A stretch of DNA of 64,000 bases from Meghimatium bilineatum (lineage: Eukaryota; Mollusca; Gastropoda; Stylommatophora; Philomycidae): positions 66,410,853-66,474,852 of the forward strand of contig CM067316.1 in NCBI GenBank assembly GCA_034231615.1, given 5' to 3'. Position 1 is the stretch's first letter. Each line of letters starts with the position of its first letter. Below the pieces are notes generated by a model. The model did not search any database. It was given only the letters and a program-made list of their open reading frames with translations, and had not been told where the DNA came from. Shown here in pieces: positions 1-64,000 of this stretch. The position numbers and the translations under genes were made by a program.

Positions 1-140
1 AATCATTACAGAAGAGATAAATACTGTTCAAAAAAAGAAACACAACTTTTGTTTGGGAATTACTTTTCTAAAAGGTATTTGCTGATTGGACATATTTCAA
101 CCTATTGACTGTGTCCACCTGGTCATTAACTTATCGATAA

Positions 141-815
141 TCTGAAATGTATTCAACTTCAAAGAAACAAAATAACACACCTCGCAAGATCAAAGTGAAT
201 GATATAGTATTAAAACAGATCCACCAATTCAAATATTTAGGTCCAATGATTACAGCAGATGGAAGAAGTTTAACAGAAATAGGAACCAGAATAGGGCAGG
301 CAAAAACAACATTCAGAAAAATGAAAAATATATTGTGTGATATGACCTTGTCATTAGAGGTGAGAGTTCTGCAGTGCTATCTAACTCCTATAATAATATA
401 TGGACGCGAGTCTTGGACAATAAACAAACTGGAAAGTGGGAAATTAGAGGCAACAGAGATGTGGTTCTACAGAAGAATGATGAGAATACCATGGACTGCC
501 AAAAAATCTAATGTAGAGGTGTTGAAAGAGTTAATTGCGAGTCGGACCTTAATCAACAATATAAGAAAAAGACAATCTTCTTTTTTTTGGCCACTTAATG
601 AGACCGGAAGGTTTAGAGAACATAGTCACAACAGGAAAAATTGAAGGCAACAGAGACAGAGGGCGACAACGTGAGAAAATATTAGACAGTTTGACAACAT
701 GGCACGGCAAGGAAACAACAACGACCTTTATACATAATACTGTGGACAGAGAGCTGTGGAGAGCCATGACCGCCTACGCCAGCCGACATGGCACCTGATG
801 ATGATGAATACTCAA
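141..815 (+). mobile_element. LINE A (RTE-like), 3' part of reverse transcriptase ORF
   Basis: The frame from 147 reads FKYLGPMITADGRSLTEIG, YGRESWTINK and EATEMWFYRRMMRIPWTAK, the region after the RT fingers in RTE/BovB-like LINEs. A frameshift near 600 moves the frame to GKIEGNRDRGRQREK and a WRAMTAYASRHGT end. The stop is followed by TGATGATGATGAATA, the short GAT-repeat tail usual for this group. It is 5'-truncated: sequence before 141 is not recognised. It matches the part that LINE A at 8655-9190 lacks. Confidence 0.88.
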
Positions 816-939
816 CTCATGTTTCGTGAGGGTATGAAAGAGGTCAAGGTCAACCATTTTGGCAATAACTTGTGAAAGGTTCATGAGAATCCCGTGAAAC
901 TTACTCAACACAAAACTCTCTGAACATATTATTGAATGC

Positions 940-1450
940 CTATAAAAGATTGACGGCCCTCAATAAATTCAGTTGAAAATTCAATGCGTTAAGTATATCT
1001 TATCTCACTATAGAGCAACGATACATCATAATTGGACGCTTAGACACTGGACAATCACAAAGTATAGTGACCAGACAATTTAACGTGGTTAGAAGTACCA
1101 TTAGTCGCCTTTGGGGGCGATCTCAACAAACTGACTCAGTCGCAGCCGGCCACGAATTGGAAGATTGGTCGAGTGGCAACTCCTGCAGAAGACCGCTTCA
1201 TACGTCTGCGTTACCTCAGGAATCGGTTTGCACTTGTGTACTCCACAGTCCACTCAGTGACAGCAGCTCGTCGAATTTTAGATCAAACGTTTAGGAACCG
1301 GGAGCACGTCGCTGGTCTTTGGAATAGGATACCCTACATAGATTCTGTTCTGACCGGCATCGCCAGAACCGACTGCAGTGGGCGAACCAGCATCGTCAAT
1401 GGACCGTTGGGAATGACTAGAGACTGGTTTGGTTTAGTTAAAATCTGAAA
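940..1450 (+). mobile_element. Tc1-like transposase fragment, N-terminal half
   Basis: Around 1010 the sequence reads EQRYIIIGRLDTGQS, then VTRQFNVVRSTISRLWGR, the paired helix-turn-helix of Tc1 transposases. After a frame change comes TPAEDRFIRLRYLRNR. By 1370 it reads RLQWANQHRQWTVGND, just before the first catalytic Asp region. It breaks off at about 1440. A second copy of the same family, from 32858 on the minus strand, aligns with 940-1300. Confidence 0.85.
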
Positions 1451-1455
1451 ATTTC

Positions 1456-2112
1456 TACATGCCAAGATTGAAATATTCATTTCTTCATATCAAGGTCTAT
1501 CTAGTTATTTGCGAAACCATTTGTTGTCTTTCAGCGTCAGGGGTAGAAACGTTTTCTGGAGATTGCCCTCGTGTGTGCTGAATATATTATGGAGTTTGTC
1601 GGCTCTTTTATTTCTGTGGTCCTTCGTTTTCGTGGTCGGCCTCTAGGTCTGCCTTATCTGTGTAGCATAGCTTGCTGTGGTATGCTGTCTGATGGTAGTC
1701 TGCTGATGTGTGCAAACCATTTGATCTGTTGTCTCTTAATATCTTACAAGATTGGGGTGGTACTGGTTCTTTGTCTAATGTCCTCATTCCTCACTCTCTC
1801 TCTCTTAACGATATTCCCAGGATTATACGTAATCATGCCATTTCAGCTGTCATATGTTTACGTTTGTCTTGTGCTGTCGCTGTCCATGTTTTGCTTTGGT
1901 AGCACTGCGTGTGCATAATAATGGTTTTGAAAAGAAAATAGCATTATTCAAAAAGATTCTTATTGCCAACGCTGTGCTACCAAATCTGCATTTAAATCTA
2001 CATTTTTGTTTCTGAAGATTGCTGTCATTTGCCCTAGGACTTGGTATGCTTGACTACATCTATTTTGTATATCTTTACTGCTCATGCCAAGGTTGAAACA
2101 TTAATTCCGTAA
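1456..2112 (-). mobile_element. LINE D fragment, 3' part, single-copy version of the 49-bp seed
   Basis: The reverse complement aligns with 29365-30290: it shares the blocks encoding GQMTAIFRNKNVDL and the end with a TAGATAGA-like tail (near 1493). It is flanked by an imperfect direct duplication of about 26 bp (catgccaag.ttgaaa at 1459 and 2085), which could be an old target-site duplication. The segment that is expanded fivefold at 29395-29639 occurs once here, at about 2010-2060. Confidence 0.75.
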
Positions 2113-2233
2113 ATAAAACTTTTGTAACACGTTTGAAATAATGTGGCATTTCTTTTGTTTGAACACTATATCATGATATCAAACACAGCAGGCATTTATT
2201 CAATCAATGAAAATAAATAATGACATCACGCAG

Positions 2234-2338
2234 GCACTAACAACGTGCATACACGCATGCTAAAACCATTAACAACGTACATACACGCATGCTAAAAACA
2301 CTAACAACGTACATACACGCATGCTAAAACCACTACCA
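2234..2338. repeat. Minisatellite, ~35 bp x 3
   Basis: Three tandem units share aacaacgtacatacacgcat followed by gctaaaa. The first is slightly diverged. Confidence 0.85.
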
Positions 2339-2389
2339 ACTACGACCGCAGAAACTGATATCAATAGAAAGCTGACGATCACAACCACT

Positions 2390-2632
2390 GACATAAACAC
2401 CACATTGATGTTAATATACACTAAAGTTAACATAAACACCACATTGATGTTAACATACACTAAAGTTAACATAAACACCACATTGATGTTAACATACACT
2501 AAAGTTAACATAAACACCACATTGATGTTAACATACACTAAAGTTAACATAAACACCACATTGATGTTAACATACACTAAAGTTAACATAAACACCACAT
2601 TGATGTTAATATACACTAAAGTTAACATATGT
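2390..2632. repeat. Minisatellite, 39 bp x 6
   Basis: Six nearly identical units carry cataaacaccacattgatgt then taacatacactaaagttaa. The 39-bp length keeps frames open on both strands, which creates spurious ORFs. Confidence 0.95.
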
Positions 2633-2869
2633 CATTCTCACCGACGCAACACAGATTTTTATAAACACAAAATAGTATCGATTAGCACACATACTTAACT
2701 CAATAAACACACAATGTTATCAATCAGAACATTGACACAATACAGAAGAAATATAACCAATACACACATTTTTTCAGGAACAAATTTGATCGAAGAGCAG
2801 ATTGAATCAATAAACACATTATCAATACTAGAATCAACAAACTGACTACGACACACTCTGACATCAGAA

Positions 2870-3065
2870 TATACTGATATAACCACACACTGATATCAGA
2901 ACACACTGACAGCAGAACACACTGATATCAGAACACACTGACAGCAGAACACACTGATATCAGAACACACTGACATCAACACATACTGTGATAAACACAT
3001 ACTGACAAAAATATACAATGACATCAACTCACAATGACATCAGCACACACTGACATCAACACACT
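2870..3065. repeat. Degenerate 16-19 bp repeat
   Basis: Units of the form cacactgatatcagaa and cacactgacatcaaca, variable in length, run to about 3065. The 240 bp before it (2633-2869) hold no recognisable feature. Confidence 0.7.
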
Positions 3066-3136
3066 GATGTGGTCCGTTAGTGCATTATGTTTATCTGGTC
3101 GCTAAATAAAAAGTATTTATTGTATTCAGACACTCG

Positions 3137-4640
3137 AGAATGATTTGATTTGGTCGGATAGTGATTGATGTGGTCGGATAGTGATTGATGTGGTCGGATA
3201 GTGATTGATGTGGTCGGATAGTGATTGATGTGGTCGGATAGTGATTGATGTTTGATGTGGTCGGATAGTGATTGATATCTGATGTAGTCCGATAGTTATT
3301 GATGTTTGATGTGGTCGGATAGTGATTGACGTGGTCGGATAGTGATTGATGTCAGATGTAGTCGGATAGTGATTGATGTGGTCGGATAGTGATTGATGTT
3401 TGATGTGGTCGGTTAGTGATTGATATTTGATGTGCACGGTTAGTAATTGATGTTTGATGTGGACGGTTAATTATTGATGTTTGATGTGGACGGTTAATGA
3501 TTGATGTTTGATGTGGACGGTTAGTGATTGATGTTTGATGTGGACGGTTAGTGATTGATGTTTGATGTGGACGGTTAATGATTGATGTTTGATGTGGACG
3601 GTTAATGATTGATGTTTGATGTGGACGGTTAGTGATTGATGTTTGCTGTGGTCGGTTAGTGATTGATGTTTTATGTGGTCAGTTAGAGATTGATGTTTGA
3701 TGTTGTCAGTTAGTGAATAATGTTTGATGTGGTTGGTTATTTATTGATGTTTGAAGTGGTCGGTTAGTGATTGATGTTTGATGTAGACAGTTAGCGATTG
3801 ATGTTTGATGTGGTTTGATAGTGATTGATGTTTGATGTGGTCGGTTAGGGATTGATGTTGTATGTCGTAGGTTAGTGATTGATGTGTGTGGTCAGTTAGT
3901 GATTGATATGTGATGCGGTTGATTATTGATTGATGTTTGTTGTCAGTTAGTGATTGATATTTGATGTGGACAGTTAGTGATTGATGTTTGTGGTCAGTTA
4001 GTGATTGATGTTTGATGTGGTTGGTTATTGATTGATGTTTGATTTAGTGATTGATGTTTGTTGTGGACAGTTAGTGATTGCTGTTTGTTGTGGACAGTTA
4101 GTGATTGATGTTTGTTGTGGACAGTTAGTGATTGCTGTTTGTTGTGGACAGTTAGTGATTGATGTTTGTTGTGGACAGTTAGTGATTGATGTTTGTTGTG
4201 GACAGTTAGTGATTGATTTTTGTGGTCAGTTAGTGATTGATGTTTTATGTGGTCGGTTAGTAATTGATGTTTTATGTGGTCAGTTAGTGATTGATGTGTG
4301 TGGTCAGTTAGTGATTGATGTATGATATGGTTGATCATTGATTGATGTTTGTGGTGAGTTAGTGATTGATATTTGATGTGGTCGGTTAGTAACTGATGTA
4401 CGATATGGTTGGTTTGTAGTTAATGTTTGATGTAGACAGTTAGTGAATGATGTTTGATGTGGGCAGTTAGTAACTGATGTGGACAGTTAGTGATTGATGT
4501 TTGATGTGGGCATTTAGTAATTGATGTTTGATGTGGTCAGTTAGTAATTGATATTTGATGTGGTCAGTTAGTGATTGATGTATGATGTGATTGGTTTGTA
4601 ATTATGTTTGATGTAGACGGTTAGTGAATGATGTTTGACA
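3137..4640. repeat. Minisatellite, 20-bp then 27-bp units, abutting exon 6 donor
   Basis: The first part (to about 3250) has 20-bp units gtgattgatgtggtcggata. Most of the rest has about 27-bp units with an added gtttgat. Divergence is moderate and uneven. The array stops about 14 bp from the TFAP2 exon 6 splice donor. Confidence 0.93.
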
Positions 4641-4654
4641 CGAAATGCTCTTAC

Positions 4655-4793
4655 TTGGCTGCCAACAGCATGTTCTTTCTATTGTGGAACTCGCCGGGAT
4701 CAATGTGTCTTGTGTTGTACTCGGCGATCTGTCTGGACGGAAACTCGGTTTCACAAAGGTAGGAGTAGTCTCGTGCTAAGCGGAGAGTCTCAC
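4655..4793 (-). CDS. TFAP2: TFAP2 exon 6 (start of helix-span-helix)
   Basis: The 139-bp exon reads [20 protein letters not shown], then [20 protein letters not shown] and MLLAA, with a split codon at each end. It matches the AP-2 segment that in vertebrates begins [20 protein letters not shown] and ends in RKNMLLATK. It is one codon shorter than the human exon as I recall it. The family uses this region for dimerisation. The acceptor ttgtttcag and donor CCAA|gtaaga are both good. The start ([12 protein letters not shown]) is more diverged than exons 4 and 5. A 1.5-kb tandem array stops about 14 bp beyond the donor. The final exon is not found between here and position 1. Confidence 0.93.
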
Positions 4794-4838
4794 CTGAAAC
4801 AAGGTAGATACAAAATCTCAACTTTGAGATGAATTCAT

Positions 4839-5143
4839 AATCGTCAACACTTGCACGAAATTTGAAACTGTAACTGTGTCAACACTTGCACGAAATTTGA
4901 AACTGTAACTGTGTCAACACTTGCACGAAATTTGAAACTGTAACTGTGTCAACACTTGCACGAAATTTGAAACTGTAACTGTGTCAACACTTGCACGAAA
5001 TTTGAAACTGTAACTGTGTCAACACTTGCACGAAATTTGAAACTGTAACTGTGTCAACACTTGTAAGAAATTTGAAACTGTAACTGTGTCAACACTTGCA
5101 CGAAATTTGAAACTGTAACTGTGTCAACACTTGCACGAAATTT
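4839..5143. repeat. Minisatellite, 35 bp x ~8.7
   Basis: Units caacacttgcacgaaatttg plus aaactgtaactgtgt are almost identical; one unit has tgtaagaaat. It lies in intron 5, 46 bp upstream of the exon 6 acceptor on the gene strand. Confidence 0.96.
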
Positions 5144-5237
5144 GGATACAGATGATGATGGTGATGATGAGCATCATCCTGTGAGCTAGTGGCTCGTGAT
5201 AGCACGTAGTCTTTCGGACACACACACACACAGTACA

Positions 5238-5795
5238 TATCTTCTTAGTTAAGTAACCAAGGTGACACACGGACTTGTACCTTCTTAGTTAAGTAACCAA
5301 GGTGACACACGGACTTGTATCTTCTTAGTTAAGTAACCGAGGTGACACACGGACTTGTATCTTCTTAGTTAAGTAACCGAGGTGACACACGGACTTGTAC
5401 CTTCTTAGTTAAGTAACCAAGGTGACACACGGACTTGTATCTTCTTAGTTAAGTAACCGAGGTGACACACGGACTTGTATCTTCTTAGTTAAGTAACCGA
5501 GGTGACACACGGACTTGTATCTTCTTAGTTAAGTAACCGAGGTGACACACGGACTTGTATCTTCTTAGTTAAGTAACCGAGGTGACACACGGACTTGTAT
5601 CTTCTTAGTTAAGTAACCGAGGTGACACACGGACTTGTATCTTCTTAGTTAAGTAACCGAGGTGACACACGGACTTGTATCTTCTTAGTTAAGTAACCGA
5701 GGTGACACACGGACTTGTATCTTCTTAGTTAAGTAACCGAGGTGACACACGGACTTGTATCTTCTTAGGTGAGTAACCGAGGTGACACAAGAACA
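5238..5795. repeat. Minisatellite, 40 bp x 14
   Basis: Units cttcttagttaagtaaccga plus ggtgacacacggacttgtat come in two linked variants (ccaa with tgtac, ccga with tgtat). It is very homogeneous. Sequence from 5796 to about 6230 is unique with no recognised feature. Confidence 0.97.
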
Positions 5796-6234
5796 TGTTT
5801 CAGGTATGTTCTCTCAAAGGCATGCTTGTATTAGGGTGGTTTACGGGTTCGGGTCCAGAGGAAGGCATTACTGTGGGGGAGTATGTCAGGATCATGACGT
5901 TCTGCCAGTCATGCGTATACACGTATACATTTCTGGACCAACTATCTCATCATTTTTCTCTCACATCTGTCGGTATATTTTGAAGTGATGGCACACCCAA
6001 TCATTCCTAGCAGACTTAATATTCTTCCATAACAGAATAAAGGCAATGTCCTCTGGCCTACATCTTTTTCTCGAACATGGAGATTTCTTCCATAAACGAC
6101 AGACGTAAACAATTGAGACAATACATGTGGTGAAATGATTTTTTCACAGGTAACAGGTTGTCAGCGTACCTCTCAGCTTTCCTTAAGCGCCTCCTACGAC
6201 ATGCCTGGAAAGAAGACAATGGCACTATCTCACA

Positions 6235-7075
6235 CGGGGCTTAGTGTAGATATCACGGTTGTGAGTCCTAGCATGACAAGCAACACAAATACCACGGTTG
6301 TATGTTCGAACTCGACAGATAACACAGGTATCATAGTTGTAAATCCTACCTTGACAGGTATTTTTTTATTTATCACAGATACCGCAGTTGTGAATCCTGA
6401 CTATGTAGGTAGCACAGTTGTGAGTCCTACCTTGACATATAACTTATATTCATAACAGGTGTCATAGTTGTGAGTCTTTCCTTGATGGTAACAGAGTTGT
6501 GAGTCATAGCTCGACAGATAGCATAGTTATAAGTCATAACTTTACAGGTACATGTTTTACAGGTAACACAATTGTGTCGTAGCTAGACAAGTATCACAGT
6601 TGTGGGTCAATGCTAGACATTTATCACAGTTGTGAGTCCTATCTTGACAGGTAACACAGTTGTGAGTCCAACATTGACAGGTAACACAATTGTGAGTCAT
6701 GGCTAGACAGGTATCATATCTGTGTGTTATAGTTAGACAGGTATCACATCTGTGTGTTATAGTTAGACAGATATCACAGCTGTGTGTTATAGTTAGACAG
6801 ATATCACATCTGTGTGTTATAGTTAGACAGATATCACAGCTGTGTGTTATAGTTACACAGGTATCACAGTTGTGTGTTATAGTTACACAGGTATCACAGT
6901 TGTGTGCCATGGCTAGGCAGATATCACAGCTGTGTGTTATAGTTACACAGGTATCACAGTTGTGTGTTATAGTTACACAGGTATCACAGTTGTGAATCTC
7001 GCCTTGAAAAGTAACACAGTTGAGTTATAGCTTGCCAGGTATCACAGTTATGAGTCCTACTATGACAGGTAATAC
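6235..7075. repeat. Minisatellite, 30 bp x ~28
   Basis: Units of the form cacagttgtgagtcctacct plus tgacaggtat. The 6690-6990 part is homogeneous (gtgttatagttagacaggta) and the ends are decayed. It ends about 50 bp from TFAP2 exon 5. Confidence 0.93.
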
Positions 7076-7130
7076 TATCAAGAACAGGTAAACATGCTTC
7101 ACCAATAAGAGCAGCCAAAATATGACTTAC

Positions 7131-7249
7131 CTTCAACCAATGAGGTCAGAAGTGTGACGTTAGCAGCTTTTCTGCGACCTGCAGGTAGGCTTAGCCCAAT
7201 TTTCTCCAACTTATCTCTCAACGATCGTCCACCATTTTTAGATTTTGCC
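7131..7249 (-). CDS. TFAP2: TFAP2 exon 5 (basic region)
   Basis: The 119-bp exon reads [18 protein letters not shown], then [22 protein letters not shown], nearly identical to vertebrate AP-2 over its whole length. It is the core of the basic DNA-binding segment that leads into the helix-span-helix domain. The donor is GAAG|gtaagt, a good match to consensus. The acceptor is ttgtaag with a moderate pyrimidine tract. The first base completes the split Arg codon of exon 4 and the last base starts the Gly codon completed in exon 6. A 30-bp tandem array ends about 50 bp from the donor side. Confidence 0.96.
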
Positions 7250-7361
7250 CTTACAAGAGAATTGACAGGTAAGAATCAAACAGTTCAGGTGAAATATATT
7301 AATGAAACAGGTAAGTAATATATGGAAATCACACAACTAAATTGTTTCTCAGGACACAAAC

Positions 7362-7500
7362 AATGCAATAAAAGATGAGAAATAAGACAATGAAAGATGA
7401 GAAATAAGACAAAGAAAGATGAGAAATCAGACAAAGAAAGATGAGAAATCAGACAAAGAAATATGAGAAATCAGAGAGTGAAAGATGAGAAATCAGATTT
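7362..7500. repeat. Minisatellite, 22 bp x 6
   Basis: Units gacaaagaaagatgagaaat plus ca, slightly diverged. It begins about 110 bp from the exon 5 acceptor. Confidence 0.9.
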
Positions 7501-7689
7501 ATATCAAGGTTACCAAATGTGAAGATGTGAGTCAAGGTTGTCATGTGTGTAAAGTTTAACATGCAAATATATGTCAAGGTTATGACACGCATCACGTTTG
7601 AAATATATGTCAAGGTTGTGAATCGTGTAGAAAGTTTTCATATTTACAGCTGAGATTAAAATTTAACAAACATAAGACGTTCATAAGAT

Positions 7690-8060
7690 ATGATAGAGAA
7701 ATGAACAAACATAATATTTGTTATAAAACGTTCATTCTTGTGACAGAGAAATGAACAAAAATAATACTTGTTATAAAACGTTCATTCATGTGACAGAGAA
7801 ATGAACAAAAATAATACTTGTTATAAAACGTTCATTCATGTGACAGAGAAATGAACAAAAATAATACTTGTTATAAAACGTTCATTCATGTGACAGAGAA
7901 ATGATCAAACATAATATTTGTTATAAAACGTTAATTCATGTGACAGAGAAATGAAAAAAACATAATCATTTTTATAAGACGTCCATTCATGTGACAGAGA
8001 TATGAACAAACATAATATTTGTTATAAGACGTTCTTTCATGTGACAGAGAAATGCACCTC
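7690..8060. repeat. Minisatellite, 50 bp x ~7
   Basis: Units contain gttataaaacgttcattcat then gtgacagagaaatgaacaaa. Central units are nearly identical and the outer ones have drifted. Confidence 0.95.
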
Positions 8061-8587
8061 AATCTAATTTTGCAAATAAAATTTGGTCTATAAATACGTC
8101 TGATGTCATTAAAAAAATTGACTAGCAAAGTTCTTGGACATGACGATTGGCATTGGCAAGGATATTTGTCAGAAGAGGCAAACAAAGTGTACTCAACACT
8201 GGGAGCAAACATCCAGTGCCACATCTCAACATCCAAGGAAGACACTTCATCTCAGCGAGACACTCGCTCGCCATCATACGATTCCCTAAATTCATATTCT
8301 TTACTCACTCCCCGTGCGTTCTTTCCCACTTCATGTTCAAGTCTTGTGAGTGCTCTCCCTCTGTGTAACATTTCCGTGTGCAAGATGTTGGCATCTCTGT
8401 CTAAAACTTCTTCATTCAATATAATTATTGAAAGACCTCGTTCAAACCTGATCACAGGAATGACCACCATCTTGTAACTACTAATTGTCAGAACCGCTAT
8501 TGACACTGACAATGTTGGGATCGTGTTCAGGATTCAAAAGACACAATTGTTTTTAGCAAAGAGGTGAAATATTTGCAAACCCCTTCT

Positions 8588-8626
<39 letters not shown>

Positions 8627-8654
8627 TTAAGCACGTGATCAGGCCTTGATTGTG
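8061..8654. other. Unique intron sequence with a GA microsatellite
   Basis: No gene or element recognised. Several open frames overlap on both strands but none resembles a known family. A pure (GA)n tract lies at 8591-8622. Confidence 0.5.
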
Positions 8655-9190
8655 AACGGTACTTGGAAGATAAAATTAAAACATAAATAAGTCCAGAACA
8701 ATGTGGCTCTGTAGAAGGCAAAGTTACCAACAATGCTATATATATTTTGAGCACACTAATAGAGAGGTAAAAACAGATCTGTATCTCTGTTTTATAGACT
8801 ACACGAAAGCATTTGATAAAGTTAAACATAGTGAAGTTATACACATGCTAGAGAATTTGAACATCGACAGCAAGGATTTAAGAATCATCAAGAACATGTA
8901 CTGGCAACAAACAGCAGCAATAAAGGTAGGAAACCAATTTGGTCCTTTTCAACTAATAAAACAAGGAGTTAGACAGGGATGTGTACTTGCACTAGATACA
9001 GTGAAAACATGATGCGTGCAATAGCTGATATCCCAGGAATATCAGTGGGAGGACATAACATAAATAATTTGAGACATGCGGATGACACTGTTCTGATTGC
9101 AAAAAGCGAGGAAGACCTTCAAGATTTAATTAATGTAGTAGTCACAGAAAGTAAAGAGAAAGGTCTCTTCCTAAATATCAAGAAAACATA
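8655..9190 (+). mobile_element. LINE A (RTE-like), reverse transcriptase core
   Basis: It reads PEQCGSVEGKVTNNAIYIL, then LYLCFIDYTKAFDKVKH (RT motif with the first catalytic Asp), IKNMYWQQTAA, GVRQGCVL and, after a frame change, NNLRHADDTVLIAKSEEDL, where the usual YADD is HADD. It ends NIKKT at 9189, exactly where the 13-bp array begins. In the family the next residues are close to those that start the fragment at 141. The 5' end is truncated. Confidence 0.92.
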
Positions 9191-12100
9191 ACTACTTGGA
9201 GATACTACTTGGAGATACTATTTCGAGATATTACTTGGAGATACTACTTGGAGATACTACTTGGAGATACTACGTGCAGATACTACTTGGAGATACTACT
9301 TGGAGATACTACTTGGAGATACTACTTGGAGATACTACTTGGAGATACTACTTGGAGATACTACGTGGAGATACTACTTGGAGATACTACTTGGAGATAC
9401 TACTTGGAGATACTACTTGGAGATACTACTTGGAGATACTACTTGGAGATACTACTTGGAGATACTACGTGCAGATACTACTTGGAGATACTACTTGGAG
9501 ATACTACTTGGAGATACTACTTGGAGATACTACTTGGAGATACTACTTGGAGATACTACTTGGAGATACTACGTGCAGATACTACTTGGAGATACTACTT
9601 GGAGATACTACTTGGAGATACTACTTGGAGATAATATTTGGAGATAATATTTGGAGATACTACTTGGAGATAATATTTGGAGATAATATTTGGAGATACT
9701 ACTTGCAGATACTCGTTACAGATACTACTTGGAGATACTACGTGCAGATACTACTTGGAGATACTACTTGGAGATACTACTTGGAGATACTACTTGGAGA
9801 TACTACGTGCAGATACTACTTGGAGATACTACTTGGAGATACTCCTTGGAGATACTACTTGGAGATAATATTTGGAGATAATATTTGGAGATACTACTTG
9901 GAGATAATATTTGGAGATACTACTTGGAGATACTACATGGAGATACTACTTGGAGATACTACTTGGAGATACTACTTGGAGATACTACTTGGAGATACTA
10001 CTTGGAGATAATATTTGGAGATACTACTTGGAGATAATATTTGGAGATACTACTTGGAGATACTACATGGAGATACTACTTGGAGATACTACATGGAGAT
10101 ACTACTTGGAGATAATATTTGGAGATACTACTTGGAGATACTACATGGAGATACTACTTGGAGATACTACTTGGAGATACTACTTGGAGATACTACTTGG
10201 AGATACTACTTGGAGATAATATTTGGAGATACTACATGGAGATACTACTTGGAGATACTACTTGGAGATACTACTTGGAGATACTACATGGAGATACTAC
10301 TTGGAGATACTACATGGAGATACTACTTGGAGATAATATTTGGAGATACTACTTGGAGATACTACTTGGAGATACTACTTGGAGATACTACTTGGAGATA
10401 CTACTTGGAGATACTACTTGGAGATAATATTTGGAGATACTACTTGGAGATACTACTTGGAGATACTACTTGGAGATACTACTTGGAGATAATATTTGGA
10501 GATACTACTTGGAGATACTACTTGGAGATACTACTTGGAGATACTACTTGGAGATAATATTTGGAGATACTACTTGGAGATACTACTTGGAGATACTACT
10601 TGGAGATAATATTTGGAGATACTACTTGGAGATACTACATGGAGATACTACTTGGAGATACTACTTGGAGATACTACTTGGAGATACTACTTGGAGATAC
10701 TACTTGGAGATACTACTTGGAGATACTACTTGGAGATAATATTTGGAGATACTACTTGGAGATAATATTTGGAGATACTACTTGGAGATACTACATGGAG
10801 ATACTACTTGGAGATACTACATGGAGATACTACTTGGAGATAATATTTGGAGATACTACTTGGAGATACTACATGGAGATACTACTTGGAGATACTACTT
10901 GGAGATACTACTTGGAGATACTACTTGGAGATACTACTTGGAGATAATATTTGGAGATACTACATGGAGATACTACTTGGAGATACTACTTGGAGATACT
11001 ACTTGGAGATACTACATGGAGATACTACTTGGAGATACTACATGGAGATACTACTTGGAGATAATATTTGGAGATACTACTTGGAGATACTACGTGCAGA
11101 TACTACTTGGAGATACTACATGGAGATACTACTTGGAGATAATATTTGGAGATACTACTTGGAGATACTACGTGCAGATACTCCTTGGAGATACTACTTA
11201 GAGATATTACTTGGAGATATTACTTGCAGATACTCGTTACTGATACTACTTGGAGATACTACATGGAGATACTACTTGGAGATAATATTTGGAGATACTA
11301 CTTGGAGATACTACGTGCAGATACTCCTTGGAGATACTACTTGGAGATACTACTTGGAGATACTACTTGCAGATACTCGTTACTGATACTACTTGCAGAT
11401 ACTCGTTACAGATACTACTTGGAGATACTACTTGGAGATAATATTTGGAGATAATATTTGGAGATAATATTTGGAGATACTACTTGGAGATACTACTTGG
11501 AGATACTACTTGGAGATAATATTTGGAGATACTACATGGAGATACTACTTGGAGATAATATTTGGAGATACTACTTGGAGATACTACTTGGAGATACTAC
11601 TTGGAGATACTACTTGGAGATACTACATGGAGATACTACTTGGAGATAATATTTGGAGATACTACTTGGAGATACTACTTGGAGATACTACATGGAGATA
11701 CTACTTGGAGATAATATTTGGAGATACTACTTGGAGATACTACTTGGAGATACTACTTGGAGATACTACTTGGAGATACTACTTGGAGATAATATTTGGA
11801 GATACTACTTGGAGATACTACATGGAGATACTACTTGGAGATACTACATGGAGATACTACTTGGAGATAATATTTGGAGATACTACTTGGAGATACTACT
11901 TGGAGATACTACTTGGAGATACTACATGGAGATACTACTTGGAGATAATATTTGGAGATACTACTTGGAGATACTACATGGAGATACTACTTGGAGATAA
12001 TATTTGGAGATACTACGTGGAGATACTACATGGAGATACTACTTGGAGATACTACATGGAGATACTACTTGGAGATAATATTTGGAGATACTACTTGGAG

Positions 12101-14690
12101 ATACTACTTGGAGATACTACTTGGAGATACTACTTGGAGATACTACTTGGAGATAATATTTGGAGATACTACTTGGAGATACTACATGGAGATACTACTT
12201 GGAGATAATATTTGGAGATACTACTTGGAGATACTACATGGAGATACTACTTGGAGATACTACATGAAGATAATATTTGGAGATACTACATGGAGATAAT
12301 ATTTGGAGATACTACTTGGAGATACTACATGGAGATAATATTTGGAGATACTACTTGGAGATACTACTTGGAGATACTACATGGAGATACTACATGAAGA
12401 TAATATTTGGAGATACTACTTGGAGATACTACATGGAGATACTACTTGGAGATACTACATGGAGATAATATTTGGAGATACTACTTGGAGATACTACATG
12501 GAGATACTACTTGGAGATACTACATGAAGATAATATTTGGAGATACTACATGGAGATAATATTTGGAGATACTACTTGGAGATACTACTTGGAGATACTA
12601 CATGGAGATACTACATGAAGATAATATTTGGAGATACTACTTGGAGATACTACTTGGAGATACTACTTGGAGATACTACATGGAGATAATATTTGGAGAT
12701 ACTACTTGGAGATACTACATGGAGATACTACTTGGAGATACTACATGAAGATAATATTTGGAGATACTACATGAAGATAATATTTGGAGATACTACATGA
12801 AGATAATATTTGGAGATACTACTTGGAGATACTACATGGAGATACTACTTGGAGATACTACATGGAGATAATATTTGGAGATACTACTTGGAGATACTAC
12901 ATGGAGATACTACTTGGAGATACTACATGAAGATAATATTTGGAGATACTACATGGAGATAATATTTGGAGATACTACTTGGAGATACTACTTGGAGATA
13001 CTACATGGAGATACTACATGAAGATAATATTTGGAGATACTACTTGGAGATACTACTTGGAGATACTACATGGAGATACTACATGAAGATAATATTTGGA
13101 GATACTACTTGGAGATACTACATGGAGATACTACTTGGAGATACTACATGAAGATAATATTTGGAGATACTACATGAAGATAATATTTGGAGATACTACT
13201 TGGAGATACTACATGGAGATACTACTTGGAGATAATATTTGGAGATACTACATGAAGATAATATTTGGAGATACTACTTGGAGATAATATTTGGAGATAC
13301 TACTTGGAGATACTACATGGAGATACTACTTGGAGATACTACATGGAGATACTACTTGGAGATACTACATGAAGATAATATTTGGAGATACTACATGGAG
13401 ATAATATTTGGAGATACTACTTGGAGATACTACATGGAGATACTACTTGGAGATAATATTTGGAGATACTACATGAAGATAATATTTGGAGATACTACTT
13501 GGAGATAATATTTGGAGATACTACTTGGAGATACTACTTGGAGATAATATTTGGAGATACTACTTGGAGATACTACATGGAGATACTACTTGGAGATACT
13601 ACTTGGAGATACTACATGGAGATACTACTTGGAGATACTACTTGGAGATACTACTTGGAGATACTACTTGGAGATACTACATGGAGATACTACTTGGAGA
13701 TACTACTTGGAGATACTACATGGAGATACTACTTGGAGATACTACATGGAGATACTACTTGGAGATACTACATGGAGATAATACTTGGAGATAATATTTG
13801 GAGATACTACTTGGAGATACTACATGGAGATACTACTTGGAGATAATATTTGGAGATACTACATGAAGATAATATTTGGAGATACTACTTGGAGATAATA
13901 TTTGGAGATACTACTTGGAGATACTACTTGGAGATAATATTTGGAGATACTACTTGGAGATACTACATGGAGATACTACTTGGAGATACTACTTGGAGAT
14001 ACTACTTGGAGATACTACATGGAGATACTACTTGGAGATACTACTTGGAGATACTACTTGGAGATAATATTTGGAGATACTACTTGGAGATACTACATGG
14101 AGATACTACTTGGAGATACTACTTGGAGATACTACTTGGAGATACTACATGGAGATACTACTTGGAGATACTACTTGGAGATACTACTTGGAGATACTAC
14201 TTGGAGATACTACATGGAGATACTACTTGGAGATACTACATGGAGATAATATTTGGAGATACTACTTGGAGATACTACATGGAGATACTACATGGAGATA
14301 CTACTTGGAGATACTACTTGGAGATACTACATGGAGATAATATTTGGAGATACTACTTGGAGATACTACATGGAGATACTACATGGAGATACTACTTGGA
14401 GATACTACTTGGAGATACTACATGGAGATACTACTTGGAGATACTACTTGGAGATACTACATGGAGATACTACTTGGAGATACTACTTGGAGATAATATT
14501 TGGAGATACTACTTGGAGATACTACATGGAGATACTACTTGGAGATACTACTTGGAGATACTACTTGGAGATACTACTTGAAGATAATATTACTTGCAGA
14601 TACTCGTTACAGATACTACTTGGAGATACTACTTCAAGATAATACTTGGAGATACTACTTGCAGATACTACTTGGAGATGCTACTTGATG
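9191..14690. repeat. Giant 13-bp minisatellite, ~420 copies
   Basis: The basic unit is ggagatactactt. Recurrent variants end in aatattt, actacat or actacgt, or start gcagat or gaagat. The first 450 bp are mostly the basic unit, the middle mixes variants, and the gaagataatattt form is confined to about 12260-13870. Identical variant strings recur 728 bp (56 units) apart, for example from 10033 and 10761, showing block duplication. Thirteen is not a multiple of three, so all frames give the same 13-residue peptide repeat; these ORFs are not genes. Confidence 0.99.
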
Positions 14691-15125
14691 CTAGCAAAAG
14701 TGTGGAAACTGGAGGTGGCAGCTGACACTATAACCTGACCTTCATGAGCCAGTTCACTTGGGCGTAAAATATAAGGCTTGAGTCAAAGAGTGAGACATCA
14801 TTAAAGAGGAGAGTGATTAAACTCAATAATCACTGTCCTGGTTGAAATCGTTTAATCAGCATGCTCAATTTTCACGCCTGCCAAAAAATACAATGTTTGG
14901 AAGACAACATGATAATCAGTGGAGACCATACCGAGGCTATTGTTCAGATATGAATGGACATGTTTCACGGTAGATTAGCGGGGGAAAGGCCTGCAGGCTC
15001 CACATCGGACTCCATTTGTTCCGTCTATGAAATGATTCATCCTTGTGAGACAAGGTGAAGAATTGAAATGTGTAATGATGACGGGCACTATGTGAAGATA
15101 CTGTACTCACAAATCAGATATTAAG
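14691..15125. other. Unique intron-4 island
   Basis: 435 bp with no tandem structure, no long open frame and no transposon motif, between two long arrays. It could be a regulatory island; there is no direct evidence of function. Confidence 0.4.
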
Positions 15126-16108
15126 TAATGCCTAAGTATTGTCTACTGACTAAGTCTTCTCTACTGAATAAGTATTGTCTACGGAATACGTCGTATATAC
15201 TGAATAAATCTTGTCTACTGAATACGTCGTATCTACTGAATACGTCTTGTCTACTGAATACATCTTATCTACTGAATAAATCTTGTCTACTGAATAAATC
15301 TTGTCTACTGGATATGTCACATCTACTAAGTTTCGTCTAGTAAGTTTTGTCTACTGAGTAAATTTCATCTACTAAGTCACATTTACTTACTAAGTATCTA
15401 AGCCTCGTCTACTAAGTTTTGTCTACTGAATATGTTTCATCTGTTGACTAAGTCTCGTCTACTGACTAAACGTTGTGTCTACTAAATATGTCTTGTTAAA
15501 AGTCTCATCTACTGACTAAACGTTGTGTCTACTAAATATGTCTTCTTAAAAGTCTCATCTACTGACTAAACGTTGTGTCTACTAAATATGTCTTGTTAAA
15601 AGTCTCGACTACTGACTAAACGTTGTGTCTACTAAATATGTCTTGTTAAAAGTCTCGACTACTGACTAATTCTCCTCTTCTAAGTCTTGTCTACCAAACA
15701 AAGCTTGTCTACTGACTAAATATCGTCTACTGACTAACTTTCTCTACTGATCAAGTCTCATCTATTGATCAAGTCTCGTCTATTGACCAAGTCTCGTCTA
15801 CCAAATAAGTTTCATTTAACTGTCTAAATATCGTCTACTGATTAATTCTCCACTACAGATCAAGTCCCTCTACTAAGTTACAATTACTGACAAATTTTCC
15901 ACTCCCATTTCTCCACTGCTGACCAGTTCTCCACTATTGACAATGCCCTCTCTACTGACCAAGTCCTCTCTACTGATAAAGTATATACTAATGACCAAGT
16001 ATCCTTCACTGACTAAATTTTCTCTACTAAGTCTCCTCTACTGACTATGACTCCTCTTTTGATAAAGTTTCTATTGCTAACTAATTTTCCTTTAATGACC
16101 AAGTATCT
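15126..16108. repeat. Degenerate ctactgactaagt repeats
   Basis: Loose 15-18 bp units (for example ctactgaataaatcttgt). Within it, 15440-15670 is a cleaner 50-bp array of about four copies carrying gactaaacgttgtgtctact. It appears to be an old relative of the 36-bp array that follows. Confidence 0.85.
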
Positions 16109-17240
16109 AACACCGACTAAGAGCCCTCTGTTGACTAAGCCCCCTGTTCCGACTAAGTGCCCTCTGTAGACTAAGACCATGTACCGACTAAGTGCCCTCT
16201 GTTGACTAAGCCCCCTGTACCGACTAAGTGCCCTCTGTTGACTAAGCCCCCTGTACCGACTAAGTGCCCTCTGTAGACTAAGATCCTGTACCGACTAAGT
16301 GCCCTCTGTTGACTATGCCCCCTGTACCGACTAAGTGCCCTCTGTTGACTAAGCCCCCTGTACCGACTAAGTGCCCTCTGTTGACTAAGCCCCCGTACCG
16401 ACTAAGTGCCCTCTGTTGACTAAGCCCCCTGTACCGACTAAGTGCCCTCTGTTGACTAAGCCCCCTGTACCGACTGAGTGCCCTCTGTTGACTAAGCCCC
16501 CTGTACCGACTAAGTGCCCTCTGTTGACTAAGCCCCCTGTACCGACTAAGTGCCCTCTGTTGACTAAGCCCCCTGTACCGACTAAGTGCCCTCTGTAGAC
16601 TAAGACCATGTACCGACTAAGTGCCCTCTGTTGACTAAGCCCCCTGTACCGACTAATTGCCCTCTGTTGACTAAGCCCCCTGTAACGACTAAGTGCCCTC
16701 TGTAGACTAAGACCATGTACCGACTAAGTGCCCTCTGTTGACTAAGTCCCCTGTACCGAATACGTGCCCTCTGTTGACTAAGCCCCCTGTACCGACTAAG
16801 TGCCCTCTGTTGACTAAGCCCCCTGTACCGACTAAGTGCCCTCTGTAGACTAAGATCCTGTACCGACTAAGTGCCCTCTGGTGACTAATCTCCCTGTACC
16901 GACTAAGTGCCCTCTGTTGACTAAGCCCCTGTACCGACTAAGTGCCCTCTGTTGACTAAGCCCCTGTACCGACTAAGTGCCCTCTGTTGACTAATTCCCC
17001 TGTACCGACTAAGTGCCCTCTGTTGACTAAGCCCATGTACCGACTAAGTGCCCTCTGTTGACTAATCCCCCTGTACCGATTGTGCCCTCTGTTGACTAAG
17101 CCCCTGTACCGATTGTGCCCTCTGTTGACTAAGCCCCTGTACCGATTAAGTGCCCTTTGTTTACTAAGTCCCCTCTACCGACTAAGTGCCCTTTTTTGAC
17201 TAAGCTCCCCCTTTACCAACTACGTGCCCTCTGCTGACTA
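16109..17240. repeat. Minisatellite, 36 bp x ~31
   Basis: Units ccgactaagtgccctctgtt plus gactaagccccctgta. Each unit holds two gactaag boxes, suggesting an ancestral 18-bp repeat. A tgtagactaagacc variant unit recurs several times, suggesting block duplications. Confidence 0.97.
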
Positions 17241-17334
17241 AAACTCCTCTACTAAGTCTCTTTTATTAACTAGATCTCCTCTACTGATTAAGTCCCCTCC
17301 AGTGACTGTCTCGTTTACTGACTAAATCTCCACT

Positions 17335-17945
17335 TCTTACTTCTTCTTGTTTCCTTCCTCTTTTACCCTTTACGGATGTCGATGGAGATACAATGTTCTT
17401 GTTCTCGCTTTTCTGGCAGCTTCAGATAATGTTATTTGGTGTTCGTGTAATATCTCTTTGATGTTGTCGATCCAGCATACTCTAGGTCTACCCCTGGCTC
17501 TTCTTTCTGCTTCTCCTCTCTTCATATATTTATAAACTAATGAATCACACGACATTCGTTCCAAGATGACCAAACCATTGTATCTGTTGGTTTTGTATGT
17601 ATTGTAGAATTGATATGACACCCTGTCTTTCTCTTATGACCTCGTTTCTAATTATGTGTCTTCTGGTCACTCCTGTGGCTTTTCTCAGACATCTCATCTC
17701 TGTTGTAACCAGTTGTCCCTTATATTTTGTTATTAAGGACCATGTTTGACATTGGTTGCACAGGGTTGGAATGAAGATACTTTGGATAAGATGTTTTTTT
17801 GTTGTCATTGGTAGCATTTTGTGTGGCAATAAAGGGGATAATTGACCCAGTATATGATTCGCTTTGTTACAACGAATGTCTATTTCGGCGTCCATCTTTC
17901 CATCTGAAGAGAATGTTACGCCTAAGTATTTGAAGGTGTTGGTTC
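17335..17945 (-). mobile_element. LINE D-like fragment, C-terminal part, inserted in the gactaag array
   Basis: The minus strand reads NTFKYLGVTFSSDGKMDAEI, then QSIFIPTLCNQCQTW, LVTTEMRCLRKATGVTR and ILQYIQNQQIQWFGHL, and in another frame RARGRPRVCWIDNIKE. It is related to LINE D at 1456 and 29365 but more diverged. Gactaag-type repeats lie on both sides. A short ttcttac occurs at both edges and may be a target-site duplication. Confidence 0.83.
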
Positions 17946-18109
17946 TTACTAAATCTCTTTTACTGACTAACTGCCAATTACTGAAAACTTATCCATTACT
18001 AAGTACCCACTACTGACTGTCTGTACACCAGTGACTAACTGTCCATTATTGAATAATTGTTCAACATTGAACATCTCCACTTCCCATATGTGATCTGCTT
18101 GCCGTTCCG
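17946..18109. repeat. Remnant of the ctactgacta array
   Basis: A few decayed tactgacta units continue the array seen before 17335, on the far side of the LINE D insertion. Confidence 0.6.
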
Positions 18110-19055
18110 TAAACCATCTAAAAGCTCAGTGTCCCAGTCATTTGCTGATTACGCGATCTTCTGATCTTACTGGAGTGAGAGCACTTTCTCCCATCACATC
18201 TAGTCACTCTCATTTCTATTATTCTCTGAATACGTACATTGTCTCGTTCGACCTCCTTCTCGTCTTCTTGTCGGGTGTCAATGACTGTTTTAATCAAATC
18301 AGTCCTGTCTCTTCTTATCTCGGTTCCGTTCACCATGGCATTACCAGCCAACACATCGGCTCTTTAGTTTCCCCTAACTCTAGCATGACCTGGATAGTAG
18401 ATCCATGTAAATATCTACACGTTGTTGAGCAGTGACCCATTCAGTTCTGATCATATACATTTCAATCTTGCGCAGCATACTTTGAGAGTCCGATAGAATC
18501 ACTGAGTCTGTTGGTGGTTGCGTCGCCAGTCAAGTGAGAGCTGCTGTCACCACTTCTATTTCCATTCTCATACTCGATGTTGTAGTGGGGTACACAGTTG
18601 ACTTCTCAACTGATTTCTTGCCATTGTGGTGGACCACGAAATCCCAACCACACTTTCTTGTTTCTTGTGTTACTGAGCTGTCTGTGTAAATTATTGTACC
18701 ATGTGGCTTCGAGTGCTGCAATATTAGTGGTTTTTCCCTCTGTTCTGTTGACAGCTCAGTCGCGGTACTCTCTTCCCATCTGTATCACAACTGTTGTCAA
18801 TAACTTTCTCTCTTTGCCAAATGTCACCAACTCACAGCCTCTTCCCACTTCCTCCAGCTCACAAACTCTGAGTAGGGTATCTTCTGCTTCTGCCATCCAT
18901 GACCTACCTCTCTTCATACACCTTCCTTTTGTGTTATCTAGAGATTGGTGTAGGAGGTGATGATCATTATTGGCAACCTTGATGTATTCTTTAACCAGAG
19001 CTATTTTATGTCTTACGTTGATGCTTGGTAAGTCTAGGAGAAACCTCATGGTCAT
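18110..19055 (-). mobile_element. LINE E fragment 1: RT end and RNase H
   Basis: Minus frames read MRFLLDLPSINVRHKIALVK and KGRCMKRGRSWMAEAED, then an RNase H start (IIYTDSSVTQETRKCGW), TSSMRMEIEVVTAALT and SDSQSMLRKI. The end (near 18340) resembles an RNase H tail (VLAGNA). Several frame changes and stops show it is dead. RNase H marks LINE clades other than RTE. Confidence 0.8.
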
Positions 19056-19780
19056 GATAAGTGGATATATTGGAGAGAGAGTTCAAAACGAGGCCATGAG
19101 AGCTGTCCTAGGATGCACAAAACTAATGCCCCAAGACTGACTAAAGCTCCAATAATGACTGTCAAACCAAGTTCCCTTATTCTAGTCATGGAACAAGAGC
19201 CATCGTCACTTTTACAATCATTTGTTCGTGAGTTTTTCCGTAGGGCGTTCAAAATGTCTGCCCGATCCATCGCTCCACCAACAGCCGTAGTAGCAGCGTG
19301 GCCGGCCAACCTATCCGCTCTCTCATTACCTCGGACTCCCGTATGTCCCGACACAAAAATAAAAGTCACTCTACGCACACATGATTTATTCACTGCATGC
19401 AGCCACAGTTCCCGAACAGGTGGGGTACCCGCCTGAACTTTGAAAATCATGCTCATGGAGTCACTGAGTATACAGGCATGCTCACAGACAGTCTGTGAGC
19501 ACACCCATTTCAAAGCTTTGGTTACTGCCAGAATCTCCATTGTCATGCTGCTTGTCGTCTGAGCGAATGCACCCCTTTCCTCTCTGATGGTCTCCCCCCA
19601 CATTTGAGCTGTGACGGCCCAGGCACTCCTGATGTGTCTCTCAACCGACCCATCTGTATATATAGTGATATCCCCCTTCCCTGGAATTCTCACCGAGCAC
19701 TTCCGACTCGACCACTGTCTAACACCATTCCCTGCACTCTCTATTGAGTGTTATTAATCCTTTAAACTTATTATTTTATA
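19056..19780 (-). mobile_element. LINE E fragment 2: RNase H domain with catalytic residues kept
   Basis: An open frame reads ITIYTDGSVERHIRSAWAV, TSSMTMEILAVTKALKW, ACILSDSMSMIFKV, then FIFVSGHTGVRGNERADRLA. The four acidic positions expected for RNase H (D, E, D, D) are all present. Upstream of it is a short linker (REC.EW-like) but no RT core. It sits head-to-tail with fragments 1 and 3. Confidence 0.87.
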
Positions 19781-19948
19781 TTCTGTACAGTACACAGCTC
19801 TGGGCTTCTTATGTATTGGTATGAATATTGATGATGTTAGGTCTTTAGGTATCTGAACTGTTTCATATATGTCATTGCAAAGTTCCGTGATAGTTTCCAC
19901 ACCAATGCCGTGTCTTGTTGTATTGTCTCTCTATGTACAGTTAGTTAG
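19781..19948 (-). mobile_element. LINE C fragment: pre-RT segment
   Basis: The minus strand reads GIGVETITELCNDIYETVQI then PKDLTSSIFIPIHKK and YKIISLK. This is the stretch leading into the RT domain of LINE C (compare PLPKKG...ISL at 43130). It lies between two LINE E fragments, so one inserted into the other. Confidence 0.6.
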
Positions 19949-20975
19949 TTATCGGATCATCATCACTGCAAACTGGAGCATCCATAGTTGCTACGATCTT
20001 TCCCTGAGTGTACCCCACATTATACTTCTGCTGACAGTACCGGCTCTATGCTGGTTGACCATTATTCTTCTGCGCCCTCCAAAATGTTCACTTCTAGCAA
20101 CACCACACTTCAAACCTTGATCTTTAATCCTGAACATTGAAAAGGAATCATCCTCCACACTAGTCTTACCCTCCCCATCGTCCTGTGCCAGAATCACGCA
20201 TGACGCCAGTTGTTCTGCTCTTTCATTGCCTCGAACACCCACATGTCCCGGCACGAAAATAAATGTAACCACTTTCATCCTCGCCCTTCTCAAGATCTCA
20301 ATCCACTGTTCGCGAACGAGACCCACTTGTACTTTCCTAATCATACTCATAGAGTCACTTAAGATGCAGACCTGCGTTACCTTCGGAGTGCCTACCCACT
20401 CAAATGCCCTGGTCACCGCCATAAACATCATGGTCATACTACTCGTAGTAACAGTAAAAGCCCCACTCTCCTCCCTGATTGTTTTACCTGCGCACTGAGC
20501 TGTGAAGGCCCAAGCACTGCGAACATGCCTAATCACAGATCCATCAGTGTATATATAATCACATCCCCCTCTTTGGTATTCTCACTGATTAAAGCCTGCA
20601 CCTCTTGCTCCACAGCTGTGGGACACCATTCACTGTATTCCCTGCTAAGTGATATTACTACTCTCAAACAAGTTTCGAAATCTGTGGGTAGACATCCATT
20701 CCGCACTTGCTGCCACATCCTGCAATCTGCACACGCTTTGTATGACATTTTCAGCATGTCCCATCCACGACCTCCCTCTCTTGAATCTGCTGCCTTTAAC
20801 TTTCTGTATTTCGGAATGCAACGGGTGTTCCTTATCTGCATGCATGAAGTACGCCCGTGCACAGCAATACTGTAATCTGTGCTCAGCTGTTGGACAGTCA
20901 AGTAGGTTTCCTTAAACGGGCTAAGGAAAAAGCGGATGTAATTGTTCAGACTAGGTAACATAAATTAGCACCGGG
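19949..20975 (-). mobile_element. LINE E fragment 3: RT end and RNase H
   Basis: From the high end it reads SRFKRGRSWMGHAENVIQS and EVQALISENTKEGDVIIYT, then RHVRSAWAFTAQCAGKTIRE, TSSMTMMFMAV, CILSDSMSMIRKV and FIFVPGHVGVRGNERAEQLA. Two of the four RNase H acidic positions are altered (E to M, last D to E). The C-terminal tail includes MVNQHRAGTVSRSIMWGTLR. Confidence 0.87.
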
Positions 20976-21180
20976 CGGAGTACATATGAGACAACCCAGG
21001 TACAATTAAAACAATCCTCTATGACTTGTGAGCCTATTTGAACAGTTACAGACATCATGCCATGACATAAGTACAGCTACAGACATCATGACATCAGTAA
21101 AGTCACAGACATCGTGACATGATATGAGTACAGTGACAAACATCTTGATGTCAGTACAGTTGACGATGAACCTTCGTTGC
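20976..21180. repeat. Left remnant of the 26-bp cagacatcatgacatcagta array
   Basis: Decayed units (acagacatcatgacatcagt, acagacatcgtgacatgata) match the array at 24466-25235, so LINE B at 21181-24465 appears to have inserted into one array. Confidence 0.75.
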
Positions 21181-24100
21181 AAGCGAAGATAAGTAAGTAT
21201 AGCATGAAAAACAATAAAAATGTGGTGAACAAGTAGAAAAAAAAACCATTTGTCATTAACTAATTTGGTTTGTCAGTTCGTACATGCCCGATGAGTCCGT
21301 ATCGTGCACAGAAAGTTCTACTGCAGTGCATGCAGGAGTACTGAGGGCAGGGCATGCAGGAGTACTGAGGGCAGTGCATGCAGGAGTACTGAGGGCAGTG
21401 CATGCAGGAGTACTGAGGGCAGTGCATGCATGAGTACTGAGGGCAGTGCATGCAGGAGTACTGAGGGCAGTGCATGCATGAGTACTGAGGGCAGTGCATG
21501 CAGGAGTACTGAGGGCAGTGCATGCATGAGTACTGAGGGCAGTGCATGCATGAGTACTGAGGGCAGTGCATGCAGGAGTACTGAGGGCAGTGCATGTATG
21601 AGTACTGAGGGCAGTGCATGCAGGAGTACTGAGGGCAGTGATTGCATGAGTACTGAGGGCAGTGCATGCAGGAGTACTGAGGGCAGTGCATGCAGGAGTA
21701 CTGAGGGCAGTGCATGCAGGAGTACTGAGGGCAATGCATGCATGAGTACTGAGGGCAGTGCATGCATGAGTACTGAGGGCAGTGCATGCATGAGTACTGA
21801 GGGCAGTGCATGCAGGAGTACTGAGGGCAGTGCATGCATGAGTACTGAGGGCAGTGCATGCAGGAGTACTGAGGGCAGTGCATGTATGAGTACTGAGGGC
21901 AGTGCATGCAGGAGTACTGAGGGCAGTGCATGTATGAGTACTGAGGGCAGTGCATGCAGGAGTACTGAGGGCAGTGCATGCAGGAGTACTGAGGGCAGTG
22001 CATGCAGGAGTACTGAGGGCAATGCATGCATGCGTACTGAGGGCAGTGCATGCATGAGTACTGAGGGCAGTGCATGCAGGAGTACTGAGGGCAGTGCATG
22101 CAGGAGTACTGAGGGCAGTGCATGCATGAGTACTGAGGGCAGTGCATGCAGGAGTACTGAGGGCAGTTCATGCATGAGTACTGAGGGCAGTGCATGCAGG
22201 AGTACTGAGGGCAGTGCATGCAGGATTACTGAGGGCAGTGCATGCAGGAGTACTGAGGGCAGTGCATGCAGGAGTACTGAGGGCAGTGCATGCAGGAGTA
22301 CTGAGGGCAGTGCATGCATGAGTACTGAGGGCAGTGCATGCAGGAGTACTGAGGGCAGTGCATGCATGAGTACTGAGGGCAGTGCATGCAGGAGTACTGA
22401 GGGCAGTGCATGCAGGAGTACTGAGGGCAGTGCATGCATGAGTACTGAGGGCAGTGCATGCAGGAGTACTGAGGGCAGTGCATGCAGGAGTACTGAGGGC
22501 AGTGCATGCAGGAGTACTGACGGCAGTGCATGCAGGAGTACTGAGGGCAGTGCATGCAGGAGTACTGACGGCAGTGCATGCAGGAGTACTGAGGGCAGTG
22601 CATGCAGGAGTACTGAGGGCAGTGCATGCATGAGTACTGAGGGCAGTGCATGCAGGAGTACTGAGGGCATTGCATGCAGGAGTACTGAGGGCAGTGCATG
22701 CAGGAGTACTGACGGCAGTGCATGCAGGAGTACTGAGGGCAGTGCATGCAGGAGTACTGAGGGCAGTGCATGCAGGAGTACTGAGGGCAGTGCATGCAGG
22801 AGTACTGAGGGCAGTGCATACAGGAGTACTGAGGGCAGTGCATGCAGGAGTACTGAGGGCAGTGCATGCAGGAGTACTGAGGGCAGTGCATGCAGGAGTA
22901 CTGAGGGCAGTGCATGCATGAGTACTGAGGGCAGTGCATGCAGGAGTACTGAGGGCAGTGCATGCAGGATTACTGAGGGCAGTGCATGCAGGAGTACTGA
23001 GGGCAGTGCATGCAGGAGTACTGAGGGCAGTGCATGCAGGAGTACTGAGGGCAGTGCATGCAGGAGTACTGAGGGTTCGGCGTAGGGAGATTTTCGGATT
23101 TTTTCTTTCGTTTCCGTCTCCTAGGAACTAGGATCGATGCTGCAGTGCTGGAGAGAGTTCTTTAGGTGATTCTTGAAGCTCTTTTTCTGCCCTCCGCTTG
23201 AACGTTTTCCATCGCACAGCTCCCCATAGAATAATCTATTTGGAAGGCGCTTGTCTGACATACGGACGATATGGCTAGTCCAGCGGAGTTGGGACCTAGT
23301 CAGCAGGGTATGGATGCTTTGCCCACGTGACTTAAAGAATTTCCGTGTCTGGTACACGATCCTGCTAACGTACTCCCTTGAGGTTTCTTAGGTACCGAAG
23401 GTAGAAAGAGTTAAGCTGTCGAGAGTGTCTCGCATAGACAGTCCAGCAAGACGCAGCATAAAGCAGTGTTGGTAGAACCACTGCGCGGTACACGTCCAAC
23501 TTCAAACTGAGACCACGCTTGATCCAGACTGAACCTAGTCAATTATCGTATTTTGCGATAGGCTGCCAAGATAGGCCTATACAAACTTATTGGCAGTTTT
23601 AAGTTTCTATCCCTTTACTGTGATTACTGGACACCTGGCGCTGGTTGATATATTACTAATGTCATCGCAGTGCTGATGGCGAGACCGAATGCATCACAGG
23701 CCAAAGAAAAGAGGTCCATGCTGTCCTGCATATCTTTCAGATTGTTGGCGTTGAGTGCAGAATCGTCGACGAACAAGAGGTCGCGAACAATGTCCGTCTT
23801 AGTTTTGATCTTGACCCTTAATCTACTAAGAATGAATTGCTCTCGTCAGCTCGAAGGCAAAAGCAGATTCTGCAGTGTTATTCTGGAATACATCATTTAA
23901 CATGGCAGAGAACATCATGCTGAAGAACGTCAGAACCAGGACAAAACCCTGTTTGACACCGTTAGTTACTGGAAATAGGTTTGAGTATGCGCCATCATCT
24001 TGCACACAGGCTGTCATACCATCATGGAAATGGCGAACCATGTTGGTGAATTTTCGGGGCATCCAAATTTGGACATGATCTTCAATAATGCTTCGCAATT

Positions 24101-24465
24101 TATAGTGTCGAATGCCTTAGTTAGGTCGAAAAATATGGTGTAGAGACCAATGTTCGGTTTGTGACACTTGTCTTGTTGTTGTCTGGCAGTGAATATCATG
24201 TCCACAGTACCTCTACCTTGTCATAAGTTACATTGGCTCTCTGGGAGGAGACCCGCCCAAGATAGGCTTGCAGTCTATTTAGCAGGACTCTCACCAAGAT
24301 CTTGTCTGCTATAGAGAGCAGGGATATACCTCGGTGGTTGTCGCAAGCTAGGCGATTTCCTTTTCTCTTGTATAGATATATGTTGGAAGAATCCTTACAG
24401 TCTTTTGGTATCTCTTCCAGGTTCCACATCGTCGGGAACAGTTCTATGAGTTTAGCAGTCGTAAC
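21181..24465 (-). mobile_element. LINE B, RT to zinc-knuckle end, interrupted by its own 24-bp array
   Basis: Minus frames read LIELFPTMWNLEEIPKDCKD, LYKRKGNRLACDNHRGISLL, IFFDLTKAFDTINCEAL, FHDGMTACVQDDGAYSN, VTNGVKQGFVL, LLFVDDSALNA, then LLTRSQLRWTSHIVRMSDKR and LFYGELCDGKRSSGGQKK. After the 24-bp array it resumes with CMHCSRTFCARYGLIGHVRT, the C-terminal zinc-knuckle-like end of this family. There are several frameshifts and stops. A region between the RT active site and LLTRSQ is missing or unrecognisable. Clade not assigned. Confidence 0.88.
21326..23074. repeat. 24-bp minisatellite inside LINE B, ~73 copies
   Basis: Unit gcatgcaggagtactgaggg plus cagt. Most variation is caggag versus catgag, plus a rarer ctgacgg form. 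As 24 is a multiple of three, several frames are open for the full length (up to 593 codons); the LINE-sense frame reads CMHCPQYS repeats leading into the real LINE end CMHCSRTF. It is an expanded piece of LINE sequence, not an independent gene. Confidence 0.98.
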
Positions 24466-25235
24466 AGGGAACAGTCATATCAGTACATTAAACATCATGA
24501 CATCAGTACAGTTACAACCATGATGACATCAGTACACTTACAGACATGACAACATCAGTACACTTACATACATCATGACATCAGTAAAGTGACAGACATG
24601 ACGACATCAGTACACTTACAGACATCATGACATCAGTAAAGTGACAGACATGACTATATTACAGTCATGACAACTTCAGTACACTTACATACACCATACC
24701 ATCAATAAATTGACAGACATAACGACATCAGTACACTTACAGACATCATGACATCAGTACACTTACAGACATCATGACATCAGTACACTTACAGACATCA
24801 TAACAACAGTACTGTAGCAAACATCATGACATCAGTACACTTACAGACATTATGACATCAGTACACTTACAGACATCATGACATAAATAAAGTGACAGAT
24901 TTAACGACATCAGTAGTGTTGCAAACATCATGACATCAGTACACTTACAGACATCATGACATCAGTACACTTACAGACATCATGACATAATTACTGTTGC
25001 AAACATCATGACATCAGTACACTTACAGACATCATGACATCAGTACACTTACAGACATCATAACATCAGTACACGTACAGACACCATGACATCAGTACAC
25101 TTACAGACATCATGACATCAAAACACTTACAGACACAATGACATCAGTACACTTACAGACATCATGACATCAGTACACTTACAGAAATCATGACATCGGT
25201 ACACTTAAAGACATCATGATATCCATATAGTAAGA
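24466..25235. repeat. Minisatellite, 26 bp x ~29
   Basis: Units catgacatcagtacacttac plus agacat. Diverged near the LINE B junction and more uniform in the middle. It ends about 70 bp from the donor side of TFAP2 exon 4. Confidence 0.95.
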
Positions 25236-25306
25236 CTTTTAACCAGAGCGTGTCACACATATCCAATATTGACAGTCACGTAAACACACACATTCATGAG
25301 ACATAC

Positions 25307-25511
25307 CTCCGTAAGACACCCCCTAGAAGTGAAGCGTTCAGACATTCAGGCGGAGATAAACGCCTCTGCACCTCGGCAACGGTGACCTTATATTTGGAGG
25401 TAGAACTCAACAGAGACAGGCGACCTGGCACCGAACAGAATACATCACCTGATGATACAACATGCGACGACACAATCAGGTCTTTGCTGTTCTCATTCTT
25501 TGGTCGTATAC
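25307..25511 (-). CDS. TFAP2: TFAP2 exon 4 (start of DNA-binding domain)
   Basis: This 205-bp exon encodes 67 codons plus split ends. After a variable start ([10 protein letters not shown]) it holds the most conserved AP-2 block: [38 protein letters not shown] and SLLGGVLRR. In the family this block begins the basic DNA-binding region. The donor is CGGAG|gtatgt. The acceptor is gtgcag|GTATACG. This 3' splice site is itself the unit of a tandem array running away from the exon, so near-identical acceptor copies lie every 43 bp upstream. The chosen site is the exon-proximal one: it gives the phase needed by exon 3, and one unit upstream would change the frame. Confidence 0.96.
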
Positions 25512-25890
25512 CTGCACATGTAAACATAGAAACATGTTACTGGTGGTCGTATACCTGTACAGGTAAGCATAGAAACATGTTACTGGTGGTCGTATACCTG
25601 TACAGGTAAACATAGAAACATGTTACTGGTGGTCGTATACCTGCACATGTAAACATAGAAACATGTTACTGGTGGTCGTATACCTGTACAGGTAAGCATA
25701 GAAACATGTTACTGGTGGTCGTATACCTGTACAGGTAAGCATAGAAACATGTTACTGGTGGTCGTATACCTGTACAGGTAAGCATAGAAACATATTATTT
25801 TTTGTATTATATATGCACACTTGAACGTGGAAACATATTACTGTTAGTCGTATACCTGTACATGAAAGCATATGATTACTGGCCGCATAT
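25499..25890. repeat. 43-bp array built from the TFAP2 exon 4 acceptor, ~9 units
   Basis: Units start at the exon border: tggtcgtatacctgtacagg then taaacatagaaacatgttac. The cctg anchor recurs at 25511, 25554, 25597, 25640, 25683, 25726, 25769 and 25855 (the 25812 unit is decayed). On the gene strand each carries cag|gtatacgacc, the same 3' splice site as the exon. The first unit includes the first 11 or so exon bases. Confidence 0.95.
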
Positions 25891-26122
25891 CTGCACTGAC
25901 AAACATTGAATTACTGGCCGCATATCTGCACTGACAAAAATTGAATTACTGGCCGCATATCTGCACTGACAAACATTGAATTACTGGCCGCATATCTGCA
26001 CTGACAAACATTGAATTACTGGCCGCATATCTGCACTGACAAACATTGAATTACTGGCCGCATATCTGCACTGACAAACATTGAATTACTGGCCGCATAT
26101 CTGCACTGACAAACATTGAATT
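25868..26122. repeat. 35-bp array, decayed relative of the 43-bp array, x7
   Basis: Units gaattactggccgcatatct plus gcactgacaaacatt. They align with the 43-bp unit (ttactgg..cgtatacctg..caggtaaacat) with deletions, so they look like an older expansion that kept an AG at the acceptor position (gene strand gtgcag|atatgcgg). Confidence 0.9.
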
Positions 26123-26219
26123 ATTGATAGTACAGATAAATGAAAAATAATACCAAAGGTCTAATAATGCTGCCCTGTACATAGGTATACAGGTATACTT
26201 GAAAGAAGAATGGCTTAGA

Positions 26220-26640
26220 TCACGAAGATTAGACAGGATGATTAACACCTGGTCAGTAAGTCTAGCACAGAACAGGATGATTAACACCTGGTCAGTAAGT
26301 CTAGCACAGAACAGGATGATTAACACCTGGTCAGTAAGTCTAGCACAGAACAGGATGATTAACACCTGGTCATTAAGACTAGGACATGATATAATGATTA
26401 ACACCTGGTCAGTAAGACAGGACAGGAAGATTAACTGGTCAGTAAGACTAGGCAGGGCATGATGATTAACTGGGACAGTACATGATGATTAACTGGGACA
26501 GTACATGATGATTAACTGTGACAGTACATGATGATTAACTGGGACAGTACATGATGATTAACTGGGACAGTACATGATGATTAACTAGGACAGGATGATT
26601 AACTAGTACAAGATGATTAATTAGAACAGGATTATTAACA
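26220..26640. repeat. Minisatellites, 39 bp x ~5 then 23 bp x ~6
   Basis: The first part has cagaacaggatgattaacac plus ctggtcagtaagtctagca. From about 26455 the unit shortens to gatgattaactgggacagta plus cat. Both share gatgattaac, so the second arose from the first. Confidence 0.93.
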
Positions 26641-27028
26641 CCCAGTCAATGAGGCAAGGACAGGATGTTATAACTATCTCTGTTCGTGTTCTGACTCACT
26701 CTCTATCACTGGCCAAACTCTCTCCATTACTGCTCTGACATGTTCTATATCACTGTTCTGACTTTCTATCACTTCTCTGACTCTCCCAATCCGTGTTCTC
26801 ACTCTCTATTACTATTTTGACTTTCTATCACTGCCCTGGCTCTCCCAATCCGTGTTCTCACTCTCTATTACTATTTTGACTTTCTACCACTATTCTGACT
26901 TTTTCTATCAGTTTTCTGACTCTCCTTTCCGACTCTCTATTCGCTATCTGTTTATCCATAGTTTGAGTTTTACTGTTCGCATTCTGTACCTCTTTATTAC
27001 TATTCTATCTCTCTATTCACAATCTGAC
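26641..27028. repeat. Degenerate pyrimidine-rich repeats
   Basis: Loose units around ctgactctctatcact, with an imperfect duplication at about 26780-26880 (tctcccaatccgtgttctca). Confidence 0.6.
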
Positions 27029-28712
27029 ACTCTTTCTGTATTATAACTCTGTTTATCCTTATTATTACTCTCTCCGAAATTATAACTCTGTTTATCCTTA
27101 TTATTACTCTCTCCGAAATTATAACTCTGTTTATCCTTATTATTACTCTCTCCGAAATTATAACTCTGTTTATCCTTATTATTACTCTCTCCGAAATTAT
27201 AACTCTGTTTATCCTTATTATTACTCTCTCCGAAATTATAACTCTGTTTATCCTTATTATTACTCTCTCCGAAATTATAACTCTGTTTATCCTTATTATT
27301 ACTCTCTCCGAAATTATAACTCTGTTTATCCTTATTATTACTCTCTCCGAAATTATAACTCTGTTTATCCTTATTATTACTCTCTCCGAAATTATAACTC
27401 TGTTTATCCTTATTATTACTCTCTCCGAAATTATAACTCTGTTTATCCTTATTATTACTCTCTCCGAAATTATAACTCTGTTTATCCTTATTATTACTCT
27501 CTCTGAAATTATAACTCTGTTTATCATTATTATTACTCTCTCCGAAATTATAACTCTGTTTATCCTTATTATTACTCTCTCCGAAATTATAACTCTGTTT
27601 ATCCTTATTATTACTCTCTCCGAAATTATAACTCTGTTTATCCTTATTATTACTCTCTCCGAAATTATAACTCTGTTTATCCTTATTATTACTCTCTCCG
27701 AAATTATAACTCTGTTTATCCTTATTATTACTCTCTCCGAAATTATAACTCTGTTTATCCTTATTATTACTCTCTCCGAAATTATAACTCTGTTTATCCT
27801 TATTATTACTCTCTCCGAAATTATAACTCTGTTTATCCTTATTATTACTCTCTCCGAAATTATAACTCTGTTTATCCTTATTATTACTCTCTCCGAAATT
27901 ATAACTCTGTTTATCCTTATTATTACTCTCTCCGAAATTATAACTCTGTTTATCCTTATTATTACTCTCTCCGAAATTATAACTCTGTTTATCCTTATTA
28001 TTACTCTCTCCGAAATTATAACTCTGTTTATCCTTATTATTACTCTCTCCGAAATTATAACTCTGTTTATCCTTATTATTACTCTCTCCGAAATTATAAC
28101 TCTGTTTATCCTTATTATTACTCTCTCCGAAATTATAACTCTGTTTATCCTTATTATTACTCTCTCTGAAATTATAACTCTGTTTATCATTATTATTACT
28201 CTCTCCGAAATTATAACTCTGTTTATCCTTATTATTACTCTCTCCGAAATTATAACTCTGTTTATCCTTATTATTACTCTCTCCGAAATTATAACTCTGT
28301 TTATCCTTATTATTACTCTCTCCGAAATTATAACTCTGTTTATCCTTATTATTACTCTCTCCGAAATTATAACTCTGTTTATCCTTATTATTACTCTCTC
28401 CGAAATTATAACTCTGTTTATCCTTATTATTACTCTCTCCGAAATTATAACTCTGTTTATCCTTATTATTACTCTCTCCGAAATTATAACTCTGTTTATC
28501 CTTATTATTACTCTCTCCGAAATTATAACTCTGTTTATCCTTATTATTACTCTCTCCGAAATTATAACTCTGTTTATCCTTATTATTACTCTCTCTGAAA
28601 TTATAACTCTGTTTATCATTATTATTACTCTCTCCGAGATTATAACTCTGTTTATCATTATTATTACTCTCTCCGAGATTATAACTCTGTTTATCATTAT
28701 TATTACTCTTTC
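27029..28712. repeat. Minisatellite, 39 bp x 43, nearly identical
   Basis: Units ataactctgtttatccttat plus tattactctctccgaaatt. Almost every unit is identical. A linked pair of variants (ctctctgaa then tatcatta) occurs three times, at 27501, 28164 and 28593, that is 17 and 11 units apart. The gene strand gives a spurious 565-codon ORF. Confidence 0.99.
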
Positions 28713-29364
28713 CGCATTTTTGAAACTTCCAATTCTTACTCTCTATTCATATTACGACTCTCCGTAATCTTACTATGCATACCTGTAATCTAACACTTTC
28801 TCCGTAATCTTACTCTGTATATCTGTATTCTGACAATCTCTCCGTGTTCTGATTTTCTATATCGTTGTGCAGGCTCTTTCAAAGAATATACGCATTCTCT
28901 TAACGCATTCTATTTTCGTGTTGTGACATACTCTCTGTATCCTGACATTCTATTTTTGTGTCTGACATACTCTCTGTATCCTGACGCACACTATCCGTAT
29001 TGTGACCGTATTTATATCTGACTCTTTCTCTATTTTGATACTCTTTATCCATGTTCTGACTCTTTCTTCACTCTTTCTACTTATCTGTATTTTTGTATTA
29101 TAACTCTCTCTCTCTCCCCGTAATCTGACTCTTTATTCATAGTCTGACTATCCTCGTTCTGACTATCCATATTCTCTATCTGTTTTGTGACTATTCTAAT
29201 TCTCTATCCGTATACTGACTCACATACCTTGTCTATTCTAATTCTCTATCCGTATACTGACTCACATACCTTGTCTATTCTAATTCTTTATCCGTATACT
29301 GACTCACATACCTTGTCTATTCTCATCTGCACAGATAATATATGAGGAATAAACATATGAAAAT
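28713..29364. repeat. Degenerate pyrimidine-rich intron with a 42-bp x 3 array
   Basis: Mostly ctgactctct-like degenerate units related to the array before it. At about 29196-29322 there are three clean units of 42 bp (tctatccgtatactgactca). Confidence 0.7.
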
Positions 29365-30300
29365 AAATATGAGTAGTAAAGAAATACACAATACAGTCAA
29401 GCACATCAAACCCCAGGGGCAGATGACACCAATCTTCAGAAACAGTCAAGCATATCAAACCCCGGGGGCAAATGACACCAATCTTCAGAAACAGTCAAGC
29501 ATATCAAACCCCAGGGGCAGATGACACCAATCTTCAGAAACAGTCAAGCATATCAAACCCCAGGGGCAGATGACACCAATCTTCAGAAACAGTCAAGCAT
29601 ATCAAACCCCAGGGGCAAATGACACAAATCTTCAGAAACAAAAATGTAGATTTAAACACCAAAATAACACTATTCAAAACGATTATTATGACAACATTCT
29701 GCCACCAGAGACAAACATGGACAACGACAACACAAGATAAACGTAAACTTGTGACAACTGAAATGGCATGCCTACGCAGGATCTTAGGAATATTGCTAAA
29801 AGAAATAATGAGGAATAAGGGAATTAGATAAAGATCCCCCACCGAATACGGATGTGTTGGACCATTCGCGCAAATAAAACGGTGACACAACGCATTTCCA
29901 TTCTCTGGATTACATCCTGCTGGAAATGTAGCAGGACCTTGGTCATGCGACAAAGGAGATCTAGCGGGAGTTTGAGAATGAACGATGAAAAAAAAGAAGA
30001 AGACAAAGAACCGGCACAGCACCAATCTTGGAATATATTAAGAGACAACAGATAAAATGGTTTGCACATATCAGCAGACTACCATCAGACAGCATACCAC
30101 AGCAAGCTATGCTACACAGATACAGTGAATGCAGACCTAGAAGCCGATCACGAAAACGATGGACGACCAAAATAAAAGAGGCGACAAATTCCACAATATA
30201 CTCAGCACACACGAGGGCCATCTCCAGAAAACTCTTCTACCGCTGAAACTGAAAGGCAACAAAGGGTTTAGCGAATAGATAGATAGATTTTTTGCACGTT
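29365..30300 (+). mobile_element. LINE D, 3' part, with internal 49-bp array
   Basis: From 29640 it reads KNVDLNTKITLFKTIIMT, TFCHQRQTWTTTTQDKRK and LVTTEMACLRRILG. Later frames give YIKRQQIKWFAHISRLPSDS and CRPRSRSRKRWTTKIKE. It ends with cgaatagatagatagatt, a short tandem tail as seen at RTE-like LINE ends. Frames change several times. Homologous to 1456-2112 and 17335-17945. Confidence 0.87.
29395..29639 (+). repeat. 49-bp x 5 array seeded from LINE D coding sequence
   Basis: Exactly five units of agtcaagcatatcaaacccc then aggggcagatgacaccaatc and ttcagaaac. The same 49 bp is present once in the LINE D copy at 1456-2112, and LINE sequence continues on both sides here. This is an expansion within the LINE. 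Confidence 0.96.
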
Positions 30301-30827
30301 TACATATTGTATATCCTAGAGAATTGTGCATATTAACGACCCATATCTCGATCTCTGCGCGGTTTTGTACCCATCACCTCATCCCCTGCATATTATGACT
30401 GTTCCCCTAACGGTTCATCCCCTGCATATTATGACTGTTCCCCTGACGGTTCATATCTTGACTTTCGTCCATAGTATTTAATCTGCGCCAGGAGACGATG
30501 TGAGAGGACTAAATGACAGTCGACAAGACCTATTAGTCTGTTAGTGATGACAGAAGCCAGACAACTCAGCGCGTGCATTGGACCAACATGACTCACTTAA
30601 CGTGCGCTAATTTGTCCCATCAGCCCCATTAGCACTCATCAGTGACTCAAACAAAATATTAGTGACTCAAAACAGAGCATCTTTTGGTCTAGCCGTACAT
30701 TCAGATCCATGGACACATTGTGTTGGAAATATGTTGGTTTGTGTTAGATACATTCAGCCCCGATATTTCGTAACTAGTTTCACAGAAGCAATAGACATAT
30801 GTGCAGAAATGCGCTATAACTGGTCTC
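30301..30827. other. Unique intron sequence with a 36-bp duplication
   Basis: A 36-bp segment (ttcatcccctgcatattatg) is repeated twice at about 30370-30445. Otherwise no feature seen. Confidence 0.5.
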
Positions 30828-31282
30828 ACAGCTCAGATGTAGAACAGATAGAGAGATGTTTTATAGCTAATCTCAGATTTAAAACAGATAGAGAGATGTT
30901 TTATAATTGATCTCACATCTCAGATGTAGAATAAATAGACAGATGTTTTATAGTTGGTCTGACAGCTCAGCTGTGGAACAAATAGACAGATGTTTTATAG
31001 CTGGTCCTATATCTCAGATGTAGAATAAATATGGAGATGTTTTATAGCTGGTCCTATTTCTCAGATGTAGAATAAATATGCAGATGTTTTATAGCTGGTC
31101 CTATATCTCAGATGTAGAATAAATATGGAGATGTTTTATAGCTGGTCCTATATCTCAGCTGTGGAACAAATAGACAGATGTTTTATAGCTGGTCCTATAT
31201 CTCAGATGTAGAATAAATATGCAGATGTTTTATAGTTGGTCTGACAGCTCAGCTGTGGAACAAATAGACAGATGTTTTATTT
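30828..31282. repeat. Minisatellite, ~47 bp x 9
   Basis: Units gatgttttatagctggtcct then atatctcagatgtagaataa. Variants with cagctgtggaac recur in phase, suggesting a block duplication. Confidence 0.92.
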
Positions 31283-31874
31283 CAAGTTAAACTTTCACAT
31301 TTTTTCTGAAGTTTGTTTTCAACACAATATTTCTCTCACATATTCACACACACAATCTTTTCCAACCATACATACAAAATGTATCCAGCTAATACAATTT
31401 CCTCCTCGCATAAACACCATCACTCAATCTCAATGCATATACACACACACAAGCACGCACGTTCCACCTACACACACACATGTACACACACATCACACAC
31501 GTCTCTCACATGCAAGCAGACAATATTCCAAGAGGGTAAAAGTCCAGGACAAATCTAATTTGAATGTAGGCATAGCAAAATAAACTAACAGCCATAAATT
31601 GAGGACCTGTGCTCGATAGCAAAAGACAGCTGTGTCCGATTTTTGGCGACAAGACTTCTAGTGTTTTTCATTTCTTTATTGGGAACATCGCCAGACAAAC
31701 TCAATTTCCACAAACTCAATTTCAGGCTGCAGATGCATCGCATGATGGAATCACAGCTCACGCGGAAAAAGTGTCTGCGTTCACAATCTTTGGATCACCA
31801 CGCCCAAGGAACCCGTTTTCAAAACAAAAAGGGAGAGAAACAGAATAATGGGGAAGCAATTGGGCCACAGATAG
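31283..31874. other. Unique intron-3 island
   Basis: A CA-rich stretch (31425-31510) then about 280 bp without repeats or transposon motifs (31590-31870). Open frames on the plus strand match nothing I know. Candidate regulatory island only. Confidence 0.4.
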
Positions 31875-32857
31875 CCTCGCATAGATTTTATATACCTATC
31901 TGTTGTCATATATCATTATTATAGACAGCCTCGAATAGATTTTATCATCCTATATGTTCTCATCTATCATTCCTACAGACAGCCTCGCATAGATTTTATC
32001 ATCCTATCTGTTGTCATCTATTACTCCTACAGACAGCCTCGCATAGATTTTATATACCTATCTTTTGTCATCTATCATTCCTACAGACAGCCTCCCATAT
32101 ATTTATTCATCCTATCTGTTGTCATATATCATTCTTATAGACAGCCTCGCATAGATTTATTCATCCTATCTTTTGTCATCTATAATTCTTATAGACAGTC
32201 TCGCATAGATTTATTCATCCTATCTTTTGTCATCTATAATTCTTATAGACAGCCTCGCATAGATTTTATATACCTATCTGTTGCCATCTATCATTCCTAC
32301 AGGCAGCCTCGCATAGATTTTATCATCCTATCTGTTGTCATCTATTACTCCTACAGACAGCCTCGTATATATTTTATCATCCCATCTGTTGTCATCTATC
32401 ATTCCTAAAGACAGCCTCGCAGAGATTTTATCATCCTATCTGTTGTCATCTATTACTCCTACAGACAGCCTCGTATATATTTTATCATCCCATCTGTTGT
32501 CATCTATCATTCCTAAAGACAGCCTCGCATAGATTTTATCATCCTATCTGTTGTCATCTATTACTCCTACAGACAGCCTCGTATATATTTTATCATCCCA
32601 TCTGTTGTCATCTATCATTCCTAAAGACAGCCTCGCAGAGATTTTATCATCCTATCTGTTGCCATCTATTACTCCTACAGACAGCCTCGTATATATTTTA
32701 TCATCCCATCTGTTGTCATCTATCATTCCTAAAGACAGCCTCGCATAGATTTTATCATCCTATCTGTTGTCATCTATTATTCCTAAAGACAGCCTCGCAT
32801 AGACTTTATCATCCTATCTGTTGTCATCTATCAATCCTACAGACAACCTCACATAGG
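31875..32857. repeat. Minisatellite, 54 bp x 18
   Basis: Units tcctatctgttgtcatctat then cattcctacagacagcctcg and catagattttatca. From 32330 pairs of alternating variants form a 108-bp higher-order repeat (gtatatattt alternating with cagagatttt or catagatttt). Confidence 0.95.
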
Positions 32858-33240
32858 ACAGATAGGAAATTGGCGGTTCCTGACCGTTTAATCTGAAATT
32901 CTACAAGGTGCTGTCATTGACTGGCCTGTGAAAGACGCAGATGCAAGGGTGATGTTCCTGAGGTAATGCAGCCGTATGAAGCGGTCTTCGGCAGGAATTG
33001 TGACTCCCACTGTGTCTTCCCCTGTGTGGCCGGTCTGCCACTGAGCTAATTTGTTGAAATCACTTCCAAAGAAGAGTAATGATGCTTCTGACCACATTAA
33101 ATTGTCTGGCCACTTTGTGATTGTTCAATCCAATGATGATGTATCATTATTCTGTAATGAGATTAAACCATTCTTGCGAAATGAATTTTCAACGGAATTG
33201 AATGAGGACTGTCAATCACGAATCATAAGGTTAGAACAAT
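32858..33240 (-). mobile_element. Tc1-like transposase fragment, N-terminal
   Basis: The minus strand aligns with the Tc1 copy at 940-1300: the helix-turn-helix region and then TIPAEDRFIRLHYLRN. Both ends are truncated. The low end joins directly to the 54-bp array. Confidence 0.83.
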
Positions 33241-33356
33241 TCAGGTAACCACACGAAGTTACTGACCAGTTGGACACTTGCGTTGAATGATATCCAATCA
33301 GCGAATATCTTTTATTAAGTATAACTTCAATAAAGTAGCGTTTTTAACACTATATA

Positions 33357-33600
33357 GAAACAAGTAAATGTGTCTTACAAATACCTAGCACTGTTAATAA
33401 ACAAGTAAATGTGTCTTACAAATACCTAGCACTGTTAATAAACAAGTAAATGTGTCTTACAAATACCTAGCACTGTTAATAAACAAGTAAATGTGTCTTA
33501 CAAATACCTAGCACTGTTAATAAACACACACAGAGTGGCGAGGGAGAAAGAGAGAGAGAGAGAGAGAGAGAGTAAAGGTGTGGGGGGGGGGGGAATTGTT
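33357..33600. repeat. Minisatellite, 41 bp x 4, plus GA and G runs
   Basis: Four identical units of aaacaagtaaatgtgtctta plus caaatacctagcactgttaat (33357-33522), then a (GA)n tract and a G run to about 33594. Confidence 0.95.
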
Positions 33601-33639
33601 AATCTCATTTTGTTTTATTAGTAGTGGCAAGTATTTGTA

Positions 33640-33790
33640 ACACACACATTTACTGGTTGAATATGATAGACTTTGTTACTTGTGTGTAACGGTGCACCAT
33701 ACCTGGAGTGTTAGATGGTTGAATATGATAGACTTTGTTACTTGTGTGTAACGGTGCACCATACCTGGAGTGTTGGATCTTTGCTAACTT
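33640..33790. repeat. 61-bp direct duplication
   Basis: Two nearly identical copies of ggttgaatatgatagacttt followed by gttacttgtgtgtaacggtg and caccatacctggagtgtt. Confidence 0.9.
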
Positions 33791-33939
33791 TTTGGTAATG
33801 ATATATCTTTATAAAGCAACACAACTGCTGCATGACGAGTGCACAATCATTTTTCTTAACGACGTAAGCGGAGTGTTTTTTTTATGGATAAAGAAAGATC
33901 CATTGTATGGTTACAGGACGATGTCGCTGTCCGAAATTC

Positions 33940-34072
33940 AGTTCAAATGTTTGTAGTATCTCATTCAGTTACTGCACGAAATATGGCTCTAATGTTTGTA
34001 GTATCACATTCAGTTACTGCACGAAATATGGCTCTAATGTTTGTAGTATCTCATTCAGTTACCTTCGCACCG
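33940..34072. repeat. Minisatellite, 45 bp x 3
   Basis: Units atgtttgtagtatctcattc plus agttactgcacgaaatatgg and ctcta. It lies just before the Tc1 piece that follows. Confidence 0.92.
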
Positions 34073-34084
34073 CAGCAAAGCATT

Positions 34085-34600
34085 GCACAGAATGGGGTCA
34101 TCAAGAAATGGTCAGTACACCTCAAGACAGGTCACTACACCTCGAGACGATCGTTTAATTTAGAGGCAAGCACGGCAACAGAGAGCTGCAAGGATGAATC
34201 CAGATCGGTGTTAAAGCTTAAACATGGACTTGAGAGCATGAAGGTGCAGTCCTTGCACGTAACCGATAGAATGGAAGATTAGTGATGATTGGGTGGGGCC
34301 GATATGTTACTTCACAGAACTACTATCATGTGATTAAGAGTCTGAATAGTGACCGCTACGGTGATGAGATTATACTGCCTCTTGCCATCCTAGCACTGCA
34401 AGTTATTGGGCATGATTTTGTCTTTCATGATGACAATGCAAAACCGCAGCGTTCTCATGGAGTAAATGATTTAATGCGACAAGCGTGTGTCAATAGAATC
34501 GTATCACCGTGTGTAACCCTTTGGGGCTCTTGTCCTCTCTGTCATTTAATACGCAGGTGTCACGATCACCGCCAGTCACACACTTATTGAGAAACTGGAG
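34085..34600 (+). mobile_element. Tc1-like transposase fragment, middle
   Basis: A TPQDRSLHL motif near 34110, then IGWGRYVTSQNYYHVIKSLN, GDEIILPLAILALQVIGHD and FVFHDDNAKPQRSHGVNDL, which includes the second catalytic Asp of the DDE/D triad (DDNA). It breaks off after CVNRI. The expected continuation is found 1.3 kb further on at 35840, beyond a LINE E fragment. Confidence 0.85.
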
Positions 34601-34734
34601 GAGTTCAAAATGAAGCGATGCGGATCATCGTAGTTTGTATCAGGGACACACCCTGTGTCGCTATGAGGTTCCTCTTGATTTTCCAAATATATCTAACATA
34701 ATTGATATGTGGCATGTCCGTGCATACACCGGAG

Positions 34735-34868
34735 TGAGTTCATAGACCACCCACTACACAGTGAACTCCCTTCTGTGAAGGTAAGTAAACCACCCACTAC
34801 ACAGTGAACTCCCTTGTGTGAAGGTAAGTAGACCACCCACTACACAGTGAACTCCCTTGTGTGAAGGT
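34735..34868. repeat. Minisatellite, 43 bp x 3
   Basis: Units gtaagtagaccacccactac plus acagtgaactcccttgtgtg and aag. Confidence 0.93.
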
Positions 34869-35800
34869 AAGCAGACTCAAGAGAGGCAAATCGTGGATAG
34901 GTCGTGCCGAGAATACAGTTATGCTCCAAATTTGTGCTCCAGAAGGCATTACTCCTGGCGAAGATACAGCTGTGCTCCAAATTCGTGCTCCAAAAGGCAT
35001 AAACCCTGGCGAGGAATGGCTAATTACTCATATGGTCTTTCACAAGGCTATTGAGCGTCATTACGTCATCACACAGAGAGTGCAGTGAACATCGCCCCGT
35101 GAACGGGGATGCTGATCTCACACAGAGAGTGCAGTGAACATCGCCCCGTGAACGGGGATGCTGATCTCACACAGAGAGTGCAGTGAACACAGAACTCAAT
35201 GAGCTGATGTACGAACATGCCGATGACATAGATGTTGTCAATTATACAGACGGGTTGGTCATCCGTCACAAGTGATGCGCATGGGACTTAACTGCCAGAT
35301 CACAAAGAAGAACAGTACACGAAGCCAGTGGTGCCTTTACCGCAACAACAAACACTCTAGCGATGGAAGTATTTGCCGTAACGCAGGCACTAAACTGTCT
35401 AGAATCGCAAGTCTATTCCCATACTAATTGACTCAATGAATATTACTCAGAAATTCAAAACAGGTAATGTACGTAGGGGATGGATGGAGTCATTAGAGAG
35501 ACAGAGAGAGCAAAATACGGACCTCACTACGAAAGATCACGGTCATCGTTGTCCCCGGACACGCATCGACTAATTATCTAGTCTCTCCACTATAACAGAT
35601 GGTCAACCTATGGACCGAATAGACATACTCATTGCTGGTCGTGAGTCCACACGACCAGATGATTTTGAGATAATTTAACATGGGTCAATATCGAGATTGC
35701 GGGAATTGGGAGTGAGGATAGGCGATAACAGATCAGTGAACTAAGATAGAACCGGAACCATCATCCGTTATAACCTGAGAGATTTACTGAAGCAGAGATT
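34869..35800 (+). mobile_element. LINE E fragment with internal duplications
   Basis: It starts SRLKRGKSWIGRAENTVM. A roughly 51-bp stretch (gctccaaattcgtgctccaa) is duplicated at 34920-35015 and a 49-bp unit is repeated about 2.5 times at 35075-35190. Then comes a broken RNase H: NYTDGLVIRHK, EASGAFTATTNTLAMEVFAV, and a C-terminal region RLRELGVRIGDNRS. Orientation is opposite to the cluster at 18-21 kb. It lies between two pieces of one Tc1. Confidence 0.8.
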
Positions 35801-35839
35801 TGAGCAGCTATGAACATGTCTGGTGTGAGATACCTAATA

Positions 35840-36065
35840 CCTAATATATATACAGAATGGATTGGTCTGCAAACAATCCTGATATCAATCTCATGGAACA
35901 TCTTTAGAACGAGATTTGGTAACGAGTTAACCAACATCCGCCATCTCCTGCAACCCTTCATGAACTACCTCTAGTACATCAGCTTCAGTAGCACACAGAG
36001 TTGCTATGTTTCATTCACAAGCTTACCACTCGCATACAACATCGATACCTTTAATGTGACGCAAA
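35840..36065 (+). mobile_element. Tc1-like transposase fragment, C-terminal
   Basis: Reads WSANNPDINLMEHL, then RVNQHPPSPATLHELPL. This matches the third catalytic region of Tc1 transposases (W..SPDLNPIEHLW, QHPP.PATL). It follows on from the fragment that ends at 34600, so the two are probably one Tc1 split by later insertion. Confidence 0.83.
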
Positions 36066-36340
36066 TAATGTAGGACACACAACGTACTGACCATGTTGAC
36101 TTATGTCGTTATTCTCATTAATTTTTAAAATGATGATTCTATTGATCGCTGTGCTGTTATTTTACACACGTTAATCCACGGCTTGTCATGTTATCATGTT
36201 TGAAATGATGTTCTGTTATTTTGTCTTTCCTTTTGATTTAGCGAACTTTCCAACATGTGGAACTTCACATGACGCAGAGTGAGGAATTCAGTTGAAAGGA
36301 AATGATAAATACAGCAATAGAAGAAGACGTTGACGCTTAC

Positions 36341-36395
36341 CTTTTCTAATAATGGAGTGATGTTCCAAGTGCAGATACGAACTTCCATCATCGAT
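36341..36395 (-). CDS. TFAP2: TFAP2 exon 3 (short linker exon)
   Basis: This 55-bp exon was found by phase and motif. The acceptor is agccacag and the donor is AAAAG|gtaagc. It reads IDDGSSYLHLEHHSIIRK plus one base of a Gly codon. The position and the ending IIRKG correspond to the small exon of vertebrate AP-2 that ends VIKKG, which is 52 bp as I recall. Exon 2 ends in phase 0 and exon 4 starts with two bases, so the junctions fit on both sides. Being short it is the least certain of the five exons, but two good splice sites plus phase plus motif make chance unlikely. A Tc1 fragment ends about 280 bp away on the low side. Confidence 0.8.
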
Positions 36396-36439
36396 CTGTG
36401 GCTAGATCAGATCAATAATATTAATTAGATCAAGTCATG

Positions 36440-36765
36440 TCATGAAAATGATAATAATAATGATATGACATGTTGAATGATATGTTGAATGACATGTTGA
36501 ATGACATGTTGAATGACATGTATCGGATATTGAAACTAATAAACAAGATAGGACAGGATAAGATATCAGCAATAGAAATGTTCGATACAACGATACAGAA
36601 TAGACAAGACACGCAACAACCAATAATAGACTAAACAGGAAGAATGGGCAAAACTGGCAGAATAGACAAAATAGACAGAATATGAAAATTAGCAGAATAG
36701 ACAAAACAGACAAAATAGACAGGATAGACATAATATACCATACAGCATGGACAAATGAAGAAGAC
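36440..36765. repeat. 13-bp and degenerate agacaaaat repeats
   Basis: At 36465-36525 there are about five 13-bp units (tgttgaatgacat). From 36590 to 36765 come degenerate agacagaataga-type units. It lies 45 bp from exon 3. Confidence 0.75.
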
Positions 36766-37258
36766 ATGGACAAGTAAAGACATGGACAAGTAAAGACATG
36801 GACAATTGAAGACATGGACAATTGAAGACATGGACAATTGAAGTCATGGACAAATGAAGAAGACATGGACAAGTGAAGACATAGACAAGTGAAGACATAG
36901 ACAAGTGAAGACATGGACAAGTGAAGACATGGACAAGTGAAGACATAGACAAGTGAAGACATGGACAAGTGAAGACATGTACAAGTGAAACATGGACAAG
37001 TGAAGTCATGGACAATTGAAGACATGGACAATTGAAGTCATGTACAATTGAAGACATGTACAAGTGAATACCAGGATAAGTGAAGACATGGACAAGTGAA
37101 GACATGTACAAGTGAAGACATGGATAAGTGAAGACATGGACAAGTGAAGACATGGACAATGAAGACATGAACAAGTGAAGACATAGACAAGTGAAGACAT
37201 GGACAAGTGAAGACATGGACAAGTGAAGACATGGGCAGGTGAAGACATGGACAAGTGA
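36766..37258. repeat. Minisatellite, 16 bp x ~30
   Basis: Units gacatggacaagtgaa with scattered substitutions. Confidence 0.95.
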
Positions 37259-37294
37259 ACGTTTCGTATATTATAAGACCAATAATGAGCAACT

Positions 37295-38130
37295 CATGAA
37301 CAGCACTAAACAGACATGGATGGAGAGTGAACTAAACAGACATGGATGGAGAGTGAACTAAACAGACATGGATGGAGGTGAACTAAACAGACATGAATGG
37401 AGAGTGAACTAAACAGACATGGATGGAGAGTGAACTAAACAGACATGGATGGAGAGTGAATTAAAAACAGACACGAGTGGAGAGTGAACTAAACAGACAT
37501 GGATGGAGATGAACTAAACAGACACGGGTGGAGAGTGAACTCAACAGACATGGATGGAGAGTGAACGCAATAGACACGGGTGAAGGTGAACTAAATAGAC
37601 ATGGGTGGAGGTGAACTAAACAGAGACGAGTGGAGGTGAACTAAACAGACACGGGTGGAGAGTGAACTCAAGAGACATGGAGGGTGAGTGAACTCAACAG
37701 ACACGGATGAAGGTGAACTAAATAGACATGGGGGAAATGGTGTGCTAAACAGACATGGGTGAATGGTGTGCTAAACAGACACGAGTGGAGAGTGAACTAA
37801 ACAGACATGGGTGGAGAATGAACTAAATGGACATGGGTGGAGAATGAACTAAACAGACACGGTGGAGAGTGAACTAAACAGACATGGATGGAGGTGAACT
37901 AAACAGACATGGATGGAGGTGAACTAAACAGACACGAGTGGAGAGTGAACTAAACAGACATGGATGGAGGTGAACTAAACAGACACGAGTGGAGAGTGAA
38001 CTAAACAGACACGGGTGGAGAGTGAACTAAATGGACATGGGTGAAGAGTGAACTAAATAGACATGGGTGGAGAGTGAGCGAAACAGACACGGGTGGAGAA
38101 TGAACTAAACAGACACTGGTGGAGGTGAAT
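37295..38130. repeat. Minisatellite, ~26 bp x ~32
   Basis: Units gaactaaacagacatggatg plus gagagt, with 24-bp forms (gaggtg). Moderately diverged with no obvious blocks. Confidence 0.93.
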
Positions 38131-38234
38131 AGAGTGAAAAAGTCTATGACAAATGTGGTAATACACTGGGGAAAGTATATTAGGCACGTACTGGTATCAG
38201 AACACAAAAAAAGGGGGGGGGGGACGATGCACAA

Positions 38235-39130
38235 ACTTGTCTCATCATCAGGTGACATGTTCCTTCCAGAACGTAGTTTTCCCTATGGATCTCTTCCCTA
38301 TGGATCTCTTGAATTCTCCGCTGTCTTTCTCCGCAAGTTTTCTTACCCCTTCTAGTGACATGCCCAGGCATTCTTGAATGTCTTTTGTTCAACGGCGTCT
38401 TGGGCGGCCTTTGCCCCTGTTGCCTTCTATCACCCCCTCCAGTAACAATCTCTCCATCCGTCGTGTCTCTTAATGTGACCGAAAAACATTAGCTTTTTCT
38501 TTAATATAGTGTTCAGAAGCCAGCCGTCCCAGAAGTTAATTGTTCTTTACACCTCCTGGTTTGTTTTCCTTGTTGCCCATGGTATTCTCAAAACTCTTCT
38601 ATAGCACTTTAATTCAAGTGATGTTATTATCTTGGCCACTGTTTTATTTAGTTTCTATGCTTCACATCCGTATGTCGCCACAGGAAACACAACTTGGTTC
38701 TTATGTTAGCACGCTGCCATTGTTTCTTTAGCCATTTTAATTTGCCAGTGCCATTGGCGTTCTTCTCTTGATTTCAAGTTCCCTGCATTGTTTATATTAG
38801 TTCCTAAATAATCAAAATGTGTCACGTCTTCTAAAATGCAGTTCTCAATATTAATTTTGGGTCTTGATTTAGTTTTGTCAGTTGCCATTATTTTTGTCTA
38901 TTCCATATTTAAGAACAAGTTTTGCTGTTCGCTGAACTTTTGGATTGACTTAATTATGTTCAGTAGGTCGTGTTCGTTTATTATTAAAGCACTGTGTCGT
39001 CTGCATATCTAATTTATGGTATCTGCGACCTCCTGTCTAATTGCAATGAAACCCATAGCATACAGTCTCATACACAGTAGATAAGTCACAGAGAAACGAA
39101 TAAGTGCGGATGAGGTTTTGATGTCTACAA
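38235..39130 (-). mobile_element. LINE F, RT end to 3' tail
   Basis: Minus frames read IRYADDTVL near 38990, INIENCILEDVTHFDYLGTN, IKMAKETMAAC, later MERLLLEGVIEGNRGKGRPR, RWTKDIQECLGM-like, and GEFKRSIGK..FWKEHVT. The end is followed by TGATGATGAGACAAG, again a GAT tail. Many stops and frame changes. This is an RTE-like family distinct from A-D. Sequence from 39131 to 39334 is unassigned. Confidence 0.83.
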
Positions 39131-39334
39131 GAATGGCAGGAATGTGTCTGAGAAACCATCTGCTTACACGACTTACAACATTGGTTATGAAAATAGAAGC
39201 AGTGGCCGGGGTTGCTCAGTTGGTGACTGAGATGCACAAGGTCATGCTCTCGGACTCCCCAAACATGCTCAGTAAGATAAGGAGGTGCATATCAAAGCTA
39301 GGAATAGGTCAAGTTACTGAAATACTGGGTTGTC

Positions 39335-39830
39335 CAAAGACTAATATGAATATATTGCTCTAGTCATGCCTCGGTCAGAAGGCTAACATGAATATATTGC
39401 TCTGGCCGTGTAGCGGTCAGAAGGCTAACATGAATATATTGTTCTGGTCGTGTAGCGGTCAGAAGGCTAACATGAATATATTGCTCTGGCCGTGTAGCGG
39501 TCAGAAGGCTAACATGAATATATTGTTCTGGTCGTGTAGCGGTCAGAAGGCTAACATGAACATATTGCTCTGGTCATGCACCGGTCAGAAGGCTATCATG
39601 AATATATTGCTCTGGTCATGTAGCGGTCAGAAGGCTAACATGAATATATTGCTCTGGTCATGCAGCGGTCAGAAGGCTAACATGAATATATTGCTCTGGT
39701 CATGTAGTGATCAGAAGGTTGACATGAATATATTGCCCTGGTCATGTTACGGTCAGAAGGCAAACATGAATCAGAAGGCTAACATTAATATATTGCTCTG
39801 GTCATGTAGTGGTCAGAAGACACGTTTCTC
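39335..39830. repeat. Minisatellite, 42 bp x ~11.5
   Basis: Units gtcagaaggctaacatgaat then atattgctctggtcatgtag and cg. Open on the plus strand because 42 is a multiple of three. Confidence 0.95.
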
Positions 39831-39894
39831 AATGTGAGCATCAGAAAACCACTCTTCAGTGATTAAAAATCAATTATATCACTCAACACACTAA

Positions 39895-40035
39895 ACAAGA
39901 CAAACCCACACACGACATCAGACATAGAATCTCCATCAGTACTACAAACACAACCACGACATCAGACATAACATCTCCATCAGTACTACAAACATACTCA
40001 CGACATCCGACATAACATCTCCAAAATATCTAGAA
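39895..40035. repeat. Minisatellite, ~44 bp x 3
   Basis: Units cacgacatcagacataacat plus ctccatcagtactacaaaca. Confidence 0.88.
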
Positions 40036-40053
40036 AAACTACATCAGTACTAC

Positions 40054-40470
40054 AATGGATAACAGCACCATGTGACAACCCTGGCAGATAACAGCGCTGT
40101 GTGACAACAATGACAGATAACATCACCATGTGACAACACTGGCAGATAAGAGCACCATGTGACAACCCTGGCAGATAACAACACCGTGTAGCAACGCTGG
40201 CAGATAACAGCGCTGTGTGTCAACCCTAGCAGATAACAGCACAGTGTGGCAACCCTGACAGATAACAGTACTGTGTGACAACTCTGGCAGATAACAGTGC
40301 TGTGTGAGAACCCTGGCAGTTAACAGCGTTGTGTGACAACCCTGGCAGATAACAGCGCTGTGTGACAACCCTGGCAGATAACAGCACAGTGTGACAGCCC
40401 TGGCAGATAACAGCGCTGTGTGACAACCCTGGCAGATAACAGTATGGTTTTGCAACCCTGGTAGATAAAA
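40054..40470. repeat. Minisatellite, 29 bp x 14
   Basis: Units cagataacagcgctgtgtga plus caaccctgg. Confidence 0.95.
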
Positions 40471-41804
40471 AAAACAGACGAATTGAAAACCACGGGAGTT
40501 AATTTCCATTAGTCCCACGTACCTCACAGTTAATGGGAAGTAAAGTATCTGCTAAAGCAATCTATGTGGCTTCAGTGGAGAGAACTGAGTGGAAACTGCA
40601 GACCAGAACAATGCATCATAAACAAAAAGGGAAGACATTTGAAGACACATCCCGCAGTGGCGTAAATATAATCAAACAGATATTGATTGGACCTATTTTT
40701 TCATGATCATACCAAGTAAATATTATTGTCAACAGTGGTCACAATCCCATGAAAGGTGTAGAGTACAATAGACCGGATAGTGTTTGCCTGTTTGGATATC
40801 CGGCTCTAGTAAAATCAGTAAGAATATTTGTCCGGACAACTATAGCTAGACTTGATCTACTCAACGATAACTCTAGAGTTTACCTCGTACCAATAGCAGA
40901 TCTAGACTTGACCTTGTCAAGTGTGACTGTCGAGTTTACTTCGTGTCAATGGCGGACCTAGATTTGACTTAGTCATCGATAGATTTAGTTTTACCTCCGT
41001 ATCCACAGAAGATCTAGACTTGACCTAGTCAATGATTAATCTTGTTTTACAGTAGATCTAGATTGATACTGGCCCATGTACTTGATCTAAAATTGTGTAA
41101 AACTTCGTCGTGCAGTAAAAGTTTTTATCAGCAGTTAAAGACAGAACAACGATTAATCAGTTTTCCTGGCACACAGATGAAATCATATTAAAAACCTATA
41201 GATAATAGGTCACGAAACAGACCAAATCGGCGTTTCGATGATAGGTCTTTATCAAGAAAAAACACACAAGTCAAATGCAAATTGTAAAGGACAAATTTGC
41301 AAGTAACCTAGGCGTTAAGTGAAATGAAATATAAATGAAATTTATACTCGAACTTGTCACAACAGATGAACTTATCACAACAGATGAGAATTCAATTAAA
41401 GCTGGATCAAGCAAAATGAGCCGTGCTGACATCTTGAGAATACCGGCATCGGTCGTTTAAATATATTAGCACTGAAGACACTTGTTAACACCGGGTAGGT
41501 GTACTTATGTGCTTATGTATGCAAGTGTGTCTTCTGATGAAGTATTGATCGCCAGGGTAGGCTATCATATTCCTAGATTATTTTCAAATCAGGCATGTTC
41601 TTTAGAAGACAATTCACTGTATTTATTCTCTTATACAATACCAAACTTTGTCGTCCTACAGAAAAAGCATCTTAGACAAGCAAATACCGCTACAAGTAAC
41701 GGTGTTCACTGGTGGATGTGCACATGCAAAACATACCACAATCCCAATAATCTGCCGTTGTGAAGCATCATAGTAGCAGTGTCGGTTATTTATCTACAAG
41801 TAGA
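40471..41804. other. Mostly unique intron-2 sequence
   Basis: At 40840-41060 a roughly 60-bp motif (gatctagacttgacctagtc) is loosely repeated four times. At 41190-41260 a stretch (aggtcacgaaacagaccaaa, then tcggcgtttcgatgataggt) looks like a short retroelement 3' region but I cannot place it. Nothing else recognised. Confidence 0.45.
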
Positions 41805-42280
41805 TTTTTGCACGGACAAGATAATATGTGGAATGATAGGTAAATTTATGCACGGTCATGTAAATGTGTGCACTGGAAGATACATGTGTGCACGTATAGA
41901 TAAATACATGCACTGGTAGATAAATATGTCCACTGATAGGAAAATGTATGCACTGTTAGGTAAATATGTCCACTGATAGGAAAATGTATGCACTGTTAGG
42001 TAAATATGTGCACTGATAGGAAAATGTATGCACTGTTAGGTAAATATGTGCACTGATATGTAAATATGTGTCCCAGCATACACGTGTGTGATCGGGCAGA
42101 TAAATGTGTACATGAACAGGAATGATATAAACAAAATAGTTGATGTATATATATACTGTAGTTAAGCAATCTGATTTGATGATCGATCGTTGTACGATTT
42201 AAGGATTTAATGATCGATCTTTGTCCGATTTCAGGATTTGATGATCGATCTTTAGATCTAGGGATATAATGATCGCTTTG
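41805..42280. repeat. ~20-bp array, then ~36-bp x 4
   Basis: 41805-42110 has units gcactgttaggtaaatatgt, with 40-bp pairs in the middle. 42165-42280 has about four units around ttgatgatcgatctttgtcc. Confidence 0.85.
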
Positions 42281-43035
42281 TGTCCACCACCAGAAATTGG
42301 AGATTTAGGGCCTATATTTTATTATCCACACACTGTATGAAAGCTATTCTTGGAGTCTGTTTGTGTGTGATTGTGTGTATTAGAGAGAGAGAGAGAGAGA
42401 GAGAAAAGCAGGGGGACAAAGAAACAATCGATCCAAAGTTTACACCGGTGAAACAACACGGGCAGAGAATTGTTCGCGCATGTTTTAGAAGGCATTGTCA
42501 TGTCACACAGGGAGAGATGATAAGTTATGACATCATAGAGACCGTTCGCAAGGAGAATCTGCCTGGAGGCCATCTTGTTCGAAACATACAGCCTGCCATC
42601 GACCTTGATTATATTTGTACGGACCTTCACTTCAATTTGTCTAGTGCTTGCAGGCAAGGATAATCCTGTCAATACAGGCAGAGTGGGACGCGTGTCGAGA
42701 CTGTGTCTCGTGCTTTGACGCATTCAGATGGCTCGTGTCACAGAAACGAGTAACGAGAGTTTACATCTCATAAGTGTACACAATATCTGAACATCTGAAT
42801 CTGCCTGTACACAATCTCTGATCGATGTCAATATATCTACATGTACACAGCATCTAATCGATATCACTATATAAGCTTTGGTCGAGTTTTAGCAGAATTT
42901 ATTGCCATCAAACGAAACAGTGCTACTCAATAATGTGCTACAAATAAGGTGTGTATTCCCCAGGTGCAAGCTTTGATTCCTCATTATAATGATATATTAC
43001 TTGATACAATATCATATTTGATGAAATGTAATTAT
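42281..43035. other. Unique intron-2 island with short GA tract
   Basis: (GA)n at about 42384-42404. From 42420 to 42770 the sequence is free of repeats, has no transposon motif and is slightly GC-richer than the surroundings. Possible conserved non-coding element. Confidence 0.4.
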
Positions 43036-44870
43036 TCTATACGGACAAGCAGGAGAAGAACGCAGTCTACCGTGCCTTATGTGTTCAGATCTGGAAAAGT
43101 GAAATATGGCCAAATGATTGGACACGATCAGTATATATGTCACTCCCAAAGAAGGGCATAATGAAATTCTGCACATATTACTGGAAAATTGCATTAATCA
43201 GTCATGCCAGCAAGATACTTCTCAAGATAATCATGAAAGAATGGAACACCATATGAACAAGAGAAATAAATAAAGTTCAGGCAGAATTTAAACAGAACAG
43301 ATGCACCAGGGTTCACATCTTCAACATGAGAGATATAATAGAGAAATGCAGAGAGTTCAATGTAGACATATACACCTGTTTCATTGACTAATCAAAGGCG
43401 TTTGACTGCGCAAAACACCAGAAATTATGGAACATAATGGGAAACATGGGCTTCCCACACCATCTCATATCGCTTCCCACACCATCTCCTATCACTTCCC
43501 ACACCATCTCATATCACTTCGCACACCATCTCATATCACTTCCCACACCATCTCATATCACTTCCTACACCATCTCATATCACTTCCTACACCATCTCAT
43601 ATCACTTCCCACACCATCTCATATCACTTCCCACACCATCTCATATCACTTCCCACAACATCTCAAAATACTTCCCACACCATCTCATATCACTTCCCAC
43701 ACCATCTCATATCACTTCCCACACCATCTCATATCACTTCCCACACCATCTCATATCACTTCCCACACCATCTCATATCACTTCCCACACCATCTCATAT
43801 CACTTCCCACACCATCTCAAAACACTCCCCACGCCATCTCATATCACTTCCCACACCATCTCATATCACTTCCCACACCATCTCATATTGCTCAGTAAAA
43901 TGTTTTATCAGAAACAACTTGCTTCTGCTCGTTTCGACGGAGAAACACCTGACAGGTTTGAGGTCCAAAAAAGAGTTAGACAGGGACGCAACCTCTCACC
44001 ACACCTGTTCAACATTTATACAAAAAACATCATGTGAAATGTACGAGAAAACCGTTATGAACAGTCTCAACTCCTCAATATCAAAGAACACGAAATCCAG
44101 ACATTAGGTATGCAGATTACACCACACATGAATATCAAGGAGTCCCACAGGTTAAGAACAAATGATTATGTCAGTTAAACATCATAGCGAGGCACGAAAC
44201 ATTTTCTACAATGCAAAAAAAGACAAAAAATAATGCATGCAAGCAGAGATGAAATTAAACCTAAAACAGTCATTGACAAAAAGCAACTGGAGAATGTAAA
44301 CAACTTTGAATATCTAGGGGCAACCATCAACAGCACAGGAGATTATTCGGCAGAGATAAGAAAGAGATTAGCAATGGCACTACAAAAAACGTCACACATG
44401 AAAAATGTATGGCAAGGAGCAAACAGAAAAAGAAAATTGCATCTACTAAGAAGCAACATCTTTGCAGTAACAACATACGGTTTTAAGACGTGGGCAGTGA
44501 TATAGACAATGGAAAATAAATGTTGATCTGCATTCGAAATGAAATGTTATAGAAACGTCCTAAGAATATTCTGAACATAGAAGAACTAACGCAGATGTCT
44601 GCAAAGATCTGAACATAGAAGAAGAGTCGCTTCTCAAAACTATCACAAAACGTAAACTGACATATTTCGGACATATACAAATACACAATGGTTTGGAAAG
44701 ATTAATCATGGAGGGGAAAATTCCGGGTAAGAGAACAAGAGACAGACCAAGACTACGATAGACACATGACATCGAAGACCTGAACATGGTACTGGAATAA
44801 GCTGGACAGCTCGCATACAGCAGTAAGAATTACAGAATGGCAGTGAGTAGAACGTTCTGCAAAGGACATG
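43036..44870 (+). mobile_element. LINE C copy 1 (BovB/RTE-like), RT to C-terminal, with internal 22-bp array
   Basis: Reads DKQEKNAVYRALCVQIWKS, WTRSVYMSLPKKGI, IALISHASKILLKIIMKEWN, AEFKQNRCTRVHIFNMRDII, YTCFID.SKAFDCAKHQKLW, then the 22-bp array, then VQKRVRQGRNLSPHLFNIYT in the RT frame. Later LENVNNFEYLGATINSTGDY and HLLRSNIFAVTTYG. Several stops and frameshifts. Copy 2 at 60395-61005 is collinear with 43215-44235. Confidence 0.88.
43451..43892 (+). repeat. 22-bp x 20 array seeded from LINE C coding sequence
   Basis: Units cttcccacaccatctcatat plus cg or ca. The same 22 bp is present once in LINE C copy 2 at 60623-60644, and both copies share the flanks catggg on the left and ctcagtaaaatg on the right. 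This is an expansion within the element. Confidence 0.98.
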
Positions 44871-45060
44871 TCATATAGAATGAGAGTAAGGACGTCATAT
44901 AGAATGAGAGTAAGGACATGTCATATAGAATGAGAGTAAGGACAAATCATGATACTAGTAAGTATTCACGAGTTGTACGGCTATGTTCTGTCTGAATTTA
45001 TCAATAATGTGATACTAGTAAGTATGTATTCACGAGTAGTACGGCTCTGTTCTGTGTGGA
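44870..45060. repeat. ~27-bp x 3 and ~60-bp x 2 duplications
   Basis: atcatatagaatgagagtaagg-like units at the LINE C 3' end (44870-44945), then a duplicated tgatactagtaagtat..cacgag segment. Confidence 0.8.
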
Positions 45061-45089
45061 CACATAAAATGTTGACTTAGTTTTCGCCC

Positions 45090-45290
45090 TCTTGTTGCAT
45101 TGCTACTAAAGTTTCTCCGCCCTTGACATGACGCTGGAAACAAGCTACACGCCCTTGACATGACGATGCAAACAAGCTACACACACTTGACTCTGCAAAC
45201 AAGCTACACACACTTGACTCTGCAAACAAGCTACACCCCTTGACATGACGCTGCAAACAACCTACACCCCTTGAAAGACATGTTAGAGAT
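45090..45290. repeat. ~29-bp degenerate array
   Basis: Units cttgacatgacgctgcaaac plus aagctacac with length variation, about six copies. Confidence 0.85.
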
Positions 45291-45379
45291 ATTTCAGAGG
45301 AAATGCCAGGTCTAATATAGACTAGTGTTCTATGTGGACAGACTCTTGTTTTATGTCTGGACACTCTAGTGGTGTAGAA

Positions 45380-45612
45380 AAACACTTGTGGTGTATAGTT
45401 CTAATGTGTGACAAGCACTTGTGATGTATAGTTCTAATGTGTGACAAACACTTGTGATGTATAGTTCTAATGTGTGACAAACACTTGTGATGTATAGTTC
45501 TAATGTGTGACAAACACTTGTGATGTATAGTTCTAATGTGTGACAAACACTTGTGATGTATAGTTCTAATGTGTGACAAACACTTTTGATGTATAGTTCT
45601 AATGTGTTGACA
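45380..45612. repeat. Minisatellite, 33 bp x 7
   Basis: Units gatgtatagttctaatgtgt plus gacaaacacttgt, nearly identical. Confidence 0.96.
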
Positions 45613-45729
45613 GTCTTTTGTTCTGTATATTTATATTTTTTTCCTGATAAGTTTACCATGCTTCTAACATCTTCACATCTTGTAGAACATCTAGACAGCC
45701 ATTTACCAGAATTGATCTTGTCTAAAAAT

Positions 45730-45910
45730 GTGACAATATTTCTACTAGAACAGACCGTAACAAACATTTTGGCAATATTTCTACTGGAACAGACCGTAAC
45801 AAACATTTTGGCAATATTTCTACTAGAACAGACCGTAACAAACATTTTGGCAATATTTCTACTAGAACAGACCGTAACAAACATTTTGGCAATATTTCTA
45901 CTAGAAAATT
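45730..45910. repeat. Minisatellite, 39 bp x 4.5
   Basis: Units aatatttctactagaacaga plus ccgtaacaaacattttggc. Confidence 0.96.
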
Positions 45911-45967
45911 TTCACAATCATTATTCAGTAATGATTCGAAATATTGGAAAGTTGTCTACCCAATATC

Positions 45968-46164
45968 TCTGCGATCTAACAGGTAATATTTGTCATCTAA
46001 CAGGTAATATTTGTCATCTAACAGGTAATATTTGTCATCTAACAGGTAATATTTGTCATCTAATAGGTAATATTTGTCATCTAACAGGTAATATTTGTCA
46101 TCTAACAGGTAATATTTGTCATCTAACAGGTAATATTTGTCATCTAACAGGTAATATATGCCAT
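45968..46164. repeat. 21-bp array, left part, x9
   Basis: Units ctaacaggtaatatttgtcat. The last unit changes to aatatatgccat, which is repeated on the far side of the LINE B insertion. Confidence 0.97.
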
Positions 46165-46664
46165 TGACACGATGCAGACACAGATCCTGATGCAGACACA
46201 GATTCGTTGGGCAGGTCATTTGGTGCGTATGCCAGACCACCGTCTGCCAAAGATACTTCTCTATGGTGAGCTAGAGAAGGATATACGATCTCAAGGTGGC
46301 CAAAGGAAGCGCTACAAGGACTCGTTAAAGAACTCACTGAAAGCCTTTGAAATAAACCACGATACATGGGAAGAGATTGCACAAAATAGATCTACATGGC
46401 GTTCTAAAATAAAAAAGAGTGCATCATCTTGTGAAAAGAAGAGAAATGCAGCAGCTCAACAGCGGAGAGCAGCTAGAAAGTCACGGATAGACCAAGATCC
46501 GTCTATAGTCGTCATTCCATGTCCAAACTGTCCAAGAAAATTTACAGCTCGAATAGGGCTCATTAGCCATCTACGAACTCATAATCAAGGACATAACTAA
46601 AATTGAATTTTGTAAAGTGGATGTAACAAATGGTCAACATCACTTGTGATGGACGAACAACAAC
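46165..46664 (+). mobile_element. LINE B, 5'-truncated 3' end, with 12-bp target-site duplication
   Basis: An open frame from about 46172 reads QIRWAGHLVRMPDHRLPK, LLYGELEKDIRSQGGQRKR, YKDSLKNSLKAFEINHDTWE and ends PCPNCPRKFTARIGLISHLR, TH, the zinc-knuckle C-terminus. No stop or frameshift in the 142-codon remnant. The tail is acgaacaacaacaa. The word aatatatgccat lies at 46153-46164 and again at 46665-46676. It split a 21-bp array. Confidence 0.93.
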
Positions 46665-48236
46665 AATATATGCCATCTAACAGGTAATTTCTGCCATCTA
46701 ACAGGTAATTTATTCTATCTAACAGGTAATATATTCTATCTAACAGGTAATATATTCTATCTAACAGGTAATATATTCTATCTAACAGGTAATATATTCT
46801 ATCTAACAGGTAATATATTCTATCTAACAGGTAATATATGCCATCTAACAGGTAATATATGTCATCTAACAGGTAATATATGTCATCTAACAGGTAATTT
46901 CTGCCATCTAACAGGTAATATATTCTATCTAACAGGTAATATATTCTATCTAACAGGTAATATATGTCATCTAACAGGTAATATATTCTATCTAACAGGT
47001 AATATATTCTATCTAACAGGTAATATATTCTATATAACAGGTAATATATTCTATCTAACAGGTAATATATTCTATCTAACAGGTAATATATTCTATCTAA
47101 CAGGTAATATATGTCATCTAATAGGTAATATATTCTATCTAACAGGTAATATATTCTATCTAACAGGTAATATATTCTATCTAACAGGTAATATATGTCA
47201 TCTAACAGGTAATATATGTCATCTAACAGGTAATATATTCTATCTAACGGGTAATATATTCTATCTAACAGGTAATATATTCTATCTAACAGGTAATATA
47301 TTCTATCTAACAGGTAATATATGTCATCTAACAGGTAATATATGTCATCTAACAGGTAATATATGTCATCTAACAGGTAATATATGCCATCTAACAGGTA
47401 ATATATTCTATCTAACAGGTAATATATTCTATCTAACAGGTAATATATTCTATCTAACAGGTAATATATTCTATCTAACAGGTAATATATTCTATCTAAC
47501 AGGTAATATATTCTATCTAACAGGTAATATATGTCATCTAACAGGTAATATATGTCATCTAACAGGTAATATATTCTATCTAACGGGTAATATATTCTAT
47601 CTAACAGGTAATATATTCTATCTAACAGGTAATATATTCTATCTAACAGGTAATATATTCTATCTAACAGGTAATATATTCTATATAACAGGTAATATAT
47701 TCTATCTAACAGGTAATATATGCCATCTAACAGGTAATATATGTCATCTAACAGGTAATATATGTCATCTAACAGGTTTTTTCTGCCATCTAACAGGTAA
47801 TATATTCTATCTAACAGGTAATATATTCTATCTAACAGGTAATATATTCTATCTAACAGGTAATATATTCTATCTAACAGGTAATATATTATATCTAACA
47901 GGTAATATATGTCATCTAACAGGTAATATATGTCATCTAACAGGTAATATATTCTATCTAACAGGTAATATATTCTATCTAACAGGTAATATATTCTATC
48001 TAACAGGTAATATATGTCATCTAACAGGTAATATATGTCATCTAACAGGTAATTTCTGCCATCTAACAGGTAATATATTCTATCTAACAGGTAATATATT
48101 ATATCTAACAGGTAATATATGTCATCTAACAGGTAATATATGTCATCTAACAGGTAATTTCTGCCATCTAACAGGTAATATATGTCATCTAACAGGTAAT
48201 TTCTGCCATCTAACAGGTAATATATGCTATCTAAGG
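46665..48236. repeat. 21-bp array, right part, ~75 copies
   Basis: Units ctaacaggtaatatattctat, with gtcat and gccat variants arranged in recurring runs. All units keep the acaggtaat core. Confidence 0.98.
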
Positions 48237-49039
48237 TATTTTCGGGGAGAAAATCACTTCCACCAGTTTTTATGAATTTGTAGATATACTATAGAACACA
48301 TCTTCTGTCTAGGACAGATATACTGTCCCATCCGATATAGGGTCGAAGTGACCCACAACCGTGCTTAAGTCGGATGTGTCAGGCTGTAAGCCACATATAT
48401 TAATGCAATGCTGTAAACCACGACACAAGGTATTTCGTTCTCTGGACAACATCCTGTTAATCTGCAGAAGTATGAGAATAAACGCAGAAGAAGAAGTAGA
48501 GATCTTGTGGAACATTTGGATAAACTTTGTGTCAGAATAAATGTGAAACATTATGCAAATATATTTGATGTCAGTTTATTTCAACAACACATCACCAGCA
48601 GATACTGCACACACACGCATCATAGATACAAACATATATACACATGTACAGACAGACAGATCGTGAAATCTGACGTCAAACAAACGTAATATTCATGAAT
48701 TTGGTGCCTGAATCTGTCTAATGAAAGCTGAACACTGAAGTAAATGTACTGGGACACTATTTTGATTGGTGAATCTGTTCCTGGCAGGCGGATAAATTTG
48801 CCGATCCGTGACACAAAGGGAAATCAATGAGTGCGCCTCAGTAAAGAAAACCAAACCAGAACATCCCTAGGCTGTCTCAACCAGCTCATCCCCAACTGTG
48901 GACTCACACAGACCTTGTGAGTCTATGGAAATGGGGTGCGAGGTGGGGGATGGTGAAGTTTTAGAGATCAATTATCCCTAGCACAACACTTGAAATGATC
49001 AGATTATTGGCTCAGTACTCTCTCACTGCTCAATATATG
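48237..49039. other. Unique intron-2 sequence
   Basis: No repeat, gene or transposon motif recognised. 48780-48960 is a repeat-free, GC-richer patch and a candidate regulatory island. Confidence 0.4.
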
Positions 49040-49745
49040 TCTGTGCACACACAGTTCATTTATAAAACAGTATGTGTACACACGCGTGACATAAAGAACA
49101 TGTATGTGTACACACGCGTGACATAAAGAACATGTATGTGTACACACGCGTGACATAAAGAACATGTATGTGTACACACGCGTGACATAAAGAACATGTA
49201 TGTGTGCACACGCGTGACATAAAGAACATGCATGTGTACACACGTGTGACTTTTAGAACATGTCTGTGTACACACGTGTGACTTTTAGAACATGTCTGTG
49301 TACACACACATGACTTATAGAACATGTCGACATGTGTGCACACACGTGACTTATAGAACATGTCGACATGTGTGCACACACGTGACTTATAGAACATGTA
49401 TGTGTACACACGCGTGACTTATAGAACATGTATGTGTACACATGCGTGACATAAAGAACATGTATGTGTGCACACGCGTGACATAAAGAACATGTATGTG
49501 TGCACACGCGTGACATAAAGAACATGTATGTGTACACACGTGTGACTTTTAGAACATGTCTGTGTACACACACATGACTTATAGAACATGTCGACATGTG
49601 TGCACACACGTGACTTATAGAACATGTATGTGTACACACGCGCGACTTACAAAACAAGTATGTGCACTCACGTGTGACTTATAGAACAAGTACGTGCACT
49701 CACTCGTGGTTTATAGAACATGTCTATATACACGCACGTGCCATA
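49040..49745. repeat. Minisatellite, 32 bp x ~21
   Basis: Units gaacatgtatgtgtacacac plus gcgtgacataaa. The block 49245-49430 and the block 49540-49635 share the same order of variants (tgtctgtgtacacaca, then cgacatgtgtgcacac), so part was duplicated as a block. Alternating purine-pyrimidine tracts (gtgtacacacgcgtg) could adopt Z-DNA. Confidence 0.95.
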
Positions 49746-49799
49746 GAATTTGCTAGCACTTGTGTACACTGTGCTATTAAGATGTACTTGTGTATCCTG

Positions 49800-49965
49800 T
49801 GTTAGTGAAATGCACTGATTTAATGAGATGCAATGTTGTACTGTATACTGTTGTAAAATCTCTCATTCCCAACACTAATGAGGTGCAATGTTGTACCCTG
49901 GATTGTAATATGAAACTGTTATATCCGGTGCTGATGAAATGAACTGTTGTATCACGTGCTAGAGA
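49800..49965. repeat. Left remnant of the 28-bp ttgtaccacgtgctag array
   Basis: Decayed units (atgcaatgttgtaccctgg, ctgttgtatcacgtgctaga). They match the arrays at 51651-53020 and 54835-55085. Confidence 0.8.
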
Positions 49966-51650
49966 GATATAGTTTTCGGGCCCACGATAAAGGGGGGTGG
50001 GGTTATTGCGTTGTTAATTTTTATGATAAGCTGACATGGAAGCAACACATAAACAGAGCAACAACAAAAGCCAGGAAGAAGTTAGCTAACCTGAGAAAAC
50101 TAAGTAGAACCACATGGGGAAACAGTGGAAATATACTCCGCAAAGTTTACTAGCAAGGCATAAGACCACACCTGGAATATGGTTCAGCTGCGTGGTGTCC
50201 TGCATCAAACACCACATTAAAAGATCTAGGTAAAGTGTAAAACCAGGCACTTAGAATAATGTTGGGAGGAATGAAATCAACACATATAGTAGTGATGCAG
50301 AACATGGGGAGAACGCAAACACTTGGCGAACACAGACACACAAAGGTACTAATACAAGCAGAAACGTTTCTGAAAATATGCCAAGTTATCCAATGAAGGA
50401 AAGATTCCAAAATCTGGCAATGGAACGAGTGAAAAGAAGAAGCTTTATCCACCAAGCTAAACGACTCCGTAGACAACTTACAGACCTACATGAAGTTAAC
50501 AGCCGATTAAGGTCTGTACCAGAACAAACCTCATGGAGTGAAAGGCATGGAGTAACAATATACATTCAGACCTACGTGAAAGGAATACTAAGCGAGAACG
50601 AGCAGAGCAGTGTGCAGCGAATGGCAGTTACTCTCAGTTTCCTGGACGAGGAATATCCACAAGACATGTGAGTCAGAGTATACACAGATGTGTCAGCACA
50701 GAATGTAGTGAGGAATGGAGGTGCAGGTGTACATATAGAATATCCATACAAGCCTAGAGATACGATCAGAACACCAACAGGTAACATCTGTTCTAATTAT
50801 GATGCAGAAATCCAGGCAATTATTGTGGCAACTGGAAAACTGCTGAACTCCAACCCTGTCCCACAGTTCATGGTATTTCTAACAGATGCAAGGTCAGTGC
50901 TTCAAACTCTCCAGTCTGGAAAAAACTAACAGACTTACAAAAACTACTTAATGAACTGTACTACCAGTATAGGGTAACCATGCAGTGGATACCCTCTCAC
51001 TGTGGAATACGAGGAAATGAAAAAGCAGACCAACTGGCTAAGGAAAGTGCTGCCGAAGACAACCAGATATACCAATCACCTACCATCCGAACAAATCAGA
51101 TGATCAAGTCAATAATTAAGCCGCAAACACCAGCACAAGATGACTATCACATTATGAATAGATCAGAACAAGTTATAATTCTAAGTCTCAGAACAGGACA
51201 CAACCGACTCCGCAGTCACATGTACACAAAGTTCAAGATTGGTAACACGGCCATGTGTACATGTGGACAGGCAGCAGAGAGTGCCAAACATATACTTCAA
51301 GATTGTTCTGAGCATGAAACTCTGAGGCAGACATATTGACGAGAGGAAACAACACTGGAATCAAAGCTCTATGGGCCACTGTGTGAACTACAAAAGACAG
51401 TGAGTTTTTATTCAGGAGACAGAATTACAGATATAGCAGATATGTTTCAAGTGAACGAAAGAAGACGAAAAGAAGAGGAAGAAGAAGCCAAAATATCGCT
51501 AAAACCCGTCCCGAATCAGCGATTATTTACAAAAAATCTTCAAATTTCCCAGTGAAACTTATACAGAAAAACGAAAAACAGAGGAATATAAAATTTAAAA
51601 TTGTTGATTTCCATAACAACAAAACTCTCCCATTCAGGTAATAATATCTG
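49966..51650 (+). mobile_element. LINE G (I/Jockey-like), RT end and RNase H
   Basis: Reads YDKLTWKQHINRATTKARKK, LANLRKLSRTTWG, IRPHLEYGSAAWCPASNTTL and LGGMKSTHI. Then an RNase H region ending IPSHCGIRGNEKADQLAK, followed by LSLRTGHNRLRSHMYTKFKI and CTCGQAAESAKHILQDCSEH (the Cys-rich C-terminus). Frames change a few times but long stretches remain open (50980-51339). It is inserted within the 28-bp array. Confidence 0.9.
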
Positions 51651-53020
51651 TCGCCCTGATACTGTTGTGCCCCATGCAGATTTGTTGTTGTACCACGTGC
51701 TAGTGAGAGATGGTGTTGTACCACGTGTTAGTGAGATATGGTGTACAATGTGTTAGTGAGATATGGTGTTGTACCACGTGTTTGTGAGATGTGGTGTTGT
51801 ACAACGTGTTAGTGAGATATGGTGTTGTACGACGTGCTAGTGAGATATGGTGTTGTACCACGTGTTAGTGAGATATGGTGTTGTACGACGTGCTAGTGAG
51901 ATATGGTGTTGTACCACGTGTTAGTGAGATATGGTGTTGTACCACGTGTTAGTGAGATATGGTGTTGTACCACGTACTAGTGAGATATGGTGTTGTACGA
52001 CGTGCTAGTGAGACGTGGTGTTGTACCGTGTACTAGTAAGATGTAGTGTTTTACTACGTTCTATTTTGATGGGGTGTTGCACCACGTGCTAATTAGATGT
52101 GGTGTTGTACCACCTGCTAGTTAGATGTGGTGTTGTACCACGTACTAGTTAGGTGTGCTGTTGTATCACGTGCTAATTAGATGTGGTGTTGTACCACCTG
52201 CTAGTTAGATGTGGTGTTGTACCACCTGCTAGTTAGATGTGGTGTTGTACCACCTGCTAGTTAGATGTGGTGTTGTACCACGTGCTAGTTAGATGTGGTG
52301 TTGTACCACCTGCTAGTTAGATGTGCTGTTGTATCACGTGCTAGTTAGATGTGGTGTTGTACCACCTGCTAGTTAGATGTGGTGTTGTACCACCTGCTAG
52401 TTAGATGTGGTGTTGTACCACCTGCTAGTTAGATGTGGTGTTGTACCACGTGCTAGTTAGATGTGGTGTTGTACCACCTGCTAGTTAGATGTGGTGTTGT
52501 ACCACCTGCTAGTTAGATGTGGTGTTGTACCACGTGCTAGTTAGATGTGTTGTTGTACCACGTGCTAGTTAGATGTGTTGTTGTACCACCTGCTAGTTAG
52601 ATGTGCTGTTGTACCACCTGCTAGTTAGATGTGTTGTTGTACCACGTGCTACTTAGATGTGTTGTTGTACCACGTGCTAGTTAGATGTGTTGTTGTACTA
52701 CGTGCTACCTAGACTTGTTGTTGTACCACGTGCTAGTTAGATGTGTTGTTGTACTACGTGCTACCTAGACTTGTTGTTGTACCACGTGCTAGTTAGATGT
52801 GTTGTTGTACCACGTGCTAGTTAGATGTGGTGTTGTACCACGTGCTACTTAGATGTGGTGTTGTACCACGTGCTAGTTAGATGTGGTGTTGTACTACGTG
52901 CTACCTAGATTTGGTGTTGTACCACGTGCTAGTTAGATGTGTTGTTGTACCACGTGCTAGTTAGATGTGTTGTTGTACCACGTGCTAGTTAGATGTGGTG
53001 TTGTATCACGTGTTTCTGTA
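51651..53020. repeat. Minisatellite, 28 bp x ~48
   Basis: Units tagttagatgtggtgttgta plus ccacgtgc. The left part has tagtgagatatgg, the right part tagttagatgtgg or gtgttg, and acctgc versus acgtgc alternate in runs. Gradual change along the array suggests successive local expansions. Each unit with cacgtg holds an E-box. Confidence 0.97.
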
Positions 53021-53699
53021 CTTTGAGTTATAGATGTGTTAATTAATGAGTCGTCAGAATATCATCATAGCACTCCAGAAAATTGTGAAGGTGCTCCGAT
53101 CTCATTCTTAGTGATGTCCTTCAGCAAATGCAAACTGATTGTACCAGTTTTTTGTTTCTTTGTTGGTTGATAAATTTTCTTTTAAAAAAAAATCCTATAT
53201 GCCGCTGGTTTCTAGCAACACCACACCTCACTTCCACGTCCTGCATTCTAGCCATAGATACGGAAGAATAAATATGCCTCATATCTTCTAACTGGTTCAA
53301 GTCCATGATTGCTCTCAAAATATCAGCACTAACTATTAAACTGCCACTATTTTCTTCGGCCAAGAAATGGAAGTCTGTCTGTTCCTTCATTTCTCCTAAC
53401 ACCCACATGTCCAAGTATAAAATGAATGTAACTTTCTTCAGTACAGATTTCGTCATCGACACTAGCCACTGACAGCGCAAATTTCGTCGTGGACACTAGC
53501 CACTGACAGCGTAGATTGCCTGACTAAATCTTTGACAGCATATTCATAGAATCTGTCAGAAAACAGACAACTGCAGTACTTCTGGGACTCCATCCATATC
53601 ATTGCCTTCATCACTGACATCACCTCCATCATCATCATACTACTAGTGGTTGTATTGAAAGAACCACTTTCTTCCCTAATACACTTCTGTAATTAATTA

Positions 53700-54262
53700 A
53701 TTCATTCATTTTCCTTTTGCGCTGAAGTTAGCGATGGCAGGTGTCAGATCTCTCCAATTCTGTTTGTTTAAAGCTATTCTGTGCAGTTCTTGAATAGTAT
53801 GTATATTGATTGTTTTATTTTCTATTTTATGTCTGCGCGTAAAACATGCCCGATATAGGACCAACGGCGTTTTCTGATAACATCTGTGATGAAATTTTGA
53901 TGTGTCTCTTCTCTGATTTTATCATTCGATTTGAATTTACTCCAATAGGTGTTATTTATCCTACGAAGACATTTTTTTCTCGAAACTCAGTAATTTCTTT
54001 TCTGAAGATAAAAAGCTTTTCCAGCTCTCAAATCCATATCATAGCACCGGAATAATGCAGGAATTAAATAAGCGTATTTTATGCGTGTGCTGATTGACCT
54101 CCAGATATTAGACAGACTGTTAAAGGCACTTCATGCTAGTGCAATGCGAGTGGTAATTTCTGTCATGACATCACCGTCGTGTGTTAATTTGCGTTCTAGA
54201 TAGAAGAATTTATGTAACTTTTCAAGTTGTTGTCCATTTAAAGTAATTGCATTAGGTGAATT
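53700..54262 (-). mobile_element. LINE H fragment inserted in LINE E
   Basis: The minus strand reads ITLNGQQLEKLHKF, ERKLTHDGDVMTEITTRIAL, SAFNSLSNIWRSISTRIKYA, EETHQNFITDVIRKRRWSYI and GHVLRADIK, the C-terminal part of an RT ORF. LINE E sequence cttccctaatacacttc occurs on both sides, consistent with a target-site duplication. Confidence 0.8.
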
Positions 54263-54352
54263 ACTTCCGTAATACACTTCCCTAATACTATTCCCTAATA
54301 CACTTCCCTAATACTATTCCCTAATACACTTCTCTAATACACTTCCCTCGGC
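54263..54352. repeat. ccctaatac repeats at the LINE H junction
   Basis: On the high side of LINE H the LINE E motif cttccctaatac has become about six short units (cttccctaatactattccct). The low side has it once (53672-53688). Confidence 0.88.
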
Positions 54353-54455
54353 ATTGACCCGTGAATGCCCAAGCGCTGCGCATGTGCCGAACAATAAACC
54401 CATTAGTGTAGACAATAATATCCCAAACTGAGGAATTCTCACTGATTAGATGCTG

Positions 54456-54554
54456 GACTTCTGAATCTATGCACATCGGGAAGTCTTTGACTTCTGAATC
54501 TATACACATCGGGAAGTCTTTGACTTCTGAATCTATGCACATCGGGAAGTCTTT
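54456..54554 (-). repeat. 33-bp x 3 in-frame expansion within LINE E
   Basis: Three units of gacttctgaatctatgcaca plus tcgggaagtcttt, exactly 99 bp, reading DFPMCIDSEVK three times and leading into QHLISEN. Other LINE E copies have a single EVQALISEN here. Confidence 0.95.
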
Positions 54555-54834
54555 GTCACATTTGCTGGAAAGTGTGATGACCGCTTCAATGGAAGTTGTA
54601 ACCTTGATAGGCGTACTGTCCCCACTCTTCTCCGTGTTAGATTCCCTTATTGTAAATAACAGTTTAGTAACCTCCCCTCCACCCTGTCAAGCTATATCTT
54701 CTCTTTCTTGAAAATATGTTTCCCTTGAATCTATTTTCAATATCAACATGTGCTAAATGGTACTTGTCAACACTGGATGTGCGGGTATAACGAGCACTGC
54801 AAAATATCCGCTAATTTGCATCATCCAATATTGT

Positions 54835-55085
54835 ATTGTTGTGTGGGGTGGGGGGGGGGGTTACAATATTGTACCTGTACTAGTGATCTGCATTGTTGTA
54901 CATTGTACTGGTTATATGCAATGCTCTACTATGTGCTAATTATTTGCAATAGTGTGCTATGCACTAGTAATACATAATGTTGCACCCCGTACTAGTGATA
55001 TGCAATGTTGTACCCTGTACTAGTGATGTACAATGGTGTATCCTGTACTAGTGATCTGCAATCTTGTACATTTTTTCTAGTGAGA
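54835..55085. repeat. 28-bp array, decayed right part
   Basis: Units gtactagtgatatgcaatgt plus tgtaccct, about seven, with a G run at 54848. Same family as 51651-53020. Confidence 0.85.
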
Positions 55086-56039
55086 AGTCTATGTGAGTAC
55101 AATTGGTGAATCCTACAAGATATATCGTCTGATATAATGGATATATATTTTGCGAGAGGCGAACTAGTGAATTAGTCTGAATGAACTATATGGATTGTTC
55201 GTCAGGTCTGTCACCTACAACGAATATCAATTGACAGTGTAAGGCGCAAGCAAATATTGAACAAGGCGTGGAAGCCATTTACTTAGATCGTTGATTATAC
55301 AAACAGAGCTTCTAGAGACCGTACCAGACTCAGAAATTGTTGTTTTGTTCAAGGAGCCGACTGCTGTATTCGTCGACATCCCCGGGTCTACTCTTTCAAA
55401 GATCAACAACAGACAACCACCAATTTCAAACAACATTTTCCAATTTACACCAAGCTGTCAACAGTATTAAACCAGACGAGTGTCACGTGACGAATTGGGC
55501 CATTCAGCCATGTAATTTTTTGTTCCATTCAACTAGCAATGTTTTCTAGATGTCGAATCGACTCCAAGCTTTACTTCGCCCGACGACGTCTTTAGAATTG
55601 ATGATAATATCATTCTGTCGCCGTTTTGTTAGTTAAACAACTAGAAGAGAGGAGGTGCGCTGGCAAGGGCAGGGTCAAACAAGGGCCTTGTCGTATGCCA
55701 GAGGCTGAGATGTGTACCCTTGTGTTGTGCTCATGCACAAATTGTTCCAATAGCCCGTCACCTTTTGAGCCGAATGAGAACGATTTACTCAGGACACCGG
55801 AGTGTGCCCCACCATGTCAAAACACTAACGACAATGGTTGTTTCTGAACTACTTCAAGCAGTGTTTGCTATGCGGGAAGCAGGCATCCATCCCGATTAAA
55901 ACTCTATCCAAATGTTAGGTTGTTGAGAACTGATTGTTTCTGTCGTTTGAGGCCTGCACATCGATTCTCCAATCCTGAGACAACCATTGAGCAGGTGGGG
56001 CAAAATCGTTTTCTTTCAGGCGACATTGCGTACATCTGT
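55086..56039. other. Unique intron-2 island
   Basis: About 950 bp without tandem structure or transposon motif, among the longest such stretches in intron 2. A plus-strand open frame at 55626-55847 is Cys- and Pro-rich (CTLVLCSCTNCSNSPSP) but resembles nothing I know; I do not call it a gene. Confidence 0.4.
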
Positions 56040-56170
56040 ATTTATTGCTACTGACACAGAAGGAACACTTCGGTACATGAATATGACACAGAAGGAACAC
56101 TCTATTACATGAATATAACACAGAAGGAACACTTCGATACATGAATATGACACAGAATTATATGAATATG
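56040..56170. repeat. ~32-bp x 4 array
   Basis: Units acacagaaggaacacttcga plus tacatgaatatg. Confidence 0.9.
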
Positions 56171-56367
56171 ACACGGGTCAAATCAGTAATGGTTCAAATA
56201 TGTACTCTCAAACAAGTGACGTAGCTCCCATTAAACATCATCAAAGGGATTAACAAACGATCATCATCAGGTATGGTAGACGAATAACAGCATAAACTGT
56301 GCATTCTAGTTGTGAATATTCTCTACAAATCTCCAAGTTGCCAGCACACTATGTAAATATAGGTAAA

Positions 56368-56750
56368 ACTGCGGATCAACTCTTCACTGTATAAATAGCA
56401 CCCACTGTTTGCATTTTTACGAAGCTGGCGTCACGGATTTCCCACTGCGCATGCCTAGTCAACTATCTATTAGCCAAGCGACAACGAACTTTCAAACTTT
56501 ACAATTATAACTCATTTATGTATTACTTTATAACTCATTTATTTATTACTTTATAACTCATTTATGTATTACTTTATAACGAATCCTAATCCTTACCCCC
56601 CCCCCCTCCCTAATCTAAATGATAATGCCAAATCAATATTCCGTTTCAAGTATACTTTAATTTTAATTGCAACTTCTGCAATCACACTGCAAAGGTTAGA
56701 TAATACCCCGGAACTAGAACAAAGGTATCAGTGAAGAGTTGATCTGTAGT
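56368..56750. mobile_element. Non-autonomous DNA element with 22-bp inverted ends
   Basis: The left end actgcggatcaactcttcac (56368-56389) matches the reverse complement of 56729-56750 with three mismatches. The interior (about 340 bp) has no coding capacity. It includes a 23-bp x 3 array (ataactcatttatgtattac, 56505-56580) and a C run. The flank on each side resembles the 28-bp array that follows, so it seems to have inserted there. Confidence 0.72.
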
Positions 56751-56789
56751 TGCGTCTAAATCTACATAAATATTTTAGTTGGATGACTT

Positions 56790-57215
56790 TATGTAAGTCT
56801 CCTAGATGTGAGCACACTGTATGAATCTTCTAGCTTCGAGCACACTATATGAATCTTCTAGCTTCGAGCACACTATATGAATCTTCTAGCTTCGAGCACA
56901 CTATATGAATCTTCTAGCTTCGAGTACTCTACATAAACCACCCAGTTGCGAACACTCTATATAAATCTTCTAATTGCGAACACTCTATATAAATTTTCTA
57001 GTTGCGAACACTCTATATAAATCTTCTAGTTGCGAACACTCTATATAAATCTTCTAGTTGTGATCACTACATAAATCTCATAGATGCGAGCACAATGTAA
57101 ATCTTCCAGCTGCGAGCAATCTATACAAATCTCTAACTGCGAGCACTCTATATAAATCTTCTAGTTACGAGAACTCTATATAAATCTTCTAGAAGCAAGC
57201 ATTCTATGAAAATCT
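56790..57215. repeat. Minisatellite, ~28 bp x 15
   Basis: Units gcgaacactctatataaatc plus ttctagtt. The left part has the form cttcgagcacactatatgaa. Confidence 0.95.
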
Positions 57216-57299
57216 ATGTAAATCTCCTGTACTATTAGAAAAATATATATAGTAGATCGAGGTTGGATTAATAACAGATTAGACTGAGAACAATAGTAG

Positions 57300-57690
57300 C
57301 AGACAAATAGTAGTTTAGAACAGCAATAGATTAAACCTAGAACAGGTTAGAACAGCAATAGCTTAAACCTAGAACAGGTCAGAACAGCAATAGCTTAAAC
57401 CTAGAACAGGTTAGAACAACAATAGCTTAAACCCAGAACAGGTTAGAACAGCAATAGCTTAAACCTAGAGCAGGTCAGAACAGCAATAACTTAAACCTAG
57501 AACAGGTTAGAACAACAATAGCTTAAACCTAGAACAGGTCAGAACAGCAATAGCTTAAACCTAGAACAGGTTAGAACAACAATAGCTTAAACCCAGAACA
57601 GGTTAGAACAGCAATAGCTTAAACCTAGAGCAGGTCAGAACAGCAATAACTTAAACCTAGAACAGGTTAGAACAACAATATCTTAGAATA
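57300..57690. repeat. Minisatellite, 32 bp x 12, with 160-bp higher-order repeat
   Basis: Units aacaggttagaacagcaata plus gcttaaacctag. The variant string around gcttaaacccag recurs exactly 160 bp (five units) apart, at 57427 and 57587. Confidence 0.96.
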
Positions 57691-58376
57691 AGAACAGTTT
57701 CCAACAGTAACCGTTTTGACCAGATATTTTGAACAGTTTACAACAATAACCACGAGAAAGATGGATAGAAAAAGGCAGGGAATTCTTGAACACACACGGT
57801 CATAGCAGAGACGAGGCACAACATCTGGCATTGAAAAACAAGCTCGAGGGCCAATCATCCCTACGCTTAACGACAAGAGTGGATAACAAACCACCTGGGC
57901 AAAAACAATACACAATATAACAATAACAGTTTTGACCAATATTTTTTATAAGTTTATAAAAGTAACACTTTTGAACAGTTTATAACAGTAACATTTTTTG
58001 AACAGTTTATAGCAACAATATTTGGAACAGTTTATAACAGAAACATTTTTGAATAGTTTATAACAATAATATTTTGAACAGTTTATAACAATAACATTTT
58101 TGAACAGTTTATAACAATAACAGTTTATAATAATACACGATTGGAATATTGTATAACAATAGCAATTTTAACCAGATCGTTTGAACAGCTTATTGCAATA
58201 ATATTAATGAACAGTTTATGGAAAAAGGTTTATAACACTAACAGTTTTGAACAGTTTATAATAATAACATTTTTGAACAGTTTATAACAATAGCAGTTTA
58301 TAACAAAAACAATTCTGAACAGTTGTTTTGAACAGTTTATAAAAATAACAGTTTATAACAACAGTTTTTAAAAATA
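57691..58376. repeat. Degenerate gaacagtttataacaataac array, part 1
   Basis: Units of about 20-30 bp around gaacagtttataacaataac. A unique patch sits at 57740-57900. The same family continues at 59736-59945 and 61006-61412, split by insertions. Confidence 0.88.
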
Positions 58377-58378
58377 TA

Positions 58379-59733
58379 CCTGTCAACCTGTTGAGACTGA
58401 AAACCATAAAAAAAGTTTTGAAAAACCGTAATTAAGCATGAGAAACCGTAAAATCATACAAAATGGTGAGGGAGGCGGGGCTACATTCGCGCACAGATAA
58501 AACAAAAAGGTCATTTGGATGTTTTACAAGTAGTTTCTGTTTAACATAGACAGTCATAGCGTGGGAAGGAAAATTATAGGCCACAAAGTCTGGTCCTATG
58601 TATCTTTATGTAACTTTAATATGAAAAAAAAAAGAAATATGAAAAAAATCAATACAGAGAATGGATGTTTAGTTCCGTTTGAAACTATAACAACTTGTTG
58701 GAGTGCTCTATAAAGCGTTCAATAATAATTTCAACTATCCATGAATAACGCACATCATGCATTTATGATCAGCAGAGTTCGTACAACTATGACAGGCAGA
58801 GATCGTACACCTATGACCGGCGGAGATCGTGCATTTATGACCGGCGGAGATCATGCATCTATGGATGGCAGTAATAATTCATATATGGCCGGCAGAGATC
58901 GTTCAACTATGACCGGCATCGATCGTGCATCTATGAATAGCGGAGAACGTGCATCGGTGAATAGCGGAGATTGTGCATCTGTGAATAGCGGAGACTGTGC
59001 ATCTATTATCGGCGGAGACCGTACGACTATGACTCGTGGAGATTGTGCATCTGTGATCGTAAGGGTTCGTGCATCTATAGCAGCGACGGCTTCATTTTCA
59101 GTCAGCGGCATAATTTTCCGTTTGTAATTCCTAAGAAGAAACATAACGTGACAACAAAATATTGGTTTAAGATGAGTTCTAAAGATCAGATTTAGGCCTA
59201 CATAAACAAATAACATATTCTATTATTTAACTATAAACCTACCTACACTACCTAGGTCTAGGAGGCAAACAAAAACGTACAATATAAATTAAACGATGTA
59301 TATAGTAGGCCTAGAAACAAAATACATGTGTTACTAGTATTTGTGTACTGTAGATACACTGAGTAACACTGTCAATGCACGTGGACAAAAATTCCCTAAG
59401 TTCGGTATAAAGAGAACGTCCCCAGCACAGAGAATAATTAAAGTACTGGGTAGTGTGTTAAAAGCATTGTTTCCAACAATACTTCGCCCCCAGACCAGAT
59501 CAAATAAAAATCGCAAACGACACTATTGTTAATAAAACCCGTACTAATCAATGTTGCCACTAAAATATATACTAAAATATCAGTGTCACCACTAAATTAA
59601 ATTTTTAAAAACACAAAACGTACAGAACTGCAGAAATTCACGCAAAAACCCGTAAATGCCGGTGTACGCCAGTAAAGTCGTACAGCGTGGAAAAACCCGT
59701 AAAAATTACGGCGATTTACGGACAGTTGACATG
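58379..59733. mobile_element. Putative non-autonomous DNA element, 1355 bp
   Basis: It interrupts the gaacagtttata array. The ends are cctgtcaac and gttgacatg (9 bp inverted, one mismatch), each bordered by TA. Ccgtaa motifs occur near both ends in inverted orientation. No transposase is recognisable. Family not assigned; TA target suggests but does not prove a Tc1/mariner-related origin. Confidence 0.55.
58760..59075. repeat. 24-bp x ~13 degenerate array inside the 58.4-59.7 kb element
   Basis: Units like gtgcatctatgaccggcgga plus gatc, variable. It gives a 128-codon open frame that I do not regard as coding. Confidence 0.85.
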
Positions 59734-59735
59734 TA

Positions 59736-59945
59736 AGGAAAAATGTTTTTAACAGTTTATAATAGTAACAGGTTTGAACATATTTTTTAAACAGTTTATA
59801 ACGATAACAGTATATTATAATAACATTTAGTTTTGAATAGGTGTTTTGAACAATTTATAATAACAGTTTATAACAATAACAGTATTGAACAGTTTGCAAC
59901 AATATCAGTTTTGACCAGATGTTTTGAACAGTTTATAACAATCAT
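59736..59945. repeat. gaacagtttataacaataac array, part 2
   Basis: About eight degenerate units between the 58.4-59.7 kb element and a short unique stretch (59946-60115). Confidence 0.85.
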
Positions 59946-60119
59946 CATTATCATCAAATGCCGTCTCCGCAACGAAGGTTGGCTGCATCAACTGTCTCTT
60001 GTTGGTCTGTCTGCTACTCTGTCTGCTAGACTGTAATCTGTATATCTTGTGATACAACTCTCCCACTTGTATCTCTGCCTACCTCTTGCTCACCTTCCTT
60101 CGATTTTACACTCAATTAA

Positions 60120-60315
60120 GGTCTTCAACAAGGTGTCATGTTTTCAACAAGGTGTCATGTCTTCAACAAGGTGTCATGTCTTCAACAAGGTGTCATGTCT
60201 TCAACAAGGTGTCATGTCTTCAACAAGGTGTCATGTCATTCAACAAGGTGTCATGTCTTCAACAAGGTGTCATGTCTTCAACAAGGTGTCATGTCTTCAA
60301 CAAAGTGTCATGTCG
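60120..60315. repeat. Minisatellite, 19 bp x 10
   Basis: Units ttcaacaaggtgtcatgtc, almost identical; one 20-bp unit. Confidence 0.96.
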
Positions 60316-60394
60316 TTTAATTTGTCCAAAATATTTTATTTGCATGATCTAGATTACCTTTAATAATGAAGTGTTTGTTAGAACCTCTTATTAG

Positions 60395-61005
60395 ATGTTT
60401 TGTTTCTCAAGAAAATCATGAAAGGAATGGAACAACATATGAACATCGAGATAAATATAGTTCAAGCAACAGAACAGAGGTACAAGGGATCCCACGCTCA
60501 ACATGAGAAATATAATAGAAAAATATAAAAAGTTCAATGCAGACACCTGTATCATTGACTACTCAAAGGAATTTGACTGCATAACACACCAGAAATTATG
60601 GAACATAATATGGGAAACATGGGCTTCCCACACCATCTCATATCGCTCAGTAAAATGCTTTATCAGAAACAATAGGCATCTGTTCGTCCTGATGGAGAAA
60701 CATTTGACAGGTTTGAGGTTCAAAAAGGAGTTAGACAGGGACGCAACCTCTCACCACACGTGTTCAATATTTATACAGAAAACATCATGTGAAATGTACG
60801 AGAAAACCGTTATGAACAGTCTCAACTCCTTAATATCAAAGAACACGAAATCCAGACATTAGGTATGCAGATGACACCACACATGAATATCAAGGAGTCC
60901 CACAGGTTAAGAACAAATGATTATGTCAGTTAAACATCATAGCGAGGCACAAAACCTTTTCTACAATGCAACAAAGACAAAAATAATGCTTGTAAGCAGA
61001 AATGA
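60395..61005 (+). mobile_element. LINE C copy 2, RT core, single-copy version of the 22-bp seed
   Basis: Collinear with 43215-44235 in copy 1: ITHQKLWNI, then VQKGVRQGRNLSPHVFNIYT and ATKTKIMLVSRNEI in the RT frames. Both ends are truncated, with repeat sequence on each side. The 22-bp segment at 60623-60644 occurs only once. Confidence 0.88.
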
Positions 61006-61412
61006 AATTATAACAGTTTATAATAGTTTATAACAACCATAGTTTATAACAGGAACAGTTTATAACAATAACAGTTTATAACAATAACAGTTTATAACAA
61101 TAACAGATTGCAACAAGAACAGTTTATATCAACAATAGTTTATAACAGGAACAGTTTATAGCAATAACAGTTTATAACGATAACAGATTGCAACAAGAAC
61201 AGTTTATATCAACAATAGTTTATAACAGGAACAGTTTATAGCAATAACAGTTTATAACGATAACAGGTTGCAACAAGAACAGTTTATAGCAATAACAGTT
61301 TATAACAATAACAGTTTATAACAGGAAGTTTATAGCAATAACCGTTTATAACAATAACAGGTTGCAACAAGAACAGTTTATACTAAGAACAGTTTATAAT
61401 AAGAATAGTTTA
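61006..61412. repeat. aacagtttataacaataac array, part 3, abutting exon 2 donor
   Basis: Units of about 18-20 bp (aacagtttataacaataac). Two larger blocks with gattgcaacaagaac recur. It stops about 13 bp from the TFAP2 exon 2 donor. Confidence 0.93.
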
Positions 61413-61425
61413 AAGCTTGCCTAAC

Positions 61426-61884
61426 CTGATTAGTGTCATCCACAGCTCCAAGGGAATTTGAGTGAAGGTTAAGTAGGGAAGCGTCTTGGTCAATCGCGAG
61501 GCCATGATGATGACCATGATGCATTACCTCTGGTCTTCTAAGTCCAGCCATGTAGTCAGGTCGACGAGTATCATAGCCAGTAAGTGCATGATGCATAGTA
61601 TCCTCTCTGTGGGCTAGAATAGTTCTTTCTGCTGCATGCAACTGGTTGTATTGCTGACCAGTTTGTTGGAATGGATTCACGTGACCGTACGGATCTACCT
61701 GATGAGAATGAAAGTCCATGGTTTGCTGAGATTGGTACGGAGGAGGAAAGTATGGAGGCTGAAAATCAGTAGAACCAACAGGAGTGTGGCTGAGCCTAGG
61801 AGCTGCAGAAAACGGACCAGAGCTTGTGCTGACCAAATGACCAAAACTGCCATGAGTGCCCACTAGGTCTGGCCGACGATCCAC
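61426..61884 (-). CDS. TFAP2: TFAP2 exon 2 (activation region)
   Basis: This exon of 153 codons, phase 0 at both ends, encodes the N-terminal transactivation region of a nuclear AP-2 transcription factor. It starts VDRRPDLVG, matching the DRHDG start of vertebrate exon 2. About 33 codons in it carries LSHTPVGSTDFQPPYFPPPY, the AP-2 signature with its PY motif, followed by DPYGHVNPF. The rest is rich in His, Gln and Pro (for example HHGHHHG) and ends AVDDTNQ. The acceptor is a pyrimidine-rich tract ending in cctag. The donor CAG|gttagg departs from consensus. A tandem array starts about 13 bp beyond the donor. An open frame runs past the donor into the intron and is not coding. Confidence 0.95.
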
Positions 61885-61914
61885 CTAGGAAATACAAACA
61901 GAGAACACTCAATA

Positions 61915-62065
61915 TTCTTTTCCAGTTTGAGTAAAATGTAATATAAGATATAATTCTTCCAGTTTGATTAAATTTAATACGAGATTTAATTCTTCCAGTT
62001 TGATTAAATTTAATACGAGATTTAATTCTTCCAGTTTGATTAAATTTAATACGAGATTTAATTCT
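61915..62065. repeat. Minisatellite, 36 bp x 4
   Basis: Units attcttccagtttgattaaa plus tttaatacgagattta. It starts about 30 bp from the exon 2 acceptor on the intron 1 side. Confidence 0.95.
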
Positions 62066-62084
62066 TCCAGTTTCAGCAAGTTTT

Positions 62085-62645
62085 AGTTTGAGTATGCTCC
62101 ATTTTGAGTAAGTTCAAGATTGAGTTAGTTCAAGATTGAATAAGTTCAAGATTGAGTTAGTTAAAGATTGAGAAAGTTAAAGATTGAGAAAGTTAAAGAT
62201 TGAGAAAGTTCCAGTTTGAGTAAATTCAAGATTGCATAATTTCAACATTGAATAAGTTCCATTTTGAGTAAGTTTAATATTTAATAAATTCAAAATTAAG
62301 TAAACTTCAGTTTGAGTAAGTTTAATATTTAATAAATTCAAAATTAAGTAAACTTCAGTTTGAGTAAGTTTAATATTTAATAAATTCAAAATTAAGTAAA
62401 CTTCAGTTTGAGTAAGTGTAATATTTAATAAATTCAAAATTAAGTAAACTTCAGTTTGAGTAAGTTCAAGATTAAATTTAATATTGAGTGAATAGAAAAT
62501 TAAGTTCAAGATTGAGTAGGCTGCAATTTGAACAAGTTTAAGATTGAGTAAGCTTAAGATTGAGTAAGCTTAAGATTGAGTAAGCTTAAGATTGAGTAAG
62601 CTTAAGATTGAGTAAGCTTAAGATTGAGTAAGCTTAAGATTGATT
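62085..62645. repeat. 16-bp family with a 48-bp x 4 higher-order array
   Basis: 16-bp units of the type aagattgagtaagtta. At 62260-62460 three of them form a 48-bp repeat (aattaagtaaacttcagttt). At 62530-62640 the pure unit gcttaagattgagtaa is repeated about seven times. Confidence 0.93.
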
Positions 62646-63445
62646 ATGTCAAGATATTTCTTTCTTTTCTGTTTCCTCTTTTTGTCTGTGCTTACCGCAT
62701 TGGCTTTCCCTTTTTTTGCTGTTTTCTCTCTCTCTCTCTCTCTCTCTTTCTCATCTGATCTCTCGTACTGAGCTCTACCATTACAACTGTATGCTAATAC
62801 TCATTGCCTGTTACCACTTTTGAGGTAAGCATCTTAATCCATCCTTATTTATCTTATTTTACTTGCTACCACACCTTATCTATTGTCCCTCCTCACCTCC
62901 TTCTGTGCACTTTCCCCTCCTCATACGCATTTCCTCCCTGCGAGGCTGCTCCATCCTTGCTTCCTCTGCCATCTAGTCGTTAAACTATTGCCTGTGGCCA
63001 CGTGTGAGGTAAGTATCTTAATTTATCCTTCTTATTTATCTTATTTTTACTTGCTACCACACCTTAACTATTTTCACTCCTCACCTCCTTCTGTGCACTT
63101 ACCCCTCCTCACTTTTTCTCCTCATACTCTCTTCCTCCCTGCTATGCTGCTCCTTCTTTGCTTCCTCCGCTATCTATTCGCCATCTCTCCTCCTCTTTCC
63201 TCCCTATCAACCACGTTTGCCTCCATGTAAGATTCGATGCACTGTTGTCTTTCGTTTGTCCTGGTGAATGCTTTTTTAGTGAAACGTCGTCTGTCCCTGT
63301 ATCTCGTTATTAGGTTGTTTTATGTTTTATTTTGGTAACACTTCTACCTATTATTGTTTATCTTGACATTTGCCCAGTGTTATTCCATCCACCTACTTCC
63401 TGTTTAGGGCTGTTACCCTACACTGGAACATTTATCCCTTAAGAT
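62646..63445. other. Pyrimidine-rich intron-1 segment with a ~180-bp duplication
   Basis: It splits the 16-bp array. The stretch from about 62822 (gaggtaagcatcttaat) is repeated from about 63006, sharing tacttgctaccacacctta and cctcacctccttctgtgcac. (CT)n at about 62726-62749. No gene recognised. Confidence 0.75.
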
Positions 63446-63705
63446 TGATTAAGGTCAAGATTAAGTAAGTTACAGTTTGAGTAAGTTCAAGATTTAGTAA
63501 GTTCAAGATTTAGTAAGTTCAAGATTGAGTAAGTTCAAGATTGAGTAAGTTCAAGATTGAGTAAGTTCAAAATTGAGTAAGTTCAAGATTGAGTAAGTTC
63601 AAGATTGAGTAAGTTTCTGTTTGAGTAAGTTCAAGATTGAGTAAGTTCAAGATTGAGTAAGTTTCTGTTTGAGTAAGTTCAAGATTTAGTAAGTTAATGA
63701 CTGAA
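63446..63705. repeat. 16-bp array, right part, x15
   Basis: Units taagttcaagattgag, same family as 62085-62645. Confidence 0.95.
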
Positions 63706-63719
63706 TAAATGAAGAACTA

Positions 63720-64000
63720 TAAAACCATCAACAACTACAATCATCTCCCTCTATAAAGTAACACCTATCATACCCTCACCGACTTCAATCATCCTGCTCT
63801 TTAAAGTGGTATCTAACATACCATCAACAACTACAATCATCCCCATCTAAAATGTGGTATCTAACATACCATCAACAACTACAATCATCCTGCTCTTTAA
63901 AGTGGTATCTAACATACCATCAACAACTACAATCATCCTGCTCTTTAAAGTGGTATCTAACATACCATCAACAACTACAATCATCCTGCTCTTTAAAGTG
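63720..64000. repeat. Minisatellite, 48 bp, runs off the window end
   Basis: Units accatcaacaactacaatca plus tcctgctctttaaagtggta and tctaacat; about six, the last ones identical. Confidence 0.95.

Follow-up and report, generated by a model that had tools for sequence, protein, structure and literature searches.

A mirage minisatellite over the acceptor of a TFAP2 exon in the slug Meghimatium bilineatum

Of the two TFAP2 copies of Meghimatium bilineatum, one has its exon 4 acceptor repeated in the upstream intron by a mirage minisatellite, a tandem array whose unit spans the splice junction. We found the copies of this junction, their common register, their direction from the exon into the intron, and the recurrence of such arrays at other exons of the same genome. 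The explanation that we consider probable is that ordinary minisatellite turnover caught a splice junction, and that the acceptor nearest to exon 4 is the one in use.

The TFAP2 gene and its fourth exon

The window is the whole stretch of DNA that was analysed, 64,000 nucleotides located about 0.5 Mb from the end of contig 19. The gene on its minus strand is TFAP2, the identity already given in the preliminary description, with PF03299 matches in exons here and in another copy on contig 18. These are the two TFAP2 copies of the genome (32 contigs, 1,612,235,226 bases). Such a pair fits the genome duplication that PMC12328838 places in the ancestry of Stylommatophora. As a separate observation, a phosphatase gene pair (L132 and L155) and the TFAP2 pair both lie on contigs 18 and 19 (31.5 and 34.0 Mb; 61.0 and 66.4 Mb), the arrangement that a duplicated block would give.

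The exons placed in the window are the following, with a slash marking the splice junction.

61426..61884, minus strand: TFAP2 exon 2, phase-0 end at AATCAG/gttagg
36341..36395, minus strand: TFAP2 exon 3 (IDDGSSYLHLEHHSIIRK+G), phase-1 end at AGAAAAG/gtaagc, tblastn counterpart on contig 18
25307..25511, minus strand: TFAP2 exon 4, 205 nt, acceptor cag/GTATACG at 25511, donor GGAG/gtatgt, PF03299 match with edges checked
7131..7249, minus strand: TFAP2 exon 5, edges by eye
4655..4793, minus strand: TFAP2 exon 6, edges by eye

Exon 3 was located by a scan for the motif at a donor and confirmed by tblastn (E 1.3e-4 for the contig 18 counterpart); the motif by itself, plain DNA comparison and candidate pairing did not locate it. 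An alternative acceptor 6 nt further upstream is also possible for this exon. Exon 4 is flanked by introns of 10.8 kb and about 18 kb.

In terms of the real acceptor, exon 4 is preceded by tttacatgtgcag and starts at 25511. The phase-1 end of exon 3 matches the opening phase at this base, and the join gives an open frame. In the contig 18 copy, ttctgttcag/GTATCCGTGCAAAGAAC is found at the same codon. The last 60 intron bases of the two copies have no similarity (local score 7.5, with a shuffled mean of 8.5). Since the exons are alike, these intron bases are dissimilar, and both phase and junction agree, the coding sequence can be taken to start at this junction in both copies. The comparison of the two copies confirms 25511 as the real acceptor of exon 4.

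Exon 4 has 62 of 68 residues equal between the two copies, with 39 synonymous and 6 nonsynonymous codon differences. Because the exon is so strongly constrained, the window copy can be taken to function despite the array.

Copies of the acceptor in intron 3

CAG/GTATACGAC stands at the real acceptor and at seven further sites, all of them in a 43-bp array, with AG/GT at every copy. The string CAGGTATACGAC has eight minus-strand occurrences in the window and none on the other strand. The first exon-side bases of the eight copies are at 25511 (real), 25554, 25597, 25640, 25683, 25726, 25769 and 25855.

25501..25872, minus strand: 43-bp array, TRF period 43, 8.7 copies, 87% matches; the unit spans the intron 3/exon 4 junction, 11 exon bases included
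25554..25555, minus strand: decoy acceptor +43 nt, palindromic type
25597..25598, minus strand: decoy acceptor +86 nt, palindromic type
25640..25641, minus strand: decoy acceptor +129 nt, equal to the real site from -32 to +11
25683..25684, minus strand: decoy acceptor +172 nt, palindromic type
25726..25727, minus strand: decoy acceptor +215 nt, palindromic type
25769..25770, minus strand: decoy acceptor +258 nt, palindromic type
25770..25855, minus strand: 86-bp stretch with one degenerate 43-bp slot (about 25812) without acceptor
25855..25856, minus strand: decoy acceptor +344 nt, variant GTATACGACT

Mismatches to the real site, counted from -32 to +11 and in order from 25554 to 25855, are 3, 2, 0, 3, 3, 7 and 16. 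All 11 exon bases are matched in six of the seven decoys, and 10 of 11 in the 25855 copy. The boundary that the unit spans is fixed by the phase of exon 3 and by the contig 18 copy. Splice signals are carried by the copies (the seven CAG/GTATACGAC decoys, and seven TGCAG in the 35-bp type described below), and the authentic exon is intact at the edge of the array, with its open frame and its 62 of 68 residues equal to those of the contig 18 copy.

About nine near-identical acceptors, one every 43 bp, had been described previously. The array does copy the junction, but the copies number eight, seven decoys plus the real site. The 43-bp spacing holds for six decoys and breaks at the degenerate slot near 25812, which leaves a gap of 86 bp.

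As for the contig 18 copy, no array was found at its exon 4 junction (TRF over 3.1 kb, exon start at base 1430 of L006). The only TRF entries in this region are a two-copy 40-bp repeat, upstream of the exon by about 1.3 kb, and on the downstream side an array of 25 bp. The 11 shared bases of the decoys follow the contig 19 exon, including positions where contig 18 differs. Because the contig 18 copy has the same junction without the array, the exon must predate the array, which was copied from it later. The repeats were thus seeded by the exon.

The AG/GT at every copy invites another reading, in which the copies are recursive-splicing points: exon 3 joined to a decoy, a join that would read AAAAG/GTATAC, rebuilds a donor and splices on to a later copy. 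We regard this as very improbable. GTATAC is without the usual G at position 5 and looks by eye like a poor donor, and AG/GT is found in the contig 18 copy without any array, so the motif would be the exon's own first bases.

The 35-bp array and its neighbours

Further into the intron, another array was found.

25875..26123, minus strand: 35-bp array, TRF period 35, 7.1 copies, 99% matches; seven copies of TGCAG/ATATGCGGCC

The string TGCAGATATGCGGCC has seven occurrences in the window. When compared in the same register, the 35-bp and 43-bp units reach an alignment score of 38 at rotation 0, with a maximum of 32 in 2000 shuffles. As this alignment beats all shuffles, the 35-bp unit is a relative of the 43-bp unit. 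Seven 35-bp units with an AG at the same place are present, as first described; the view of this array as older and decayed is unsupported, because its copies are more alike (99%) than those of the 43-bp array (87%). The C2 arrays were rejected as relatives of the 35-bp array, with only AT-rich words in common by eye.

Behind the 35-bp array, at 26233-26639 of the window, there are arrays of 39, 23, 18 and 36 bp, whose consensus units share ATGATTAAC, like successive offshoots. On the other side, just downstream of exon 4 (24479-25223), we observed an array with a 26/52-bp unit, in about 28 copies, with a donor-like GTAAGT on the gene strand. By eye, this array is not a copy of the exon 4 donor.

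In the reading that we favour, a segment of about 43 bp (32 bp of the end of intron 3 and 11 bp of exon 4) would have been duplicated in tandem, and the copies would have multiplied away from the exon, into the intron. The 35-bp array would have arisen as an offshoot of the 43-bp unit, and exon 4 would have been left intact at the array edge.

Junction-spanning arrays at other exons

The preliminary description lacks both the recurrence at other exons of the same genome and the fact that the kind has been described before.

The sample for the survey consisted of 130 exon matches, taken from myosin (50 of 67 rows), kinesin (40 of 123), T-box (20 of 41) and tyrosine phosphatase (20 of 136). For myosin, thirty loci are the top 30 matches. 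The remaining hundred exons mostly follow the order of the listing, without stop-bearing rows, frames of a long single exon and some near-duplicates; at least one more row was missed by mistake. The test asked for a 12-base word in the outer 45 bases that recurs within 170 bases of flank, over 260 match edges, these being edges of domain matches rather than proven exon edges. Words with fewer than three different letters were dropped. The first run (n=118) included 8 TFAP2 loci, which were left out of the final count.

With 12-base words, 5 of the 260 edges were positive (shuffled mean 0.12, maximum 1 in 50 shuffles). The count was 4 edges with 14-base words (shuffled 0.02) and 5 with 11-base words (shuffled 0.62). 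With 10-base words it was 7 (shuffled mean 1.98, maximum 7), and the excess over chance is then no longer clear. Junction-spanning arrays were found at 5 of the 130 sampled exons, in four other families, with boundaries set by eye.

L044, 1647-1852: myosin donor, TTGTTAGAAAAG/gtaatc repeated
L070: kinesin donor, CTTCTTCAG/gtaagc in 47-bp steps
L090: T-box donor, 46-bp steps
L130: phosphatase acceptor, cttctcag/GGCTTAAACTC in 53-bp steps
L132: phosphatase donor, 47-bp steps

At the T-box exon, the acceptor too is overlain by an array, of 29 bp. This makes a sixth edge, which failed the word test and was spotted on reading. In the kinesin case, TAAGC is present in the exon and in the donor, at both unit ends, which suggests that the unit may have been duplicated through short homology. 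The contig 19 counterpart of L132 (L155) is without array. L154, a neighbouring copy of the L130 gene, keeps the array, and its unit nearest the exon shares the exon's own variants. Unit turnover is visible between these two similar neighbouring genes.

The test undercounts, because exon 4 of TFAP2 itself (L005), whose domain match starts inside the exon, scored nothing in the first run. In the two TFAP2 copies, a junction-spanning repeat was absent at 11 of the 12 exons tested (exons 2-7), a weak negative since several of the edges came from domain matches and miss the true exon edge by as much as about a dozen bases. Two other candidates were rejected as mirages: the array of L050 is intronic, and the word shared in L126 is a single 10-mer.

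Tandem arrays are hard to assemble, and the copy number may be off. Even so, there is very little chance that the TFAP2 array as a whole is an artefact of assembly or sequencing. The reads are reported as PacBio HiFi with a mean of 18.6 kb (PMC10770140), about thirty times the array length. The 43-bp units differ among themselves in a patterned way, and L130 and L154 have arrays of one kind, with variants particular to each of the two genes.

Tandem repeats in the genome

The assembly is reported to have 25 pseudo-chromosomes and seven unanchored scaffolds, with 1.61 Gb and 19.46% tandem repeats by TRF (PMC10770140). Tandem arrays cover 50.0% of the window. The figure is 16.9% for a 90-kb region surrounding the contig 18 copy, and 9.2% for the 30 myosin loci. 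With half of the window covered, an array near an exon is expected there; the specific part is the unit that spans the junction.

Around the 130 matches, arrays of period 10 or more cover 13.6% at 121-170 nt outside, 15.6% at 61-120, 11.8% at 31-60 and 7.0% at 1-30. Inside the matches, the same measure gives 2.6% in the first 30 nt and 0.2% deeper. As coverage falls from introns into exons, junction-spanning arrays are the expected tail of a minisatellite-rich genome. Special seeding of arrays at splice sites is not needed, given that edge coverage is below intron coverage. These results suggest that mirages are a plain by-product of such a genome. In the case of TFAP2, the splice junction would have been caught up in the ordinary turnover of minisatellites, with tandem repeats making up about one fifth of this genome.

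Distances to the contig ends are smaller for the mirage exons than for the other exons (5 versus 125, p 0.014, tested after seeing the data), which is suggestive only of a chromosome-end bias.

Choice between the acceptors

Splicing to a decoy was modelled for seven sites in the 43-bp array and two in the 35-bp array, and all nine give a premature stop, either in the array or early in exon 4. Use of the nearest decoy would shift the frame, as stated in the preliminary description. Occasional decoy use would give a premature-stop mRNA.

Under the reading that we favour, the spliceosome would pick the exon-proximal acceptor, with exon 4 recognised by exon definition. This choice would follow from the exon being short between long introns, and from a purine-rich exon sequence (by eye) that follows only the real site. 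Counting against it, the real site and one of the decoys do not differ at all from -32 to +11, and in four other decoys only 2 or 3 bases are changed. In the minigene results taken here from PMC9225289, the nearest of identical 5' sites across the exon is used when introns are long. For 3' sites under exon definition, the preference for the upstream site was significantly reduced, not reversed, so decoy use is possible. The exon-proximity rule explains donors well, but PMC9225289 does not settle the TFAP2 acceptor, since for acceptors it gives only a weakened upstream preference.

In amphioxus, globin RT-PCR and Adh3 data are reported to suggest no interference with regular splicing (PMC3087553), and the Adh and troponin C mirages are told to give no aberrant mRNA (PMC3902484). 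Faithful use of 25511 is what we would most likely expect.

A different outcome is that the decoys are used appreciably, possibly in a regulated or allele-dependent way, and that the array lowers the TFAP2 output of the window copy via early-stop mRNAs. Most decoys are near-identical to the real site, an intron-centred proximity rule would favour upstream acceptors (PMC9225289), and the stops in all nine modelled decoys would give this effect. We nevertheless hold it to be improbable, given that exon 4 is still strongly constrained, that the amphioxus mirages are reported without aberrant mRNA (PMC3087553, PMC3902484) and that the contig 18 copy is without array.

Decoys might also silence themselves, with the palindrome-bearing ones pairing with one another in the pre-mRNA and the real acceptor being more open. 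Of the seven CAG/GTATACGAC decoys, five carry the string TACCTGTACAGGTA, a perfect 14-base palindrome over the AG. It is missing from the real site, where two letters differ. Over 8 fold settings, the predicted chance of an unpaired AG is 0.00-0.16 for the palindromic decoys (with one value of 0.45) and 0.10-0.40 for the real site. When the five palindromic units were given the real site's letters in silico, in one setting, the values rose from 0.00-0.16 to 0.29-0.63, but in that same control the real site also rises, from 0.26 to 0.48.

Most fold settings also predict the real site itself to be largely paired. In most of them the decoy at 25640 (0.04-0.45) is at least as open as the real site, and the decoy at 25855 reaches 0.34. 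Moreover, folding of long RNA without proteins is unreliable, the idea was formed after seeing the sequence, and the decoys of the other mirages look by eye like plain copies. We consider self-silencing unlikely. Also doubtful is a wider version, where mirage arrays are present at a few percent of slug exons (thousands genome-wide if the sample holds) and some of them, e.g. that of TFAP2, would have acquired self-complementary decoys, hidden by folding of the pre-mRNA, selfish repeat and splice code being mutually adapted.

Relation to known systems

The TFAP2 array belongs to a known kind, the mirage minisatellites of amphioxus. Canestro 2002 is said to be a study of amphioxus Adh.

The amphioxus mirages, in globin, Adh3, troponin C and PGBD5, are described as minisatellite-like tandem duplications over the intron/exon boundary, at donors and acceptors (PMC3087553, PMC3902484), and those of the slug are alike in this. 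In both cases many copies keep the AG or GT and the genes stay functional, and the 43-bp unit is within the 10-72 bp told for Adh3 in the same two sources. Unlike the amphioxus examples, the slug case is from a mollusc and concerns several genes, unrelated to one another, within a single genome (5 of the 130 exons sampled), and two of its arrays are absent from the second gene copy.

In human genes of segmental duplications, variation of boundary minisatellites is reported to change splice patterns in some cases (PMC2812944). The human repeats described there are in exons or form new introns, whereas the slug copies are in an existing intron.

Intron gain by AGGT tandem duplication, as told for a potato RdRp gene (PMC4974935) and in the Rogers model as given in PMC3087553, likewise duplicates an AG/GT segment and leaves copies with splice signals. 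Unlike these cases, the slug array made no new intron or exon, and lengthened an existing intron. A new intron with duplicated ends was not found here: in the contig 18 copy the intron stands at the same position, and the array is absent.

In the literature covered, mainly titles and the starts of abstracts, with most subscription papers outside it, no mollusc report of junction-repeating tandem arrays was found. The covered part of a Conus paper (PMC3862624) has microsatellites in introns and no repeated boundaries. No earlier rate of mirages was found in the portions of the mirage literature that were covered. The present results extend mirages from lancelets to a mollusc, with a rough rate of 5 in 130 exons.

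The choice between identical splice sites has so far been tested in hand-built minigenes, such as those reported in PMC9225289. Where a genome holds natural rows of near-identical donors and acceptors, in some cases along with an array-free second copy that can serve as control, existing RNA-seq would make it possible to measure the exon-proximity rule in endogenous genes.

Other observations

Open frames that by eye resemble fragments of a non-LTR element reverse transcriptase are present at 141-644, 8680-9191 and 23624-24474 of the window. Elsewhere in the genome, a mitochondrial COX1-like fragment was found inside contig 2 (L023), probably a nuclear insertion. Finally, PF14830, a molluscan haemocyanin domain, has 50 matches in the genome, in keeping with a mollusc.
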